The notes below the pieces were generated by a model that was given only the letters and a program-made list of their open reading frames with translations, made no database searches and was not told the origin of the DNA. Positions 1 through 64,000 of a stretch of DNA of 64,000 nt are shown here, piece after piece (the stretch's first letter is position 1; each line of letters begins with the position of its first letter). The stretch is taken from positions 17,565 to 81,564 of the forward strand of contig JAFQGK010000006.1 in assembly GCA_017398335.1 (NCBI GenBank), given 5' to 3'. The position numbers and the translations under genes are program-made. The DNA is from Bacteroidales bacterium. Its GTDB lineage: Bacteria > Bacteroidota > Bacteroidia > Bacteroidales > UBA932.

Positions 1-883
1 CCTTGCTGTCAAGACTCTGGATACCGGCTTCCAGATGAAGCAGGCCGGATGGCATCGAAGCCAGTTTACGCTTCAGCTCATCTGAAATCAGCGACGGATG
101 GATTTCCAGATGGAAACGCATCTTTCCGGCATATCCGGCATATCCGGCAAAGATGTCCAGCATTCCGCATGCACGTACGGTGTCATAGTTGAACGTCCTG
201 TCCAGTACTCTGATATCCTTTATTCCGTGTGAACAGATGTTCTCAAGTCTCTTGCTGACCTGTTCCAGGCTCTGGTATCTGACGGGCTTTTCTCCTCCGC
301 TCACGCAGAATGCGCATGTGTTGAAACAGCCTCTGGTGGTCTCCAGCTGCACAAAAGGCTTGTCCCAGTTGAAGAAACAGCTTTCTTCGGGATATTTCAG
401 TGACGCAAAGTCATTTACCCGGGCAATACCGTTGTCATGATATCCATTTTCAGACATCCAGCACAGGCCTTCAATGGACTGCCAGCACGATCTCCGGTCA
501 ACCTTATCGAGGAATTCCGGCAGAGCTTCTTCGCCTTCACCTCTGATTACCGCCGTGACGAATGGATTTCTCCTCAGAAAGTCTTCATTGTCACCAAGGA
601 ACTCAGGGCCGCCGCAGATAATCTTCACATTCTCCAGCAGCTGAACGGCACGTGAAAGCACTTCGATCTGCATATTATGCGTAAACAGCCAGAATGTCGC
701 TGCAATGATGTCCGGTTTATGTTCTGCAACAGTTGCTGCAATCGCTCCGGGATTGTCATTGATTGTTCCTCGCACGACGCACCATTCCCAGTCCTCTCTG
801 TCACTTACCTGTGCATGGATAGCCGGAAGTGCTACCGAAGAGTGTGAATATGAGCTGTTTATGTCGAGCCAGAGGATTTTCAT
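1..883 (-). CDS. B12-binding-type radical SAM protein (C-terminus cut by window edge)
   Basis: I translated this frame directly: ATG at 881-883 and 294 codons open to the window edge, so the 3' end is missing. Residues 1-130 look like the Rossmann-type cobalamin-binding domain of class B radical SAM proteins, with an IICGGPE stretch near residue 88. The classical DxHxxG cobalamin motif is not obvious. A radical SAM domain follows, with the CxxxCxxC iron-sulfur motif at Cys186, Cys190 and Cys193 inside TTRGCFNTCAFC. Such enzymes use S-adenosylmethionine chemistry for methylations, ring closures and rearrangements; the substrate cannot be told. The gene starts 15 nt after the hydrolase gene on the same strand, so it is probably the tail of the aryl-polyene-type operon, although it could be an unrelated passenger. 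Confidence 0.8.
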   Translation of the reverse strand, partial: MKILWLDINSSYSHSSVALPAIHAQVSDREDWEWCVVRGTINDNPGAIAATVAEHKPDIIAATFWLFTHNMQIEVLSRAVQLLENVKIICGGPEFLGDNEDFLRRNPFVTAVIRGEGEEALPEFLDKVDRRSCWQSIEGLCWMSENGYHDNGIARVNDFASLKYPEESCFFNWDKPFVQLETTRGCFNTCAFCVSGGEKPVRYQSLEQVSKRLENICSHGIKDIRVLDRTFNYDTVRACGMLDIFAGYAGYAGKMRFHLEIHPSLISDELKRKLASMPSGLLHLEAGIQSLDSK

Positions 884-898
884 ATATGCAAGGAATCC

Positions 899-1699
899 CT
901 AAAGCAGATTCTCTTTCATGAAATCAACAGCAATGCCTATGATCTCATCCTTGTACTTTCTCATGAAATGTCCTTCTCCTTCGATCACATGGAGGACGCT
1001 GTTCTGATAAGTTGCATCATATCTTTCGCCATATGACAGAGGTACGATCTTGTCGTTGCTCCCGTGGATCAGGCATACGTTGCCGGTATATCTGCATGAA
1101 ACGCCGTAGATGTCAAGTTTCTGTGCGGCAAGTATGAATGTCCTGCCCAGCTTATGGAACATTACGTTGACATATGCCGGCGGATTTGCAGCATCGTATC
1201 TGGCATTCATGCATTGTCCTGCCAGCGCATCGTCCTTGAGGACAGCAGCTGGTGCCAGCAAGGCCAGACATTTCGGCCTCATCGGATCATTTTCGAGCTG
1301 TCCGGCCAGCATTCCGGCAATGACACCACCCTGGGAATGACCGAGGAATCCGATTTCTGTCACAAAGGAGAGCCCTTTGACATATTTCAGAACTGCTTTT
1401 GCGTCAGCTGTTTCATTGGCAATTGTCATATCTATGAAATTACCTTCACTCTTTCCATGTGCATTGAAGTCAAAACTGATGGATGCTATGCCTTCTCTTG
1501 CAAGGGCTGCTGCCAGTTCCGGAATGGGATGCATTTTCTTGCTTGACATGAATCCATGCATCAGTACCACCATAGGGCAATGGTCTGTTTTCGGATTGAA
1601 TCCTTCCGGCAATGTCATGGTTGTGGAGATGCCTCCTTGTTCGCCATAGACCAGATAATTTTCCTTCTTCCTGAGAAAACCGAATATTTTGGAAATCAT
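899..1699 (-). CDS. alpha/beta hydrolase (serine esterase family)
   Basis: A 266-residue alpha/beta hydrolase. The oxyanion segment MHGF is at about residues 47-50. The nucleophile elbow GHSQG places the catalytic Ser at 122, Asp216 sits in HGSNDK, and His244 in GEGHF completes the triad. There is no signal peptide, so it acts in the cytoplasm, probably on an ester or thioester. It is the next-to-last gene of the long minus-strand cluster, 12 nt after the ligase gene and 15 nt before the radical SAM gene. In this setting it may trim or release acyl intermediates, but the sequence alone does not define a substrate. The family also includes peptidases and lipases. Confidence 0.85.
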   Translation of the reverse strand: MISKIFGFLRKKENYLVYGEQGGISTTMTLPEGFNPKTDHCPMVVLMHGFMSSKKMHPIPELAAALAREGIASISFDFNAHGKSEGNFIDMTIANETADAKAVLKYVKGLSFVTEIGFLGHSQGGVIAGMLAGQLENDPMRPKCLALLAPAAVLKDDALAGQCMNARYDAANPPAYVNVMFHKLGRTFILAAQKLDIYGVSCRYTGNVCLIHGSNDKIVPLSYGERYDATYQNSVLHVIEGEGHFMRKYKDEIIGIAVDFMKENLL

Positions 1700-1711
1700 G
1701 ATGTGAACTGT

Positions 1712-3031
1712 TTATTTCTTGTAATACTTTCTGTCCAGCTTGCCGTTGTAAGTACGCTGAATTGATTCGACAGCTTCATAATATGTAGGTACCTTATGAG
1801 GCTCGAGCCTTGATTTGATGTGGACAGCTATTGATTTCTTGTCCAGTTCCTTACCATCTTTCAATACAACAAGAAGTTTAAGGACGGTGCCGATGACTGG
1901 ATGTGTTCCGGCTATGCAGATGCAGTCCTTGACAGACTCATGTGAAGATGCCGCATTCTCCACTTCTGACGGATCTACCTTGAATCCTCCGACGTTTATT
2001 ACGTCTCCCAGACGTCCTTTCAGATGTATAAGTCCGTTTTCATCTACATATCCGAGGTCCGCGCTGTAGATCTTTCCATCCTTCAGCACCTTCTTGGTGT
2101 TTTCTTCGTCAGCTACATATCCGCTCATGATTGTAAGTCCCGAGACAATGATATTGCCTTCCGGAGTCACTTCTACAGTCGAATTCTTCATCGGACGGCC
2201 GATGCATCCTTCCATATGCTTTCCATCATTGAAATCATAAGTGCAGACTGCGCCGATTTCCGTTCCCCCGAGTGTGTTGTAGAGCCTTGAGTGGGGAAGT
2301 GCATGACTCAACTGTTCCATATCGTGCTGGGTTATAGGGGCAGCTCCGGTCTCGATGAAGTCGATCTTGTCAGCGAGCGAACACAACTTGTCATATGAGA
2401 ACTGCATTATGAGGCGTAGGCTGGCCGGTACCATGAATGTCGCGAATTTCTTGAAAGGCAGATTGAAGACTTCAAAGAAGGCGTTCATGTCCTTTAGACC
2501 GTCCAATATGCATACCGTACCTCCGACTGTCAGAACAGGATGCATCTTGAAAAGTGATGCTATATGGTTGAGCGGGCCGCTGATTATGAAAAGAAGGTCT
2601 GGCGAGAAATGAAGATCGGCAATGAAGTTGTCCGCACATGAGACAAGTGCTGTTTCTGACAGCATCACTCCTTTGGATTTACCGGTAGTGCCTGTCGTAT
2701 ACAGGATATCTACAATGTCTGATGCGAACTCGCACGACTCCACCTCCGTCTTGATCGCGTTGAAAGTCTCGTCATTCACTTTGTTTTCCAAAGGAACTGC
2801 AATGGCTCCGGCATGGTGGATTGCGCAGTATATTTTGAGGAACTCCAGATCCTGTGTGGCGCGGAATACATATGGTCTGTCTGGCATAAGACCTTCATCA
2901 GCAAGTGCCTGCGCCTTTGATTCAATCGCTTTCCATAATTCGGAATAAGTGATTGAGTCCTTGCCGCACACTGCAGCAGGCTTGTCAGGAGTCATTTGAG
3001 CGTGATATTTGATGCTCTCTTCAAGTGTCAT
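1712..3031 (-). CDS. AMP-dependent acyl/aryl-ACP ligase
   Basis: An adenylate-forming enzyme that activates a carboxylic acid with ATP and loads it onto CoA or an ACP thiol. The P-loop motif YTTGTTGKSKG is at residues 111-121, followed by YNTLGGTE (A5), a DLGYVDENG segment (A7), a GRLGD hinge (A8) and the C-terminal catalytic Lys431 in NGKLDRK (A10). At 439 residues it is shorter than the usual 500-550 for CoA ligases. It lies 11 nt after a small ACP gene, so that ACP is the likely partner. In aryl-polyene pathways such a ligase loads the aromatic starter (coumarate- or hydroxybenzoate-like acid). That role is inferred from context; the binding pocket was not analysed. Confidence 0.85.
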   Translation of the reverse strand: MTLEESIKYHAQMTPDKPAAVCGKDSITYSELWKAIESKAQALADEGLMPDRPYVFRATQDLEFLKIYCAIHHAGAIAVPLENKVNDETFNAIKTEVESCEFASDIVDILYTTGTTGKSKGVMLSETALVSCADNFIADLHFSPDLLFIISGPLNHIASLFKMHPVLTVGGTVCILDGLKDMNAFFEVFNLPFKKFATFMVPASLRLIMQFSYDKLCSLADKIDFIETGAAPITQHDMEQLSHALPHSRLYNTLGGTEIGAVCTYDFNDGKHMEGCIGRPMKNSTVEVTPEGNIIVSGLTIMSGYVADEENTKKVLKDGKIYSADLGYVDENGLIHLKGRLGDVINVGGFKVDPSEVENAASSHESVKDCICIAGTHPVIGTVLKLLVVLKDGKELDKKSIAVHIKSRLEPHKVPTYYEAVESIQRTYNGKLDRKYYKK

Positions 3032-3042
3032 GGCTCTACTGG

Positions 3043-3264
3043 TTATTTATTCAACTTTCTCTCCACCATTTCCACAATCGTATCAATGGTCTTGAAGTTT
3101 CTTGGAGTGACGTCAGTCGCATCCAGAGATATTCCATATTCTTTCGACAGAATGACCAGTATGGTCACTATCCCCAGTGAATCCAGTTCGCTGAAAAGGA
3201 AATCAGATTCAAGGTCTGTTGCAGGAAGTGCTTCTGACAGAAGCGAATAGATATGCTGTTTCAT
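3043..3264 (-). CDS. acyl carrier protein (ligase-linked)
   Basis: A 73-residue four-helix carrier protein with the phosphopantetheine attachment motif LDSLG at Ser29. The motif sits earlier than in the other two ACPs of the cluster (Ser39 and Ser45), because the first helix is short. The gene lies between the MMPL exporter (2 nt gap) and the adenylating ligase (11 nt gap). This suggests it carries the starter acid rather than the growing polyene chain. No phosphopantetheinyl transferase gene is visible in the window, so a housekeeping enzyme must activate it. The carrier assignment is strong; the division of labour among the three ACPs is inferred. Confidence 0.88.
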   Translation of the reverse strand: MKQHIYSLLSEALPATDLESDFLFSELDSLGIVTILVILSKEYGISLDATDVTPRNFKTIDTIVEMVERKLNK

Positions 3265-3266
3265 AA

Positions 3267-6020
3267 TTACTTGGTAAATTCTATGTTATCAATGAAGTCC
3301 ATGGCTGCAACCTCTGCAATTCTGCGCATCTCATCATCCGGGATTACAGCCGTAACGTGTGTGTCAGGATTCAGCAGGGCAGTAAGAATCGCCTGTTCTC
3401 CATAACCGTAATCGGTAACCGTAACTGATGGCTTTCCTTGAAGGTCAAGTTCTTCAATTTCTATATCCTTGAGATTGCGGCTAACTGTTTTCATTATGTA
3501 TTTGCCTTTGTAGATATATCGCCCGAGGACTTGTTCAACAGGGTTTGACGGATATCCCTTTAGTATTGTCCTCAGGGTTATAGGATGTCTGCGGGCCTTG
3601 CCATTCTTCTCAGTAAGGAATCTGAATGTCATAGGAGGAATCATATATGCCATGAGGACAACCGAAAGCATACCGATTATGGTCACTTCTGCAAGTGATT
3701 TCATGGCTGGATGCTGTGATACTATTAGGGTTCCGATTCCTACGAACATGATGAGGGCAGACTGTATGATACTGCTCTTGTACGAAGAAAGGATAGGTCT
3801 GCGGTATCTGTATTCGTGCTGGCAACCCTCTGTCATGAATATTGTATAATCGTCTCCCTGTCCGAATATGAAGGTAGCCAGGATGACGTTTACAATGTTG
3901 AACTTTACTCCAAGCAATGCCATGATTCCAAGTATCCAGATCCAGCTGACTGCCATCGGCAGGAAGGAGATGATAGCAAGTTCCAGACGTCCGAAAGAGA
4001 ACCACAGAAATAGGAAGACTATCAGCGAGCATGCCCAGCCGATGTAGTTGAAATTATCGGAAAGATTCTTCGACAATGCACTGTTCATTCCAACAACATC
4101 GAAACTGTTGTCAAAATGAGATTTTATATCTTCCATCCCGTCCGGCTTCACATTGATGATATCTACGATATAAGCCAGTCCGGTGTCATCAACCTTCGTG
4201 ACATTCTGACTCAGAACCATTTTCGTGAGAGGAGCGAAATATCCGATGTCATGGGGAGCATACTCCTTGTCAGATATCAGTCCGGTAAATTGTGAGAAAG
4301 CATCAGGTGAGAAGCCGTTCTTTGCAGCACTTTCCTTCAATTTTTCCGTAAGCAGCTCCTTGTGGCGCTCTGTGAAACAATTCCATCCCTCCAGACGCGC
4401 CTGCTGTTCTTCTTTCGAAACGAGAAACTGCGACACACCTTTATGGCTCATTATGGCTCCGGCTTGTTTCAGACTGTCTATCACAGGTGCAATCAAAGAG
4501 TTGCTCTTCAGAACCTCATCGAATGATGTTCCGGAAGACAGTACATATATGCTCTGTACAGCCTCCTTTGACGAATCAGAAAGGAGTTTCTGAAAATACT
4601 GCATGTCTTCTCTCTGCCTGTCCGTCATATAGTTGATGTTCGCCATATTCGAGTCGAACTCTGTCCTTATGCTGAAGACGGCCAGGACGGCGGTAAGAAT
4701 AAGGGTACATATGACGAAGACCTTGCTCTTCTCCGGTGAAATATGGGACAGAAATTCCAGAACCTTGCCGCTGTGTTCAGCTTCTGGCTTGACCTTCAGC
4801 ATATGAGGAAGGTATACAAGGACGAATACGATTGTTCCTATAAGAAGAAGGGAAGCAAATGTACCAAGGTCTCTCAATGCCACGGACTGCAGAGGAATCA
4901 GGGTAAGGAAGGCACCGACAGTAGTGATGTTTCCGATCACTAGCGGCAGCATGATCTCCTTAATTGCCTTCTTCATGTCCGGTACATGATTCAGATGAAC
5001 GATCAGGTGGAGAGGGTAGTTGACGGCAATTCCGAGAATGACGCTTGATATGCCTATGACGATTATGGACACCTGGTTTCCGAATAATGACATTCCTCCA
5101 AGGGCGAACAGCCATCCCCAGCCGATGGAAAGGAATATAAGCATGATATTCCTGAACGAACCGATGGAATATGCCACCAGCAGCACAATCAGAATTGCGG
5201 ATAGGGCTATGGCAATGATACTGTCCTTCTTGATGCGTGAGGCATTTCCTACAGCTATTTCCGGTCCGCCCACAATATGTGCCTTCACTTCAGGATATTT
5301 CTCTGTCATCAGATCGATCGATTCATGAAGGAGGGAAAGCATCTTCGAATTGTATTCGGTCTCGCTGTTGCCGAACGGTGAACTTAACATAGCTACGGCC
5401 CTGCTCATGTCAGGAGTAAAGATATAGCCCTCGTACATTTCGAAATTCATCTGCTGGCCGGAAGTCTGCAGTTGCGCAAGAACAGGCGAGAACAGGGACA
5501 GAGGATCCCTGACCATATTGGATGTCGTCAGAGCGCTTGTCGGGAACATCAGCATCTCCAGATTCTTCTTCATCTGTCCGTCCACGTAGTCCGGCAGGGC
5601 AAGGAGACTGTCGATGCGCGCATAATCATTCTCAGTCAGGAAGTATGGGATATTATCATATACGAAATCCGTAACTTCCATTATCTGGCTCATATCGAAC
5701 TGGGCGGTAAGGTCTTCGCACCATCCCAGTGAATCCTTGCTGTGGACAGTCTCTGTAAAGAAGTCAATCGCTTCCACGGTAAGGTCAGCATCGTCCGGGT
5801 TTGCAAAAAGTATATACAGTCTGTTTGCACCGGAAATGTTCTGATATACGGAAAGAGCTTCCTGGTCCGATGTTCCCAGTGGCAGAAAATCACTGATGTC
5901 TTCACTGAAATCCAGGTGGAGGATCAGGAATATGAACAGGCCCAGACACGCAGCCAGAGATGCCCACAGAATCTTTGCGTGCCTTGACAGATAGTCATAT
6001 ATTCTTAAAATCAGTTTCAT
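3267..6020 (-). CDS. MMPL/RND-family exporter with extra C-terminal domain
   Basis: A 917-residue inner-membrane transporter of the MMPL/RND predicted-exporter group. It has an N-terminal membrane helix at residues 17-36, a large periplasmic domain, and a bundle of helices with the charged segment near residue 330. A second periplasmic domain and a second helix bundle (GQGDDYTIFMTEG) follow. Homologues in aryl-polyene clusters export the lipid towards the outer membrane with LolA-like partners. The last roughly 110 residues after the final helix are soluble and carry DYGYGEQAILTALL, reminiscent of a glycine-rich nucleotide or SAM-binding loop. The start overlaps the upstream acyltransferase stop in an ATGA, indicating translational coupling. 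Confidence 0.88.
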   Translation of the reverse strand: MKLILRIYDYLSRHAKILWASLAACLGLFIFLILHLDFSEDISDFLPLGTSDQEALSVYQNISGANRLYILFANPDDADLTVEAIDFFTETVHSKDSLGWCEDLTAQFDMSQIMEVTDFVYDNIPYFLTENDYARIDSLLALPDYVDGQMKKNLEMLMFPTSALTTSNMVRDPLSLFSPVLAQLQTSGQQMNFEMYEGYIFTPDMSRAVAMLSSPFGNSETEYNSKMLSLLHESIDLMTEKYPEVKAHIVGGPEIAVGNASRIKKDSIIAIALSAILIVLLVAYSIGSFRNIMLIFLSIGWGWLFALGGMSLFGNQVSIIVIGISSVILGIAVNYPLHLIVHLNHVPDMKKAIKEIMLPLVIGNITTVGAFLTLIPLQSVALRDLGTFASLLLIGTIVFVLVYLPHMLKVKPEAEHSGKVLEFLSHISPEKSKVFVICTLILTAVLAVFSIRTEFDSNMANINYMTDRQREDMQYFQKLLSDSSKEAVQSIYVLSSGTSFDEVLKSNSLIAPVIDSLKQAGAIMSHKGVSQFLVSKEEQQARLEGWNCFTERHKELLTEKLKESAAKNGFSPDAFSQFTGLISDKEYAPHDIGYFAPLTKMVLSQNVTKVDDTGLAYIVDIINVKPDGMEDIKSHFDNSFDVVGMNSALSKNLSDNFNYIGWACSLIVFLFLWFSFGRLELAIISFLPMAVSWIWILGIMALLGVKFNIVNVILATFIFGQGDDYTIFMTEGCQHEYRYRRPILSSYKSSIIQSALIMFVGIGTLIVSQHPAMKSLAEVTIIGMLSVVLMAYMIPPMTFRFLTEKNGKARRHPITLRTILKGYPSNPVEQVLGRYIYKGKYIMKTVSRNLKDIEIEELDLQGKPSVTVTDYGYGEQAILTALLNPDTHVTAVIPDDEMRRIAEVAAMDFIDNIEFTK

Positions 6021-7153
6021 CGGATGTTGTTGAATATGTTCTTGCTTTCCACAGGATTGGCATAGATGCCGAGGAAAATCTTTTCAAGTATATGCATGTC
6101 GCACCCATCTGCATACTCGTCCAATTGAACCATGTATGTCATGAACCTGTCTCTTTCTTCCTGAGTGTAATTGTCTGAGTATGTGGCAGATCCGGATAGT
6201 ATGTCATGCGCTATCCAGTTGTTAGGCGTCAGCCTGTATGATGTACATATCCTGCTGTCGATCAGTCTGGCGACCTGCTTGTTGAATTCGTTGGAATTGC
6301 ACTCTGCAAATCCGGCAAGGTCATTGGCAGAGATCGGGTCGCAGAATTCGAAATGTACCCGTCCTTTCTTCTGGACTATTCCGGTAAGGATGCTGTTCAG
6401 GTCTTCTCCCGGCTTCTTCACATATGGCCCGTGCTGATGAGCATAGAGCTCGAGGGTCTTGAGTATGTCGCATGGCTCCCATTCGTACGATACCGCAATC
6501 GGCATGATGTTCAGTTCAGCTATAGACTCTATTTTGTCCTTTGCATTGCTCATCCTGAACATATTGATTATTCCCTGATCTGTGCGGTCGTTGCCGTCTT
6601 TCGTGCGTCCGTTGCGCTGGGCTATCCACACTGACTGCTTCTTCTCAAGAAGGGTATGGCGAATGTATTCAGACAGATGCTTGGAGGTCTTGTAGAACTC
6701 CCTCATGCTTCCTCCCGGACGTTCCACCCTGAACATCTTGTTGGACTTTCCGATGTCTATGATAAGCTCTCCCTTCATCAGATTGGCTCCGAAGGTGATT
6801 TCCGAAGTGTCCAGATCATGCTCGATAAGTATATTCTGCAGGAGAGCGGCATCAAGCATGATGTCGCGGTGGTTTGATACCAGAAGATATGATTTCTCCG
6901 GGTCTATCTTCTCAACTCCGCTGAATGTGAATTCATCTATGCTCTTGCTGATGATCTGCCTGTTGGCCCAGTACATTATCTTGCTCTGAAAATCATGTAT
7001 GCTGTCGATGCCGCGCAGGTATTCCCGTATTTCATCGATGTTCTTTTCGGGAAAGACAAACGAAGCCAGTACCGGAAATGACGAATTATCTGCAATGCGG
7101 TGCATCGCATCACTGATTTCGCTGTCATAATATGGGCGGATGTCATCAAACAT
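6017..7153 (-). CDS. PlsC-like glycerolipid acyltransferase
   Basis: A 378-residue acyltransferase with the block SNHRDIMLD, corresponding to the NHx(4-5)D catalytic motif of glycerophosphate/PlsC acyltransferases. Downstream blocks include a basic RVERPGGS segment and an AQRNGRTKDG segment that takes the place of the usual EGTR. The domain sits in the middle of the protein, flanked by extra N- and C-terminal parts. An upstream TTG could extend the frame by two codons, but the ATG at 7151-7153 is the better start. It overlaps the exporter gene by 4 nt. It probably transfers a fatty or aryl-polyene acyl group onto a lipid core. The precise acceptor is unknown. Confidence 0.8.
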   Translation of the reverse strand: MFDDIRPYYDSEISDAMHRIADNSSFPVLASFVFPEKNIDEIREYLRGIDSIHDFQSKIMYWANRQIISKSIDEFTFSGVEKIDPEKSYLLVSNHRDIMLDAALLQNILIEHDLDTSEITFGANLMKGELIIDIGKSNKMFRVERPGGSMREFYKTSKHLSEYIRHTLLEKKQSVWIAQRNGRTKDGNDRTDQGIINMFRMSNAKDKIESIAELNIMPIAVSYEWEPCDILKTLELYAHQHGPYVKKPGEDLNSILTGIVQKKGRVHFEFCDPISANDLAGFAECNSNEFNKQVARLIDSRICTSYRLTPNNWIAHDILSGSATYSDNYTQEERDRFMTYMVQLDEYADGCDMHILEKIFLGIYANPVESKNIFNNIR

Positions 7154-7165
7154 AGTCAAGTCTTG

Positions 7166-8665
7166 TTACAGGTTATTAATCTTGTTAATTACGTAATTCC
7201 TTCCCAGAATCACTTCGCAGGTGTTGATCGCGGTCAGAGGCACTCCGCAGAAGCCGTGTACGTTGCAGTTCTGGCCCGTCAGAAGCAGATTCCTGACTTT
7301 AGTGACCACCGGGACCTGCGAAAGGGTTATGTTGTTGCAGTCCTTCGAATAGCCGCACATCGAACCTTCCTTTACGGCGTAGAAATCCCTGATCGTCAGA
7401 GGTGAGGCTGTGTTTATGGCTTCAATACAATCTCTGAAATCCGGATACAGCTCTTCAAGCCGTGAAATCAGCTTTTCGGCACATTCTGCCTTCCATTCCT
7501 CATATTCCTTGCCTCTGTGTCCTACTTTGGTGTCTTCCCATTTCTTCACTTCGTCCCAGGTCATGGGAGCAGTGATGACCATCTTGGTGGAGAACTCGCC
7601 CTGCCCGATTTCGGGAGGCGTCATGTACAGGAAGCCCAGAGGCCATTCTTTCTGAGGATCATCGAAGCTCCAGATGTTATCGTACCTGCTCATATAGTAT
7701 GCAGAGTGGTTTATATATCTGAATGTGCCTGGTTTCAGCTTGATGTTCAATGTAAAGGCCGAATATGAGTTAGGTATTTCATTCAGTCTGTTTCTGTACG
7801 CCTTAGGGAATACAGAAGGGTCTTCCATCAGCTTGAAAAGTGTGCAAGGATGTATGGCGCTGATATACCAGTCGGCCGTAAACTCGGATCCTTTCTCAGT
7901 CCTGACGCCAGTTACCATCCTGTCTTCTGTCGTGATAGCCTTGACTCCGTCTCCGCATATTACCTTGCCGTTGTTCTCGATGATGCAGTCTCTCAAAGTG
8001 TTGGCAAACAGGTAGCTTCCCCCGGCAAAACGGCTCGGGCCGTTTATATACAGGACAGAAATCAGTGCATGGATATATGCAGGAGTCATGTTCTTCTTAC
8101 CACCGTACAACGGGTTCATATATGCAAGGATGTTGCATAGCTTCGGATCTCTTATATATTTGGATATGAAGTCATTGGCAGCCATCATGAATTCCTCTGA
8201 ATGAACGAAGATAAAGTCTGCCGATGGTTTGAGATAGAACATGTCAAGCTCGTCGACGATATTGTAAAGTGCATCGACGTAGGCAGTAAGATTCTCTTTC
8301 TCGGCAGGGAAGTCTTTTGACAGGGCATTTACGAATTCCGTCTTTCCTTGAGATATGTGATAGCTTTTCTTGTCTTCCGCAAAATACAGTGTATCAGTCG
8401 TTTCCGGATCAACGTCCTTTATGTGTACCTTGTCGAAGACGCCAAGGTATTCGCATATGCGTCTGATATTTCCTCCCGGCTGCATTCCACCGATGACGTG
8501 CATGCCCGTGTCGAAGACCTCTCCGAATCTGACGAAACTCTGCAGACCTCCGCCCAGGATTGCATTCTTTTCAATCACAGTGACGTCAATACCTTCCTTT
8601 GAAAGTATTGCACCTGTAAAGAGCCCCCCAAGGCCACCTCCGATTATTACTGCACTCTTACCCAT
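7166..8665 (-). CDS. CrtI-like FAD oxidoreductase (second of a pair)
   Basis: A 499-residue flavoprotein of the phytoene desaturase/carotenoid isomerase family. The N-terminal FAD dinucleotide motif GGGLGG is at residues 9-14, followed by an acidic residue at the end of beta 2 (VIEK). The C-terminal flavin motif is NLLLTGQNCNVHG. It is a divergent tandem paralogue of the next upstream gene, with the same length and shared blocks such as FxTGMHxIG, LYMTP/LYMHM and GSMxGxxKDxN. I place the start at 8663-8665, two nt after the upstream stop; an ATG at 8675-8677 would add four residues. No carotenoid genes are nearby, so it probably acts on the polyene chain (desaturation, isomerisation or saturation). 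This is an inference. Confidence 0.82.
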   Translation of the reverse strand: MGKSAVIIGGGLGGLFTGAILSKEGIDVTVIEKNAILGGGLQSFVRFGEVFDTGMHVIGGMQPGGNIRRICEYLGVFDKVHIKDVDPETTDTLYFAEDKKSYHISQGKTEFVNALSKDFPAEKENLTAYVDALYNIVDELDMFYLKPSADFIFVHSEEFMMAANDFISKYIRDPKLCNILAYMNPLYGGKKNMTPAYIHALISVLYINGPSRFAGGSYLFANTLRDCIIENNGKVICGDGVKAITTEDRMVTGVRTEKGSEFTADWYISAIHPCTLFKLMEDPSVFPKAYRNRLNEIPNSYSAFTLNIKLKPGTFRYINHSAYYMSRYDNIWSFDDPQKEWPLGFLYMTPPEIGQGEFSTKMVITAPMTWDEVKKWEDTKVGHRGKEYEEWKAECAEKLISRLEELYPDFRDCIEAINTASPLTIRDFYAVKEGSMCGYSKDCNNITLSQVPVVTKVRNLLLTGQNCNVHGFCGVPLTAINTCEVILGRNYVINKINNL

Positions 8666-8667
8666 AT

Positions 8668-10161
8668 CTAACGGCATGATTCCTCAATCTGTTTATATAT
8701 TATGTCAGCGGGTACAAGTTCGCTGCATGTCACTATTGTCCCTACGATCACTCCAAGCATTCCGTGGGAATTCACATTCTGGCCGGCTAGAAGGAGGTTC
8801 GGAATCTTGGTCTTGTAAGGTACTCTTCCGGCTGGTCCCAGATTTATGTCCTTGGCAATACCGTACATCGATCCGTCTTCGGTTCCGGTATAATCCAGAT
8901 AGGTTAGAGGAGTCGATGTCCAGTATGCTTCTATCGAATCCCGGAATCCCGGACTATGCTTTTCTACTTCTGCAATAAGTCTCTCCGCATGTTCCCTCTT
9001 GAATTCCTCGTAATCCGCTCCGCGTCTGCCTATCTTTGAACCCTTCCATTGTGCGACTTCATCGAAATTCATATATGACAGCACCACGCCGCTTCTGGCG
9101 AACTCAGCCTTGTCTTCATGGCACATATGCATGTACAGATGCCCCTTCGGCCATTCCGGACCTTTGTAATGCTCACAGTTCCAAGGTGACAGGCCTTTAT
9201 ATGCATAGAGGTTCGTATTCATGTACGGCAGGCTGTTCTCCTTGAATTTCACATATAGAGCGAAGCCTCCTGCTGTCTGAGGAATGCTTTGGATCCTGTT
9301 TCGGAACGCAGGCCTTATCATCCTGGTGTCAAGCATTTCAAGCAGTCGGTTAGGATGAATGGTGCTTATTATGTAATCTGCAGGATGGAATTTTTCATCA
9401 GCGGTTTCCACTCCGGTTGCCTTAGATTCATCACAGTGGATCTTGACGACCTTCTTTCGTGTCAGAATCTGCCCTCCCAGTCTTTCTATGCTCTTGGCAA
9501 GCGAAAATCCGATGGCATCGCTTCCTCCCGCTATCCTGTAGGCGCTCTGGTTGTAGAAATCCATGATGAAGGCGTGCTGGGCAAACGGTGTCTTGTCAAG
9601 CTCTGCCGAATAAAGTGGAAGGTCGCCGACAAGTACATTTTTCAGAAGTTCATCCTTGAATATCCCGTCCATAACCTCATTTATCGGGAGGGTCATATAC
9701 TCTGTGGATGCTGCCATATCCCTTTCTGATGATGTCAGGGAATTCAATGTGGATGCGGAAGCAATTCTGTCGATGATGCTTATATATCTGTATAAGGCGT
9801 CTTTTTCCGCAGGGAAATATGAGGCCATCTGATCGATGAATGCTTCACGTCCGCTGGCGAATCTGAACTTTTCTCCGGCCAATGATACAGTATTGTATGC
9901 CTCAGGATCCAGTTCGCTCAATTTGACGGATCTGTCAAGCTCGAAGTAACGGAATATCCTGTCCATAGTCTGTCCTGGAGCTGCAGATCCGATGAAATGC
10001 ATTCCAGTCTCGAACTTCGCACCTTTGCGTGTAAAGCACTGCAGGCATCCTCCGATCTGCATGCCTTGTTCGAGAATGGTCACGTCGTATCCATTCTTCT
10101 GCAGAATGTATCCGCATGACAATCCTCCAAGTCCGGAACCTATGATGATAACTTTAGACAT
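8668..10161 (-). CDS. CrtI-like FAD oxidoreductase (first of a pair)
   Basis: A 497-residue member of the phytoene desaturase-like flavoproteins. The FAD-binding GSGLGG motif lies at residues 8-13, with ILEQ ending the second strand, then FETGMHFIG and a C-terminal NLLLAGQNVNSHG segment contacting the flavin. It overlaps the upstream GT2-PlsC gene by 8 nt and ends two nt before its paralogue, so both are translated together. Two such proteins side by side are known from carotenoid and some polyene pathways, where they desaturate or isomerise conjugated chains. Because this pathway builds double bonds with dehydratases, isomerisation or tailoring is an alternative. Cytoplasmic, no signal peptide. 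Confidence 0.82.
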   Translation of the reverse strand: MSKVIIIGSGLGGLSCGYILQKNGYDVTILEQGMQIGGCLQCFTRKGAKFETGMHFIGSAAPGQTMDRIFRYFELDRSVKLSELDPEAYNTVSLAGEKFRFASGREAFIDQMASYFPAEKDALYRYISIIDRIASASTLNSLTSSERDMAASTEYMTLPINEVMDGIFKDELLKNVLVGDLPLYSAELDKTPFAQHAFIMDFYNQSAYRIAGGSDAIGFSLAKSIERLGGQILTRKKVVKIHCDESKATGVETADEKFHPADYIISTIHPNRLLEMLDTRMIRPAFRNRIQSIPQTAGGFALYVKFKENSLPYMNTNLYAYKGLSPWNCEHYKGPEWPKGHLYMHMCHEDKAEFARSGVVLSYMNFDEVAQWKGSKIGRRGADYEEFKREHAERLIAEVEKHSPGFRDSIEAYWTSTPLTYLDYTGTEDGSMYGIAKDINLGPAGRVPYKTKIPNLLLAGQNVNSHGMLGVIVGTIVTCSELVPADIIYKQIEESCR

Positions 10162-11656
10162 CCTGTTCTATTCTGTTTGCTATTGCACTATATCTCCTGA
10201 TGTAATATTTTCTCAGATATGAAGCCTGCTCCCTGAAAGTCTCTCCGTATGAAAGCATTTCTTCCGGAGATATCCTCCTGTCAATTTCAAGGTGCATCGG
10301 CCATCTGTTTAGCTTGCGCCCTCTTTTAGGCAATGCCTTTCCGGAACCGTAGATAACCAAAGGAAGGACATCTACTCCGAGAGTGCCGGCTATATGGAAG
10401 GCTCCCTGATGGAAACGGTTTATCCTGCAGTCCATCGATCTCGTTCCTTCCGGATAGACAGCAATGCTGTATCCTCTGTCTATCAATGATTTGAGCTGAG
10501 GCATTATGGCCTCCACTCCGGAAGATGCCGGAAGGAATTCTGCATTGCGTATAGTGTAGCGATATACCGGATTCTTCCATACCCAGTCTGCCGTCAGGAC
10601 GATGATCTTTGGTGTCAGTGCCAGAAGAGGCATCAGGTCCAGATGTGACTGGTGATTGCATATTATTACGGCCGGCTTGCTGAAGTCTTCGTTGTGCGGA
10701 TTGTTCTGCGTGTACTTGATTCCAGGAATCTTATGGTAGACAAGTACAAACTTTGCCATGAAGTTCAGAATCCTGTGGAGATTGTATTTCTTCTTTTCCG
10801 TAATCTTTCCTATCATCAGATAAATATGTACCAGCGGAGTCATCATGAACATTGTGGTGACCAGAAAGAAAAGCAGGGCATAGACAGTGCGGAAGCATGT
10901 CATCAATCCGCGGAAAATCCTAAGCGGAAGTCCGTATATGACAGCGAGTACGCAAAGTACAGTGTTCAATATTGTAATTCTGGCAAAGTCTTTTCCCGGA
11001 CGGAAATGCGACACCCGTTCTTCACGTGGAGGATAGTATACATTCACAGGCTCACTGACGAGTTTTACGCCATGCCATGATGCGAAGACCATCAGTTCAA
11101 GTTCAGCCTCGTAACGTGAGGTCAGAAGCGATAGACCGCGCAGTTTCTTGAGAGGGTAGAGACGGTAACCTGTCTGCGTATCCTTGAGATACTGTCCGGT
11201 CTGTACAGCGAACCAGAAATTGCTGAAGGAATTGGCGAACTTGCTTCCGCCGCTTCTGTCGGCACTTTCCAGATTCTTTCTTTCACCGACTATGAGAGCC
11301 CCGGGATGCTTCATGTTTGCTTTAAGCAGCACCGGAATGTCTTCCGGATAGTGCTGGCCGTCTCCGTCCAAGGTGATTGCATATGAAAATCCCTGTTTCA
11401 GCGCATATCTGAATCCCTCTTTCAATGCTATGCCTTTTCCAGAGTTTTTCTTGAGTTCGAGGATTTCCGGCTTCTTTTCAAGCTTTCCAAGTCTCTCCAG
11501 CGTGTCATCCGTACATCCGTCGCACACAACGATCACATCGCAGCACTGCTCCAGTGTACGTCTGACGACATCAGCGATCGTGCCTGCATTGTTGAATGTA
11601 GGTATGATCACACATATTCCTCTGTCTCTCAGAAGCTGCTGCTGATCTGTAATCAT
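10154..11656 (-). CDS. fused GT2 glycosyltransferase and PlsC acyltransferase
   Basis: A 500-residue two-domain protein. Residues 12-230 form a GT2 glycosyltransferase of the dolichyl-phosphate mannose/glucose synthase type, with VIIPTFNN at the start and the metal-binding DGDGQ (Asp97, Asp99). About residues 255-285 are hydrophobic and membrane-bound. Residues 325-480 are a PlsC acyltransferase with NHQSHLD (His335, Asp340) and YPEGTR (Glu403-Arg406). It may glycosylate a lipid carrier or polyene head group and acylate it, which fits a membrane-anchored lipid product. The start at 11654-11656 has an A-rich leader and lies 8 nt after the upstream stop. An ATG at 11681-11683 would add nine residues overlapping that gene. 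Confidence 0.88.
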   Translation of the reverse strand: MITDQQQLLRDRGICVIIPTFNNAGTIADVVRRTLEQCCDVIVVCDGCTDDTLERLGKLEKKPEILELKKNSGKGIALKEGFRYALKQGFSYAITLDGDGQHYPEDIPVLLKANMKHPGALIVGERKNLESADRSGGSKFANSFSNFWFAVQTGQYLKDTQTGYRLYPLKKLRGLSLLTSRYEAELELMVFASWHGVKLVSEPVNVYYPPREERVSHFRPGKDFARITILNTVLCVLAVIYGLPLRIFRGLMTCFRTVYALLFFLVTTMFMMTPLVHIYLMIGKITEKKKYNLHRILNFMAKFVLVYHKIPGIKYTQNNPHNEDFSKPAVIICNHQSHLDLMPLLALTPKIIVLTADWVWKNPVYRYTIRNAEFLPASSGVEAIMPQLKSLIDRGYSIAVYPEGTRSMDCRINRFHQGAFHIAGTLGVDVLPLVIYGSGKALPKRGRKLNRWPMHLEIDRRISPEEMLSYGETFREQASYLRKYYIRRYSAIANRIEQDV

Positions 11657-11664
11657 GTTGTTTT

Positions 11665-12039
11665 CTATTTTTCTTTCCGGCATACGATTGACAGTTTCGC
11701 AAATATGTCGCTTTCATTCAGGATAGTGACAGCTACTTTCACCTCTTCACCGTCATCAGTGATCTTCTGGAGTCTGTAAGTCACTATCGGGCTTTCGTCA
11801 GGCCTGATTATACGGAGAAATTTCACGTTCTTCACACATTTTATTCCCAGCTCCAGGCCGGTGTGCATTTCGAGCAGTTCCTGAGCAATCTGCATTATGC
11901 ATACGCCTGGCGTGATCGGCTCACCGGGGAAATGGGCCTTGTAGATGAAATGCTCCGGATCCAGATTTATCGTATAATCATGGCCGGCTTCATTCATTAC
12001 ATCGGAAACGATTGTGTACAGGCTGTTATGTAGTTTCAT
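11665..12039 (-). CDS. hotdog-fold 3-hydroxyacyl-ACP dehydratase-like protein
   Basis: A 124-residue single hotdog domain of the FabZ/ApeI group. The block AHFPGEPITPGV keeps the catalytic His and the PGxxPG-type turn, followed by IMQIAQELLE, where a Gln occupies the region of the usual catalytic Glu/Asp. It would dehydrate 3-hydroxyacyl-ACP to the trans-2-enoyl form during polyene chain building, possibly together with the second dehydratase at 17594-18046. It lies 3 nt after the small exported protein gene and 8 nt before the GT2-PlsC gene. The fold assignment is firm. Full activity with Gln in the acid position is uncertain, since ApeI-type dehydratases vary there. Confidence 0.78.
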   Translation of the reverse strand: MKLHNSLYTIVSDVMNEAGHDYTINLDPEHFIYKAHFPGEPITPGVCIMQIAQELLEMHTGLELGIKCVKNVKFLRIIRPDESPIVTYRLQKITDDGEEVKVAVTILNESDIFAKLSIVCRKEK

Positions 12040-12042
12040 ATA

Positions 12043-12459
12043 TCATTCAAGACTTAAAGGGGTAAAACTGTATTGAATGTCAATCCTCGGATTCCGGTAA
12101 ATGTAGCTGCCCTCTGCGGTATAGTCACGTAGTTCAGGCAGTATCTTCTTCAGGTCAGATTTCAGCACTTTCCTGATGTAAGCCTTGTTCATCTGCTTCA
12201 ATATGTTGATTATCTTTACCTTGCGATTCCGTTCATCATAACTGAAGGTCAGGGCTGAGACACCGAATTCATTGACTATGGAAGATAATGTTCTGTCATT
12301 GTCGGAATGCATGATGCACACACCGCTTATATATGCGTTCCTGATGTCTATCCGGACAGCATATCTTCTGCTCATTCCAGCACTTTCAGAAGCGCGCCCC
12401 GGCTCCGTTATTGTGATGAAACAGAGCAGGACTGCAATGTATGTCAATATGCGGGACAT
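12043..12459 (-). CDS. small exported protein of unknown function (polyene cluster)
   Basis: A 138-residue protein that I do not recognise from sequence. It starts with a signal-like hydrophobic segment (MSRILTYIAVLLCFITIT), followed by a basic, mostly beta-rich soluble part and no further membrane segments, so it is probably periplasmic. An upstream TTG codon would extend the frame into the LolA-like gene; the ATG at 12457-12459, 10 nt after that gene's stop, is the better start. There is no clear lipobox. Aryl-polyene clusters usually contain a small lipoprotein (DUF3261 type) next to LolA and MMPL genes. By position this could be its counterpart, though similarity is not evident by eye. 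Confidence 0.65.
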   Translation of the reverse strand: MSRILTYIAVLLCFITITEPGRASESAGMSRRYAVRIDIRNAYISGVCIMHSDNDRTLSSIVNEFGVSALTFSYDERNRKVKIINILKQMNKAYIRKVLKSDLKKILPELRDYTAEGSYIYRNPRIDIQYSFTPLSLE

Positions 12460-12469
12460 ATCCAATAAC

Positions 12470-13084
12470 TTACTGTATGCTGAAGGTGCTTTCAGCAATC
12501 TGACGGTTGATCTTTATATTATCAAGGCGTATTTCGGTGTAGTCACCTGTCTTTTCGTGCATCTCCACCATCACCACACTTTTCTTCACACTGTCAAAAT
12601 GAAGGACCAGCTTTGTCCACATCTGCTTCATATCCTTCTTCAAAGGCACCAGAGTCGCAATCCACTCCTGACCCTTTGTTTCTATATCTGTCTGGAACGA
12701 TTTCTCGTCAGTCAGGCAGTTGCCGAGGATGCTGTTCATCATCAGTCTGGCGATTTCCTTGAATATCCTGTTCTGGTTGACATCGATCACATCGGACCTT
12801 GTGCTGTTCTTGAGCAGCACCTGAGAGTCGTTGAGAATGAATGTATAAGTGTACGGATAAGTATATTCCCATCTCAGCCTGCCGGGCTGCATGTAGTACA
12901 TCTTTCCTTTTGATACCATCTTGTCATTGAGTATCTTGAGATGCTTTGTCTGCACGAAGTCACATTCGAGTGACTTCATTTCAGCACTTGCCTTGCCGAC
13001 CATGTCGATGATCTCCTTCTCAGTCTGAGCGTATGCCGCTACATGCAGAAGGATGAAGGCTAATATGAATAATCGTCGTAACAT
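12470..13084 (-). CDS. LolA-like outer-membrane lipoprotein carrier
   Basis: A 204-residue periplasmic protein with a signal peptide (MLRRLFILAFILLHVAAYAQ). A LolA-type body follows: an ECDFVQTKHL strand near residue 40, GKMYYMQPGRLRWEY, and a C-terminal beta-rich half. LolA proteins shuttle lipidated molecules across the periplasm. Versions in aryl-polyene clusters are thought to move the polyene lipid to the outer membrane together with the MMPL exporter. An upstream TTG would add four residues overlapping the transporter gene, but ATG at 13082-13084, 1 nt past the upstream stop, fits the signal peptide. The LolA fold is clear; the cargo is inferred from context. Confidence 0.85.
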   Translation of the reverse strand: MLRRLFILAFILLHVAAYAQTEKEIIDMVGKASAEMKSLECDFVQTKHLKILNDKMVSKGKMYYMQPGRLRWEYTYPYTYTFILNDSQVLLKNSTRSDVIDVNQNRIFKEIARLMMNSILGNCLTDEKSFQTDIETKGQEWIATLVPLKKDMKQMWTKLVLHFDSVKKSVVMVEMHEKTGDYTEIRLDNIKINRQIAESTFSIQ

Positions 13085-13085
13085 A

Positions 13086-13436
13086 TTATCTTGCAATAAA
13101 ATAACATCCTGCCATAATCAGAAGAACTCCCAGCCATTTAGTCATATTGACCGGTTCGTGGAAGAATACAATCGCCGCAATCATTCCGAATACATAGCTG
13201 AGCGAAACCAGCGGATAGGCCATGCTGAAAGGAAAATTCTTGATTATGTAAAACCACAATATGCTTCCGGCACCATAGCAAAGTCCGCAAGCTGCGAACT
13301 GCCAGTTCGCAAAGACTGATTTCCAGAAATCAAAAGTCCAGGCAAACGGAAGCATGCGGTTCAGCGCAAACTTCAGAAGAACCTGACCTCCGGCCAGCAG
13401 AAGGCTCTGGATTATTGCTAGTACAAGTAGTGGCAT
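13086..13436 (-). CDS. small DMT/EamA-type membrane transporter
   Basis: A 116-residue integral membrane protein with four hydrophobic helices (about residues 3-22, 45-64, 70-91 and 97-114). It has the small multidrug-resistance/EamA-half layout seen in ArnE/ArnF flippase subunits, including a late FxxEPVN-like segment (FFHEPVNMTKWLG). Such proteins usually work as dimers. In a cluster that also has a GT2 of the polyprenyl-phosphate type, it could flip a lipid-linked sugar or polyene precursor across the inner membrane; this is an inference. It sits 6 nt after a ketosynthase gene and 1 nt before the LolA-like gene. Confidence 0.78.
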   Translation of the reverse strand: MPLLVLAIIQSLLLAGGQVLLKFALNRMLPFAWTFDFWKSVFANWQFAACGLCYGAGSILWFYIIKNFPFSMAYPLVSLSYVFGMIAAIVFFHEPVNMTKWLGVLLIMAGCYFIAR

Positions 13437-13442
13437 ATCATA

Positions 13443-15185
13443 TTATTTTCTTGTTAATACTATGCTTCTGGCATAAATTGCCTGTGGCGCTTCCTTTCCT
13501 GCTCTTTCCGCGAATTCCGAGAATGTCGCTGTGGATTCGTCATATGATCCAACCAGGACCGTGACGGCCTTGCCTGTCTTTATAAGCCTCTCCGCATCAC
13601 GCATCGCCCATCTGAAGGAATCATCGCCCTGTGAATACGTGGTGTTGTAGCCATGGCATTTCGCCCGTATGGCGATTGCTGAACTCAAGGTGTTATGCGT
13701 GCTCTGCATGAAGAGGGTCGGTTTCAGCAGCTCTTCGTCGTTTGCAGCAATGTCCTCGAGGAACTGCATGCTTATTTCCAGCATTCCTCTCGAGGTTGCC
13801 GTGATTATTGCATCCGGACAATCTGTTCCGGCAGCTTTCATCGCACGAAGGGATGACAGATGAGCGGCTTTCTGTAGCTTGCCCATGCGTCGCGACTCCA
13901 TAGGGGAGATGAATTCCTTAAGTTCCTTAAGGTCGTCTGCGGATGTAATCAGTTCATCAGCAATGATTCCTATATCGTAATCGTCGCCTGCGCTGCATGT
14001 ACTTTCAGGCTTGTTCATGCTCAGTATAAGTGATGAATCATTGCCTCCGAAGCCGAACGAGTTGCATATGACGTTTTCAATATTGATGTCAGCATTGCCG
14101 AGTGTCGGAACGATTGCCCCTTCTTCGTGATTTTTCCAGCCAAGATTTGCAGGTGTGAACCTGTTCTGCATTGCAAGAATGCATATGACCGTCTCTATAG
14201 AACCTGAGGCTGATGTCGTGTGTCCTGTAAAGGATTTTGTGCTGGACACCTCAGGCATCTTATCCCCGAATATTCTCTTAAGTGATTGACTCTCAGATAT
14301 GTCGTTGTTCGGTGTGCCCGTTCCGTGAGCATTTACATATTGTATGTCCTCTGGCTGAAGCGATGCCATCTCGAGTGCGTCTCTCATTGCCAGATAGGCA
14401 CCTTCACCATTTTCAGATGAAGCTGTCTGGTGGAATGCATCGCAGCGGTTTCCGTATCCGGATATATATGCCAGGCTCTTGTCTGAGTCCCTTTCCAGGA
14501 CAACGAATGCCGCTCCTTCTCCCAGATTCAGACCGGCGCGTGTCGCGTCAAACGGACGGCATCTTTCCTTGTCCAGAATCATGAGCGTGTTGAAGCCGTT
14601 CAGATGGAATCTGCTCAGTGCTTCCGAACCTCCTGCAATGACTAAATCCACTTCATTACGTTTCAGCATTTCCGAACCCAGTATGATTGAGTTAAGTGCC
14701 GATGAGCAAGCTGTGGAAATCGTGCATATCTCCGCATTTTCCAGACCTGTGAGTTCCGCCATCTCCTCTGTGCTTTTGCCGCATTCGTTGCTTTGAGGCA
14801 GATATAGCAGAGAATCATCTGTCTTCATCTGCTCATAGTACATTTCGGTCAGGTCCATACCTCCGACGGTAGTCCCTGATATCAATGCGACCCTCTTTCC
14901 CTTGAGGTCAGAAATACCGGCCTGTTCCAGAGCCTGACGTATGGCAATGGCACCCATTAGCGTTGTACGGCTCATCGGCTTCGGATCGGATATCCCCAGG
15001 ATCGCCTTCATCTCTTCATTTGAAAGCTGAACCTCGCCTACGGGAAGTTCCTTGTGCTTTGACTGAAGATATTTCATGCTCCTTATGCCCGATTCACCTT
15101 TCTTCAGCGAATCGAGGACAGTAGCAGCATCATTTCCGATGGAGCATATTATGCCAAGTCCGGTTACGGAAATCGTTTCGTTCAT
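13443..15185 (-). CDS. ketosynthase with C-terminal Ketoacyl-synt_2-like domain
   Basis: A 580-residue protein, longer than the usual 410-residue FabF. Residues 1-395 are a thiolase-fold ketosynthase with nucleophile Cys160 (STACSS), His287 (NAHGTG), Lys317 and His322 (TKSFTGH) and the GFGG loop. Residues 405-575 resemble the Ketoacyl-synt_2 domain that is often a separate protein in aryl-polyene clusters, with AAHLSSLRAMKAAG, an ATSRGML strand and an STHNTLSS segment. The full catalytic triad suggests an active condensing enzyme, while the second domain may act like a chain-length partner. The gene overlaps the upstream ACP stop by 1 nt. It is separated by 6 nt from the transporter gene. Confidence 0.85.
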   Translation of the reverse strand: MNETISVTGLGIICSIGNDAATVLDSLKKGESGIRSMKYLQSKHKELPVGEVQLSNEEMKAILGISDPKPMSRTTLMGAIAIRQALEQAGISDLKGKRVALISGTTVGGMDLTEMYYEQMKTDDSLLYLPQSNECGKSTEEMAELTGLENAEICTISTACSSALNSIILGSEMLKRNEVDLVIAGGSEALSRFHLNGFNTLMILDKERCRPFDATRAGLNLGEGAAFVVLERDSDKSLAYISGYGNRCDAFHQTASSENGEGAYLAMRDALEMASLQPEDIQYVNAHGTGTPNNDISESQSLKRIFGDKMPEVSSTKSFTGHTTSASGSIETVICILAMQNRFTPANLGWKNHEEGAIVPTLGNADINIENVICNSFGFGGNDSSLILSMNKPESTCSAGDDYDIGIIADELITSADDLKELKEFISPMESRRMGKLQKAAHLSSLRAMKAAGTDCPDAIITATSRGMLEISMQFLEDIAANDEELLKPTLFMQSTHNTLSSAIAIRAKCHGYNTTYSQGDDSFRWAMRDAERLIKTGKAVTVLVGSYDESTATFSEFAERAGKEAPQAIYARSIVLTRK

Positions 15186-15454
15186 TATTTTGTTCTGTTC
15201 TTTGCTACATAATCAGCAATAGTCGCTACATTCTTGAATATAGCCTTGCCTTCTGCCGGGTTAGCCAGCTTGATTCCATAGAATCTGTCCAGAATCACAA
15301 TCAGTTCGAGAGCGTCTATCGAATCCAGTCCGAGACCGTCACCGAAGAGGGGAGCATCGTTTTCAATGTCCTCCGGAGTGATCTCTTCCAGGTTAAGCGC
15401 GTCGATAATCTGTTCTTTAAGAGTAAGAATCAATTCTTCCATATTATAGTTCAT
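15185..15454 (-). CDS. acyl carrier protein (chain-carrying)
   Basis: An 89-residue ACP with the phosphopantetheine motif GLDSIDALEL at Ser45. It lies between two long ketosynthase genes, which makes it a likely carrier for the growing polyene chain. The first ATG overlaps the end of the upstream ketosynthase by 11 nt. A second ATG at 15440-15442 would give an 85-residue protein starting just after that stop, and the two cannot be separated by sequence. The gene shares one nt with the downstream ketosynthase start. Confidence 0.9.
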   Translation of the reverse strand: MNYNMEELILTLKEQIIDALNLEEITPEDIENDAPLFGDGLGLDSIDALELIVILDRFYGIKLANPAEGKAIFKNVATIADYVAKNRTK

Positions 15455-17141
15455 TAGTTGTTAATAATCTTAAATCCGCTTCGAATTCATTTTCAGAACT
15501 GCAGTCCACCCAGCCGGTGATCATTGTCTTTGTGCCGGATCCGTTGAATGTACATTTCACAATCCTGTCCATCAATTCCTTGTTGTATTCATCCAGAATA
15601 TAAAGTGATGTTTCTCCCTTATATCCGTTCTTTATTGCAATCTCACCTGTAACGATATTCGGCAGGGTATAAAGAAATACTGACGGGCTGGGGAAGAACT
15701 CTCCCTCCTTGCTGTAGCTTGCTATATGCTTTCTGTCGGAAACAATGGATGAGGACCTGTTGAAGAGTACAATGGCTCTCTCGGAATCTGCGTTGTCATC
15801 TTTTCTTATCAGCAGTTCTGATGCAAGGAATGCCACTCTGCTGAATATATCCATTTTATGGAACTTCGGATAATCTCCGGAATATTCCCTGTATATTTCA
15901 GAGAGCATTTCCTTTCCTTCATACTTTAAGTCGGCCTGCTCACCGTCAATCATAAGTGATGATGACCTTATCTTTACAGAATGAAGTGTCCTGATATCCT
16001 TTGCGATATGTGAAGTATCCGGTGCTGCCGCTTCCTTAGTGAAAAGCAGGGCACCGTTGCATCCTCCGAATCCGGATATCAGCTTGACGAATGACTTCCT
16101 GTCTGTAGCTCTTTCTTCATTGCTGATGTTTATCCTTCCGCTCACTCCGATTTCGGAATATCCTCTTACAGGAAGCACACAGCCGTCATCGATTGCTCTC
16201 ATAGTTATGATGGATTCGATCAGTCCGGCAGCGCCTAGTGTGTGGCCGTAATAGCCTTTCAGAGCCGATACAGGCACATCCGACAGTCCTGCCTTCTCTA
16301 TCGCTTTGGACTCCATCTGGTCGTTGAACATCGTTGCCGTGCCATGTACGCTTACTGTTGCCAATGATTCTGTGTCATATCCTTCCAGCGTCCTGACAGC
16401 TGCTCTGAAGGCTCCGTCTCCCTGTGGTGAAGGGGCGCTTACATGGTATGCGTCGTTGTTCAGACTGCCGGAAACAAGTTTCCACGATTCATCATTGCCG
16501 GAAGACTTGCCGTAAATGATGGTAGCAGCTCCGTCGCCGAGGTTCAGTCCCAGACGTTCGATGTCGAAAGGTCTGCATTCAAATGGAGAAAGAGACTTGA
16601 AGGACATGAATCCTGCGACAACAAATGGACTCTGGCAATCGCCACCGCAGACGACTGCATTATCATATTCGCCTGAATCAATCAGTCTCATGGCCAGCAG
16701 CTGTGCCGTAACTCCGGAAATGCAGGCATTGCATACAACGACCGGCTCTGTCGTAAATCCGAAATAATCAGCTATCCTTCTGGCAGATCTGCCAGGGCTG
16801 TGGTAGTTGCCGTCGGAGCCTTCTTCAGCCGCAAGTTCATCGACATTTGCCTTTGTTGTACTTAGTATCAGTATCGTACGGGCAGATACAACATCTATGT
16901 CCGAATCGTTCAAAGCGGCTGCTACAGAGCGGATTACTATGGATTCGAAATGGGTATATCCATCTATCAGCAGTCTCTTGGACTGTTCGTCCGAGAGTAA
17001 TGATGCCGTAAAGACCTGTGGTATGTTGCGCCAGCCATCATATACCGACAAAGCCGAACTGCCCGACTTTACTGCCTGATAGTTCTGCTCAGTTGTCTCT
17101 CCAAGAGGGGATATGATATTTGTCGCCAATACCTTTATCAT
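15444..17141 (-). CDS. ketosynthase with degenerate Ketoacyl-synt_2-like tail
   Basis: A 565-residue condensing enzyme. The ketosynthase part (1-390) has Cys140 (CNACISG), His266 (VHGTAT), Lys295 and His300 (YYGHTLGAAG), so the triad is complete. The tail (about 415-560) again resembles a Ketoacyl-synt_2 domain, with a FSRVAFLASELL helix, an AIVLFNRSSS strand and a final MITGWVD strand, but it is more diverged than in its neighbour. I chose the ATG at 17139-17141 because it overlaps the thioesterase stop as ATGA; an upstream ATG would overlap by about 50 nt. It probably pairs with the ketosynthase at 13443-15185 for chain extension. Confidence 0.85.
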   Translation of the reverse strand: MIKVLATNIISPLGETTEQNYQAVKSGSSALSVYDGWRNIPQVFTASLLSDEQSKRLLIDGYTHFESIVIRSVAAALNDSDIDVVSARTILILSTTKANVDELAAEEGSDGNYHSPGRSARRIADYFGFTTEPVVVCNACISGVTAQLLAMRLIDSGEYDNAVVCGGDCQSPFVVAGFMSFKSLSPFECRPFDIERLGLNLGDGAATIIYGKSSGNDESWKLVSGSLNNDAYHVSAPSPQGDGAFRAAVRTLEGYDTESLATVSVHGTATMFNDQMESKAIEKAGLSDVPVSALKGYYGHTLGAAGLIESIITMRAIDDGCVLPVRGYSEIGVSGRINISNEERATDRKSFVKLISGFGGCNGALLFTKEAAAPDTSHIAKDIRTLHSVKIRSSSLMIDGEQADLKYEGKEMLSEIYREYSGDYPKFHKMDIFSRVAFLASELLIRKDDNADSERAIVLFNRSSSIVSDRKHIASYSKEGEFFPSPSVFLYTLPNIVTGEIAIKNGYKGETSLYILDEYNKELMDRIVKCTFNGSGTKTMITGWVDCSSENEFEADLRLLTTNEL

Positions 17142-17566
17142 ATGAGTCCGACTGATTTCTTCCAGTTTGTGTAGAATTCCGGGTTGTACCATAACAGGTT
17201 ATGGTTTCTGTCCATAAACACCTGTATGGTGTGGGCAGTGAGATAGATTGTGCCGTCCTCAGGATCATATATCTCGTAGTCAAAGATCACTTTGGCTGCT
17301 TCTGTAGGCCTGTAGGTAATCTTGATCATAGGTTTCATACCGTACATCAGCGGATGCTTGTAGTTGATGGTCATCTCTACAATCGGAACGAAAATATTTT
17401 CGTTGATGTACATATTGTATGAGAGCCCGTGTTTCAGTCCAAAGACTTCGCGGGCGTCTTCCAGATACAGGGGATACGAACCATGCCAAACGACATTCAT
17501 CATATCCACTTCACTGAACCTTATTTCAAGCTGCTTTTCCGCAGTCAGTATTACATTATCGTTCAT
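17138..17566 (-). CDS. 4HBT-family acyl thioesterase
   Basis: A 142-residue hotdog thioesterase of the 4-hydroxybenzoyl-CoA thioesterase/YbgC type. The catalytic block RFSEVDMMNVVWHGSY carries the conserved Asp and the downstream His/Tyr, followed by YLEDARE. It hydrolyses acyl-CoA or acyl-ACP thioesters and could release or proofread polyene intermediates; the equivalent gene is common in aryl-polyene clusters. Cytoplasmic, no signal. It is coupled by a 4-nt overlap to the downstream ketosynthase and lies 27 nt after the second dehydratase. Confidence 0.85.
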   Translation of the reverse strand: MNDNVILTAEKQLEIRFSEVDMMNVVWHGSYPLYLEDAREVFGLKHGLSYNMYINENIFVPIVEMTINYKHPLMYGMKPMIKITYRPTEAAKVIFDYEIYDPEDGTIYLTAHTIQVFMDRNHNLLWYNPEFYTNWKKSVGLI

Positions 17567-17593
17567 GACTAATGCTTGTTTGGACGTGTTCCG

Positions 17594-18046
17594 TCATTCG
17601 ACATTTCTTACTGAAAGTTTGATTTCAGCAGTTGCGATTATCTCGTCTCCACAGGTGATCTCAGCATTGGCGAGTGTCATTCCGAATATCTCTTCAAGGA
17701 TGTCGACCTTGGTCCTGATGACAGAACCTACAGGAGCCAGAGAATTTACGACATAGTCCCTGATCGCGCCGATGAAGCCGACCTGCACATCCTTGTGCAG
17801 AACATACTTGTTGTAGAATCCTACTCTTGCAGCACATGTCTGGGCAATATTCTCCATCATTCCCGATGCAGAGAAATGTCCGTTATCCACAAATATGTTG
17901 TTGTCCTTGATCAAGGTCTCTGTAGTGGATGTCATCATCTCGAAATGAGTGAGGCATCCAATCATTACAAACGGTTCCTGCTGCGGCAGCACCGTATGGA
18001 CATCGATTGAACGAAGGTATTCTTCTGAAAAAGTCACGTTATCCAT
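17594..18046 (-). CDS. FabZ-like 3-hydroxyacyl-ACP dehydratase (ApeP type)
   Basis: A 150-residue hotdog protein with LPQQEPFVMIG near residue 21 (cf. LPHRxPFLLV in FabZ). The catalytic block NGHFSASGMMENIAQ carries the expected His and Glu. The usual PGxPIxPG loop between them is shortened to SASG, as in the ApeP-like branch of aryl-polyene dehydratases. It should remove water from 3-hydroxyacyl-ACP to build the conjugated chain. The start overlaps the stop of the upstream acyltransferase by one base (TGATG), showing coupling. The fold and catalytic pair are visible; substrate preference is inferred from the cluster. Confidence 0.82.
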   Translation of the reverse strand: MDNVTFSEEYLRSIDVHTVLPQQEPFVMIGCLTHFEMMTSTTETLIKDNNIFVDNGHFSASGMMENIAQTCAARVGFYNKYVLHKDVQVGFIGAIRDYVVNSLAPVGSVIRTKVDILEEIFGMTLANAEITCGDEIIATAEIKLSVRNVE

Positions 18047-18924
18047 CAGTTCCAGAAATCAAAGAAATTATACCATTGCTCCGGGTATTCCAGCACGCGC
18101 TTCTCAAGCTCTGCAACATATGCCCGGGACAACTGCCTGAGCTGTTCACGCCTTGGCGCTTCCTTGTCGTATTGCAGAGGAGTGACGTAGATTCTGTACT
18201 TTACAAGTCCGGTCTTCATCACATTTACTGCAAGTACATCAAGTCCGCGCATCGTTGCAACGCTGAAAGGTCCCTGAGGAAACTTTGCTGTCTTGCCCAG
18301 GAAGGTGCATTCGACGCATTTTGCCTGACCCATGAAACGATCGGTCGGAAAGCTGACTATATCACCGTTGCAAAGTGCCTGGTCTATTTCAAAGAGGTGG
18401 CTCATGTCCTGCCGGAGAGTGATCATCCTGATGTTCGTCTTTGTGAACATATTGTTGCGGTTTTCCATTACAGATGCCTTCTCGTGAGCATAGACCACGG
18501 CATTGATTGTCTTGCGCTCGGAAACCAGAGTATAGCCGGCAATCTCATAATTGCCTATGTGAGAACTCAGATGCAGAAAGCCTTCATCCTTTGAAGCCAG
18601 TTCGTTGAATCTGTCCATGCCGATGACTTCGACCTCGAATTTCTTTCCGGCATACATGGCGAACTTGTCAATGACAACCTGTGCGAACTTGCAGTGGTTG
18701 ATGTATGTCGCCCAAGCAGCCCTGATTCTTCCATAGCCGTGTCTGTCACGGAAATATCGGTATGCTGTCCTTCTGCTGTCGTTCAGAATCAGACAGACAG
18801 GCACGACAAAGATTGATGCGAACAGGTATAGAAACCTTACATCAATATACCGGAGCGTCCATATCAGGCTTTTATGCAGTCCTCCGCTTCCGTATGTCGT
18901 TCCTGCCCATTGCTTCTGAGCCAT
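18046..18924 (-). CDS. LpxL/HtrB-family lysophospholipid acyltransferase
   Basis: A 292-residue acyltransferase of the lipid A late-acyltransferase fold. A membrane-anchoring helix lies at about 32-48, and the HxxxxE catalytic motif is SHIGNYE (His122, Glu127). The following blocks (FPTDRFMGQ, FPQGPFSVA) are typical of LpxL-like enzymes. These proteins sit on the inner membrane and use acyl-ACP donors. In aryl-polyene clusters they are proposed to attach the polyene to a membrane lipid. It starts 3 nt after the ACP gene and overlaps the dehydratase gene by one base. Family assignment is strong; donor and acceptor are inferred. Confidence 0.88.
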   Translation of the reverse strand: MAQKQWAGTTYGSGGLHKSLIWTLRYIDVRFLYLFASIFVVPVCLILNDSRRTAYRYFRDRHGYGRIRAAWATYINHCKFAQVVIDKFAMYAGKKFEVEVIGMDRFNELASKDEGFLHLSSHIGNYEIAGYTLVSERKTINAVVYAHEKASVMENRNNMFTKTNIRMITLRQDMSHLFEIDQALCNGDIVSFPTDRFMGQAKCVECTFLGKTAKFPQGPFSVATMRGLDVLAVNVMKTGLVKYRIYVTPLQYDKEAPRREQLRQLSRAYVAELEKRVLEYPEQWYNFFDFWN

Positions 18925-18927
18925 AGA

Positions 18928-19170
18928 CTATTTGATCTTATTCTCAATATAATCACAGAACTTTGCGTAAGTATTTACGCCTACCATCTCCTCTGCCTTG
19001 ATCTTGAAACCGAAGTTTCTCTCCACGATGACAACAATATCAACGAAGTCGAGGCTGTCGATTCCCATGTCATCCTTCAGTTTTGCATCCGGGAAGATGT
19101 TTTCCTCTTCGATTTCAAGTTCATTAATAAGAAAATCCTTTACTTTTGCTTCAATTTCAGCACGATTCAT
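18928..19170 (-). CDS. acyl carrier protein
   Basis: An 80-residue ACP with the attachment motif MGIDSLDFVD, placing phosphopantetheine on Ser39. It is acidic and of standard length. It lies 34 nt after the first ketosynthase gene and 3 nt before the LpxL-type acyltransferase, so it may both serve chain building and donate the finished acyl group. Of the three ACPs in this cluster it looks most like classical bacterial ACPs in spacing of the motif. Confidence 0.92.
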   Translation of the reverse strand: MNRAEIEAKVKDFLINELEIEEENIFPDAKLKDDMGIDSLDFVDIVVIVERNFGFKIKAEEMVGVNTYAKFCDYIENKIK

Positions 19171-19204
19171 ATTGTCTGTATTTTAGATTAGTTAATATTG
19201 TCGT

Positions 19205-20428
19205 TTATACGAACTTCTTGATTACCAGTGCACTGTTGGTTCCCCCGAATCCGAATGAGTTGCTGAGGACGGTGTTGATTTCTGTATCGACTGTTTCAGC
19301 AGCGAGATTCAGGTGTTCTGAGAATTCGTCGCGGTTCTTAAGGTTTATGTTAGGAGCAACGAAATTATTCTGCATCATAATGATCGAGTATACGACTTCG
19401 CTGGCTCCTGCCATCCAGCATTCATGTCCGGTCATGCTCTTTGTACTTGATACAAGGGCGTGCTCTCCGCGGAATAGCTTGTCGATAGCCATTGCTTCGA
19501 ACATGTCGCCCTGCTTTGTACTTGTTGCGTGGGCATTAATGTAGTCGATGTCGGAAGCTGTCACTCCGGCGTCTTCCATCGCTCTTTTCATGGCTCTGAG
19601 GCAGCCCTCGTCACTAGGCTGGCTGATTACAGATGTTCCGTTTGAAGAGAATCCATAGCCTGTGACTTCAGCTATGATTGTGGCTCCTCTGGCGATTGCA
19701 TGGTCGTAATCTTCAAGAATCAGGGCAGCAGCTCCGCCGCTTGGTACAAGTCCGTCACGGTCTCTGTCGAACGGGCGGCTTGCTTCTGCAGGATTGTCCA
19801 TATTCTTCGAGAATGCTCCCAGTGCATCGAAAGATGCCATAGAGTATAGATTTGTTTCCTGAGCTCCGCCGCAAAGAACTACATCCTGGAGTCCGTTTCT
19901 GATAAGCATATATGCCAGACCGATCGAATGACTTCCGCTCGCGCAAGCTGCACTGATAGTGAAGTTCGCTCCTTTCAGGCGGAATATGGTACTTAGATTC
20001 ATTGTGACGGTCGAGTTCATAGCCTGAAATATGAATGACTGGCCGAGCAGTTCGGTGTCGTGCTTTTCGTCCATGATCTTTGCCGCCTCGATCACAGGCT
20101 TGGCCGAAGAATCGTTTCCGAATATGCAGCCCACTTCATTAGCATCCAGATAGCTTTCATCTATGCCAGCCATTCTGAAGGCTTCTGAACTTGCCATGAA
20201 GGCATATTCAGCCTCCTCAGACAGGCCTCGGCGGAGATGACGGTCTATGAGACCTTTCAGCACAGGTTTCTTGACTATACCAGTCAATGCCGACTGATAT
20301 CCATATTTGAGCCTGTCTTCCTCAATGCCTATTCCAGACTTTCCGTTGTATAGTGAATCCTTTACTTCTTCTATGCTTGTTCCAAGGCATGACCATATGC
20401 CCATTCCAGTGATTACAACGCGCTTCAT
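19205..20428 (-). CDS. FabF-like ketosynthase (first of three)
   Basis: A 407-residue single-domain condensing enzyme. The nucleophile is Cys162 (SAACASGSH), with His300 (NAHATST), Lys330 and His335 (TKSMTGHE), and the phenylalanine-gating loop NSFGFGG near the end. The size is normal for FabF, unlike the two longer ketosynthases downstream. NAHATST instead of NAHGTGT is typical of FabF/FabB-type proteins. It probably extends or primes the chain with malonyl-ACP. It starts 1 nt after the ketoreductase gene and is followed by an ACP gene after 34 nt. Confidence 0.9.
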   Translation of the reverse strand: MKRVVITGMGIWSCLGTSIEEVKDSLYNGKSGIGIEEDRLKYGYQSALTGIVKKPVLKGLIDRHLRRGLSEEAEYAFMASSEAFRMAGIDESYLDANEVGCIFGNDSSAKPVIEAAKIMDEKHDTELLGQSFIFQAMNSTVTMNLSTIFRLKGANFTISAACASGSHSIGLAYMLIRNGLQDVVLCGGAQETNLYSMASFDALGAFSKNMDNPAEASRPFDRDRDGLVPSGGAAALILEDYDHAIARGATIIAEVTGYGFSSNGTSVISQPSDEGCLRAMKRAMEDAGVTASDIDYINAHATSTKQGDMFEAMAIDKLFRGEHALVSSTKSMTGHECWMAGASEVVYSIIMMQNNFVAPNINLKNRDEFSEHLNLAAETVDTEINTVLSNSFGFGGTNSALVIKKFV

Positions 20429-20429
20429 A

Positions 20430-21158
20430 TCAGTATAGACCTCCGTTAATGCTGATTACTTCTCCTGTGATATAGCTGGCTTCGTCAGAACAGAGGAAAC
20501 CGACCAAAGCAGCAACTTCTTCCGGCTTGCCGAAACGCTTCATCGGAACAAGCTGCTTGAGCTCGTCCTGAGGAAGGTCCTTTGTCATATCTGTCTCGAT
20601 GAATCCCGGAGCCACGGCATTGACCGTTACATTTCTTGCGGCGGCTTCCTGTGAGAGAGCCTTCGTCGCACCGATGAGGGCAGCTTTGGCAGCACTGTAG
20701 TTGGTCTGGCCTGCCATTCCCTTCAATCCTGACAGAGACGCCATGTTGACGATCCTGCCTCCATGCCTGCGCATCATCATCTTTGGCAGAAGCTGGCGCG
20801 TCACATAGAAGAAACCGTTAAGGGTTACATTGATCACCGAATGCCAGTCCTCTTCAGGCATCATGAACATAACGTTGTCACGGCGTATTCCGGCATTGTT
20901 CACCAGATATGCGATATAATCGTCAGGATGCTCCTTTTCCCATGCTTCAAGTGCTTCAGACACTGCCTTCTGATCCGATACGTCGAATCTGATGAGGGTG
21001 GCACTTCCTCCATGAGATAGTATTTCATCTCTTACTTCCTCGGCTGCAGCCTGATTGGACTGATAATTGATAAGCACCGGAATGCCCATCTGCGATAATC
21101 TGCAGCAGATGGCACGTCCGAGACCTCTGGAACCTCCTGTCACTAATGCGTATTTCAT
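20430..21158 (-). CDS. FabG-like 3-ketoacyl-ACP reductase (ApeQ type)
   Basis: A 242-residue short-chain dehydrogenase with the NADPH motif TGGSRGLGRA at 8-17, NNAGIRRDN, the Ser-Tyr-Lys catalytic set (SLSG, then YSAAKAA) and the SINGGLY C-terminus. It reduces 3-ketoacyl-ACP to 3-hydroxyacyl-ACP. It is the first gene of the aryl-polyene-type operon, immediately downstream of a good promoter candidate at 21200-21207. It is clearly paralogous to the FabG at 35161-35895, with the same start, loops and C-terminal SINGGLY. A housekeeping role cannot be excluded, but its position argues for dedicated use. Confidence 0.9.
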   Translation of the reverse strand: MKYALVTGGSRGLGRAICCRLSQMGIPVLINYQSNQAAAEEVRDEILSHGGSATLIRFDVSDQKAVSEALEAWEKEHPDDYIAYLVNNAGIRRDNVMFMMPEEDWHSVINVTLNGFFYVTRQLLPKMMMRRHGGRIVNMASLSGLKGMAGQTNYSAAKAALIGATKALSQEAAARNVTVNAVAPGFIETDMTKDLPQDELKQLVPMKRFGKPEEVAALVGFLCSDEASYITGEVISINGGLY

Positions 21159-21199
21159 AAAAATATGTACCCTTGTATAATAGTTATATTATAAACGTA

Positions 21200-21207
21200 C
21201 AAAGATA
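21200..21207 (-). promoter_or_regulatory. predicted promoter of the polyene operon
   Basis: On the minus strand this reads TATCTTTG, an exact match to the Bacteroidota -7 element TAnnTTTG, about 42 nt before the ketoreductase start codon. A weak -33 (TTTC) lies roughly 15-20 nt further upstream. It is the only such element in the gap between the divergently arranged esterase end and the operon, so it probably drives the roughly 20 kb transcript. Confidence 0.5.
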
Positions 21208-21240
21208 GTATAAATTTTCCAGAAATACGGTGTTCAGGTT

Positions 21241-22128
21241 TCAGCATAGGTCAATAAGCTGGAAATTGAATACAGATTCAATAAATAAAGTGCTGTAGCA
21301 TATCCAGTTATCCCATTTATGGCCCCCTGAGGTCAAGATAAAGCAGAAATCATAATTTTTCTTCATAAGATATGTGCTATATCTCCGGGCAGAGTTCAGA
21401 AATATATCGTTTTTGCCGATCATAATCATGTATGTAGCAGGGCGGGTGCGGAAAAGCACTTCAAGTTTTTCTTCAAGTCTCCTGTATATATGTGTATCTC
21501 TTCCGAAATTTAACGCAGGAAAGATGATGGGGGAGAACAAGCCGATATGACCGAAAGTCGAAGGATTGTTGGCTGATATGTATAAAGAATGCAGGCCTCC
21601 CAGCGACAGACCACATATAGCCCTGCTCATTCTTTCCGGAAGTGTCCTGAAATTCCGGTCTATATAACCGACGACATCGTTCACAAATGCCTCCTCTATG
21701 CTCCCGTTCAGGTCCAGATATGATTCTACCGTCTTTTTCGGCAATGTGTGCATGTAATCCAGTTTGTTGGCATATCGGTTGGTGTTGGGAAATACATAGA
21801 TATATTCACCGATTTTCCCGCAATGGAAAAGACTGTCGATCCTTTCGAGAATACGTCCTTTCCTTATCCATGACTCTTCATTTCCGTTTGCGCCGTGAAG
21901 CATGTATATTACAGGGAATCTTGCATCTGATTCATAATATCCTTCAGGCAGATATATGAGCAGTCTTCTTTGGGTCGGTCCCGGGGTAGAACATTCATAC
22001 AGGTGGCTTTCCAGTATTCCGTCATACTTTTGAGGCATTGGTGGAAGTACGGTACGCGCTCTCAGGACTGCGCATGAGATTAAAATTGACAAGATGCTGA
22101 CTGTCATTATTTTCGGATTACAGTACAT
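21241..22128 (-). CDS. secreted esterase (feruloyl/esterase D-like)
   Basis: A 295-residue exported alpha/beta hydrolase of the putative esterase (esterase D/feruloyl esterase) family. It has PVIYMLHGANGNEESW near the start, the nucleophile elbow GLSLGG, an Asp in GKNDIF and a late His in SGGHKWDNW. The start at 22126-22128 gives a signal peptide (about residues 1-24). The frame stays open further upstream, but that part overlaps the divergent gene and has no signal features. Such enzymes remove acyl or aryl groups from carbohydrates or act as general carboxylesterases. It is a single-gene unit, possibly adjacent to but not part of the polyene operon. Confidence 0.8.
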   Translation of the reverse strand: MYCNPKIMTVSILSILISCAVLRARTVLPPMPQKYDGILESHLYECSTPGPTQRRLLIYLPEGYYESDARFPVIYMLHGANGNEESWIRKGRILERIDSLFHCGKIGEYIYVFPNTNRYANKLDYMHTLPKKTVESYLDLNGSIEEAFVNDVVGYIDRNFRTLPERMSRAICGLSLGGLHSLYISANNPSTFGHIGLFSPIIFPALNFGRDTHIYRRLEEKLEVLFRTRPATYMIMIGKNDIFLNSARRYSTYLMKKNYDFCFILTSGGHKWDNWICYSTLFIESVFNFQLIDLC

Positions 22129-22249
22129 GTCTTTATTTTGCGATGACGGTTTCCTGATATGGACAAAAGCCAAGCCAGTCTTCAGTCTATGTACTTGTCC
22201 GCAAAATAATTTATGTGTAACTTTACTCTGAATTTTAATGGTTCCCGAT

Positions 22250-23839
22250 ATGAGAAGAACAATAATTCCAATTCTTATCGCCTTTTTATCTATTTCATGT
22301 TCAATGGATAAGGAGACCGAACTTAAAGAAGAGATCCTGGCAGCGTACGACAATCCGATCCGACCGGGATATGAAGGCAGAAATCCATATTGGAATAAAT
22401 TTGCAATCAAGTTCATGTATGCTCCTGCCTTTGATTTCAAGGAAGTGAAGGACGCTGTCTCTTATAGGTATACGGTGACGGAAGATGTCGAAGAAAATGC
22501 GACCTCATGGTCATTCACTGCCGAGGCACCTTATCTTTCCCTGGCTCCGATATGGCGCGATATAACAGTCGGGAATGTGTCTCTGAAGGTGGAAGCCCTT
22601 GACAATCAGGGGAATGTCCTGGCTGTAGCGGGCGAGCGCAAGTTCTATCGTGACGCTTCTTTCAATCCTCCATATCATGAAGCTGTCAGGGATTACAGGG
22701 AATCTGCAATGCTTGCGCTTATCTGTATTCATAACATGCAGCCGATCCAGAACTGGAAAAACGGTCCGGTTCCTGATATGTCATATCAGCTGAATACTTA
22801 TGCGGCAAAAATCATCGGTTCGACAATCAGCTCCGAGGTGCTTCTTTCGAAAATGTGCCCAGAGCTAAAGGAAGATGCCTTGAAGATAGCTGAGAATGCA
22901 GCACACTTCCTGATTGACCAGAGCCGTCCGGAAGGTGCTGCGCTTGAGTTTTTCCCACCTACATACTATGGAAATCTCATTACTTCCGGCATTGACCGCA
23001 ATAAGGGCAAGACAATGGCTATGGAAGCTCTTACTGCCGCTACCGCATTCCTGGATCTGTATGATGTTACTGGAAAGCAGGAGTATTTCGATCAGGCGAT
23101 GAAAATTACCGATACGTATGTGAAGATTCAGGCGGAGGATGGATCTTTTCCTATAAAGATGGATTTTGTCACCGGAGAGCCTGTGAATGCAGTCAAGGCT
23201 ATGCTTCATCCTATGCTTGAATATCTTCAGCGTCTGGAAAAGCAGTACGGCATCGATAAATACAATGAAATGTACCGCAAGTCAGAGGCTTGGATGAAGA
23301 ACGGTGCGCTCAAGACCTTCGATATGACAGGACAGTTTGAGGATGCAAGAGTCGAGGGGCTGGAACCATATCAGAATCTTACCAACTGTACGGCAGCTCC
23401 TTATGCAACCTTTCTGTTGGGCAAGGAAGATCTGACCCCGGAAGAATTGTCGGATGCGAAGGATCTGATCAACTTCTGCGAGGACCAGTTCGTATATTGG
23501 GAGTCGGCAGAAAAGAAATACGGAGTACAGCATTACCATACTCCGCATGTGGTAGAGCAGTACAGATACAGGGTGCCGATTGATCATAGTGCATGTAATG
23601 TTGCCAATGCATGGCTAAGCCTTTATGAAGTGACCGGAGATGAGATCGCTTTCATGAAGGCGAAAGCGTTGATTGACAATATTACTGTCATGCAGAATAT
23701 CAATACTGGAATGATACCTACCTATTGGTGCAATTTCCTGGAGGCCGAAGACTGGACGAACTGTACATTGTTATCGATTCAGACACTTCTCAGGATGGAT
23801 GAAATGAATTCATGCAATATGACCGGTCAACGTGATTAA
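22250..23839 (+). CDS. lipoprotein with alpha/alpha-barrel glycosidase-like domain
   Basis: A 529-residue lipoprotein with signal MRRTIIPILIAFLSISC, where the Cys would be lipidated. Residues 40-150 look beta-rich (Ig/fibronectin-like). The rest is an (alpha/alpha)-toroid with repeated helices and conserved aromatic or acidic patches (HNMQPIQNWKNG, LEFFPPTYYG, NIDHSACNVANAW-like). Such toroids occur in glycoside hydrolases and polysaccharide lyases, but I cannot assign a family. An ATG 12 nt upstream is an alternative start. It is divergent from the esterase and precedes a DUF2461 gene by 11 nt. Probably surface or periplasmic carbohydrate processing. Confidence 0.72.
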   Translation: MRRTIIPILIAFLSISCSMDKETELKEEILAAYDNPIRPGYEGRNPYWNKFAIKFMYAPAFDFKEVKDAVSYRYTVTEDVEENATSWSFTAEAPYLSLAPIWRDITVGNVSLKVEALDNQGNVLAVAGERKFYRDASFNPPYHEAVRDYRESAMLALICIHNMQPIQNWKNGPVPDMSYQLNTYAAKIIGSTISSEVLLSKMCPELKEDALKIAENAAHFLIDQSRPEGAALEFFPPTYYGNLITSGIDRNKGKTMAMEALTAATAFLDLYDVTGKQEYFDQAMKITDTYVKIQAEDGSFPIKMDFVTGEPVNAVKAMLHPMLEYLQRLEKQYGIDKYNEMYRKSEAWMKNGALKTFDMTGQFEDARVEGLEPYQNLTNCTAAPYATFLLGKEDLTPEELSDAKDLINFCEDQFVYWESAEKKYGVQHYHTPHVVEQYRYRVPIDHSACNVANAWLSLYEVTGDEIAFMKAKALIDNITVMQNINTGMIPTYWCNFLEAEDWTNCTLLSIQTLLRMDEMNSCNMTGQRD

Positions 23840-23850
23840 CCTGGTATGAT

Positions 23851-24522
23851 ATGGAAACGATTCTAAGATTTCTCCGTCAGCTGGAGAAAAACAATAACAA
23901 ACCGTGGTTCGATAGTCATAAGAACGAGTATAAGGAAGCTCGCGCACATTTCAATGTCCTGGTCGAGAAGCTTTTGGATGGTATTACTTCATTCGACCCT
24001 TCAATCAAGGGTGTCGGTGTGAACGACTGCACTTACCGTATTTACAAGGATATGAGATTCTCCAAGGATGGGCTTCCTTACAAGAGCCATTTCGGAGCAT
24101 TCATCGCCAAAGGAGGCAGGAAATCCGGTTACAGCGGATACTATTTTCATATAGGTACCGGCTCCGGTGACGAATATCCGTGCAGAAGCTTCCTTGCTGT
24201 GGGCAATTATTATACTGAGCCGAAAGTATTGAAAATTCTCCGCGAGGACATAGAACTCGGAGGCGGTGATTTTGACCGGATCATAAAAAAACTGCATCCC
24301 TCCCTGTCCCTGGATCAGGATCAGAAACTCAAAAGAATGCCTTTGGGATTTGATCCGGAGTCACCTTATATTGAGTACATCAAACTGAAGAACTTCTGCC
24401 TGTCAGGCAGTTTCGATGACAGTAATCTGAATATCAATGAGATAGTTGAGATATTCAAAAGTGCCAAGCCCTTCCTTGACTACATTAACAGAGCAATAGA
24501 ATACAGCAGAGAAGAATATTGA
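23851..24522 (+). CDS. DUF2461 family protein
   Basis: A 223-residue protein of the DUF2461 family. Family-typical blocks are the N-terminal FLRQLEKNNNKPWFDSHKNEY, the RIYKDMRFSKDGLPYKSHFG block and GYYFHIG. No biochemical function is established. It is cytoplasmic, with no signal. The gene sits 11 nt after the lipoprotein gene and 5 nt before the frameshifted AlaX-like gene, suggesting a loose housekeeping-like operon. Confidence 0.88.
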   Translation: METILRFLRQLEKNNNKPWFDSHKNEYKEARAHFNVLVEKLLDGITSFDPSIKGVGVNDCTYRIYKDMRFSKDGLPYKSHFGAFIAKGGRKSGYSGYYFHIGTGSGDEYPCRSFLAVGNYYTEPKVLKILREDIELGGGDFDRIIKKLHPSLSLDQDQKLKRMPLGFDPESPYIEYIKLKNFCLSGSFDDSNLNINEIVEIFKSAKPFLDYINRAIEYSREEY

Positions 24523-24527
24523 TCAAT

Positions 24528-24999
24528 ATGGAAGACCAGATAATTTTGAATGCCCACAACAAACTGGAACACGAGCAGTCGCATACTGCAGAACATTTGC
24601 TGAATGCGACGATGGTCAGGATGTTCGGCTGCCCACGATCGAGAAATGCCCATGTCGAGCGCAAGAAGTCCAAGTGACTATATTCTGGATGTAGAACCGA
24701 CTCCGGAACAGGTGGCTGAAGTAGAAGCGGAAGTCAATAAGGCTATTGCCGCCAATCTTGAAGTGAAGATAGAATTCATGCCGCGTGAGCAAGCAGCGGA
24801 GATCGTGGATCTGAGCAAGCTTCCGGAAGATGCCTCACAGACCCTCAGGATTGTCAGAATAGGGGATTACGATGCCTGTGCGTGTATCGGTGCCCACGTT
24901 AATAATACTTCAGAGATAGGCTCGTTCAAGATCATAAGCCACTCATACTCAGATGGTATCTGGAGGCTGAGATGGAAGGTTCTGCCTGCTGGGAAATAG
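24528..24999 (+). pseudogene. frameshifted AlaX-like alanyl-tRNA editing protein
   Basis: The frame starting at ATG 24528-24530 encodes a HTAEHLLNATMVRMFG block (the HxxxH zinc motif of AlaX/AlaRS editing domains) and stops at TGA 24675-24677. The sequence then continues in the +1 frame from about 24677 with DYILDVEPTPEQ and ends in DYDACACIGAHV (the CxxxH zinc motif) and a normal AlaX tail. The two halves join if a 2-nt loss (TGCGAC to TGAC) is restored at about 24676. AlaX-like proteins deacylate Ser- or Gly-tRNA(Ala). The break may be a true pseudogene, a sequencing error or, less likely, a programmed shift, as there is no obvious slippery heptamer. Confidence 0.78.
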
Positions 25000-25003
25000 G
25001 TCA

Positions 25004-25786
25004 TTACTGATCGAATAACCCAAGTTTCAGACAAGCATTGAATATGCCGTCCTTATCAACGTCATCGGTTATAAGGTCTGCTTTTGCCTTCAGTTCGGGT
25101 ACGGCATTGCCCATTGCTACATTTGTCCATTCTTCGCAGAACATGGACAGATCGTTATGTGCATCTCCGAATACGATGACATCGGACACTTCTGCTCCGA
25201 AATGACTCAATATCTGTCTTATGCCGTGGGCCTTGTCTGTCGGTTCGACAAATATGTATTCCTTGTCATATCTGCACCATGGAAGACGTTGCAATGATTC
25301 CAGTCCATATTCTTCAGGCTCGTAACATGCAATGTATGCCTTATATATTACAGGATAGTCCGATGGATTCAGGCCTGCGACAACTCTTGACTTCATGTAT
25401 CTGTCTTTCGTGAACTCTTCGAATCTGCTGTCAGGCGTCTGCCTTACAGTGGAATTGTCAGTCTGTATTCCCCATGGCATTCCTTTACGTTCGCACTCCA
25501 TTATCAGATCGATTACATCGTCTCTGTTAAGAGGCTTGATTCCGAGAAGTTCCTTGTTGATAGTTATTCCGTAGCCGCCGTCACTGACCATATTGTCGAA
25601 GCCAAGCTCTTCCATGTAACTATATGCCATAGCTTGCGAGCGTCCTGTCGCAATGCAAAGGAAATGTCCTGCTTCTCTGAGCTTTTCAAGCGCCAGCCTG
25701 GTTGATGCTGGTACATAGCTCCGGTCGTGCGTGCCGGCACGCAATGTTCCGTCTATGTCGAAAAAGATGTATTTCGTCTTATTCAT
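25004..25786 (-). CDS. Cof-type HAD phosphatase
   Basis: A 260-residue haloacid-dehalogenase phosphatase. Motif I is FFDIDGTL at residues 8-15, motif II an IATGRS block, and motif III/IV lies around KAHGIRQIL and GDAHNDLSM. This order with a C2 cap marks the Cof/YbiV type, which dephosphorylates small sugar phosphates or coenzyme phosphates. The start at 25784-25786 has an A-rich leader; ATG at 25802-25804 would add six residues. It lies 78 nt downstream of the sulfatase gene on the same strand. The substrate is unknown. Confidence 0.88.
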   Translation of the reverse strand: MNKTKYIFFDIDGTLRAGTHDRSYVPASTRLALEKLREAGHFLCIATGRSQAMAYSYMEELGFDNMVSDGGYGITINKELLGIKPLNRDDVIDLIMECERKGMPWGIQTDNSTVRQTPDSRFEEFTKDRYMKSRVVAGLNPSDYPVIYKAYIACYEPEEYGLESLQRLPWCRYDKEYIFVEPTDKAHGIRQILSHFGAEVSDVIVFGDAHNDLSMFCEEWTNVAMGNAVPELKAKADLITDDVDKDGIFNACLKLGLFDQ

Positions 25787-25864
25787 GGTAAATTTCTTTT
25801 CCATCCTGCTTTCTTCTTCAAGTCTGTCAATTAGGTCCATTGTCCATGAAGCAGTCAATATTCA

Positions 25865-27418
25865 TTATGGAAATGTGATGTCAAGCTGGAAAGGTCTGTG
25901 GCCTGACGGAGTGTGGGATTCACGGATATGCTTCCACATCTTCTCGACTATTTCCGGATATTCGCCTGCCAGATCATTCTCCTCTCGAGGATCTTCGTTG
26001 ATGCGGTAAAGCTTCATTACATTGTTGCCGTCAGCCACATCTGTTACAAGTCCCTTCCATTCTCCCATTCTAACACAGAGCCAGCCTCTGTCATTCTTGA
26101 ATGGCGGAAATTCCCAATACAGATATTCATGCTCCTTCTGCTTCCTGCCTTTGAGCATCGGAAGGAAGGAGATTCCGTCTGTGTCCGGACATCTTACCTT
26201 TGCAATGTCACAAAGAGTAGGCATGACGTCAGGGAAATATCCGATGTGGTCACTTACTTCCGGTGCAATCCTGTCGCCCCAGCTGACAATGAATGGCACG
26301 CGTATTCCTCCTTCGTGAAGAGACCTCTTGGTCCAGCCTCTGTCGCTTCGGAACGGAGCAGCGCAGTCAAACCAGTTTGTGCTTGTATATGCATTGTGTG
26401 TCGGGCCGTTGTCGCTTGAGAACATGATTATTGTGTTGTCATAGATTCCCAGTTCCTTCAGTTCCTCGACCAGTTTGCCTACCTGCATATCGAAATAGCT
26501 TATCATTGCGGCATATGTTGCCTTTGGATAACGGCATGGAAAGTAGCCTTTTCCGTTGTAGACAGGTATTTCGGTGACATTGTACTGCTCTCCGAATTTC
26601 TTTACATAGTAGTCGACCATCTCATCAGGAGCCTGTAGAGCCGAATGAGGAAAGGTCGTCGTCCACATCAGGAAGAACTCGTTGTCGCGATTCTCCGTTA
26701 TGAACGAACTTACTTCGTCGTACATTCTGTCCGGACTGTAGTCATTTCCCTTGAAACGGGCATAACTGCTTGGCGAATATGGATCTTCTCCTTCGGCAAG
26801 TGCGCTGCTAAGCTCCATGAAAGGATTGTCCAGATATTCTCTTTCAGCATTTCGGTACAGGAACATAGGGTAGTAGTTCTGAGCCATTCTCTGACACATA
26901 TAGCCGTAGAACAGGTCGAATCCCATATCGTTAGGAGTGCTTTGAGAAGACGGTCCGCCAAGTCCCCATTTTCCTATCATGGATGTTTTGTAGCCTGCAT
27001 CCTGCATGACGTTGGCCAGGGTTGTTGTGCCTGATTCAAGGGGTTTCTGACCTTCCAGGTCAGGATTGTCTATCATTGCGCGCAGCTTCCATACGTCACC
27101 TCTTTCCGTCAGTTCATCATTGCTGCGGATCTGAGCGTGTCCGGAGTGAAGTCCGGTCATCAGACAGCAGCGGGAAGGTGCAGACACCGGAGCACCCGCG
27201 TACATGTCTGTGAAAAGTATTCCATTTGATGCAAGTGCATCGATGTTAGGAGTCTCGATCTTGCTTTGTCCATAACATCCGAAGTCTCCATAGCCGGCGT
27301 CGTCCATCAGAATGAAGATTACATTAGGTCTATTTTCATTCTTCTGCCTTGCAGACGCCTCTTGAGGAATGATGGCTGCAGCACCTGCAGCCATCATCAA
27401 TCCATATCTCATCCTCAT
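25865..27418 (-). CDS. S1-family sulfatase (Ser-type), exported
   Basis: A 517-residue sulfatase with a signal peptide (about 1-23). The N-terminal metal block PNVIFILMDD is at 31-40, and the active-site signature Ser79-Ala-Pro-Ser-Arg83 is followed by CCLMTG. The first residue is Ser, so it needs an anaerobic sulfatase-maturing radical SAM enzyme (anSME) to form formylglycine. SDNGPTHN and a basic GWTKRSLHEGG region complete the site. It hydrolyses sulfate esters, presumably on glycans. It starts 3 nt after the glycerol-1-phosphate dehydrogenase gene. The preferred sulfated sugar cannot be read from the sequence. Confidence 0.9.
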   Translation of the reverse strand: MRMRYGLMMAAGAAAIIPQEASARQKNENRPNVIFILMDDAGYGDFGCYGQSKIETPNIDALASNGILFTDMYAGAPVSAPSRCCLMTGLHSGHAQIRSNDELTERGDVWKLRAMIDNPDLEGQKPLESGTTTLANVMQDAGYKTSMIGKWGLGGPSSQSTPNDMGFDLFYGYMCQRMAQNYYPMFLYRNAEREYLDNPFMELSSALAEGEDPYSPSSYARFKGNDYSPDRMYDEVSSFITENRDNEFFLMWTTTFPHSALQAPDEMVDYYVKKFGEQYNVTEIPVYNGKGYFPCRYPKATYAAMISYFDMQVGKLVEELKELGIYDNTIIMFSSDNGPTHNAYTSTNWFDCAAPFRSDRGWTKRSLHEGGIRVPFIVSWGDRIAPEVSDHIGYFPDVMPTLCDIAKVRCPDTDGISFLPMLKGRKQKEHEYLYWEFPPFKNDRGWLCVRMGEWKGLVTDVADGNNVMKLYRINEDPREENDLAGEYPEIVEKMWKHIRESHTPSGHRPFQLDITFP

Positions 27419-27421
27419 TGA

Positions 27422-28762
27422 TTATGCAATTTCCCAAATACCACCCTTGCCGAAGAGATAGTCTTCCACCTCTTTCATCATGCAGCAGCGGTAAACGACG
27501 TCAATGTTTGCGAAACGGCTTCTCATATACGGAATGTATGAGAATGTCTTGCGGAGTCTTTCCCTGCTGACACCGATATGCTCAGGTTCGTAAGGCGCAC
27601 CTACCAGCTTCAGCTTTTCATGAACATCTGCGAATGGAATGATCTGGTTCTGAATCTTTTCCTTCCACTCCGGCCATGCTTTCTTAAGTGCTTCCAGCTG
27701 GGCTCTGAGGCCTTCCTTATCCACATATTTGTCCTTAGCTTCCTTGAGGCCGCGGGCAAGATGTCCCGGCATTCCGGCGAAAACTTCCTGAATCTCTTTC
27801 TCCTGCTCTTCCCATGACTTCCATGCTTCAACACATTTGTCAACATCGAGATTCTCGATATCCTTCTTCAGAAGGAATTCAATGATGGCTGTAGATACAA
27901 GTGTTCCGATACCGACCTTGAAACCGTGTGATACGTGCTTGCCCTCGAAGCAGAGGTCTTCCATATCCCAGCAGTGAGAGAACTGATGCTCTGTACCTGA
28001 AGCCGGACGGCTTGACTGATATGCCTGCATGGCGAAACCGCTCATCAGAAGTCCTTCGGCGAGAAGTTCTGTCATCTTTACATCTCCCTCATGTACTGCG
28101 GCAGGAGCTGAGAGTGACTCTCTGAGTCCGTCCTGTACGAGATCCCATGAGAACTGGTCGATCTTTTCGCTGCCCATGATGTCAGCCAGCATCCAGTCTG
28201 CGCCTGCAGGAATCTTTGCGATAAGGTCTGCATATCCTGAAGCAGCAAGCTCCTTCGGTGCATCAGCTGCAATAAGCGGATCCATTACGAATCCGTATGG
28301 TGCAGGGCAGTCAACGGTCTGCTTGTTGCCGTCAATGGTGATTGAAGAACCGAATGCAGTGTATCCGTCCATCGAAGCAGCTGTGCCGACGCACATGTAT
28401 TTCTTTCCTGTAATATGAGAAACGTATTTTGTAAGGTCGTTCAATACTCCTGATCCCACTGCAATTGCTATTGCATCAGTATTTTCCAGCACAGCCTTGA
28501 GCTGCTCCACATATGACCATTCTGCGTAAAGATCCGGATCGTCGAAGATAAAGGCTTTGTCTGTAGGGATCCCTGCATCGTCAAGGGCTTTCTGAACAGT
28601 CTTACCTGCAACCCTCCATGTGTTTGTGTCAGCAACGATGATTGCCTTTTTGCCAGGGAAAAGCTGATTGAAGAGCTCTGGTGTGCGTAAGGTCGCACCT
28701 TCTCCGATAATTGCTCCTTTTGTGTCTGTGGTGCGCTGAAGCGCGTTTTCTACCTTATTCAT
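27422..28762 (-). CDS. sn-glycerol-1-phosphate dehydrogenase family protein (AraM/EgsA-like)
   Basis: A 446-residue iron/zinc alcohol-dehydrogenase-fold protein of the glycerol-1-phosphate dehydrogenase branch. It shows AVGSGVLNDLTKY at about 117-129 (nucleotide site), GTAASMDGYTAFGSS, the metal-binding Asp in SGYADLIAK, and the His pair in TEHQFSHCWDM and HVSHGFKVG. Family members reduce dihydroxyacetone phosphate to sn-glycerol-1-phosphate; bacterial AraM-like versions also occur in arabinose or glycan loci with unknown roles. It sits between an exported phosphoesterase (19 nt) and a sulfatase (3 nt), a context that suggests a sugar-phosphate or glycan role over archaeal-type lipid synthesis. 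Confidence 0.85.
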   Translation of the reverse strand: MNKVENALQRTTDTKGAIIGEGATLRTPELFNQLFPGKKAIIVADTNTWRVAGKTVQKALDDAGIPTDKAFIFDDPDLYAEWSYVEQLKAVLENTDAIAIAVGSGVLNDLTKYVSHITGKKYMCVGTAASMDGYTAFGSSITIDGNKQTVDCPAPYGFVMDPLIAADAPKELAASGYADLIAKIPAGADWMLADIMGSEKIDQFSWDLVQDGLRESLSAPAAVHEGDVKMTELLAEGLLMSGFAMQAYQSSRPASGTEHQFSHCWDMEDLCFEGKHVSHGFKVGIGTLVSTAIIEFLLKKDIENLDVDKCVEAWKSWEEQEKEIQEVFAGMPGHLARGLKEAKDKYVDKEGLRAQLEALKKAWPEWKEKIQNQIIPFADVHEKLKLVGAPYEPEHIGVSRERLRKTFSYIPYMRSRFANIDVVYRCCMMKEVEDYLFGKGGIWEIA

Positions 28763-28781
28763 ATATTATATGGTTTAAATT

Positions 28782-29969
28782 TTACTTCTTATATGAGCCC
28801 GGCTTGAAGTTCAATGTCTTTACAACCTTCTCCTCGTCGATGAATTCAAGCTTGATGTCATCAGCAGTGACGGTTGCATCCATTCTCTTGAGATTCGGAT
28901 TGCAGACAACAGGGAAGTTGGCAGATGTCGTACCCGGCTTGTCGTACCTGAACTGGTGGATATGTCCGCAGAGCATAAGGTCGATGCCGGCTTCGTTCAG
29001 TACAGGAACAAGGTATTTGCTGATTGTAGCCTGACCATGCCATCCGTTATCCTTCGGGTCCATATGGCAGAATACGATCCTGGTCTTTGCATTGAGGAAC
29101 TCCTCGCTCTTGACCACCTGCTTCAGCCATTCGGCCTCTTCCTTTACATAATCTTCCGTGATCATTATGCCGAGATTGCGGATGTCGGAATCGTGCTTGT
29201 CTTCGCCACCGTCAAGAACGATAAAGAAATGATCACCGTAATTGTATGAATAATAAGTCTTTCCGGTCGGTGTTTCCATGTATTCAAGCCATTTGAGTGC
29301 GGCATTTCCGCGATACTCGTGGTTTCCTCTTACAAACATGATCGGAGTGCCTGAACCGAAGAGCTTGGATGCGGATTTCAGGTAGTGGGTCATTATTCCT
29401 TCCTCGTCGTCATTTGCCGATGTCATATCACCGTTGAAGCATACGAAATCATATTTTCCCATTGCGTCTGGGAAGAGTGTCCTGAAAACAGAGTCGCTTT
29501 CGTGCATGTCATTGACCATGGCGAACTTCACTTCGTCATATTCAGGGGAGAGGGTTGTCACCTTGGTGATGTTGCGTCTTACTTCATTTCCCCAGCCAGC
29601 GGTAAGGGCTATGTGCTTTCTGTTTTCTGCAGCGATCACACCGTTCATAAGGATTCTGTAACGATATGTGGTGCCGGGCTCCAGACCGGTTACCGTCACT
29701 TTATGCAGCTTGGTGATAGGACGCCTGCCTAATCCTCTGGTATCATAGTATTTAGGTCTATCGGAATTGTAGAAATGCGTATCATCGTCCGGTGCAATCT
29801 CTACCCATGAAATTGCATCCATATTCGTTGTCCATACAACGGTGAAACTTGTCTCTGTCACATTCTGAAGGTACGGACCTCCAGTAAGTTTCACACTCGG
29901 AGTTTCCTGTCCGTACGACAGGACTGCAGCAACTGTAGCAATCAAAATGGAAAGGATGATTTTTTTCAT
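28782..29969 (-). CDS. exported metallophosphoesterase with fibronectin-like N-domain
   Basis: A 395-residue secreted protein with a signal peptide at residues 1-20 (MKKIILSILIATVAAVLSYG). An N-terminal fibronectin-III-like purple-acid-phosphatase domain (GGPYLQNV, LEPGTTYRYRI) is followed by the calcineurin-like phosphoesterase with NDMHESD, FNGDM, RGNHEYRG, VFCHMDP and GHIHQF metal-binding blocks. It probably hydrolyses phosphomonoesters or diesters in the periplasm. The ATG at 29967-29969 fits the signal peptide; the frame is open 13 codons further upstream without start support. First gene of a minus-strand unit with the dehydrogenase and sulfatase. Confidence 0.88.
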   Translation of the reverse strand: MKKIILSILIATVAAVLSYGQETPSVKLTGGPYLQNVTETSFTVVWTTNMDAISWVEIAPDDDTHFYNSDRPKYYDTRGLGRRPITKLHKVTVTGLEPGTTYRYRILMNGVIAAENRKHIALTAGWGNEVRRNITKVTTLSPEYDEVKFAMVNDMHESDSVFRTLFPDAMGKYDFVCFNGDMTSANDDEEGIMTHYLKSASKLFGSGTPIMFVRGNHEYRGNAALKWLEYMETPTGKTYYSYNYGDHFFIVLDGGEDKHDSDIRNLGIMITEDYVKEEAEWLKQVVKSEEFLNAKTRIVFCHMDPKDNGWHGQATISKYLVPVLNEAGIDLMLCGHIHQFRYDKPGTTSANFPVVCNPNLKRMDATVTADDIKLEFIDEEKVVKTLNFKPGSYKK

Positions 29970-30039
29970 GTCTGATGTGGTTATATTAATTATTCGACAA
30001 ATATACACAAAAATATATTAAGGATATCCTGAAAATTCG

Positions 30040-30047
30040 TACATTTG
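30040..30047 (+). promoter_or_regulatory. predicted -7 element for the cytochrome-SUMF1 operon
   Basis: TACATTTG matches TAnnTTTG and lies 21 nt before the ATG at 30069. No clear TTTG -33 partner was seen. On the other strand, 29998-30005 reads TATATTTG, a plausible -7 for the divergent phosphoesterase gene, so the 99-nt gap probably holds two divergent promoters. Confidence 0.42.
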
Positions 30048-30068
30048 CTTGGATATAATAACTGTTTT

Positions 30069-31592
30069 ATGAAAACATCCTCAAAGACTCATTTTCTTGC
30101 ATTATTGGCCGGTATCGTGGCAGGTGTGTCACTGATGATAGTTTTCAATACTGCATGGACAAGGAGTTCCTCAAATGAATCCTGTATGTCCTGCCATGCT
30201 CATCCGGAGTCAGATGCCAGTTGGAAACAGTCATATCATTATAATAACGGCAGCGGTACGATGACTGAATGTGCAGCCTGCCATCTTCCTCCGAAAGGTA
30301 CTGTGAAATATGCTGCGGCCAAGGCGAAGATCGGAGCCAAGGATATATGGGCATATGTCACAAAAGATCTCGAAAGTATTGACTGGGATTCGAAAGGTGA
30401 ACTTGAGCACGCTCAGACAATCGTCTATAACGAATCCTGCGTGGCATGTCACGTCAACCTGTTTCCGGAAGGAATCACCGATGACGGAATCACGGCCCAC
30501 CTGTATTACGAGGACAATGTAGAGAAACTTGATCTGCAATGTATCAGCTGCCATCTGGATGCCGGACATTATAATCCGAACTATAAGCATGGTACTTTGA
30601 AAGATGCTCCCAAACTCTCAGGTGTCATCTACGAAAAGGCGGCAGAAGTCACTGAATTCAGGAATTTTACTGAAACCGTTCCCGGTTCTACTGCTGCAAT
30701 CAGCATGATTGCGGTTCCCGGAGGAGAATTCTACATCGGCAGCCCAGAAGACGAGCCTTTCCGTAAGGCTGACGAGGGCCCGAGAAAGATGGTGAAAGTC
30801 TCTCCGTTCTTCATGGGTGAAGTGGAAGTTACATGGAACCAGTTCTGGGCATTCTATTCCGAGACAATGTCGGAAGGAAGGACTCCGCCAAGCGTCATAT
30901 ATGCCAACAATACAAGAGAAGATATAGATGCTGTCAGCGGCCCGACTCCTCCGTTCGGTATTCCTGATCAGGGATGGGGAATGGGAGACCGCCCTGCCAT
31001 CACAATGACCCATTATGCTGCTGAAACATTCTGTCAGTGGCTTTCGCTGAAGACAGGACGTCACTATCGCCTGCCTACTGAGGCAGAGTGGGAGTATGCG
31101 GCAAGAGGTGGCACAGATACGCCTTACTTCTTTGAAGGAAACCCTAAGAAGTTCTCTGAGAAAGGCTTTCTTAAAGGAATATTCAAACCGGATACAACCG
31201 GTATAGACGGCTATGTAGTCTATGCTCTCAACAGTTCAAACCGCTCTCAGGAGCCGTCAGAGGTCAAAGCTAATCCTTTCGGTCTGAAGAATATGCTTGG
31301 AAATGTTCTTGAGTACTGTTCCGACTATTACGCAGAAGATGCTTATGCCAACCTGGATGAAGGTGAACTTGACCCGAAAGGGCCGTCAGAAGGTGAGGAA
31401 TATGTGGTGCGTGGCGGCTTGTACAACAGTGATGCATCTGATTTACGATGTGCGGCCAGATCATGCACCAACCATGAAGACTGGCTCAAGACCGATCCGC
31501 AGAATCCTAAGAGCATCTGGTGGTATTCGGATATGAAGGGAATTGGATTCAGGGTTGTTTGCGATGTTCCGGAAAATATTGATATCAAATAA
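30069..31592 (+). CDS. tetraheme cytochrome c fused to SUMF1-like domain
   Basis: A 507-residue membrane-anchored protein. A single N-terminal helix (about 8-28) is followed by four CxxCH heme sites at Cys39-His43, Cys68-His72, Cys124-His128 and Cys158-His162, in a NapC/NrfH-like arrangement. Residues about 205-500 are a formylglycine-generating-enzyme/SUMF1 fold (AVPGGEFYIGSP, RLPTEAEWEYAARGG, GNVLEYCSDYY, CAARS). The region of the catalytic cysteine pair reads GGLYNSDASDLRC without those cysteines, so a formylglycine-generating role is unlikely. The heme part suggests electron transfer from the quinol pool or to a periplasmic partner. Gene order with two Tat-exported proteins suggests a periplasmic redox module. 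Start ATG 30069-30071. Confidence 0.85.
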   Translation: MKTSSKTHFLALLAGIVAGVSLMIVFNTAWTRSSSNESCMSCHAHPESDASWKQSYHYNNGSGTMTECAACHLPPKGTVKYAAAKAKIGAKDIWAYVTKDLESIDWDSKGELEHAQTIVYNESCVACHVNLFPEGITDDGITAHLYYEDNVEKLDLQCISCHLDAGHYNPNYKHGTLKDAPKLSGVIYEKAAEVTEFRNFTETVPGSTAAISMIAVPGGEFYIGSPEDEPFRKADEGPRKMVKVSPFFMGEVEVTWNQFWAFYSETMSEGRTPPSVIYANNTREDIDAVSGPTPPFGIPDQGWGMGDRPAITMTHYAAETFCQWLSLKTGRHYRLPTEAEWEYAARGGTDTPYFFEGNPKKFSEKGFLKGIFKPDTTGIDGYVVYALNSSNRSQEPSEVKANPFGLKNMLGNVLEYCSDYYAEDAYANLDEGELDPKGPSEGEEYVVRGGLYNSDASDLRCAARSCTNHEDWLKTDPQNPKSIWWYSDMKGIGFRVVCDVPENIDIK

Positions 31593-31607
31593 CTTAACAC
31601 TATAAAA

Positions 31608-32951
31608 ATGGCAAATAAGGAAATTAACAGAAGAGACTTCCTGCAGATGTCCGGCATGCTTGGACTTGGAATTGCAGGAGCTTCCACACTGCTTTCTTCA
31701 TGCAGTCCTAAACAGAAACCTCTCAGAGAGGCAGGTACTTATTATATACCTGAACTTCCAGACAAAGCTATCGATGGAAAAGAGATCAAGGTCGGAGTGA
31801 TCGGTTGCGGTGGCAGAGGATCAGGCGCCGTCAAGAATGTCTTCGCTGCGGCTGACAATGTGAAGATAGTTGCTTTGGGAGACACATTTGCGGATAGACT
31901 TGAGAAACTTCGCGCAAATATCAAGGAAAATTATGGTCAGGAAATTCCTGATGAGAACTGTTTTGTAGGATTTGATTCGTATAAGAATGTCATTGATGCA
32001 GGTGTTGATTATGTAATCTGCACCGCGCCCCCTGTATTCCGTCCGGATCATTTCAAATATGCAACAGAAAAAGGCGTTCACTCATTCCTTGAGAAACCGA
32101 TTGCAGTCGATCCGAAGGGCTACAGGACAGTGATGGCTACTGCCAGACAGGCAAAGGCAAAGAATCTTGTGGTTGTCTGCGGAACACAGAGACATCATCA
32201 GCGTCCGTATGTTCAGGCATTTGAAAAGATTTCTCAGGGTATGATCGGAGAGATCACAGGAGGAAACGTATATTGGAATCAGGGAATGCTCTGGTACAAG
32301 AACCGCGAGAAGGGATGGAGTGATATGGAGTGGATGATCCGCGACTGGGTGAACTGGAAATGGCTTTCAGGTGACCACATCGTTGAGCAGCATGTCCACA
32401 ATATCGATGTATTCCTTTGGATGTCAGGCCTTAAGGTTGCCAAGGCTACCGGTTTCGGAGCTCGTCACAGAAGAATTACAGGAGACCAGTACGATATGTT
32501 CAGCATTGATTTCGAATGCGAGAACGGCGTACATTTCCACAGCATGTGCCGCCAGATCGATGGCTGCAGCAATATGGTAGCAGAGGAAGTGTTCGGAACA
32601 AAGGGATCATGGAACAGCAGGGACCATGAAATCAAGGATCTCCAAGGTAACGTAATCTGGAAATATGACAAGGAAGCTGAGGAGGCGCTCTTCGAACAGC
32701 ACAATCCATATGTTCTAGAGCACGTTGATGCAATCAACCATATCCGTAAAGGAGAGGGACTTGACGAAGCTACCGATTGCGCAGTGTCATGCCTTGCCGG
32801 AATCATGGGCCGTGAGTCAGCATACACCGGAAATACAGTGACTTGGGATGAAATGAGCCAGTCTGATCTGGATTATATGCCGGCAGAACTCAAGATTGGC
32901 CCTATGGATATGTCAGACTATGTCCTCAAGACACCTGGAACAGCTAAATAA
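31608..32951 (+). CDS. Tat-exported Gfo/Idh/MocA-family oxidoreductase
   Basis: A 447-residue oxidoreductase with a twin-arginine signal (NRRDFLQMSG) and a possible lipobox (LLSSC, Cys32). The NAD(P) fold follows (KVGVIGCGGRGSG, 61-73), then SFLEKPIAVD with the conserved Lys and the C-terminal beta-sheet domain (GTQRHHQRP, HVHNIDVFLWM). Tat export means the cofactor is bound tightly before secretion, as in glucose-fructose oxidoreductase. It probably oxidises a sugar hydroxyl in the periplasm. It sits 15 nt after the cytochrome gene and 2 nt before the TIM-barrel gene. In B. thetaiotaomicron similar proteins take part in 3-keto-glycoside pathways, an analogy rather than proof. Confidence 0.88.
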   Translation: MANKEINRRDFLQMSGMLGLGIAGASTLLSSCSPKQKPLREAGTYYIPELPDKAIDGKEIKVGVIGCGGRGSGAVKNVFAAADNVKIVALGDTFADRLEKLRANIKENYGQEIPDENCFVGFDSYKNVIDAGVDYVICTAPPVFRPDHFKYATEKGVHSFLEKPIAVDPKGYRTVMATARQAKAKNLVVVCGTQRHHQRPYVQAFEKISQGMIGEITGGNVYWNQGMLWYKNREKGWSDMEWMIRDWVNWKWLSGDHIVEQHVHNIDVFLWMSGLKVAKATGFGARHRRITGDQYDMFSIDFECENGVHFHSMCRQIDGCSNMVAEEVFGTKGSWNSRDHEIKDLQGNVIWKYDKEAEEALFEQHNPYVLEHVDAINHIRKGEGLDEATDCAVSCLAGIMGRESAYTGNTVTWDEMSQSDLDYMPAELKIGPMDMSDYVLKTPGTAK

Positions 32952-32953
32952 TC

Positions 32954-33859
32954 ATGGACAGAAGAGATTTCTTTAAGACAGCGGCAATGGGTACGGCAGG
33001 CGCAGCAATGATGTCGTCCCCATTGGCCATGTTCACTTCATGTGCTCCAAAAGAAAAGCCATGTGAACTCAGGATATCGTTTCAGGAGGGAACCGCTCCA
33101 TGTAAGACCCTTGAAGAGAAACTTGACTATATGGAGGAACTCGGTATTGTCGGTCTTGAGCCCAAAGGTAAGAATCTGGCAGAGCGCGTGAATGAATTCC
33201 AGCAGGCACTCCGGGGCAGAAATATCAGGATTTCAGCCATTTGTGCCGGTTTTTCAGGATTCATTCTTGCTGAGGATCCTTCTGTGAAGGCAGATTTTGA
33301 CAGCAGCATGCGTGACATCATCGCTGCTGCCGGTGAACTCGGTTCTACCGGTGTCATCATGGTACCTGCATTCAATCATCAGTCTCCGTGCATGCCACAT
33401 ACTCTTGAGACCAGAAAATATCTCTGCGAGCAGATGCATGAACTCGGTGAGTATGCTCTAAAGCATAATACGACAGTCATTCTGGAACCGCTCAACCGCA
33501 AGGAAGCCCATTATCTCCGACAGGTTGCCGATGCAGCTGCTATCTGCCGCGATTCTGAAAGTGCAGGCGTTAAATGTATGGGTGATTTCTGGCATATGAA
33601 GGAAGAGACATCAGACTATGCCGCCCTTCTTTCAGCAGGAACAGAGTATCTTCAGCATGTACATATCGCAAGCAGGGGAACACGCAAGATGCCAGGCGAA
33701 GACGGCGAACTAGACAACTATGTTGACGGATTCCGTGCTTTGAAGCAGCTTGGATATGACAAGTATGTCAGCTTTGAGTGCGGTTGCAACGGAGATAAGG
33801 AAATTCTCGTTCCGGCAGCGGTGCAGTTGATGCGCACACAGTGGGAACAGGCTCTTTGA
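32954..33859 (+). CDS. Tat-exported TIM-barrel protein (sugar isomerase/epimerase-like)
   Basis: A 301-residue protein with a Tat/lipoprotein signal (MDRRDFFKTA and FTSC). The xylose-isomerase-like/AP-endonuclease-2 barrel follows, with metal-site candidates in VILEPLNRKEAHY (Glu), GDFWHMKEE (Asp/His), LQHVHIASRG (His) and the late FECG (Glu). Exported members of this fold act as sugar isomerases, epimerases or keto-glycoside eliminases. It starts 2 nt after the Gfo/Idh/MocA gene, so the two probably process the same sugar. The exact reaction is unknown. Confidence 0.85.
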   Translation: MDRRDFFKTAAMGTAGAAMMSSPLAMFTSCAPKEKPCELRISFQEGTAPCKTLEEKLDYMEELGIVGLEPKGKNLAERVNEFQQALRGRNIRISAICAGFSGFILAEDPSVKADFDSSMRDIIAAAGELGSTGVIMVPAFNHQSPCMPHTLETRKYLCEQMHELGEYALKHNTTVILEPLNRKEAHYLRQVADAAAICRDSESAGVKCMGDFWHMKEETSDYAALLSAGTEYLQHVHIASRGTRKMPGEDGELDNYVDGFRALKQLGYDKYVSFECGCNGDKEILVPAAVQLMRTQWEQAL

Positions 33860-33889
33860 TATTCTATTTAAACCAAAAATATCACAATC

Positions 33890-33918
33890 AATCCATCCTG
33901 TTGTATTCAGGGTGGATT
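33890..33918 (+). terminator. hairpin after the cytochrome/Tat operon
   Basis: AATCCATCCTG (33890-33900), a 7-nt loop and CAGGGTGGATT (33908-33918) form an 11-bp stem with one G-U pair. The hairpin sits between 33859 and the promoter at 33924 and is followed by an AT-rich tract but not a solid T-run, so it is a weak intrinsic terminator candidate or a small regulatory hairpin. Confidence 0.42.
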
Positions 33919-33923
33919 ATTTA

Positions 33924-33931
33924 TATATTTG
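33924..33931 (+). promoter_or_regulatory. predicted -7 element for the GH105-like gene
   Basis: TATATTTG fits TAnnTTTG and lies 31 nt before the ATG at 33963, directly after the hairpin at 33890-33918. No convincing -33 TTTG was found because the hairpin occupies that region. Confidence 0.42.
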
Positions 33932-33962
33932 TGTCAACTATAACCAAACTCTTTTTTTAGAT

Positions 33963-35075
33963 ATGAAAAGAATATTAGCAATCTTCTCATTTGCTCTTGC
34001 AGCAGGCTTGTCATTGTCAGCTCAGGAAGAGCAGTTTTCAGCCAAGCTTGAAAAGGATGATATAATGAAAGTCTGCACAGCTGTATCTTCTTGGCAGATA
34101 GATAATTTCGACAAAGTAAAGCACAGACGTAACGGCTGGCATAACGGTGCGCTATATATCGGTATGTTCCATTGGGCGGAGAAGGCTGGTGATGCCAAGA
34201 CTGCCGACTTTCTGATGAAGATAGGAAAGGAGACCAAATGGGCTCCTGCCAACAGGTCCTATCATGCAGATGATATCTGCGTAGGTCAGATGTATATCGA
34301 AATGTACAAGAAGCATAAGGATGAAAAGATGATCCAGCCTTTGAAGGAACGTGCGTTCTATGTGGCAAGTCATCCGTCCGATGCACCTCTTTCTAAAAAG
34401 GATAAGGTAGGCAAGGATACAAGATGGTCCTGGTGTGATGCATTGTTCATGGCTCCTCCTGTATATGCAGCACTTTATACTATGACAAAAGAGGATGTCT
34501 ACAGAGACTATATGATCAGCGAATTCAAGGAATGTACCGATTCTCTATATGACGAATCTGAAGGACTTTACTACCGTGACTGCATGAGGATCGGCGTCAA
34601 GGAATCGAACGGAGCAAAGCAGTTCTGGGGACGTGGAAACGGCTGGGTATTCGGAGGTATTCCATTGATTCTGAATAATCTGCCTGCTGATGACCCGTCA
34701 CGTGAATATTTCATCAATATATATAAGGAAATGGCTGAGGCAGCACTCAGAACTCAGGATAAGGATGGCCATTGGCATGCAAGCCTTCTTGATCCAGGTG
34801 CATATCCATATCCAGAGAACAGTACTTCTGCATTCTTCTGCTACGGACTTGCATGGGGCGTGAATAACGGAATTCTGCAGGGTGCGAAATATAAGAAGGC
34901 TATGAAGAAAGCCTGGGAAGGTCTGATCGAAGCTGTCCACCCTGATGGAAAACTTGGTTTTGTACAGCCCGTAGGAGCTTCTCCGAAGCCTGCCAACTAT
35001 GACTCTACTGAGGTTTATGGAGTGGGAGCATTGTTGCTTGCCGGAACAGAAATTCTGAAGATCCTTGAAAAATAG
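33963..35075 (+). CDS. GH105/GH88-like unsaturated glycuronyl hydrolase
   Basis: A 370-residue secreted hydrolase with signal peptide MKRILAIFSFALAAGLSLSAQ and an (alpha/alpha)6-barrel. Characteristic GH105 (YteR-like) blocks are RNGWHNGALYIG, YHADDICVGQMY, WSWCDALFMAPP, QFWGRGNGWVFGG and STSAFFCYGLAWG. GH105 enzymes remove 4,5-unsaturated galacturonyl or glucuronyl residues left by polysaccharide lyases. It may extend the glycosaminoglycan or pectin repertoire but is 6 kb from the lyase operons and has its own promoter, so its partner pathway is open. The ATG at 33963 fits the signal; an upstream in-frame extension lacks one. Confidence 0.87.
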   Translation: MKRILAIFSFALAAGLSLSAQEEQFSAKLEKDDIMKVCTAVSSWQIDNFDKVKHRRNGWHNGALYIGMFHWAEKAGDAKTADFLMKIGKETKWAPANRSYHADDICVGQMYIEMYKKHKDEKMIQPLKERAFYVASHPSDAPLSKKDKVGKDTRWSWCDALFMAPPVYAALYTMTKEDVYRDYMISEFKECTDSLYDESEGLYYRDCMRIGVKESNGAKQFWGRGNGWVFGGIPLILNNLPADDPSREYFINIYKEMAEAALRTQDKDGHWHASLLDPGAYPYPENSTSAFFCYGLAWGVNNGILQGAKYKKAMKKAWEGLIEAVHPDGKLGFVQPVGASPKPANYDSTEVYGVGALLLAGTEILKILEK

Positions 35076-35098
35076 TGTATCATAAAATCAATGAAATC

Positions 35099-35140
35099 AA
35101 AAATGGCTATTCCTTGAATATCTTGGAATAGCCATTTTTT
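35099..35140. terminator. bidirectional intrinsic terminator
   Basis: AAAAATGGCTATTCC (35099-35113), an 11-nt loop and GGAATAGCCATTTTTT (35125-35140) form a perfect stem ending in a T-run on both strands. It separates the convergent GH105-like gene (end 35075) and fabG (end 35161), so it should stop transcripts from both sides. Confidence 0.93.
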
Positions 35141-35160
35141 TAGCGAAATCTCGCACATAA

Positions 35161-35895
35161 CTACATATATAGACCTCCATTGATGGAAATACATTCGCCG
35201 GTGATGTAACCGGCTTTTTCTGATGCCAGGAAACCGACAAGTTCAGCAATCTCTTCTGCTTCGCCGAACCTGTTGAGCGGAATATCCTTCTTCAGTTCAG
35301 ATTCATTCAGGTCTCCTGTCATGTCTGTCCTGACATATCCAGGTGCAACCGCATTGACGGTGATTCCCTTACGTCCCACTTCGTTTGCGAGAGAGCGCGT
35401 GGCTGAAATCAGCCCTCCTTTGGCAGCAGCATAATTGCATTGTCCTGCGACTCCTTTAAGTCCTGACAGCGAAGCCATATTGATTATACGGCCCTTCCTT
35501 CTGGCCAGCATCTGTTTCAAGACTGGTTTGGTCACATTGAAGAAGCCCCCAAGATGAATGCCGATGACACTGTCCCAATCATCCTCACTCATCTTGAGCA
35601 TCAGATTGTCTCTCCTGACACCTGCATTATTGACAAGGACTTCTATAAAATCTTCCCGATGACTTTCCTGCCACTCGTAAATGGCTGCTGCACAAGCTTC
35701 TCTGTCGGTTACATTGAATTTCAGCAATTCACCATCGCCGCCTGCTGTCCTCACTTCCTCAAGAGTCTTCTGTGCTTCACCTTCGTTTGATAAGTAATTT
35801 ATAATCACCTTAAAACCCATCTCTGACAGTTTCAGGCAGACGGCCTTTCCTATTCCGCGGCTTCCGCCAGTTATTAAAGCATATTTCATAATCAT
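35161..35895 (-). CDS. fabG: 3-ketoacyl-ACP reductase FabG
   Basis: A 244-residue SDR with TGGSRGIGKA (NADPH), NNAGVRRDN, catalytic Ser in SLSG and Tyr-Lys in YAAAKGG, and the C-terminal SINGGLYM. It reduces 3-ketoacyl-ACP. It is the last gene of the five-gene fab operon, directly following the fabZ stop (TAG then ATG). It is unusually similar to the ketoreductase of the polyene cluster (20430-21158), so it may have arisen by duplication and could serve either pathway. Confidence 0.88.
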   Translation of the reverse strand: MIMKYALITGGSRGIGKAVCLKLSEMGFKVIINYLSNEGEAQKTLEEVRTAGGDGELLKFNVTDREACAAAIYEWQESHREDFIEVLVNNAGVRRDNLMLKMSEDDWDSVIGIHLGGFFNVTKPVLKQMLARRKGRIINMASLSGLKGVAGQCNYAAAKGGLISATRSLANEVGRKGITVNAVAPGYVRTDMTGDLNESELKKDIPLNRFGEAEEIAELVGFLASEKAGYITGECISINGGLYM

Positions 35896-36312
35896 CTAAA
35901 TTAAAGCAAAGGAAAGCTCGCCTTTGCAGCATAATACTCCTTCCACCATAAGAGAGGCTTCGCAGTAGAAAATCGGTCCTCTTCTGTTTATTAGTCTTGC
36001 AGTCACCTCGCAAAGATCTCCAGGTCTTACGACCTGTTTGAACCGGACTTTGTCAATTCCTGTGTAAAGGGTCTTCTTTCCTTTGATTTCATCCTTTACA
36101 AGTAGAGCACAGCTCTGTGCCATTATTTCGCACTGAATCACTCCCGGTACTATCGGATTGCCGGGAAAATGTCCACTGCAGAAAAATTCATCTTCCTTGA
36201 TCCTGTATCTTGCGTGGCACGTATCTTCTGCATCTATTTCAATTTCATCTACGAGCAGCATCGGTTCACGATGCGGCAGAAATTCCTTCAATTCGTCTCT
36301 ATTCATAACCAT
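35896..36312 (-). CDS. fabZ: 3-hydroxyacyl-ACP dehydratase FabZ
   Basis: A 138-residue hotdog dehydratase with LPHREPMLLVDEI at about 12-24 and SGHFPGNPIVPGVIQCEIMAQ, which keeps the catalytic His and Glu. Of the three hotdog dehydratases in the window this is the one with the full classical FabZ signature. ATG 36310-36312 overlaps the fabF stop by 14 nt; ATG 36304-36306 would remove two residues. It works between FabG and FabK in fatty-acid elongation. Confidence 0.88.
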   Translation of the reverse strand: MVMNRDELKEFLPHREPMLLVDEIEIDAEDTCHARYRIKEDEFFCSGHFPGNPIVPGVIQCEIMAQSCALLVKDEIKGKKTLYTGIDKVRFKQVVRPGDLCEVTARLINRRGPIFYCEASLMVEGVLCCKGELSFALI

Positions 36313-37555
36313 TAAATTTCTTGAACACTATGCAGCCGTTATGCCCCCCGAATCCCAAGGAATCGGAAGCCGCCATTGTGAGATCGGCATCGACGGCCTT
36401 GCATGGTGTATAGTTCAGATCACATTCAGGATCTGTTTCGTCCAGATTGGCGGTAGGCGGAACCTTTCCGTTTTTTAAGGCGAGTACAGAAACGATAGCT
36501 TCCGTAGCACCCGCAGCACCAAGCATATGGCCTGTAGATCCCTTAGTCGAACTAATGTGCGCCTTGTATGCATCTTCACCCAATGCCAGCTTGAATGCCT
36601 TGGTCTCGGACGTATCATTCAAGGCTGTTCCTGTTCCGTGGGCATTTATATACAATACGTCATCTGATGTGTATCCGGCTTCATTAAGAGCCATGCTGAT
36701 TGCAGCAGCCTGAGTCTTGCCGTCAGGTCTGGGTGCCGTCACGTGGTGTGCATCACATGTGTTTCCGTATCCGCTTATCTCGGCCAGAATTACGGCTCCG
36801 CGCGCCTTGGCGTGTTCATATTCCTCAAGTACAAGCATACCAGCTCCTTCAGACATCACAAAACCACCTCGGTTCTTATTGAAGGGAAGCGATGCATACT
36901 TGGGATTTTCAGCCCTTGATAGTGCCTTGGCATTTGCAAAACCAGCAATCGCGATCGGTATGACCGCTGCTTCGGCACCTCCGGTTATTATGGCATCTGC
37001 GTGTCCGTATTTGATAGCTCTGAAAGCCTCTCCGATGGCATGTGTGGATGTTGCGCATGCTGTCACAACCGGAAGACATGGTCCGCATGCATTGTTTCTT
37101 ATTGCGATGTTTCCGGCTGCAATATTGGCTATCATTGTAGGAATGAACAGTGGGGATACCCACTTTGGACCATCCTTGAGCAATTTTTCTGTCTCACGAA
37201 CCATAGTGCTGAATCCGCCGATTCCGGATCCGACATAGACTCCCAGTCTGAACGGATCTATGTTTCCGGATTCTGATGAATCAAGACCGGATTCCTTCAT
37301 GGCCTGCCAGGCTGCTGCTACAGCATATACAGTATATGAGTCCTGCTTTCTTGCAAAACCGGCTTCTATTCCGTAATCACTTGGATTGAAATCCTTTACC
37401 TCGCCGGCAATCTTTACCGGAAGGTCGTCAGTCGGAATCGACTTTATGAAATCGATTCCGCATTTACCATCCGAAATATTCCTCCAGAAGGTTCCGATAT
37501 CATTTCCGACCGGACTTATGATACCGGTTCCTGTTACAACTACTCTTCTTCCCAT
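36299..37555 (-). CDS. fabF: 3-ketoacyl-ACP synthase II FabF
   Basis: A 418-residue FabF. Cys167 is in TACATS, His306 in NAHGTGT, Lys338 and His343 in TKGSTGHM, and SLGFGGHN is at the end. Length and motifs are those of the elongating ketosynthase of type II fatty-acid synthesis. The frame extends to a TTG at 37565, but ATG 37553-37555, 1 nt after the fabK stop, is preferred. Overlap with fabZ by 14 nt indicates translational coupling. Confidence 0.9.
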   Translation of the reverse strand: MGRRVVVTGTGIISPVGNDIGTFWRNISDGKCGIDFIKSIPTDDLPVKIAGEVKDFNPSDYGIEAGFARKQDSYTVYAVAAAWQAMKESGLDSSESGNIDPFRLGVYVGSGIGGFSTMVRETEKLLKDGPKWVSPLFIPTMIANIAAGNIAIRNNACGPCLPVVTACATSTHAIGEAFRAIKYGHADAIITGGAEAAVIPIAIAGFANAKALSRAENPKYASLPFNKNRGGFVMSEGAGMLVLEEYEHAKARGAVILAEISGYGNTCDAHHVTAPRPDGKTQAAAISMALNEAGYTSDDVLYINAHGTGTALNDTSETKAFKLALGEDAYKAHISSTKGSTGHMLGAAGATEAIVSVLALKNGKVPPTANLDETDPECDLNYTPCKAVDADLTMAASDSLGFGGHNGCIVFKKFNGYE

Positions 37556-37556
37556 A

Positions 37557-38504
37557 TCATTTAACAATTCTTGCCGACACTTCGGAAATAACCTTTTCAG
37601 CTCCTAGTATCAGATCCTCTACGATATCCTTTCCAGGTTCGATTCTCTTGACCATTCCTGCACATTCACCAGCCATATAGCTTCCGTTTCTGTCTCCTTC
37701 CTGGACAGCCTTTCTCAGAGCGCCGCTGCCGAATGCCAGTATATCTTCCTGATTTACAGATGGATCCGATTCCATTCTTGCAAAAGTCTTAGAAAACGGT
37801 GTCTTGAGTGACCTGACAGGATGTCCCAATGACTTGCCTGTCACTATGGTTGAGATGTCGGTAGCCTTCAGAATCTTCTCCTTGTACTCAGGATGAGCAC
37901 TGCATTCTTCAGCGGAAAGGAAACGTGTTCCAACCTGTATCGCATCTGCTCCCAGCATGAAAGCTGCTGCTGCTCCACGTCCGTCACAAATGCCTCCAGC
38001 TGCGATGACCGGTATTTCAAGAGCATCCACCACCTGAGGTACAAGCGGCATAGTATGCAACTCACCTACATGTCCTCCTGATTCAGCACCTTCTGCAACG
38101 ACTGCATCAGCACCTGCTGCCTGCATCTTCAATGCAAGCGCGACCGATGCAACTACCGGAATCACCTTGATGCCGGCCTCTTTCCACATCTGCATGTACT
38201 GTGCGGGCGATCCGGCACCGGTTGTGAGTATCTTCACTCCTTCTTCGACCACCATTTGTGCAATTTCAGCAGCATTAGGGGCCTGAAGCATAATGTTGAC
38301 ACCGAACGGTTTGTCAGTCATCTCCCTGCATTTCCTGATTTCAGTTCTGACGGCTTCCGTACCGGCATTGATGGATGAAATCAGACCAAGTCCACCAGCA
38401 TTTGAAACAGCAGCCGCCAGTGATGCGTCAGCAACCCAGGCCATTCCGCCTTGAAATACCGGATATCTTATTCCGAGCATTTCACAGATTCTACTCTTTA
38501 TCAT
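37557..38504 (-). CDS. fabK: FabK-type flavin enoyl-ACP reductase
   Basis: A 315-residue FMN-binding TIM-barrel protein with PVFQGGMAWVAD near the start, VVAEGAESGGHVGELHTM and the phosphate-binding IAAGGICDGRG and GADAIQVGTRF. These are hallmarks of FabK/nitronate monooxygenase-like enzymes. The context of fabH, fabF, fabZ and fabG makes enoyl-ACP reductase much more likely than nitronate monooxygenase. FabK replaces FabI in some bacteria and is insensitive to triclosan. Start ATG 38502-38504; the upstream in-frame ATG would overlap fabH. Confidence 0.85.
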   Translation of the reverse strand: MIKSRICEMLGIRYPVFQGGMAWVADASLAAAVSNAGGLGLISSINAGTEAVRTEIRKCREMTDKPFGVNIMLQAPNAAEIAQMVVEEGVKILTTGAGSPAQYMQMWKEAGIKVIPVVASVALALKMQAAGADAVVAEGAESGGHVGELHTMPLVPQVVDALEIPVIAAGGICDGRGAAAAFMLGADAIQVGTRFLSAEECSAHPEYKEKILKATDISTIVTGKSLGHPVRSLKTPFSKTFARMESDPSVNQEDILAFGSGALRKAVQEGDRNGSYMAGECAGMVKRIEPGKDIVEDLILGAEKVISEVSARIVK

Positions 38505-38521
38505 AATCACGATTAATTTGT

Positions 38522-39469
38522 TTACCATTCAAACAGTACGGCGCCAGACACAAATCCGGCTCCGAATGCACTCATCACCATCAGGTCGCCCGGTTTAAGC
38601 AATCCCTTTCTGTTGCATTCGTCCAGAAGGATAGGGCAGCATGAACTTGAAGAATTGCCATGATCCTCTATGTTGACGGGGAATTTTTCTTTCGGCTGCT
38701 CCAGATATTCCTGTATGGCATTGATGATTCTGATATTGGCCTGATGAAGCAGGTAATGATCTATGTCTTCTGCCGACAGACCGGCTTCCTTCAATGTTCT
38801 GGAAATATCCTTGCTCGCAGCTTTGACTGCAAATTTGAAAACTTCCTGCCCCTTCATCTGCAGAGGCATGTCGACCTCTTCCTTATTTATATATGGGGTA
38901 GGGTGCAGAGGACGGTATTGCCATAGCTTGTCAGTAGCACTGGACGCAGAGAGCTTTATGCTTCTGATCTTGTCACCGGGAGTCAGTACTGCTGCACCGG
39001 CACCATCACCGAACAGCACGCAGGTCCTTCTGTCGGACCAGTCGGTCATTCTTGTAGGTTCCTCAGCGCATACGATAAGAACGTTATTCACCCTTCCTGA
39101 CTTATAGAAGGATTCAGCAATTTCCAATGCATGTATGAAGCCCGCGCAAGCGCAGTTGATGTCAATGCAAGGGCAGGTCGCCCCTATACCTCCTTGTATT
39201 ATGCAGCTCAGCTGTGGCGTTACATATTCATTAACGACATTAGAACATATGATGAAGTCAAGATCTTCTGCTTCAAGACCGGCATTCTCCAAAGCTTTTT
39301 CTGCCGCTTCGATGGCAAGGTCTTCAAGACGCTCGTCTGAAATGACGTGACGGCTGTGCACTCCGGTCCTTGTTCTGATCCATTCGTCACTCGTGTCGAG
39401 AAACTCTGCCAGCATCTCATTGGTCACAATCTTTTTAGGGATTGCACTTCCTGTTCCTGAAATTTTCAT
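38522..39469 (-). CDS. fabH: 3-ketoacyl-ACP synthase III FabH
   Basis: A 315-residue initiating condensing enzyme with Cys108 (NCACAGF), His242 (LHQANIR) and Asn272 (HGNSSS), plus TRTGVHSRH near the start and GAGFVSGAVLFEW at the end. It condenses acetyl- or branched acyl-CoA with malonyl-ACP. It is the first gene of the fab operon and has a promoter candidate at 39516-39545. No ACP or fabD gene is in this operon. Confidence 0.92.
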   Translation of the reverse strand: MKISGTGSAIPKKIVTNEMLAEFLDTSDEWIRTRTGVHSRHVISDERLEDLAIEAAEKALENAGLEAEDLDFIICSNVVNEYVTPQLSCIIQGGIGATCPCIDINCACAGFIHALEIAESFYKSGRVNNVLIVCAEEPTRMTDWSDRRTCVLFGDGAGAAVLTPGDKIRSIKLSASSATDKLWQYRPLHPTPYINKEEVDMPLQMKGQEVFKFAVKAASKDISRTLKEAGLSAEDIDHYLLHQANIRIINAIQEYLEQPKEKFPVNIEDHGNSSSSCCPILLDECNRKGLLKPGDLMVMSAFGAGFVSGAVLFEW

Positions 39470-39515
39470 CTTAATTCATTTAATTCAGCCATGTGATCAG
39501 GCTGTTGTGCGATGG

Positions 39516-39545
39516 CAAAAGTATACACATCGTATTTCCTGTCAA
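39516..39545 (-). promoter_or_regulatory. predicted promoter of the fab operon
   Basis: Minus strand: -7 element TACTTTTG (39523-39516) and an upstream ATTG at about 39543-39546, spaced 19 nt, fitting the Bacteroidota pattern TTTG-N19-21-TAnnTTTG. The -7 lies 47 nt before the fabH start codon. Confidence 0.55.
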
Positions 39546-39639
39546 TATTTTTGTGGTTAAAAGGGCTGATTGAGTGGTATCAGGTGAAAGAGGTGTGGCA
39601 GATTTTTAATATAAGTGGTGATTTTTTTATAATTCTTTG

Positions 39640-39647
39640 TAAGTTTG
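39640..39647 (+). promoter_or_regulatory. predicted -7 element for the isochorismatase-family gene
   Basis: TAAGTTTG matches TAnnTTTG and lies 27 nt before the ATG at 39675. No clear -33 TTTG was seen. It is back-to-back with the fabH promoter in a 205-nt intergenic region; nothing else recognisable lies there. Confidence 0.45.
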
Positions 39648-39674
39648 CAGTGTGTTAATTTAATTATAAATGCT

Positions 39675-40223
39675 ATGAAACTTGACAAACCAGCGATCCT
39701 TGTCGTTGATATGCTCAACGACTTCGTTACAGGAGCACTTACTTGCGAACGCGGTAGGGCAATCGTTCCGGCAACTGCAGCTCTTCTTGATGCAGCACGT
39801 GCAGCAGGAGTTCCCGTAATTTTCTGTAATGATGCGCATCGTCCCGGAATCGACAGAGAACTTGAGATTTGGGGAGACCATGCGATTGTAGGTACAGAAG
39901 GTGCAGAAGTGATTCCAGAACTGAATCTCTGCGAAAAGGACTATGTTGTTCCTAAGCGCAGGTACAGCGGTTTCTTCCAGACTGATCTGGATATTCTGCT
40001 CAAGGAACTAGGTGTCAAGACAGTTGTTATGACAGGACTTCACGCACATATGTGCGTTCGCCATACATCTGCCGACGCTTTCTGCCTTGGTTATGATGTC
40101 GTAGTCGCAAAGGAAGCGACTGACTCGTTTACAGAAGAAGACTATCTCAATGGTCTCGCTTATCTGAAGACCTGCTATGGTGCAGATGCCTATAGCAATG
40201 AGGAACTTATCGCAGCATTCTGA
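39675..40223 (+). CDS. isochorismatase-like hydrolase (nicotinamidase type)
   Basis: A 182-residue cysteine hydrolase with the catalytic Asp in ILVVDMLNDF, Lys in VVPKRRYSGF and the nucleophilic Cys in GLHAHMCVRHTS, the classic D-K-C triad. The family covers nicotinamidases, isochorismatases and N-carbamoyl hydrolases; no metal-binding DxHxxxH motif is obvious, so a nicotinamidase role is uncertain. It is a single gene with its own promoter and terminator. ATG at 39675-39677 was chosen because the upstream extension precedes the -7 element. Confidence 0.83.
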   Translation: MKLDKPAILVVDMLNDFVTGALTCERGRAIVPATAALLDAARAAGVPVIFCNDAHRPGIDRELEIWGDHAIVGTEGAEVIPELNLCEKDYVVPKRRYSGFFQTDLDILLKELGVKTVVMTGLHAHMCVRHTSADAFCLGYDVVVAKEATDSFTEEDYLNGLAYLKTCYGADAYSNEELIAAF

Positions 40224-40249
40224 TAGACTTGCTGTCATTACCGTAGACA

Positions 40250-40287
40250 AAAGAAGGAGACAAGCAATATTACTTGTCTCCTTCTTT
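40250..40287. terminator. bidirectional intrinsic terminator
   Basis: AAAGAAGGAGACAAG (40250-40264), an 8-nt loop and CTTGTCTCCTTCTTT (40273-40287) form a perfect 15-bp stem with A- and T-rich ends. It separates the convergent isochorismatase-like gene and the last gene of the leftward glycosaminoglycan operon. Confidence 0.92.
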
Positions 40288-40307
40288 CGTCTTATCTGCT
40301 TGTAAGT

Positions 40308-42551
40308 CTATCTCTGTGCACCGTAAGCTGCATATTCTGTTGCAGGCGTGAATATGCCGTTTGTAATATCCACAGTCAGTGGATCGTTCTCTGTCTTTTC
40401 AACTACATTTACAGTAGGGATGAACTTTGAGTTACTATGGGCAATTGTCCATTTTCCGGTAAGTCCGTATGCGATATTGTCAGTTGTATCGAATACTGTA
40501 CCGTCCTGTGCCTCACTATAGATGATCATGCAGTATGAAGCAATTGTAGTTGTCGGATCAGCCCAGAAGATATTCTTGTTCATCTTCATGGATTTCACCT
40601 GATAGAATTTGAAGTATCCGTTGTTGCTAGGAAGATTGTAGATTGTGTTGTTGCAGATGCTTACCTCCACTTCCCATGGTGTGCCGCTCTGAGCTATATT
40701 CTGGTCGTAGTTGAATATCTGTACCTGATGAGCGGTGTCATCGCTGTAGACAATGTTGTTGTCGAAAATTATCTTCTTATAGGTGTGAAGGACCGAAGAT
40801 TTGTAGAAGTTGAAAAGCTGGAACTTTGCCTGAGCACCTGCCGCTACATGGAACGAAGAGTTTGTAACGACAAATTCCTTGAAGCCGTATGTGGCTACAT
40901 TTGCATAAAGTATCGGTTTGGTTATATTCTTTACTGTTACATTGTTCAGATACACTCCGCTGAAGTCTGCTGTTGAATTAGCATTGTTCATGAAATAACC
41001 TACAGCTATTCCATTGCCGTCAAGAATCACATTATCAAGTGCGAATGTACCATTCATCAGCTTGATGTTTGAATTCCACTCGATGGTAACAGGTTTGTCT
41101 GTATAGCGGCTGACGATTGCAATATTGCCCTTGATTTCTGCAACTGACGTCAATGCTAATGTGTTTTCACCTTCAGCCTCGAGGAATACGACAGCTGTCT
41201 CCTTCTGGTGGAATGTATTCTTGAATGTTGCATCAGTCTTGCTTGCAGCAGCTTTAAGAATAGGATCTCCATTCGCTGCCTTGCTGAATTTCTTACCTGC
41301 AATCTCAATTTCCTTACCATCAAGATATGCCTGATAGAGGTCATTGATTACAACGACAACTTCAATAGTAGTATTCACTGCCGAAGCAACATTACCCTGG
41401 ATCGAACCGTTGACAGGAAGCACATAAAGAACGTATGCAGTACCTGATTCCAGACCTTCCAATGTAAGGCTTGTACCAGTGCCTTCTGTTCCTTCTGCAG
41501 CTATTTTGGCAGCATCCGGTGCGGCATCTGCCTCTTTCTGATGGATGTATTTCCACGATGTAGCATCTGCAGTAGCGATGTTGTATGTAAGTGATGTCTC
41601 GGTAGCCTCACCTGCTGTTACATTAGCTATAGGATTTATCACTACAGGCGCATCAGTAAGCTGTACCTGAATCTTTGAAATTGCAGCATAATTCTGTTCG
41701 GAGAATGCAAGGATGGTTACATCGGATCCGCTGTCAGCAATTGTAGACTTGGCTGGAACCGGAGCAGTAACCGTAAGGACAGCCTTGTTGTCTGCCGCTT
41801 CTGAGAGGGTTGCTTTCCATCCGGATGGAGCTGTGACCATTGTGTTCTTCACGCCCTTGAGTGTGACATTGAATGGTTTTGTCTCTCCTGGAGCAAACAT
41901 CTGAAGGCCACTTGTCTCGATTGCGCAAAGGAAGTCAGTGAGAACAGGAACAGTAATCTTCTCTCCGCTTCTAAGTACGATTTCAAGGTTTCCATCAACG
42001 ACCTTTACATCCTCGAAATACGGATCCTTTGCTTCGCCTTCGGGAAGTGCGCTTACCGGATTTCCATCCGCTCCCTTGACCTGTGCATAAGTCTGGCCAT
42101 TATCGTAGCTGACAGTCCAGAAGCCGTTTGCATCGACACCGAACATAGGGGTCTTGCCATCTGTTCCTACTGCCTTTACTTTGTTGCCGTCGAGAAGAAT
42201 ATAAGTCGCACCTGTACCATAGTCAACCATCCAGTAACCGTCCTTGTCAACGGACATTACAGGTGGATTGCCTACTCCCACACTTCCTTGGGTAAGTGTC
42301 AATGTCTCGCCGTTAGTAAGGACGATTGTCCAGACACCATCCTTTTCTGTAGCTGAGTTGACAGTTCCTCCATTTGCCAGTTTCTGAAGAGCTTCAATGT
42401 TGGCATTGAGGTTTGGAATCAAAGTTTCCAATGCTGTAACCCTTCCTTCGAGTGAGTCTACTCTGTCTTCGAGATCACTCAGGTCCGTACATGCTGCAGC
42501 TATTCCGAAAGTGAATGCTGCCGCTGCAATTATTCTGATTATCTTATTCAT
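40308..42551 (-). CDS. surface lipoprotein with DUF4988-type stalk, fibronectin-like region and beta-helix
   Basis: A 747-residue lipoprotein with the lipobox AAAC (Cys21). Residues 22-60 form a heptad-like coiled coil (LEDRVDSLEGRVTALE). Two repeats of a D-x-D/N-G-x-W-x-V-x-x-D-x-G-x-x-Y type follow, typical of DUF4988 proteins, with Ig/fibronectin-like parts at about 205-405. The C-terminal half has Asn-rich right-handed beta-helix features (ILDGNGIAVGYF, NNTIYNLP). It could be a glycan-binding protein or a lyase; no catalytic residues are clear. It is the last gene of the leftward operon, 15 nt after the related beta-helix protein. Confidence 0.75.
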   Translation of the reverse strand: MNKIIRIIAAAAFTFGIAAACTDLSDLEDRVDSLEGRVTALETLIPNLNANIEALQKLANGGTVNSATEKDGVWTIVLTNGETLTLTQGSVGVGNPPVMSVDKDGYWMVDYGTGATYILLDGNKVKAVGTDGKTPMFGVDANGFWTVSYDNGQTYAQVKGADGNPVSALPEGEAKDPYFEDVKVVDGNLEIVLRSGEKITVPVLTDFLCAIETSGLQMFAPGETKPFNVTLKGVKNTMVTAPSGWKATLSEAADNKAVLTVTAPVPAKSTIADSGSDVTILAFSEQNYAAISKIQVQLTDAPVVINPIANVTAGEATETSLTYNIATADATSWKYIHQKEADAAPDAAKIAAEGTEGTGTSLTLEGLESGTAYVLYVLPVNGSIQGNVASAVNTTIEVVVVINDLYQAYLDGKEIEIAGKKFSKAANGDPILKAAASKTDATFKNTFHQKETAVVFLEAEGENTLALTSVAEIKGNIAIVSRYTDKPVTIEWNSNIKLMNGTFALDNVILDGNGIAVGYFMNNANSTADFSGVYLNNVTVKNITKPILYANVATYGFKEFVVTNSSFHVAAGAQAKFQLFNFYKSSVLHTYKKIIFDNNIVYSDDTAHQVQIFNYDQNIAQSGTPWEVEVSICNNTIYNLPSNNGYFKFYQVKSMKMNKNIFWADPTTTIASYCMIIYSEAQDGTVFDTTDNIAYGLTGKWTIAHSNSKFIPTVNVVEKTENDPLTVDITNGIFTPATEYAAYGAQR

Positions 42552-42566
42552 ATATTTATATATTTT

Positions 42567-45113
42567 TTATTTCAATGTTTCTAACCAGGCTGGAACTGCT
42601 CCAAGTCTTTCTTTGATCTGTGCTTCGTAGAGCGATTCCGGATTGACAGGAATGCCGTTGCTGCTGTTGACTGTCATCTGGCTCTCGTCAAATGTAGTAG
42701 GCTGGCCATGGAATCCGACAACAATCGGAGGAAGGAACTTCCACCACTGGCTGCTATGATCCCACCAGTTGAAGGTGCCGTTTGACGGGGTGACCGAACA
42801 GAAATTCCATACAGTCAGATCAGCCAGATGGTTTGGAACCTGATTGGCATCTCCTCCCTGTCTGAATTTCATCCATCCTCCTGAACAGCAGTCGATCAGA
42901 GTCGCACGTGGCTGAGTGGCGTGTGATTCGAAACAAGCATCAGATCCCCATGAGTTTCTCCATAGAACAGTGCCTATGCTAGGTTTTGAAACGCCCACAG
43001 CATGGTATTGACCTGCTCCTTCAACAAAAGCTGACGGATTGTCGATAAGGTAACCGTTCGATTTATCTATTGTTGCTCCGATGAATACACGTGTTGAAAC
43101 CTGTGATCTGATTGATGAGTGACCGCGTTTACCGTCAATTATTACATCATAAACAGAAACATTTGCACAGTTTGTGACACTGCAGGCTTCACTGACGCTA
43201 GTGAACCGGACTCTTCTGAGCCATGAATTTACAAGTCGGGTCATTCCAAGAGGCTTGTATGCTCCGTCGTCTTCCCAGCTGCCGTGGTGCTTGAACGAAC
43301 TCTTGCAGTCTCCTTTGAATGTCAGGTCTTCAATTCCCACATTTTCATAATGAGGATAGTTCATGACTTTCCAGTTGTAGCTATTGTTTCCGGTATAATT
43401 CTTATAATTCACATCGATCTCATGGTGTATAGGCTCGTAGAATGTCACTACGTTGCCATCAATAGACTTGATCTGGTGATATTCGTATACCTTCACGCCA
43501 TTCTTGTTGATATCATGGTCAGGTCCAAGTTCACCTTCTGCAACATTTCCCGCCTTGAGTTCTTCGGCGACGTAAGTCGGATCATTGTTCTGAACGCTGA
43601 GCACTACCCACGAATCAACCTTGAGAGCAGATGTAGAGGATAATTCCACTGAGAATTCACCTTTTGCAACATTCTTTACCACATCAGGGGCTCCTTCTGG
43701 AGAAAAGCTGCTGTTGTGCTTGAAGTCAATCATGACAGGTGAACTGTAAAGGACGGATGCATCTGTCGGAAGGTTAGGATCCTTCATCACCAGTGTAGTC
43801 TTGTCACGACCAGCACCGCGGAGAACGAAATTTCCAGCACGGATCTGGATCGTACGGCTGTAAGTTACACCATCAGCAGTATAGTTATCGTCAGCTGTAT
43901 GAAGAATGAACTCTCCTTCAGGGAAGTAAACGATGGCATTTGCCTTCTCTTTATGAGCGAGAGTAAGATTCTTGTTGCTTTCAACAAACTTGACTCCAGT
44001 TGCAGCTTCCACACATGCGAGGAAAGCTTCTCTGTCTGATTTTCCGTCATTTGGTATCGCACCATAATCTGTCACATTGAAGACTTTATAGCCAAGTGCA
44101 GACGCTTCCAGAGGCGCAGTCTCTCCTCTCATATATCCGGCATATGAGAAATCAAGCAGAATATTGTCTTCATTTCCTGCCTTCCAGTCATTGAACTCCT
44201 TGCATACCGATCCGTCGTATCTTTCGGCGCTGAGAGTGAAGATCAGCTCTTCATTGAGAATAAAGCCGTCCACAGAGGTCAGGATCAGATTGATTTTGTA
44301 TTCACCTGCCGTTCCGTCTGATGGTGCAGTAACCTCCAGTTCCTTGTCGGTCAGAACAGCTCTCCAGCCTTCCGGAACATTGAAGAATGCATCCTTCACT
44401 TCTGACATTTCTGCCTTGAACTTGAGAGTCTGGTCAAGAAGGATTACAGCCTTCTCTGCATAGCCAGTGAGTCTTAGATAGAATGATTCAATGACAGGTA
44501 CGGAGAATACTTCTCCGTTCAATAATGTCATAGTAAAGACACCGTTCTCCTTATCATATCCTACATTGCTGAAGAATTTGCTGTTACCGGACACCAGAGC
44601 GCCATCAGTCGCGCTGATAGGCTTTCCGTCTTTTCCTGTAATAAGACTATAAGAATTCCCGCCGTCAGTGCTTACCATCCAGTAACCATCCGCATCTATC
44701 TTGAACAGAGGTGTCTGTCCGGTCTCCTTGAATGCATTGGCTGCGCCTTTTATCGGTGTAAATGTATTGCCGCCGTCAATTGACATGATCCAGTTGCCGT
44801 CTTTATCAATGCCGATGACAGGAACAATTCCAGGTGCTGTCACACCATCGGTAATTGTGATCTCGGTTCCATCACTCAGAGAAAGCTGATAGCCGTGATC
44901 AAGTTCAGTGTACCTGACGATGAGGGTGTTCTCCTGAATGAACTTGCTGACAGCCAGCGCATTGCTGTTGATCTGTCCAACTGTCTCTTCGAGAGCTGCA
45001 ACCCTTTCATCAATATTATCCAGACGAGTTTCCAGATCTGTCGTGTCCAGACAGGAAACAGCCGTGCTGAATGTCAGGATGATCAGTGTTGTAATTAATG
45101 TGATTCTTTTCAT
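42567..45113 (-). CDS. DUF4988 lipoprotein with pectate-lyase-like beta-helix (PL29-like candidate)
   Basis: An 848-residue lipoprotein (lipobox AVSC, Cys21) with a coiled-coil stalk (LETRLDNIDERVAALE) and two DxDGxWxxSxDGGxxY repeats near residues 100-165. Ig-like regions follow, then from about 345 a pectate-lyase superfamily entry (FNVTDYGAIPNDGKSDREAF) and beta-helix turns. This layout resembles B. thetaiotaomicron PL29-type chondroitin sulfate/hyaluronan lyases, and the neighbouring PL8, GH88 and sulfatase genes support that. It is surface-exposed. Family membership is a judgement from layout and context, not a confirmed alignment. Confidence 0.72.
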   Translation of the reverse strand: MKRITLITTLIILTFSTAVSCLDTTDLETRLDNIDERVAALEETVGQINSNALAVSKFIQENTLIVRYTELDHGYQLSLSDGTEITITDGVTAPGIVPVIGIDKDGNWIMSIDGGNTFTPIKGAANAFKETGQTPLFKIDADGYWMVSTDGGNSYSLITGKDGKPISATDGALVSGNSKFFSNVGYDKENGVFTMTLLNGEVFSVPVIESFYLRLTGYAEKAVILLDQTLKFKAEMSEVKDAFFNVPEGWRAVLTDKELEVTAPSDGTAGEYKINLILTSVDGFILNEELIFTLSAERYDGSVCKEFNDWKAGNEDNILLDFSYAGYMRGETAPLEASALGYKVFNVTDYGAIPNDGKSDREAFLACVEAATGVKFVESNKNLTLAHKEKANAIVYFPEGEFILHTADDNYTADGVTYSRTIQIRAGNFVLRGAGRDKTTLVMKDPNLPTDASVLYSSPVMIDFKHNSSFSPEGAPDVVKNVAKGEFSVELSSTSALKVDSWVVLSVQNNDPTYVAEELKAGNVAEGELGPDHDINKNGVKVYEYHQIKSIDGNVVTFYEPIHHEIDVNYKNYTGNNSYNWKVMNYPHYENVGIEDLTFKGDCKSSFKHHGSWEDDGAYKPLGMTRLVNSWLRRVRFTSVSEACSVTNCANVSVYDVIIDGKRGHSSIRSQVSTRVFIGATIDKSNGYLIDNPSAFVEGAGQYHAVGVSKPSIGTVLWRNSWGSDACFESHATQPRATLIDCCSGGWMKFRQGGDANQVPNHLADLTVWNFCSVTPSNGTFNWWDHSSQWWKFLPPIVVGFHGQPTTFDESQMTVNSSNGIPVNPESLYEAQIKERLGAVPAWLETLK

Positions 45114-45128
45114 ATGATAATGGTTTTA

Positions 45129-46655
45129 TCAGAATTTCAGATTATCAAGTCTATTCTCCCTATGCCAGATGTCATTTGCTTCTTCAAGCTTCGCGTCCAG
45201 TTTGTTCAGAAGCATGGCGAATGTATCCGGTTCTTTCTTGTAATCAAGCGGGTTCAGCTGATATGGGTCATTGATGTCGTCGAAAATAAGCACTCTGGAT
45301 AATGTGCCGTCCTTTTGTATTGCAATTTCGAATGTATATCTGTCTGTCTTTATTCCGCGTGCAGCAGGAAAAAATCCCTCGACCAATCCTTTTTCATTAT
45401 ATGGACCGTTTACATTTCTTATATAGAGGGCGGCATCAGGCGTATCACATTCCTTTCCGTTTTCCAGAATGACAGGGGATAGGTCGCGACCTTCCGCTGA
45501 TGAAGGTATCATGTCATTCAAGCCGGCCAGTGAAAGAAGGGTCGGCATGATGTCGATCGTGCTGAACAATGTCGAGTCTACCCTCGGACGTATTCTTTCA
45601 GGATACCTGATTATAAACGGAACGTTGAATGACTCGGTGTAAATGGAGTTCTTCGGGTCATATGTACCCTGACTGCACATTGTTTCACCGTGGTCTGATG
45701 TGAAGATTACGATGGTATTCCTGTCCAGTCCCAGTTCCTTGAGTTCATCAAGAAGGCGTCCGAATTCACGGTCTACTCCAGTCACATTTGCAAAATAATA
45801 CCTTGCAGCATCAGCCTTGGTCAGGGTAGTATCTGCGTTTTCACGGACATATAGCTCGGAATAATCCATGTCTTTGTATATCGCAAAATCTTCTTCCATA
45901 CAGTCGTCAAGACTTTCATATGGACTGTGTGGAGGATTGTAGGCAATAGTAAGGAAAAAAGGAGCATCCTTCTTTCTCTCTTCATTCCTGTTTCTGAGGA
46001 ATTCAATAGCCTTGTCGGTTTCATGTCCCACTGACCATACTTTCGGGTCGTGTCTTACGCCTTCCGTATCCCAGTAATGCGGATTCTTGTGTTCGTCGAA
46101 TGTGCCGTATGAATACCAATATGTAAATCCGTGTCTTCTTTCGACCGGTGTGTAGGCATCCCATTCGGGCCTTCTGTCACTTACATAATGTCCAGGGTTT
46201 GCAGGGTCGTTCGGAGTAGGATGATCTGCATGGAGCTTACCGATATATCCGCAACTGTAACCTGCCGCGTCAAGTACATCGCTAATGCATGTAGCGTCTT
46301 CCCTCAGACTGCTTTGAGGCCTTTCCGCCATACAGTTCAGAGTGATGCCGTTCCTTTCCGGATACATTCCTGTCAGAAAGATCCCTCTGTACGGACTGCT
46401 TAAAGGACAATTGCTCATTGCCCTGGAGAATACTATCGATTCGTCTGCGAATCCGTCAAGTCTCGGTGTCTTCACAGGATCAGCTTTCCATCCGATGTGT
46501 TCAGCATAGTCAGGTTCGTTCCAGAACGCCATCGCCTGATTCCTGAACTGATCAGGATATACATATATGATATTTGGCCTCTGGTCTTTTGCCTGTTCAC
46601 ATCCCAGCAATGCCAACGTCGTTAATGGAAGTATGACTTTATCTATATTTTTCAT
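45129..46655 (-). CDS. S1-family sulfatase lipoprotein (Ser-type)
   Basis: A 508-residue sulfatase with a lipobox (LALLGC, Cys19), the metal block PNIIYVYPDQFRNQ and the active-site signature Ser86-Ser-Pro-Tyr-Arg90 in CPLSSPYRG. TSDHGETM and GKLHADHP complete the fold. Ser at the first position requires an anSME for formylglycine. Its place between a PL8 lyase (1-nt overlap, TAATG-type) and a beta-helix lyase suggests it removes sulfate from chondroitin/dermatan-type polymers or oligosaccharides outside the inner membrane. Confidence 0.88.
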   Translation of the reverse strand: MKNIDKVILPLTTLALLGCEQAKDQRPNIIYVYPDQFRNQAMAFWNEPDYAEHIGWKADPVKTPRLDGFADESIVFSRAMSNCPLSSPYRGIFLTGMYPERNGITLNCMAERPQSSLREDATCISDVLDAAGYSCGYIGKLHADHPTPNDPANPGHYVSDRRPEWDAYTPVERRHGFTYWYSYGTFDEHKNPHYWDTEGVRHDPKVWSVGHETDKAIEFLRNRNEERKKDAPFFLTIAYNPPHSPYESLDDCMEEDFAIYKDMDYSELYVRENADTTLTKADAARYYFANVTGVDREFGRLLDELKELGLDRNTIVIFTSDHGETMCSQGTYDPKNSIYTESFNVPFIIRYPERIRPRVDSTLFSTIDIMPTLLSLAGLNDMIPSSAEGRDLSPVILENGKECDTPDAALYIRNVNGPYNEKGLVEGFFPAARGIKTDRYTFEIAIQKDGTLSRVLIFDDINDPYQLNPLDYKKEPDTFAMLLNKLDAKLEEANDIWHRENRLDNLKF

Positions 46656-49606
46656 TACAGCATTTTTCTGATTGTGATTTCTTCAGTTCTGGCCTCCATT
46701 GATCTGAATGTCAGTTTCGTAGCACCGTATTCGTTTGAGACGGTTACATCCGACCCATTATTATTTATAATATCCCATATTCCTGCAAGAACTACGGTTA
46801 TGGTTGTTGGCCTGCACGGATTGTCGATCCAGTCTCTTCCGTAAACGCTTCTTTCGATACGCCTGCCTTCTGGGTCAAAAACCTCGTCAGAAGGGCCCTC
46901 ATACATCGCAAGGTCCGGATTTGCCACGCTTAGTGTCATTGTCTGATTGTCCGTTGAATACATAAGCATCGCCGGCGAACATGAAATTATGGTTTCATTC
47001 AGAGCATCTTCTTCGAAAAAGGCTGCTGAGATGATTCCGGTAGGGATGTCCTTGATTGAGTGGACATTGCTGTCATGACGTATGACCTCGTATGCAGGTT
47101 CCATGGAAGATACCCCGTCCGGAAGAGTAACCGAATATTCGTAGCTGCCTTCGCTGACAATATCACCATGATTGATATATGCTGTCTCGAATCTGCCTTC
47201 TGTCATCTCGTCACTTTCTTCGTGAAGAGACTTCTGCATGCCCGAACTATAATGAATATCGCCTTTCCTGATTCTGTAGACGACACCGTAGTGGTCTGTG
47301 ATCACTTTGTTATCATAATCTACAGAAGTACAGGTCTCTTTAATATCTTTCAACGAATTCTGGAAAAGGGTAGTGTGTACTTCCGAGCCGGTCAGGCTGT
47401 TCTCGATGTCTGAACCCAGGCAGACTATCCTGTTGCCGATAGCAAAAAATGACTTCCTTCCCTTAAGTGAACCATTATATTTGTCATGTTCGTGCAGCTT
47501 CATGGCAAATGCACCATTTTCTCCCTTATGGGTCACACCTCCTGCGAACCATTCGTCAGAAAGCAGCATTTCCTCATATCCGGAATGCTCGTCAACGTTC
47601 AGCACATTGGCTTTCATCTTCTCCATTGGAATTACAGCGGCTGTTGTACCCGGAATATGACACCAGTCCCATCCGAGCATTGAAAATCTTCCCAGATCCA
47701 TGCTTCCATGTGTCAGATACCTTCCGTAATGATTGGCCTGCTGATATATTTCTGCCGACCACAGATATCTGCTGTGTCCGGCAATGGTTATCAGATGATT
47801 GCCGTATCTATGTGACAATGAGCAATTGAATCCGTAGAACTTCGTTCCTTGGGGAGTCGGTTCGCCCTTCACCTCAATGTCCTGAAATTCCTTCGATCCG
47901 GGAACAAGTCTCAGGTAAGCTGATGCCAGTTCTATGTCTGTGTCTTCTTTTCCGTCGGGACTTCCTGCCTTTGCCAGAAGGAGATAATGTGATGGTATCA
48001 GACTGCCTTTACCGTCAGGATGTCTTCCGGACATGGCAAGAGGGAAAACCCTGTCATAGCAATAGAAACGCATTGCAAGAAGGGCATCCTTGAGATTCTG
48101 ATGGCTTTCTTCAGAAACTGCGAATGATGTCTTCGAGAGCATCCATACTGCATTGACGGCTCCGGTAAAGCCGCCTGTGGCATAAGCAGGATAGGATTTC
48201 CTGTGGTGCACGACTGAACCATCCCTTTTAAAGCATGGCTTCAGTCCGTCAGTGTGCTTCATTCCGTTGTCAATCCACCTTGACAGAGCCTGCATATATG
48301 CATATTTGTATGGAGTGTCGTCAAGCATCAGAAGAGAGGCTACGCGACCCATAAGCGATGTATTGAATGCATCGATGTCCATTCCAGGCTCCTTAGGACA
48401 GATTTTTATCTCTCCGACTCCTGAAAACCATTCCATTGCTTTCTGCACATCCTGATCCAGACCTGCTTCCTTTAGGATATCCTGCATTATTACCGGACCT
48501 GTGTAGAAGTTCCTCATACTGTATCCCAGGTGATGCAAGGTGCCCTGTCCGCTGCCTGCTGCGAATCCCTGGTCAAGAAGATGCCTTGTCAGATTGACAT
48601 ACATTCTGCTCAATTCGTCCTTTACTGCAGGACTTTCCGTGCGCATGATGGTGACGGCAAGTCTCAGCATCTTGTCATTCAGGTCCTTAAGCAGCTGCCC
48701 GTTATTTCCGAATGTCTTCTTTGCGTCTGGAATCCCCTGATTAAGATATGTCTCACCATATCTGACAAAGAATATCGGCTTACCGGAAATCGTGCCATCC
48801 TGATTGAAGTGTATGTCATAACTGTCATACATCCGTCTTGCTTCATCGATCGTATAGCTTTTGACCTTGGATGTACATATTTCAATGAATCTGCTCTTCA
48901 CATCTCTGATGTCCTGAATGTCAATTGCTGTCAATTCTTCTTTTTCCGGCACATCCAGTTCAAGCTTCCAGCTGTTGTTCAGGATGAGCCAGTGGATTGT
49001 TGTCTTTTCGTTGACATATGGGGCATGCCAGTCCGGTGTGTGATATCTTACGTCCTGAAACGATGAAGTGATGATGCCATCAAAGAATAAGGTACCTTTC
49101 TTTATCCCTTTCGGAGCATATATCCTTACCTCATCCATCCCGATTTCAGCCTGACCCTGCATATCTCTGTCAAAACCCACCCAGGAACCTCTCCAGCCCT
49201 GATATCCGAGATCGTATATGAAATGGCAGCATTCCTTTCCGTCCTTCAGGAATGAAAACCTTACAGAACTGTCAATGTAATCAGGAGAATACATCCAGAA
49301 TACGAAAGAAGCGACGGAAGTCTCTTTCGGATCCGGATTCTCAGGAAGATACGGTATCTCACCTTTTATAGAAATATATGCTTCTTCCTTTCTCCAATCC
49401 CATTTCAACGATTTCTGTCCAAGCTTGGAATGTTCCGATGAAATGCTGATGCCGGAACCCTTGCTGCAATGTACAGGAAACGATGATTCTTCGAATGACA
49501 GAATGCCGTTTGCCGGACCGTAATCAGCGACTTGAGCCTCCATACTTCCCGTGAGGAGTACAGAGGCTGCAAGTATGATTGTAAAAAGAGAGATTCTCAG
49601 TTTCAT
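46655..49606 (-). CDS. PL8-family chondroitin sulfate lyase (first)
   Basis: A 983-residue secreted lyase (signal about 1-24). It has an N-terminal beta-sandwich (jellyroll) to about 200, an alpha/alpha toroid (200-590) and a beta super-sandwich with GWDWCHIPGTT. Residues aligning with the catalytic tetrad of chondroitinase ABC are His468 and Tyr475 (VHHRKSYPAY), Arg528 (SGRHP) and Glu619 (WSAEIY), all present. It cleaves uronic-acid-containing glycosaminoglycans by beta-elimination. It is more diverged than the PL8 at 50964-53909 and shares the leftward operon with GH88 and a sulfatase, overlapping each neighbour by one nt. Confidence 0.85.
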   Translation of the reverse strand: MKLRISLFTIILAASVLLTGSMEAQVADYGPANGILSFEESSFPVHCSKGSGISISSEHSKLGQKSLKWDWRKEEAYISIKGEIPYLPENPDPKETSVASFVFWMYSPDYIDSSVRFSFLKDGKECCHFIYDLGYQGWRGSWVGFDRDMQGQAEIGMDEVRIYAPKGIKKGTLFFDGIITSSFQDVRYHTPDWHAPYVNEKTTIHWLILNNSWKLELDVPEKEELTAIDIQDIRDVKSRFIEICTSKVKSYTIDEARRMYDSYDIHFNQDGTISGKPIFFVRYGETYLNQGIPDAKKTFGNNGQLLKDLNDKMLRLAVTIMRTESPAVKDELSRMYVNLTRHLLDQGFAAGSGQGTLHHLGYSMRNFYTGPVIMQDILKEAGLDQDVQKAMEWFSGVGEIKICPKEPGMDIDAFNTSLMGRVASLLMLDDTPYKYAYMQALSRWIDNGMKHTDGLKPCFKRDGSVVHHRKSYPAYATGGFTGAVNAVWMLSKTSFAVSEESHQNLKDALLAMRFYCYDRVFPLAMSGRHPDGKGSLIPSHYLLLAKAGSPDGKEDTDIELASAYLRLVPGSKEFQDIEVKGEPTPQGTKFYGFNCSLSHRYGNHLITIAGHSRYLWSAEIYQQANHYGRYLTHGSMDLGRFSMLGWDWCHIPGTTAAVIPMEKMKANVLNVDEHSGYEEMLLSDEWFAGGVTHKGENGAFAMKLHEHDKYNGSLKGRKSFFAIGNRIVCLGSDIENSLTGSEVHTTLFQNSLKDIKETCTSVDYDNKVITDHYGVVYRIRKGDIHYSSGMQKSLHEESDEMTEGRFETAYINHGDIVSEGSYEYSVTLPDGVSSMEPAYEVIRHDSNVHSIKDIPTGIISAAFFEEDALNETIISCSPAMLMYSTDNQTMTLSVANPDLAMYEGPSDEVFDPEGRRIERSVYGRDWIDNPCRPTTITVVLAGIWDIINNNGSDVTVSNEYGATKLTFRSMEARTEEITIRKML

Positions 49607-50847
49607 TATCTGACAGGATTTTCACCCTTCTCTATGCGACCCTTTCTGATAAGAGCTTCAAGGAAATAATAGTCAGCATAGTTGAGTGGTACGTCAATGT
49701 TACCTCCGTGTGGAATACTGCCGACTGAATGCATCAGGATGAATCCACCGTTCTCTCCGACCTTTGCACGATATGCCGGAGTCGAGAGACTTTCGATCAT
49801 CTTGTCAGCCTTCTGCTTGTAGAAATCATCTTTTGTCATCCAATGCAATTCATACAGAGCAGATGCAACGATTGCTGCAGAAGAGACATCTCTGATTTCT
49901 CCATACTTTGCAAGGTAGTCTTCGCCCATTTCCTTTCCGAATTCCTTTACATCATAGTCCCAATACGGAACAAGGTCTTCAGGCATGTTGTCTTCCTCTA
50001 CGAGGAGGTAGTTTGCAACATCCTTCGCTCTCTGAAGATATCTTTCTTCTCCGGTAAATCTGTATGCAACAGTGAATCCATAGATTGACCATGCCTGACC
50101 GCGGGCCCATCTCGATTCGTCTGCAATACCCTGAGCAGTGCATTTGCGACGGATTTCACCGGTCTCGTCATCGTAATCGACAACATGGTATGTACTGAAG
50201 TCATCGCGATAATGATTCGCAAGGGTCTTGTCTGCATGGCTCATCGCTATCTCCTTGTACACAGGATCGCCGGTCATTTCCGAGACTTTGAAGAAGAGTT
50301 CGAGGTTCATCATGTTGTCAATGATGACCGGACACTTCCAGCCTCTTTCCGACTGCCAGCCCCTGTCTACATTCCATGACTGGATGATTCCGGCATTAGG
50401 ACGGAAGCGTGTGGCAAGTGATTTGGCTGTGTTAACAAGAACTGTGTCGTATCCTTCAATATTCTTAAGTCTCAGTCCGTTGCCGTAGCTGTCATATACC
50501 ATGAATCCTACATCGTGATGCCATTTGAGGAACTGGATGTCATGGAGGATTTCAGTGTGTTTCTGTGCCTGTTCCGCATAGTATTCTTCTCCAGTCAGTT
50601 CATACATATACCAAAGTGTGCCGGCAAAGAAACCGCTGACCCAGTCGTCAGTTGGCACAAAGTCGATCTCTCCGTTCCTGAAGGTAGAAGGAATCCTCAG
50701 TGTATCATTGGCTTCAGATGCTTTGATCAGATAATCAAGTTGAGCTTTCGCATTTTCAATGTTCTCCTCGATTATATCCCTTTTGTCTGTACATTGAACA
50801 GACATGCCTGTGATAATCAGTGCGGCTAGCAAAAGTTTTACTTTCAT
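49606..50847 (-). CDS. GH88 unsaturated glucuronyl hydrolase (lipoprotein)
   Basis: A 413-residue (alpha/alpha)6-barrel with a lipobox-like signal (MSVQC, Cys19). GH88 blocks include DDWVSGFFAGTLWYMYE, an IIDNMMNLELFF Asp region, SRWARGQAWSIYG and GGNIDVPLNYADYYFLEAL. It hydrolyses the unsaturated uronic acid from disaccharides made by glycosaminoglycan lyases. It is the first gene of the leftward operon, with a strong promoter at 50888-50919 facing the divergent PL8-SusCD operon. Confidence 0.9.
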   Translation of the reverse strand: MKVKLLLAALIITGMSVQCTDKRDIIEENIENAKAQLDYLIKASEANDTLRIPSTFRNGEIDFVPTDDWVSGFFAGTLWYMYELTGEEYYAEQAQKHTEILHDIQFLKWHHDVGFMVYDSYGNGLRLKNIEGYDTVLVNTAKSLATRFRPNAGIIQSWNVDRGWQSERGWKCPVIIDNMMNLELFFKVSEMTGDPVYKEIAMSHADKTLANHYRDDFSTYHVVDYDDETGEIRRKCTAQGIADESRWARGQAWSIYGFTVAYRFTGEERYLQRAKDVANYLLVEEDNMPEDLVPYWDYDVKEFGKEMGEDYLAKYGEIRDVSSAAIVASALYELHWMTKDDFYKQKADKMIESLSTPAYRAKVGENGGFILMHSVGSIPHGGNIDVPLNYADYYFLEALIRKGRIEKGENPVR

Positions 50848-50887
50848 ATTGTTAGTTAAAATTGTTTTTAGGTGTTTTGTTGTAAGG

Positions 50888-50919
50888 CAAAGATAATAAT
50901 AGCAGATGAAACTATCAAA
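50888..50919 (-). promoter_or_regulatory. strong predicted promoter of the leftward GAG operon
   Basis: Minus strand: -33 TTTG (50919-50916), a 20-nt spacer and -7 TATCTTTG (50895-50888), an excellent match to the Bacteroidota consensus, 41 nt before the GH88 start. It interlocks with the divergent promoter at 50928-50935. Confidence 0.75.
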
Positions 50920-50927
50920 AAAATATA

Positions 50928-50935
50928 TATATTTG
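50928..50935 (+). promoter_or_regulatory. predicted -7 element of the rightward PL8-SusCD operon
   Basis: TATATTTG matches TAnnTTTG, 28 nt before the ATG at 50964. There is no clear -33 TTTG, which may mean activator dependence. A bidirectional control region of about 116 nt separates it from the GH88 gene. Confidence 0.48.
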
Positions 50936-50963
50936 CGACATTGTTATCAACGATAAGGTTCTG

Positions 50964-53909
50964 ATGAAAAAGACTGTTTTGATATTGGCAATATTGATGA
51001 CAGTATCCAATATTCGGGCTGCCATCAATCCACAATACGGATTTGAAGATAAATTACCGTCGTTTCTGAGTGTAAATGGAGATGCTGCAATTGAACTGTC
51101 CTCAGATAAGTTCAAGGAAGGAAAGCATTCTGTAAGGTTTACATGGAACGGTCCTTCGGAGCTTGTGTTCAGTAATTTCGACGATATCGAATCCTCTCTC
51201 AAAGTCAACGATGCAGGTATAATGATGTGGGTCTACAATACTGAGCCTATGAAAGACCCGTTGCGATTCACAATTCTGGATTGGAACATGAATGAGATAT
51301 GCCATTTTGATTTCAATGCCGATTTCAAGGGCTGGCGTGCCATCTGGATGAAATATATAGATATGCTTACTCCTACAGGTCATTATGGTGACCTCAAGCT
51401 CAAGGACAGGGCTACAGGAGCGGCAGGTATGATCATGAAGGTACCTGAATCATCTCCGTCAGGAACCATATATATAGATAGGGTCACATTCTCCAGAACA
51501 AGACTGCATAATCAGATAACACCGGACAAGCAGATTCCTGAGAATAATTATAATCTCGAAAGAGATATGTGGCAATGGTGCCGCCTTTGGGAGTGGGAAC
51601 AGTATCCGATATGGTCAATATCTCCTGTATCCTCTGAGCAGGTTGAAATGTTGAAAGCTGTCGAGAAAAGACTGGATGCTTGGGCAGGAACAGGTAATCC
51701 GGGCAAGGAGTATACGGCTGGTACCCTGATGGGCCGCGTCGACAATTACTTCAATAAGTATGGAATAAAGAGATTGCCGGATGGCTCTGTCACCGGTGCG
51801 CCTCTGCTGAGTGATGATGAATTCAATAATTCCCTGGGTGAAATGAGGATAAGATTCATCCAGGAAATCGTATATTGGTGCGCTTTGGATTACCTTTATA
51901 CTGGAAATACATCAAATCTTCCTAGAGTCATCGATGCGCTGGATCATGCTCTTGATCAGGGATTTGCATATGGCAGCGGCCAGGGAACCAATCACCACTA
52001 TGGCTATCAGGTGCGCGATCTGTATAAGGGTGTGTGGATACTCAGACATGAGATTGCAAAGACCGGTAAATTGGATGAATATGTCAAGGCCCTTGCATAT
52101 TGGAGCGGACTGCAGGAAGCAAGAATGCCATATGAGCAGACCAGGGACGGAATACTCGATGCTTGGCATACACTCCATAATGCAAAAGTCATTTCAGCTA
52201 TGCTTCTTCCTGACGATGCCCAAAGGTATGCTGCAATGAAGGCGCTTGGCGCATGGACATCAGGCTCTCTGTCATATACTGACGGAACACTCGGAGGGAT
52301 CAAGGTAGACGGAACATCATTCCATCATGGAGGTCACTATCCAGGATATTCAGTCGGAGCATTTGCTGTCCTTGGAGATTATTGCTGGTTCACAAAAGAT
52401 ACGGATTTCGTAATTGATGAACCTGCCAGACGCGTCTTCAAGCATACTTTGATGACTCTCAGGGATTATTGTAATCTTCGCGACTGGGGAGTCGGTGTCT
52501 GTGGAAGGCATCCTTTCAACGGAAACATTCCGGAAAAGGATGTGGAAGCATTTGCACGTCTTGCTATGTTGGGAGACCTCACTGGTGCAGGTCATGACGT
52601 CGATCCTGAACTGGGTGGAGCATTTTTGGCCCTGGGTGGAAAAAACAAGGAGCTTCAGGCTGCATTGAAACAGGCCGGCATAAAGTCTCTTGCACCTGAG
52701 GAAGGCTTCAGAGTATACAATTACGGTGGTTTCGGAGTCCACAGAAGAGGGGATTGGATGATTACACTTAAAGGATATAACAGTGATGTGTGGAGCACGG
52801 AAATCTATGCGGCAGACAACAGGTTCGGACGTTATATCAGCTACGGATCGGCCCAGCTCATAGGATCGGGTGGGGCGGAAGCAAGCGGATATGTTCAGGA
52901 CGGATGGGACTGGAACAGATATCCGGGGGTGACTTCCATACATCTTCCTTTTGAGAAACTGGAGAGCCCGCTTCCCGGTACATTGATGGAAAGGAATACC
53001 TCCCGTTTCCCTGGAGTCTCATCTCTCGAAGGAATGAACGGCTGTCTGGCATTTACTTATACAGAAAGAGACAGAGTGAACTTCTGCTCAGGAGCAACTG
53101 CGACGAAGAGTGTTTTCTGTTTTGATAACAGAATCATTCATATAGGTACAGGTATAACCAATGATTCATCGTATCCGACTGAGACCACTATATATCAGTT
53201 GAAACTTGATGAAAAGACTGAAGAAGTCGATGTCGCTGATGTCTATGCAGAGTCTTTCCCATTCTCTTACAGGCATATGAAGGATGGAATGCTTAATCTT
53301 ACGGATACCAAAGGTAATGTCTACATAATCAGGAACGGATATGGTGTCACAGTGGAAAAGAAGTCGCAGACATCGCCGTCCGACACCAAGAAGAAGACAG
53401 GAACTGGCAATTTCATCACAGCATATATTGATCATGGCACATCTCCTCAGAATGCATCATATGAGTATCTGATGCTTGTGAGACCATCTTCAAAGGATGA
53501 AGGCAGATTTGCTAAGAAACTGCCTTATACTGTAATACAGGCAGATAATCAGGCTCATGTGGTAAGAGATGATATCACCGGTATAACAGCCTACATCTCC
53601 TATGGAGGATATGCTTCGGCAGAGACACTGGTAGCAGGTGCAGAACCGGAGACAATCGTGATGGAACGTACCCGGGATGATGGAAAGGTTGTCATGAGCG
53701 TATGTACCCCGGACCTCGGTATAACTGAAAAGGGATATACTACGACACAGCAGAGCCAGAAGATTCTCAAGAAGGTGATTCTCAAGGGAACGTGGAGTCT
53801 TTCTTCTCCTTCTGAGAATGTGGATCTTATTATTGAAGATGGAAATACCGTCATATCGGCCATATGTCTTCACGGACAGCCGGTCGAATTCACATTAAAT
53901 AACAACTAA
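50964..53909 (+). CDS. PL8-family chondroitin sulfate ABC-type lyase (second)
   Basis: A 981-residue secreted lyase (signal about 1-20) with the three-part PL8 layout: N-terminal beta-sandwich, alpha/alpha toroid and beta super-sandwich, including GWDWNRYPGVTSIHLPF, the hallmark of chondroitinase ABC proteins. Catalytic candidates are His455 and Tyr462 (FHHGGHYPGY), Arg515 (CGRHPF) and Glu613 (WSTEIY). It depolymerises chondroitin, dermatan and possibly hyaluronan. It is the first gene of the SusCD operon, with susC 11 nt downstream, so lyase and importer are co-transcribed. Confidence 0.9.
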   Translation: MKKTVLILAILMTVSNIRAAINPQYGFEDKLPSFLSVNGDAAIELSSDKFKEGKHSVRFTWNGPSELVFSNFDDIESSLKVNDAGIMMWVYNTEPMKDPLRFTILDWNMNEICHFDFNADFKGWRAIWMKYIDMLTPTGHYGDLKLKDRATGAAGMIMKVPESSPSGTIYIDRVTFSRTRLHNQITPDKQIPENNYNLERDMWQWCRLWEWEQYPIWSISPVSSEQVEMLKAVEKRLDAWAGTGNPGKEYTAGTLMGRVDNYFNKYGIKRLPDGSVTGAPLLSDDEFNNSLGEMRIRFIQEIVYWCALDYLYTGNTSNLPRVIDALDHALDQGFAYGSGQGTNHHYGYQVRDLYKGVWILRHEIAKTGKLDEYVKALAYWSGLQEARMPYEQTRDGILDAWHTLHNAKVISAMLLPDDAQRYAAMKALGAWTSGSLSYTDGTLGGIKVDGTSFHHGGHYPGYSVGAFAVLGDYCWFTKDTDFVIDEPARRVFKHTLMTLRDYCNLRDWGVGVCGRHPFNGNIPEKDVEAFARLAMLGDLTGAGHDVDPELGGAFLALGGKNKELQAALKQAGIKSLAPEEGFRVYNYGGFGVHRRGDWMITLKGYNSDVWSTEIYAADNRFGRYISYGSAQLIGSGGAEASGYVQDGWDWNRYPGVTSIHLPFEKLESPLPGTLMERNTSRFPGVSSLEGMNGCLAFTYTERDRVNFCSGATATKSVFCFDNRIIHIGTGITNDSSYPTETTIYQLKLDEKTEEVDVADVYAESFPFSYRHMKDGMLNLTDTKGNVYIIRNGYGVTVEKKSQTSPSDTKKKTGTGNFITAYIDHGTSPQNASYEYLMLVRPSSKDEGRFAKKLPYTVIQADNQAHVVRDDITGITAYISYGGYASAETLVAGAEPETIVMERTRDDGKVVMSVCTPDLGITEKGYTTTQQSQKILKKVILKGTWSLSSPSENVDLIIEDGNTVISAICLHGQPVEFTLNNN

Positions 53910-53920
53910 TTACTTTTTAT

Positions 53921-56900
53921 ATGCAAAAACTAACCTGTTTTATTTCGGCGTTGCTGATGTTGTTCTGTGTGACGGATCTGTTTGCACAGAATATCACTGT
54001 CACAGGCCGGGTTGTCGATGAGTCAGGCGAACCATTGATAGCAGTCACTGTCTATGAAGACGGTAAGACTTCCAATGGTACGATGACAGATATTGACGGA
54101 TATTATACATTAAATGTCACTTCGGCGAAGTCGACAATTGTTTTTTCGTGTCTCGGCTTTACTGAAGTCAAGGAGACTGTAGGATTGAGAAAATCCATAA
54201 ATGTAAAGCTTGTAGAAGAGAAACTCTCCATTGATGCCGCAGAAGTCGTGAGTGTGGGTTATGGTTCTGTTTCAAGACGTGACCTCACCGGATCTGTCAG
54301 CAAGGTGGATATGGGTGAACTCTTGAAAGCACCGGTCACAAACTTTGACCAGGCCCTTACAGGTAAAGTAGCAGGTGTAGTTGTCACTACATCTGATGGA
54401 GCAGTAGGATCTGAAGCAAACATTACCATTCGTGGTAACAACTCCCTTACCCAGAGCAGTGCTCCTCTTTATATCATAGACGGTTTTCCGACGGAAAGTT
54501 CCATGGCAACAGCCCTTAACTCTGCCGACATTGAATCGATTGATATCCTCAAAGATGCTTCTGCTACAGCTATTTATGGTGCGAGAGGCGCAAACGGTGT
54601 CATTGTAATCACCACGAAACAAGGTGTAGAGGGTAAGCCGAAGGTTAACTTCTCTTCATCATGGACTGTCAGCCATATTGCAAACAAGGCTGAACTGATG
54701 GATGGATACGAGTTCGTGGAATTGCAGAATGAAATCTTTGGTCTGAGCGGAAATACAAACTCATACATCAAGCCTTCAGAAGAAGATGCTGCACTCGGAG
54801 TCGAAGCTTATAGTCTTGAAGATTATAGGGATCAGTCAATGTGGAATGACTGGCAGGATGCCATCTACCGTACATCTCTGTCGCAGAACTACAATATTTC
54901 ACTTTCCGGAGGCAGCAAGGAAGCTGGAAACAGATACAATGCCAGTCTTTCTGTTGTCGATCAGGACGGTATCATCGTGAAGTCAAACTTCCAGAGATAT
55001 CAGGGAAAGATCAATTTCCAGCAGAAACTTGGAAAGAAGGTTACGATCGACCTGCTTGCAAATTATTCCAGAGCAATTACTAATGGTGTAACTCCTACCA
55101 ACGCACAGCAGTCATCATCCGCTACCGGATGGCTTGTGTACTCAGTGTGGGGTTATCGTCCGGTAAAACCGAGGTCACAGTGGGAAATGGATGCCAACGG
55201 TAATTTCATCAATAACGATTCTGGAGAATTGATCGATGAGGATGTTGCCAGTTCGAATGACTACCGTTTCAATCCGGCCAAGACCGTACGTAACGAGTAT
55301 AGAAAGACAATTGTCGATTATCTGAATGCAAATGCCGGTATTACTTGGGAAATCATTGATGACCTCAAACTCAAGATCACAGGTGGATATACCATCAACA
55401 AGCGCAGAAGAGAAGAATTCAACGGTACTCAGACATATACCGGTTATGAAGGTTCTCCTTCCGGCAAGGGTATCAACGGTGGCATCTATTGGAATGATAA
55501 GACAACATGGCTCAATGAGAACACCTTGACATATACAAAGCGTTTCAACCGCAAGCATAACTTCAACTTCCTCGCAGGATTTACCTTACAGGGTGAAACG
55601 TTTGATTACAAGGGTACTTATGCCACTCAGATGACAACCGAGTCTCTCGGTCTGAATGGTCTTCATACCGGTAGTTATCAGGTAGTTACGCCTTGGCAGT
55701 ATGACTGGACGATGATGTCAGGACTCTTTAGGGTCAATTATAACTTCAAATATAAATACTACGTGACAGCGTCATTCCGTGCCGATGGTTCATCAAAGTT
55801 CCCTGCAAACAACAGATGGGGATATTTCCCTTCAGCCGGACTTTCATGGAACATCAACCGTGAAGAGTGGCTCAAGGATAAGAACTGGCTTTCTAATGCA
55901 AAGCTCCGTGCCTCATGGGGACTTACAGGTAACAACCGTACCACGACACCTTATGACTACTATTCACAGATTTCCACTCTGCCAGGAAATCCTGATTCTT
56001 ATGATTATGTCTTCAACGGACAGATTGTCTCAGGATATTTCCCATCGAATATGTCCAATGAAAAACTTAAATGGGAAACTACTGAACAGTGGAATGTCGG
56101 ACTCGACTTTTCAGTTCTTGACAGCAGAATCAAGCTTACAGCAGATTGGTATCTGAAAAACACGCGTGATCTTCTTCTTCAAGCTACAATCCCTGCTTCT
56201 TCCGGATATACTTCGGCAATGCTCAACATCGGATCCATGCAGAATCAGGGCTTTGAAGTTACTCTCGATCTAGTTCCTGTACAGAAACAGAACTTCACAT
56301 GGAACATGAACTTCAACATTGCCCTTAACCGCAATAAGGTTACTGCTCTTACAAACGACCAGTACTCTCTTCTCCGTTCTGTTTCGTGGGATCAGCGATT
56401 CAATGCACAGTATCCGTATATCACTCAGGTCGGCAAGCCTTCTGGTATGATGTATGGCTTTATATATGAAGGAACATATAAGCCTGATGAATTCAACGGC
56501 GGTACATCTCTCAAGGACGGTATTCCTTATATGACGAGCGTCGGACAGGAGAAGGTGAAACCAGGTGATCCTAAGTACAGGGATATCAATGCAGACGGAC
56601 TCATCGATGATAATGACCGTACGATAATCGGATGCGGTCAGCCTCTTCATACCGGTGGTTTCGGCAATACATTCAACTTCTATGGATTCGATCTCAATAT
56701 CTTCTTCTCATGGAGTTATGGAAATGACGTGATCAATGCGAACAGACTGTACTTCGAGAATGGTTCTATCACCAATACCAACCAGTTGAAGACATATACA
56801 GACCGTTGGTCTGAGAAGAATCCTACCAGTGACATTCCACGTGTCGGTGCTGACATTGCAAGTATGTTCGTTTATTCATCAAGAGTAGTTGAAGATGCTT

Positions 56901-57139
56901 CGTTCCTGAGACTGAGGAATGTGACTCTCGGATATACCTTCCCGCGCAAGCTTTTGAGGAAGATGCATTTCGACACAATGAGACTATATGTCTCAGGAGA
57001 GAATCTCTGGACACTTACAAACTATTCCGGACCGGATCCTGAAGTTTCGACAAGGAACTCAGTCCTTACTCCTGGATTCGACTGGTCTGCATACCCACGT
57101 GCAATGGGTGTGACCGCAGGATTGTCATTCACATTCTAA
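53921..57139 (+). CDS. SusC/RagA-type TonB-dependent glycan transporter
   Basis: A 1072-residue outer-membrane importer. It has a signal peptide (about 1-22), a carboxypeptidase-regulatory-like beta-sandwich (TVTGRVVDESGEPL, 26-105), a TonB plug domain (ITIRGNNSLTQSSAPLYIIDG, KDASATAIYGARGANGVIVITT) and a 22-strand barrel ending in an aromatic Phe. It forms the TonB-energised channel covered by the SusD lid. It lies 11 nt after the PL8 gene and 10 nt before susD. The likely cargo is glycosaminoglycan oligosaccharides, inferred from the neighbours. Confidence 0.95.
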   Translation: MQKLTCFISALLMLFCVTDLFAQNITVTGRVVDESGEPLIAVTVYEDGKTSNGTMTDIDGYYTLNVTSAKSTIVFSCLGFTEVKETVGLRKSINVKLVEEKLSIDAAEVVSVGYGSVSRRDLTGSVSKVDMGELLKAPVTNFDQALTGKVAGVVVTTSDGAVGSEANITIRGNNSLTQSSAPLYIIDGFPTESSMATALNSADIESIDILKDASATAIYGARGANGVIVITTKQGVEGKPKVNFSSSWTVSHIANKAELMDGYEFVELQNEIFGLSGNTNSYIKPSEEDAALGVEAYSLEDYRDQSMWNDWQDAIYRTSLSQNYNISLSGGSKEAGNRYNASLSVVDQDGIIVKSNFQRYQGKINFQQKLGKKVTIDLLANYSRAITNGVTPTNAQQSSSATGWLVYSVWGYRPVKPRSQWEMDANGNFINNDSGELIDEDVASSNDYRFNPAKTVRNEYRKTIVDYLNANAGITWEIIDDLKLKITGGYTINKRRREEFNGTQTYTGYEGSPSGKGINGGIYWNDKTTWLNENTLTYTKRFNRKHNFNFLAGFTLQGETFDYKGTYATQMTTESLGLNGLHTGSYQVVTPWQYDWTMMSGLFRVNYNFKYKYYVTASFRADGSSKFPANNRWGYFPSAGLSWNINREEWLKDKNWLSNAKLRASWGLTGNNRTTTPYDYYSQISTLPGNPDSYDYVFNGQIVSGYFPSNMSNEKLKWETTEQWNVGLDFSVLDSRIKLTADWYLKNTRDLLLQATIPASSGYTSAMLNIGSMQNQGFEVTLDLVPVQKQNFTWNMNFNIALNRNKVTALTNDQYSLLRSVSWDQRFNAQYPYITQVGKPSGMMYGFIYEGTYKPDEFNGGTSLKDGIPYMTSVGQEKVKPGDPKYRDINADGLIDDNDRTIIGCGQPLHTGGFGNTFNFYGFDLNIFFSWSYGNDVINANRLYFENGSITNTNQLKTYTDRWSEKNPTSDIPRVGADIASMFVYSSRVVEDASFLRLRNVTLGYTFPRKLLRKMHFDTMRLYVSGENLWTLTNYSGPDPEVSTRNSVLTPGFDWSAYPRAMGVTAGLSFTF

Positions 57140-57149
57140 TTACTTGAGT

Positions 57150-58853
57150 ATGAAAAAGTTATTAAATAAGATATTTGTAGTTTCAGGTCTGTGTGCCGCC
57201 CTTTCATCCTGCAGCTTTCTGGAGGTTGAACCACAGGTGATATGTTCTGACACATTCTACAACACAGAGAAGGAAGTCCAGTATGGACTTGCCGGAGTCT
57301 ATGGCGTGATGAGCAATGAAGCTCTTTACGGAAACTATTATTCGCTGATGTATTCAAATGTTGATGACCTCAGCTACTTCAACAGAGATCAGGGAAGTAA
57401 TCTTCTCCAGTTCAACAGGCATACTGCGGGTACCTCGCAGATATATGATATGTGGGTGGAGCTTTATCAGGGTATCAGAAACGCAAATGCTTTCATGGAA
57501 GCTGTGGTCAAAACAGAATTCGACCCCGAAGGAAAGTACTATAATGAAGCCAGATTCCTCAGAGCGTATTATCATTTCCTCCTTGCGCAGGCTTGGGGTG
57601 ATGTGCCGGTAAGGAAGCAGGCTGTCACCACACATGATGAAGTCATGATAGCATCGACACCACAGTTCGAGGCGCTGTCCTGGGTTGCGGGTGAAATGGA
57701 AGAATGCGTTGCGCTTGCTCCGGAATCTCTTGAAGATGCACCGTCACGCGTCTCACAGACGACCGTACATGGAATCCTTGCACGTGTATACCTCTTCATG
57801 GCAGGCGAATCCGTAAAGGGAGGGGACAAGACCAAGCTGCTGACATCGGCTATGAACCATGCAGATGCAGTCATCACTTCTGCAAAACATCAGTTGAATC
57901 CGGACTATTCACAGATCTTTAAGAATATGATCATGGATAAATATGACACTGAGTATCACGAGTCTATGTGGGAAGTTGATTTCTATGGAGACCGTTCAAG
58001 TGCAGAGAACTGGTCTAACGGACGTATCGGTGATGTCATCGGTCTTCAGAGTACCGGTAGTTCAGGATTTGACACGTGGAACTGTAACTATTCATACGGA
58101 CAGTATGACGGTTCATTGAAACTTTGGGACTTATATTGGAGAACAGACAGAACTGAAGATGAGAACGAACTCGCAACAGTGACTGACAAACGTCAGATGT
58201 GGAATCTCCCTCCATATAATTATGCTGGAAACAATAACCATCCTCCATATGGATCAGGTCTCACTTCCGGCAAGTCAATCGTCAGCATAGACAAGACTCC
58301 GTATGTATATGACAATGTCTCCACCAATCAGGATCCTCTTGCAGCACCAGGAATAAGAAACTGTGGCAAATACAGAAGAGAAGTCGAGTATGAAGGACAT
58401 AAGTCTGCAAAGTTCCTCTATACGACAATAAACTATCCAATTCTTCGCTATTCTGATGTTCTCCTCATGTATGCGGAGGCCAGCAATGAACTTGGAGGTG
58501 TCACCCAGAAAGCTTATGACTGTGTGAAGGCTGTTCGAGAAAGAGCCGGCATCAAGACCAAGGATATGTCGGAGTACGATCAGGCATCATTCCGTGAGAT
58601 GATCAGAAACGAAAGAGGTCGTGAATTGTGCTTCGAATCACTCAGAAGATACGACCTTATCCGTTGGGGTATATTTGTGGAAGAAATGAACAAGTATACT
58701 GAATGGGCGGCGGATCCGAGATGGTCAAAGAATGTCAAATCGAATAGAGCCGCGTCGATGGGAAGTTATATCAAGCCTATGCATGTCGTTCTTCCGATTC
58801 CTTCGATAGAACTTGGAGTGAACGATCTTCTGGTTCAGAATCCGTTGTGGTAA
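57150..58853 (+). CDS. SusD/RagB-type glycan-binding lipoprotein
   Basis: A 567-residue lipoprotein (lipobox LSSC) with SusD-type TPR-like helices (YNEARFLRAYYHFLLAQAWGDVP) and the C-terminal RNERGRELCFESLRRYDLIRWG signature of the SusD/RagB family. It forms the lid over the SusC barrel and binds the glycan at the cell surface. A TTG two codons upstream is not favoured as start because ATG 57150-57152 fits the signal. It follows susC by 10 nt. Confidence 0.94.
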   Translation: MKKLLNKIFVVSGLCAALSSCSFLEVEPQVICSDTFYNTEKEVQYGLAGVYGVMSNEALYGNYYSLMYSNVDDLSYFNRDQGSNLLQFNRHTAGTSQIYDMWVELYQGIRNANAFMEAVVKTEFDPEGKYYNEARFLRAYYHFLLAQAWGDVPVRKQAVTTHDEVMIASTPQFEALSWVAGEMEECVALAPESLEDAPSRVSQTTVHGILARVYLFMAGESVKGGDKTKLLTSAMNHADAVITSAKHQLNPDYSQIFKNMIMDKYDTEYHESMWEVDFYGDRSSAENWSNGRIGDVIGLQSTGSSGFDTWNCNYSYGQYDGSLKLWDLYWRTDRTEDENELATVTDKRQMWNLPPYNYAGNNNHPPYGSGLTSGKSIVSIDKTPYVYDNVSTNQDPLAAPGIRNCGKYRREVEYEGHKSAKFLYTTINYPILRYSDVLLMYAEASNELGGVTQKAYDCVKAVRERAGIKTKDMSEYDQASFREMIRNERGRELCFESLRRYDLIRWGIFVEEMNKYTEWAADPRWSKNVKSNRAASMGSYIKPMHVVLPIPSIELGVNDLLVQNPLW

Positions 58854-58882
58854 ATACTCCTATTCACTTAATTTCAGAAAAT

Positions 58883-59863
58883 ATGAAAAGATATATATCA
58901 CTATTATTTACAGGTGTTCTTCTGTTCGCTTCGTGTCAGCACGACGTGATTTACGAAGTTGACTACAATATCACATTGGACGAAGAAAACACATATTATG
59001 CAGGTGAACCTGTTAAATTCAATATTACTGGAGATGTAGACAATCTCTTGTTTTATAGCGGAGAAACCGGAGCACAGTACGTATATAAGGACAGATATGA
59101 GGTGCCGGTAGAGGATGTGCTTTCAGCCAATCTTCACCTTGATATTCGTGGACGTTATGGATATATTGCCGATTATGAAGCTCTTGAAATATGGGTTTCA
59201 AAGGAATTTACCGGCATTAACGGCAGTAACGACCCCGATGGAGACCGTGCTAAAATCAAGGAAATCGTAGATGCCGGCATGCCAGGCTGGACAAAGCTCG
59301 ATTTCAAGGATGTTAACAAGGATCAGTGGTTCGGGTATGACTTTCCGATGACTGATTACCTGAGCAACCTCTGTATTGCTTTTCATTGGCGTCCGAAGGA
59401 TCCGGGACTCACGCAGAGAACATACTGGATCAACGGTAAGATATCTCTCGAGATGGCAGGTACAGAGCCTTCTGAAATGAGACTTACCGACCTGGGATTC
59501 AAATCGCTGATGATGAATGAGGAGGTGGATGCATACAAGAAGAATGCAGGTAATGGCAGCATCAGGTTTGATAATGCTACGAATGCCGGTGAAATCTGTT
59601 ATCAGGGTTGCAGCGGCAATGTTCTGACTTACGCTATCGACGGTTGGGTCTTCACAACTCCACGTCCATTGAATAAAGTGGCCAATGATAGAGGAATTGT
59701 CGTGAAGAACCTTCAGAATTATATTCACGAATACGTATATACATGGGATAAGCCGGGTACATATGAAGTTGTCTTCGTGGGTAGAAATGAGAACCATCTT
59801 TCTTCTTCCGAACAGATTCACAAGTACACCATCACGATACTCGAGAAACCCGCGGTTGAATAA
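58883..59863 (+). CDS. DUF5017-like surface glycan-binding lipoprotein
   Basis: A 326-residue lipoprotein with signal MKRYISLLFTGVLLFASC. A beta-rich PKD/Ig-like N-terminal domain (YYAGEPVKFNITGDVDNLLFYSGETG split over 50-75) is followed by a second beta-sandwich ending in YTITILEKP. Proteins of this kind sit after SusD in many loci and are thought to bind the glycan at the surface (SGBP/SusE-like). The specific ligand is inferred from the locus. ATG 58883 was preferred over an earlier in-frame ATG that overlaps susD. Confidence 0.8.
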   Translation: MKRYISLLFTGVLLFASCQHDVIYEVDYNITLDEENTYYAGEPVKFNITGDVDNLLFYSGETGAQYVYKDRYEVPVEDVLSANLHLDIRGRYGYIADYEALEIWVSKEFTGINGSNDPDGDRAKIKEIVDAGMPGWTKLDFKDVNKDQWFGYDFPMTDYLSNLCIAFHWRPKDPGLTQRTYWINGKISLEMAGTEPSEMRLTDLGFKSLMMNEEVDAYKKNAGNGSIRFDNATNAGEICYQGCSGNVLTYAIDGWVFTTPRPLNKVANDRGIVVKNLQNYIHEYVYTWDKPGTYEVVFVGRNENHLSSSEQIHKYTITILEKPAVE

Positions 59864-59876
59864 TTTAAGGAAAATC

Positions 59877-59907
59877 TTTGAAACGATTCAAAAATATTGT
59901 AGCTTTG
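59877..59907 (+). promoter_or_regulatory. promoter with overlapping LacI-type operator (zinc ADH gene)
   Basis: TTTGAAACGATTCAAA (59877-59892) is a near-perfect palindrome of the LacI/GalR type with a central CG. Its first TTTG serves as the -33 element, spaced 19 nt from the -7 TAGCTTTG (59900-59907). The start codon at 59929 lies 22 nt downstream. A repressor bound here would block the -33. It matches the second site at 62047-62060. Confidence 0.7.
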
Positions 59908-59928
59908 CTAGCAATAAAATTATAAAAT

Positions 59929-60993
59929 ATGATGAAAGATACAATGTTGGCTGCATATCTGCCGGGAAACTGTACGGTAGAATTCAAGGAAGTTCCGGTT
60001 CCAAAGCCTGGTCACGGCGAAGTTCTGATCAAGATGAAATCATCCACAATATGTGGTAGCGACATCAGAGCAATCTACAGAGAACATGTAGGTAAAGGTC
60101 CTGAAGGATATCAGAACAAGATCTGCGGTCATGAACCTTGCGGACAGATCGTTGAGTGCGGTGAAGGACTCAGACGATTCAAGAAAGGGGATAGGGTGAT
60201 CGTATACCATATTTCCGGATGCGGTGTGTGCAACGACTGCAGAAGGGGTTATATGATCAGCTGTACGAGTGAGTACAGAAGAGCATATGGCTGGCAGCGC
60301 GACGGTGGTATGGCTGAATATCTTCTGGCAGAAGAGAAAGACCTCGTTCTTCTGCCTGATGAACTTACCTACACTGACGGAGCTCAGGTTGCATGCGGTT
60401 TCGGAACTGTTTACGAGGGTCTGGAAAAGATCGGCGTAAGCGGTAATGATGCGGTTCTGGTAGTTGGACTCGGTCCTGTGGGACTTGCTGCGGCAATGTT
60501 GGCTAAAGCTATGGGTGCCAATAAGATAATCGGTGTCGATACTGTTCAGGAGAGAATGGATATCGCGATGGAAAAGGGACTTTGCGACCACGTTCTTCTC
60601 TCCGACGGAGAAGCTCTTGAGAAGATCAAGGCTCTGACAGGAGGATACGGTGTGGAGAAGGCAGTGGACTGCTCTGGAAACACCTATGGAAGACAGCTTG
60701 CAATCAGGGCAGCCCGTAAATGGGGACGCATCGTTTTCATCGGTGAAGGAGGTACTGTCGAATTCAATCCAAGTCCGGATATAATCCACGAACAGAAGAC
60801 TGTTTACGGTTCATGGGTAACAAACATTTGGAGAATGGAAGAACTTGTCGAGCGTATCGTAAGATGGGGAATACATCCGGAAGACCTTGTAACTCATCGC
60901 TTTACTCTTGAAAACGCGTCTGATGCCTACAGCCTTATGGCTGAAGGAAAATGCGGCAAGGTTGCTGTTGTATTTGACGAGGAAATCAAATAA
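59929..60993 (+). CDS. zinc-dependent alcohol/polyol dehydrogenase (MDR family)
   Basis: A 354-residue medium-chain dehydrogenase. The catalytic zinc ligands are Cys in STICGSDIR and the His-Glu pair in CGHEPCG. The structural-zinc region GCGVCNDCRRGYMISC has a four-cysteine lobe, and the NAD site is VVGLGPVGLAAAML. The layout matches sorbitol/threonine dehydrogenase-like enzymes acting on polyols or sugar acids. Its promoter carries the LacI-type operator, so it is probably substrate-induced and controlled by the neighbouring regulator. The 3' end overlaps the convergent lacI-type gene by 8 nt. Confidence 0.88.
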   Translation: MMKDTMLAAYLPGNCTVEFKEVPVPKPGHGEVLIKMKSSTICGSDIRAIYREHVGKGPEGYQNKICGHEPCGQIVECGEGLRRFKKGDRVIVYHISGCGVCNDCRRGYMISCTSEYRRAYGWQRDGGMAEYLLAEEKDLVLLPDELTYTDGAQVACGFGTVYEGLEKIGVSGNDAVLVVGLGPVGLAAAMLAKAMGANKIIGVDTVQERMDIAMEKGLCDHVLLSDGEALEKIKALTGGYGVEKAVDCSGNTYGRQLAIRAARKWGRIVFIGEGGTVEFNPSPDIIHEQKTVYGSWVTNIWRMEELVERIVRWGIHPEDLVTHRFTLENASDAYSLMAEGKCGKVAVVFDEEIK

Positions 60994-61993
60994 TCTTTTT
61001 GGTTGAATCACCAATTACCAATGATGGTTCGAGAAGGAGGCGTTCCCCTGGAGCGTCTCCTTTCATCATATTCATAAGCATAGTGAATGATTCTTCTGCG
61101 GTCTCGCGTGGGCTCTGCCTGATTTCAGAAACGGTAGGAGTCATGATCCTGTAGCTCTGTCCTCCGTCACAACCTATGATGGCTATGTCTTCAGGAATCC
61201 TGAGTCCGAGTTTCTTGATTGACTTGCAGACGTATAATGCCAGATAACCTCGAGGAATCAGGAACGCTTCAGTTCCTCTTTTGTAGGCAAGTCTTACGAT
61301 TTCATCAACCTCTTCCTCCTTTTCTATATCTTTGAGTAGATTGATGCGTATGTATTTTCCCAGCCCTTTTTCCTCCATTATCTTCTTATAGAAATCCATT
61401 CTGGAGTTCAGGGTTGAAAGTTTTTCATTATTGGTAATCATTTCTATCCTGCTGTAGCCGTTTTCGATAAGATGATCTATCGCGGTACGGATGGCTTTCT
61501 CATTATCAAGCATTACTGTTCCGACATTTTCATTCTCCATCTTAAGGCAGCGGTTCATCAGAACAACCTTCATTCCATATCTGATGGCCTTCATAATATC
61601 TCCCTCGCAATCTTCGCATGGAGTAAGAAGTATTCCCTTGATACCATCAGCGTTGAATGTGTCTATCAGAGATGAAATCTTGTCGCGTCTTTCGTCAGAG
61701 CTTCCGAAAAGAACAGTATAGCCGTTTTCGTATGCTATATTCTCTATATGTCTTGAAATGTCAGAGAAATAATGATTTGCAAGGTCAGGAGTAATCACGC
61801 CAATGGTTTTCTTTACGCCGCTTCTGAGCACAGCAGCAGCCTTGTTAGGCGTGTAATTCATTTTCTTCATTACCGCCATGACCTTTTCTATGTTCTTCTG
61901 ACTTACTCCCGGTTTACCGTTGAATACCATAGATGCCAGCCCTACTGATACACCGGCTTCCTTTGCAATGTCTTTAATTGTTGTCTTTTTCAT
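60986..61993 (-). CDS. LacI/GalR-family transcriptional repressor
   Basis: A 335-residue regulator with the helix-turn-helix TIKDIAKEAGVSVGLASMVFNG (split over residues 4-25), hinge PNKAAAVLRSG and a periplasmic-binding-like effector domain (IGVITPDLANHYFSDI, FLIPRGYLA, IIGCDGG). It likely binds the palindromes at 59877-59892 and 62047-62060. It lies between the two gene units it would control and faces the FAD oxidoreductase gene divergently. The inducer is unknown, probably a sugar or polyol derived from the pathway. Confidence 0.9.
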   Translation of the reverse strand: MKKTTIKDIAKEAGVSVGLASMVFNGKPGVSQKNIEKVMAVMKKMNYTPNKAAAVLRSGVKKTIGVITPDLANHYFSDISRHIENIAYENGYTVLFGSSDERRDKISSLIDTFNADGIKGILLTPCEDCEGDIMKAIRYGMKVVLMNRCLKMENENVGTVMLDNEKAIRTAIDHLIENGYSRIEMITNNEKLSTLNSRMDFYKKIMEEKGLGKYIRINLLKDIEKEEEVDEIVRLAYKRGTEAFLIPRGYLALYVCKSIKKLGLRIPEDIAIIGCDGGQSYRIMTPTVSEIRQSPRETAEESFTMLMNMMKGDAPGERLLLEPSLVIGDSTKKII

Positions 61994-62007
61994 TTATTAT
62001 AATCAAG

Positions 62008-62060
62008 TTTAGCAAATTTAGATATTTTTATTATATTTGCATAGTATTGAAACGTTTCAA
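62008..62060 (+). promoter_or_regulatory. promoter with LacI-type operator (FAD oxidoreductase gene)
   Basis: -33-like TTTA (62008-62011), a 20-nt spacer, -7 TATATTTG (62032-62039) and, just downstream over the expected transcript start, a perfect 14-bp palindrome TTGAAACGTTTCAA (62047-62060). A repressor here would block the initiating polymerase. It shares the TTGAAACG half-site with the operator at 59877-59892. Confidence 0.72.
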
Positions 62061-62071
62061 CGATTGCTTTT

Positions 62072-63382
62072 ATGAAAACATCAGTAAAGATTACCAAAGA
62101 AGTCCCTGTAATAGGCCATTATGACGTCGTTGTCTGCGGCGGAGGTCCTGCCGGTTTCATTGCCGCTATTGCAGCAGCTCGCGAAGGTGTAAGGACCGCA
62201 TTGATAGAAAGATACGGATTTCTTGGTGGTATGGCAACAATCGGTTTTGTCAATCCTGTGAGTGTCTTTACATATAATAATTCCAAGGTTGTCGGAGGAG
62301 TCGCATGGGAGTTTGTCGAAAGATTGCAGGCAATGGGAGGCGGATTCATTGAAAGCCCTCTTGGAAATGTGGCTTTCGAACAGGAACATTATAAGCTGCT
62401 TGCCCAAAGAATGTGCATTGAGGCCGGAGTGGATCTGTATCTGCATTCATATCTCAGCGGATGCGTCATGGATGGTGACAGGATTTCAGAAATTCTTATA
62501 GAGAACAAGAATGGAACAGAGGCCATCTCGTCAAAAATTTTCATTGATTGTACGGGTGATGCCGATCTTGCGTATATGGCAGGTGTGGAAATGCAGCCTG
62601 ATGAAGGAAAGCCTTTGCAGCCGCTTTCGTCATATTTCATTCTTGGAGGTGTTGATATCGATACTCCGATGATGCAGGAAGCCATAAGGCACAACAAGCA
62701 GGGGGAGAATTGTCATTGTCTTCCGGTACGCGAAAAGCTTCTGGAAATGAAGGAGGAACTGAATATTCCGGAGTTCGGAGGACCTTGGTTCTGCCGTACA
62801 GGTCAGCCGGGGGTGGTTACCGTAAACATGTCACGCACATCAGGTAATGCAATCGACAACAGAGACTATGTAAAGGCTGAATGTATATTGAGAGAAGATT
62901 CCTTCAAGATGGCGAGGATACTGAAGGAGAACTTCGAGGAGTTCAGGAACAGTTATCTTATCGCAGTTTCAGTTCAGGCCGGAATCCGTGAAACCAGAAG
63001 AATAAAAGGAATCCACACTGTAACTGCCGATGAATATGTCAATGCATTCAGATATCCAGACAGCATAGCAAGAGGAGCTCATCCTATTGACATACATGTA
63101 GCTTCGGGACCTGCTCAGAACATTACCTTCCTTAAGACGCCGGCATATGTTCCATACAGGGCTCTTATGGCTCCGACACATTCGAACCTTCTTGTTGCCG
63201 GCAGATGTCTCAGTGCGGATAAGACTGCCTTTGCATCACTTCGTGTTCAGGCAAGCTGCATGGATATGGGACAGGCTGCCGGAACTGCTGCCGCTCTTGC
63301 TGCAGGTGAAAATACTTCCGTTCAGAAAGTTGATGCTGATGCCCTTATTGACAGGCTTCGTGCTCACGGATCGATCATTTAA
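62072..63382 (+). CDS. FAD-dependent oxidoreductase (PF12831-type)
   Basis: A 436-residue flavoprotein with the FAD motif CGGGPAG at 22-28, GFLGGMATIG at about 50-59, a DCTGDADLAYMAG segment in the middle and a second flavin contact LLVAGRCLSADKTAFAS near the end. This is the FAD-dependent oxidoreductase type found in catabolic loci of Bacteroidota and other phyla; substrates are mostly unknown. Its promoter carries the LacI-type operator and it is followed after 29 nt by an SSS symporter, so it probably oxidises an imported substrate. Start ATG 62072. Confidence 0.85.
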   Translation: MKTSVKITKEVPVIGHYDVVVCGGGPAGFIAAIAAAREGVRTALIERYGFLGGMATIGFVNPVSVFTYNNSKVVGGVAWEFVERLQAMGGGFIESPLGNVAFEQEHYKLLAQRMCIEAGVDLYLHSYLSGCVMDGDRISEILIENKNGTEAISSKIFIDCTGDADLAYMAGVEMQPDEGKPLQPLSSYFILGGVDIDTPMMQEAIRHNKQGENCHCLPVREKLLEMKEELNIPEFGGPWFCRTGQPGVVTVNMSRTSGNAIDNRDYVKAECILREDSFKMARILKENFEEFRNSYLIAVSVQAGIRETRRIKGIHTVTADEYVNAFRYPDSIARGAHPIDIHVASGPAQNITFLKTPAYVPYRALMAPTHSNLLVAGRCLSADKTAFASLRVQASCMDMGQAAGTAAALAAGENTSVQKVDADALIDRLRAHGSII

Positions 63383-63411
63383 CCACGAATAACACTAAAA
63401 CTCAATAATTG

Positions 63412-64000
63412 ATGGGAACATTAGACTATCTCGTAATCCTTTTTTACTTCATCGGACTCATAGCGGTCAGTGTCGTTATGTCGCGCAAGATCAAGAGTTC
63501 TGAGGATATGTTCATTGCAGGACGAAATTCTTCATGGTGGCTCTCCGGTGTATCATCCTATATGACAATATTTTCAGCAAGCACATTCGTGATATGGGGT
63601 GGAGTTGCTTATAAATCCGGATTAGTAGCTACGACTGTAGCACTCTGCGTAGGTGTCGCATCCCTTTTCATCGGAAAATGGATTTCAGCCAAATGGAGAG
63701 AACTGAAGATCAAGTCACCAGGCGAATTCCTTACCGTCAGATTCGGTCATACAACCCTCAGCTTTTACACGATTGCCGGTATCATAGCACGTGCTGCCCA
63801 TACTGCTGTAGCTCTTTATGCTGTAGCTGTCGTACTTTGCGCACTTGTAAAGGTTCCGGATGGAAGTATCTTTGCTTCAACCGGTTTTGCCGGAGACAGC
63901 CCTGAAGGATATCTGAGTATTTGGTGGGCTTTAGGAATCCTCGGTCTTATCGCACTTGTCTATACCGTTGTCGGCGGATTCCTTGCTGTCCTGATGACAG
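63412..64000 (+). CDS. sodium/solute symporter (SSS family), truncated by window end
   Basis: The frame is read from ATG 63412-63414 to the window end (196 codons), so only the N-terminal part is present. It shows the SSS pattern: a first helix (LDYLVILFYFIGLIAVSVV), the loop MSRKIKSSEDMFIAGRNSSWW, ASTFVIWGGVAYKSG and the fourth helix region with GEFLTVRFG. Such transporters couple sodium uptake to sugars, sialic acid, amino or organic acids. Following the FAD oxidoreductase by 29 nt, it is likely in the same LacI-controlled unit. The solute is unknown. Confidence 0.88.
   Translation, partial: MGTLDYLVILFYFIGLIAVSVVMSRKIKSSEDMFIAGRNSSWWLSGVSSYMTIFSASTFVIWGGVAYKSGLVATTVALCVGVASLFIGKWISAKWRELKIKSPGEFLTVRFGHTTLSFYTIAGIIARAAHTAVALYAVAVVLCALVKVPDGSIFASTGFAGDSPEGYLSIWWALGILGLIALVYTVVGGFLAVLMT

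Follow-up and report, generated by a model that had tools for sequence, protein, structure and literature searches.

Here we describe a gene set, located within a 64,000-nucleotide stretch of a Bacteroidales genome (the window), in which a tetraheme cytochrome fused to a SUMF1-fold domain directly precedes an exported oxidoreductase and a TIM-barrel protein (Table 1). The fusion proposed by the initial annotation is confirmed by matches to PF03264 and PF03781 on one open reading frame with four CxxCH motifs; its 507 residues are counted from the ATG at 30069, while the automatic call opens at an upstream TTG (30045). Gene assignments and spacing also proved correct by ORF calls and Pfam, with the Gfo/Idh/MocA reading frame starting 15 nt past the fusion stop and that of the TIM barrel 2 nt further on. 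The glycosyl hydrolase family 88 gene that follows possibly belongs to the same operon. The neighbouring genes, scanned with Pfam, are mostly related to carbohydrates, phosphate esters or sulfate esters, and no terminal reductase was recognised adjoining the fusion.

Table 1. Features of the locus, in window positions
Feature	Position	Strand	Basis
Tetraheme NapC/NrfH-type cytochrome–SUMF1-fold fusion, 507 aa	30069..31592	+	ORF call, Pfam, 58-row alignment
Four c-type heme motifs CxxCH, residues 39-43, 68-72, 124-128, 158-162	30183..30554	+	Alignments of 16 and 58 rows
Lys85 and Asp92, equivalent to NrfH Lys82 and Asp89 (menaquinol site)	30321..30344	+	Profile alignment to 2J7A_C, E 1e-9
SUMF1-fold domain lacking both catalytic Cys of formylglycine-generating enzymes (FGEs)	30702..31472	+	Pfam, solved relatives, alignment
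Loop motif DAVSGPT, residues 287-293, like but not identical to the ApbE flavinylation motif	30927..30947	+	Alignments
Gfo/Idh/MocA oxidoreductase, Tat-signalled, lipobox-bearing, 447 aa; proposed catalytic dehydrogenase	31608..32951	+	ORF, Pfam, alignments
Xylose-isomerase-like TIM barrel, Tat-type, 301 aa; optional member	32954..33859	+	Pfam PF01261, structure relatives 3KWS, 6WN6
Glycosyl hydrolase family 88 protein, 94 nt downstream of TIM barrel	33954..35075	+	ORF call, Pfam
Sulfatase, ~2.7 kb upstream of fusion	25865-27418	Opposite to fusion	ORF call, Pfam

The heme domain (PF03264 Cytochrom_NNT, residues 4-171, E 1.5e-24, above cut-off) is the only PF03264 match in the genome. All four CxxCH motifs are invariant in 16/16 aligned fusions and in 58/58 rows of a larger alignment (57 distinct), as are further histidines at positions 45, 57, 144 and 167. 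Lys85 and Asp92 are likewise kept in every one of these 58 rows (57 distinct). The place of NrfH Met49, presumably the heme-1 ligand as the Met following CxxCH, was located by the profile alignment to 2J7A chain C and is taken by His45 in 58/58 rows. Lys82 and Asp89 of NrfH are named in a passage of PMC4683180, where the protein is described as interacting with the quinone pool. The tetraheme protein appears capable of contacting the pool of respiratory quinones. A hydrophobic N-terminal anchor was recognised from the sequence alone, and the remainder of the fusion is expected in the periplasm. The genome (86% complete) encodes TatC as well as a protein for cytochrome c assembly, and the PF02335 profile for NrfA matches nothing in it.

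The C-terminal part of the fusion matches PF03781 (FGE-sulfatase, residues 212-468, E 7e-38), and its nearest solved relatives are formylglycine-generating enzymes (6S07, 2AFT; E 8e-25 to 4e-19). The window protein has neither cysteine of the catalytic pair, which we take to be Cys336/Cys341 in human numbering, and none stands at those sites in 16/16 aligned fusions; formylglycine generation by this domain was rejected because the pair is absent. In the window protein the loop reads SGPT, and in some relatives it is SGAT or TGAT, so that the window protein does not match the [S/T]GA[S/T] motif of ApbE flavinylation. The loop is not fully fixed, its first position being E in 4 and its fourth other than S, T or A in 6 of 163 readable rows.

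The oxidoreductase begins with MANKEINRRDFLQMSGMLGLGIAGASTLLSSC, which holds a Tat-type RR and a lipobox-like cysteine, and it matches PF01408 and PF22725, the Rossmann NAD-binding and C-terminal domains, in agreement with its annotation as a Tat-signalled Gfo/Idh/MocA protein. An EKP motif (E162 K163 P164) is invariant, and a [DE]xxxH pattern kept, in 16/16 aligned Gfo proteins; by regular expression, the Tat RR occurs in 50/51 Gfo partners adjoining fusions. We infer that NAD(P) is bound within this protein and that a sugar is its substrate. The TIM barrel had also been annotated as a Tat-type protein; its PF01261 match is clear (E 2.5e-28) and that to TAT_signal is weak, just below cut-off. 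Since the barrel is closely related to 3KWS and clearly related to the 3-keto-D-glucoside 4-epimerase 6WN6, and ThuA-type genes lie near 10/58 fusion rows, a link to 3-keto-sugar chemistry is plausible.

Conservation was assessed across the order in a sample of 295 genomes. Of these, 39 match the fusion profile, one (G154) by a heme-domain fragment only, and the Gfo subfamily is likewise found in 39, of which 38 are common to both lists (Fisher 1e-45; neither this nor the binomial tests allow for kinship); a single genome (G160) carries the Gfo subfamily without the fusion. The module survives the test of conserved co-occurrence on which it had been staked beforehand. In all 15 named full-length fusions a Gfo subfamily gene lies downstream on the same strand at no more than 151 bp, and in 37 of 42 additional fusion loci taken from the order sample one does so within 216 bp, distances being those between matched domains; one fetched locus (L113) is identical in sequence to a named one (L010). 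Among the 42, the remaining loci have no adjoining Gfo (L127, L131), a Gfo on the opposite strand (L118, L119) or an ortholog 3 kb off (L120). Since Gfo follows the fusion so regularly in the named and the fetched loci, the gene set is not a chance arrangement. The TIM-barrel ortholog occurs in 18/295 genomes, all of which carry the fusion; of the three-gene order that the initial annotation proposed, the fusion–Gfo adjacency stands, and the barrel as an obligatory member was rejected for its presence in only 18/39 fusion-match genomes. Profile searches found the whole set absent from the sampled same-genus genome and two same-family genomes. Gfo subfamily copies number at least 64 in the 39 Gfo genomes versus at least 46 fusion places (three partial), both being lower bounds as at most five candidates were scored per genome; the excess looks like that expected of a single cytochrome serving more than one dehydrogenase. 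A conserved module of a quinone-type cytochrome and an exported Gfo/Idh/MocA oxidoreductase is strongly supported by the gene order and by co-occurrence across genomes; the co-occurrence shows dependence, not electron flow. Overall, the interpretation given in the initial annotation is borne out in part.

Relatives of the SUMF1 domain that lack the tetraheme domain adjoin Gfo genes in several phyla, and lie within 700 bp of one in 40/56 named and 44/50 sampled Bacteroidota loci. Genes for the flavin transferase ApbE, or PSCyt1 domains, recur at these loci, with ApbE within 3 kb in 21/56 named and 19/50 sampled Bacteroidota loci; the pattern was first noticed in the named loci, which makes the 50 sampled Bacteroidota loci a fairer check. 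The A3 and A4 profiles, though, were built from the named loci, and 7 of the 19 ApbEs counted in the Bacteroidota loci fall below 310 bits, a score line for ApbE that was chosen after a gap was seen in the scores. By contrast, ApbE lies within 3 kb of the fusion in 0/57 loci, and the fusion loci yielded no flavin gene; the window genome has one ApbE, away from the fusion cluster. We interpret the SUMF1 domain as the adaptor for Gfo, with the electron carrier, be it a heme or a flavin unit, being exchangeable. That a non-glycine motif accompanies a dedicated ApbE is only an idea, because the placed fusions form one clade in the tree and a sign test on 15 pairs, of which 1-3 differ in the motif (median p 1), cannot decide. 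A canonical [ST]GA[ST] target beside ApbE was sought among called ORFs within 5 kb at 22 loci, and none of the four cases (a 532-aa ORF clustering with sulfatases, two Gfo-bearing ORFs and one other ORF) was convincing. A small gene adjoining some SUMF1 genes (cluster c14, e.g. L034) has no Pfam match, and a YceI-like identity is not claimed for it.

These data suggest that electrons from sugar go directly from the periplasm into respiration, and we consider a membrane-anchored periplasmic sugar-oxidising module the probable function of the set. The Tat-exported Gfo lipoprotein, with NAD(P) travelling inside it, would oxidise a hydroxyl group on its substrate, be this a sugar, a glycoside or a uronate; the SUMF1-fold domain would be its dedicated docking partner, and the NrfH-like tetraheme domain would accept the electrons and pass them to menaquinone, so reoxidising the dehydrogenase. 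Where present, the TIM barrel may epimerise or cleave the keto-sugar. We infer the docking of Gfo on SUMF1, the electron transfer and its direction.

Flow in the reverse sense, from menaquinol through the tetraheme domain to Gfo and the TIM barrel for reduction of a keto-sugar or other acceptor, as NrfH serves NrfA, would suit the conserved menaquinol-site residues and the normal role of NapC/NrfH proteins as quinol oxidisers; we hold it unlikely, since reduction of NAD(P) by menaquinol is uphill on textbook potentials and the fusion's neighbourhood, as described above, speaks against it. Similarly improbable is a self-contained cycle of Gfo with its tightly bound NAD(P), the fusion merely tethering Gfo or serving another redox partner. 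Exported glycoside oxidoreductases can indeed run on tightly bound NAD(P), oxidation and elimination form such a cycle in related glycoside chemistry, and tetraheme-free SUMF1 pairs with Gfo in many taxa, often without ApbE within 3 kb (35/56 named, 31/50 sampled loci). Invariance of the heme motifs and quinone-site residues across all fusion rows, however, argues against it, as do the near-absence of the Gfo subfamily without the fusion (1/39 Gfo genomes in the order) and the recurrent flavin transferase genes or PSCyt1 domains by the tetraheme-free relatives. The PF03781 match, its solved relatives and the sulfatase gene upstream on the other strand could point to a formylglycine-generating enzyme with its own electron supply, acting on sulfatases such as that at 25865-27418, but the missing cysteines, together with Gfo as the partner conserved across genomes, make this highly improbable.

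A point against the preferred sugar-oxidising reading is the step from hydride to heme: such transfer usually proceeds via a flavin, in whose absence hemes are poorly reduced by NAD(P)H. A flavin on SUMF1 is a possibility. A broader, rather doubtful proposal is that SUMF1–Gfo is an ancient cross-phylum core, with covalent FMN on the Thr/Ser of a [DE]xx[ST]x[PA][TS] loop, attached by a dedicated ApbE in tetraheme-free clusters or a housekeeping ApbE for the fusions, which would split hydride into one-electron steps that supply exchangeable cytochromes (tetraheme, PSCyt1). If true, FMN-bearing SUMF1 would be a new flavoprotein class and a general means of connecting exported dehydrogenases that depend on NAD(P) to respiration. 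Exported Gfo/Idh/MocA proteins are cut off from cytoplasmic NAD(P); the gene set makes extracytoplasmic cofactor reoxidation directly testable. The proposed module, if true, would give its host bacteria respiratory energy from periplasmic sugar oxidation. It would likewise assign a function to a SUMF1 subfamily whose present name refers to sulfatase maturation only, and to an ApbE clade for which we know of no assigned substrate.

No published system combining cytochrome–SUMF1 and Gfo in this way came up in literature searches, and passages of PMC11003636 and PMC11501099 hold nothing bearing on it. With formylglycine-generating enzymes (6S07, 2AFT) the window protein has the fold family in common, but it lacks their Cys pair and carries a heme domain in the same chain. 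ApbE-flavinylated extracytosolic electron carriers (PMC8238504, PMC11334425, as seen in part) resemble the SUMF1–Gfo clusters of the relatives, where ApbE recurs and some motifs are SGAT-like; text finds for Gfo and formylglycine gave no occurrence in either paper, nor did FGE-sulfatase in PMC8238504 or sulfatase in PMC11334425. The window cluster differs from these carriers in having no ApbE and an SGPT motif. LacABC-type sugar 3-dehydrogenases use a cytochrome c and their catalytic unit is a GMC flavoprotein, another family than Gfo; to our knowledge, they include no Gfo/Idh/MocA, SUMF1 or tetraheme NrfH-like protein. In Caulobacter, as described in the part of PMC9007349 consulted, such a membrane-bound enzyme converts sugar to a 3-keto product in the periplasm. 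The proposed module would share this membrane-bound periplasmic oxidation and, if true, differ in catalytic family. BT2158 of Bacteroides thetaiotaomicron is presumably a Gfo/Idh/MocA protein. It is presented, in the sections seen of PMC11300592 and PMC9007349, as a periplasmic glycoside 3-dehydrogenase, with BT2157 as a 3-ketotrehalose hydrolase, and a text find did not return the word cytochrome in the main text of PMC11300592. The likeness to the window set, that of a periplasmic glycoside 3-dehydrogenase in Bacteroidales, is one of description rather than of compared BT2158 and window Gfo sequences, and in place of DUF1080 the window encodes a TIM barrel. The fusion also resembles the NrfH/NapC quinol dehydrogenases (2J7A chain C, E 1e-9), with an anchor-like N-terminus, four CxxCH motifs and the Lys82/Asp89 pair in common; in contrast to them, the fusion carries a SUMF1 domain, has Gfo rather than NrfA as its partner and places His at the Met49 position.

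The gene set described by the initial annotation was borne out in the source draft genome (2.2 Mb, 73 contigs, 86% complete): a tetraheme domain and a SUMF1-fold domain share a single reading frame, followed on the same strand, after gaps of 15 and 2 nt, by genes for a Tat-type Gfo/Idh/MocA oxidoreductase (Gfo) and a Tat-type TIM barrel protein. A glycosyl hydrolase family 88 gene lies 94 nt further downstream. Upstream, the phosphoesterase gene is divergent from the fusion gene.

Coordinates of the fusion gene and its neighbours in the window
Feature	Position	Strand	Match
PF03264 NapC/NirT domain and PF03781 SUMF1-fold domain (fusion)	30069-31592	+	E 1.5e-24 and E 7e-38
Gfo	31608-32951	+	
TIM barrel	32954-33859	+	
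Sulfatase, iron-alcohol-dehydrogenase-type protein, purple-acid-phosphatase-like phosphoesterase	25868-29969	-	

In a scan of named genomes, from which the best 80 loci were taken, the nearest named relatives of the fusion were Bacteroidales, and 15 loci (L002-L016, Bacteroidota by title) encoded full-length fusions with 47-73% identity to the window protein, each followed on the same strand by a Gfo gene with at most 151 bp between the matched domains (15/15). Across 295 evenly drawn genomes of the order, the fusion profile (E <= 1e-60) matched in 39 genomes from 26 of 183 genera, the match in G154 being a heme-domain stretch of 181 aa only. Loci were retrieved for 43 of the 46 listed fusion places, all except the fusion of the window itself and fragments in G233 and G154; one retrieved locus (L155) has a SUMF1 domain by itself where its contig ends, and the remaining 42 are all fusions. 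The conserved three-gene order, named as a check in the initial annotation, holds for the fusion-Gfo step, with a same-strand Gfo gene within 216 bp in 37/42 sampled loci; the TIM gene is an optional member and in a strong form stands directly downstream in 18 of 58 fusion rows (truncated at a contig end in one). These rows comprise the 15 named loci, the 42 sampled loci and the window, and hold 57 distinct sequences because L113 and L010 are identical. The Gfo gene is on the opposite strand in L118 and L119; in L120 a different Gfo gene adjoins the fusion, with the ortholog of the fusion-linked Gfo 3 kb on; and the retrieved stretches of L127 and L131 contained no Gfo gene. L118, L119 and L120 (family f88) are rearranged loci in which a ThuA gene and several Gfo genes surround the fusion. 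ThuA-type genes occur within 4 kb in 10/58 rows.

With profile A2 (E <= 1e-120; weakest listed match 8.5e-155), the Gfo subfamily was likewise present in 39/295 genomes, 38 of them common to both sets (Fisher 1e-45, G154 being included among the fusion genomes and kinship ignored); the discordant genomes are G154, a heme-domain match without Gfo, and G160, Gfo without fusion. Listed copies come to at least 64 Gfo in 39 genomes against at least 46 fusion places (three partial), both lower bounds because at most five candidates were scored per genome. Genomes listing more than one Gfo copy were all fusion genomes too, as though several of these enzymes shared the cytochrome as acceptor. Profile A6 (E <= 1e-80) detected the TIM ortholog in 18/295 genomes, all 18 fusion genomes, and its adjacency to the fusion is not constant. 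The module is patchy, since fusion, Gfo and TIM were all absent from the sampled same-genus genome and two same-family genomes.

All four CxxCH motifs, together with His45, His57, His144 and His167, are invariant in 58/58 fusion rows, a set that would suffice for four bis-His hemes. Among solved structures, the best match to the heme domain is chain C of 2J7A, an NrfH (E 1e-9), and the alignment places Lys85, Asp92 and His45 on NrfH Lys82, Asp89 and Met49; in NrfH, Lys82 and Asp89 line the menaquinol pocket and Met49 ligates heme 1. This correspondence supports a putative quinone-facing relay with an altered heme 1. In the available part of one source, NrfH is a protein allowing interaction with the quinone pool, and Lys82 and Asp89 are named as conserved residues (PMC4683180). 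The window genome (86% complete) encodes TatC and a cytochrome c assembly protein, gave no match for NrfA, and contains the fusion as its sole PF03264 match.

Gfo should be an active dehydrogenase, as predicted from its retained EKP motif, [DE]xxxH pattern and Asp after beta-2, the last presumably signalling, as it usually does, NAD preference. Its nearest solved relatives, inositol dehydrogenases and a glucuronide-3-dehydrogenase, are distant. By regular expressions, the Gfo partners of fusions resemble Tat lipoproteins (RR 50/51, lipobox-like 45/51), whereas Gfo partners of SUMF1 proteins without the tetraheme domain (tetraheme-free) carry RR in 69/76 but a lipobox in only 4/76. For the TIM barrel, 3KWS is a close relative (E 2e-120), and the 3-keto-D-glucoside 4-epimerase 6WN6 is also related; Glu178, Asp211, His237 and Glu275, which we take to be metal-ligand-like positions, are invariant in 8/8.

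The other 65 of the best 80 named loci encode tetraheme-free SUMF1 proteins, the closer ones in Bacteroidota, Balneolota, Planctomycetota, Verrucomicrobiota and Acidobacteriota; 56 passed a 200-bit line and nine fell below it. A Gfo gene lies within 700 bp in 40/56 (several others are cut by contig ends) and in 44/50 Bacteroidota tetraheme-free loci drawn from 53 listed places, and SUMF1 with Gfo is therefore the wider pair. In a tree of 134 rows, all 30 placed fusions lie together to the same side of a branch with SH-aLRT 100, which suggests that the tetraheme domain was probably gained a single time. The carrier seems exchangeable: some SUMF1 proteins of Verrucomicrobiota show a second cytochrome-SUMF1 architecture, in which the tetraheme domain is replaced by an N-terminal PSCyt1 domain, identified by Pfam in L033, and by CxxCH motifs and likeness to L033, not Pfam, in L021, L029, L031 and L052. 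Three Maribacter loci (L023, L025, L062) have no Gfo gene within 700 bp of SUMF1; in L023 and L025, genes of clusters with PSCyt1/PSCyt2/PSD1 and DUF1501 proteins come after SUMF1 (by Pfam in L025 only), and L023 and L062 have a gene for ApbE, a flavin transferase, in the vicinity. SUMF1 is next to a gene for a small protein (cluster c14, 181-194 aa) in L024, L025, L034 and L062; the L034 protein has a signal-peptide-like start and no match in a Pfam scan.

The most unexpected result was the recurrence of ApbE beside tetraheme-free SUMF1-Gfo pairs. ApbE lies within 3 kb in 21/56 named and 19/50 sampled tetraheme-free loci (7 of these 19 being weaker matches, <310 bits) versus 0/57 fusion loci, and 40/42 ApbE genes in tetraheme-free loci fall in this zone, which makes up 45% of the flank (binomial 2e-12, kinship ignored). 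Two scanned genes matched PF02424 at E 7e-79 and 3e-67. In a tree with 24 other ApbEs from the same or fusion-bearing genomes, all outside the cluster clade, 18/22 cluster ApbEs, which span five phyla, group in a single clade (99/95); those of L038/L051/L056 and of L032 are separate recruitments, and L052 and L077 are long-branched. The five-phylum clade is tied to SUMF1-Gfo pairs at L022, L045, L053, L065, L077 and other tetraheme-free loci. Among 395 Bacteroidota genomes, tetraheme-free SUMF1 occurs in 48, an ApbE >310 bits in 36 and both in 26, leaving 22 with SUMF1 but no such ApbE and 10 with such an ApbE but no tetraheme-free SUMF1. Because its presence beside SUMF1 switches at least 19 times in the tree of 134 rows, ApbE is a recurrent, not a fixed, companion, and this recurrence suggests a flavin within or close to the chain from Gfo to the next carrier.

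Whether such a flavin could sit on SUMF1 itself turns on one loop, in which Thr or Ser occupies a single position in every readable row (163 of 165; T 105, S 58), preceded by Pro (142) or Ala (21). Fusions read DxxxGxT in 58/58 rows, with P or A before T (DAVSGPT in the window), and several, such as L011, L015, L016, L133, L153 and L154, carry SGAT or TGAT, which fit the published ApbE motif [S/T]GA[S/T] (PMC8238504). This placement is nevertheless unlikely, because tetraheme-free members with a cluster ApbE mostly read RP[TS], unlike that motif, and no ApbE lies beside the forms with SGAT. The window genome has one ApbE, away from the fusion locus. By text search, the terms Gfo and formylglycine occur nowhere in two flavinylation surveys (PMC8238504, PMC11334425).

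By their redox potentials, electrons run downhill from NADH to menaquinone and uphill the other way, which favours the oxidation direction. On the preferred reading, sugar would reduce NAD(P) bound in Gfo, which would pass electrons to SUMF1 as adaptor, where a flavin may take part, and thence through the four hemes to menaquinone. The nearest solved relatives of the SUMF1 domain are formylglycine-generating enzymes, yet neither the window protein nor any of 16 aligned fusions has a Cys at the catalytic Cys positions. No system of the same make-up was found in the open-licence literature, as far as its texts were available, and one in subscription papers may escape such a search. By membership tests the module falls outside both NrfHA and the formylglycine-generating enzymes. 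Known sugar-oxidizing systems include, in the available parts of their sources, BT2158, a periplasmic glycoside 3-dehydrogenase (PMC11300592), and LacABC, a membrane-bound route (PMC9007349). On this reading, the module would work like a cytochrome-linked sugar dehydrogenase.
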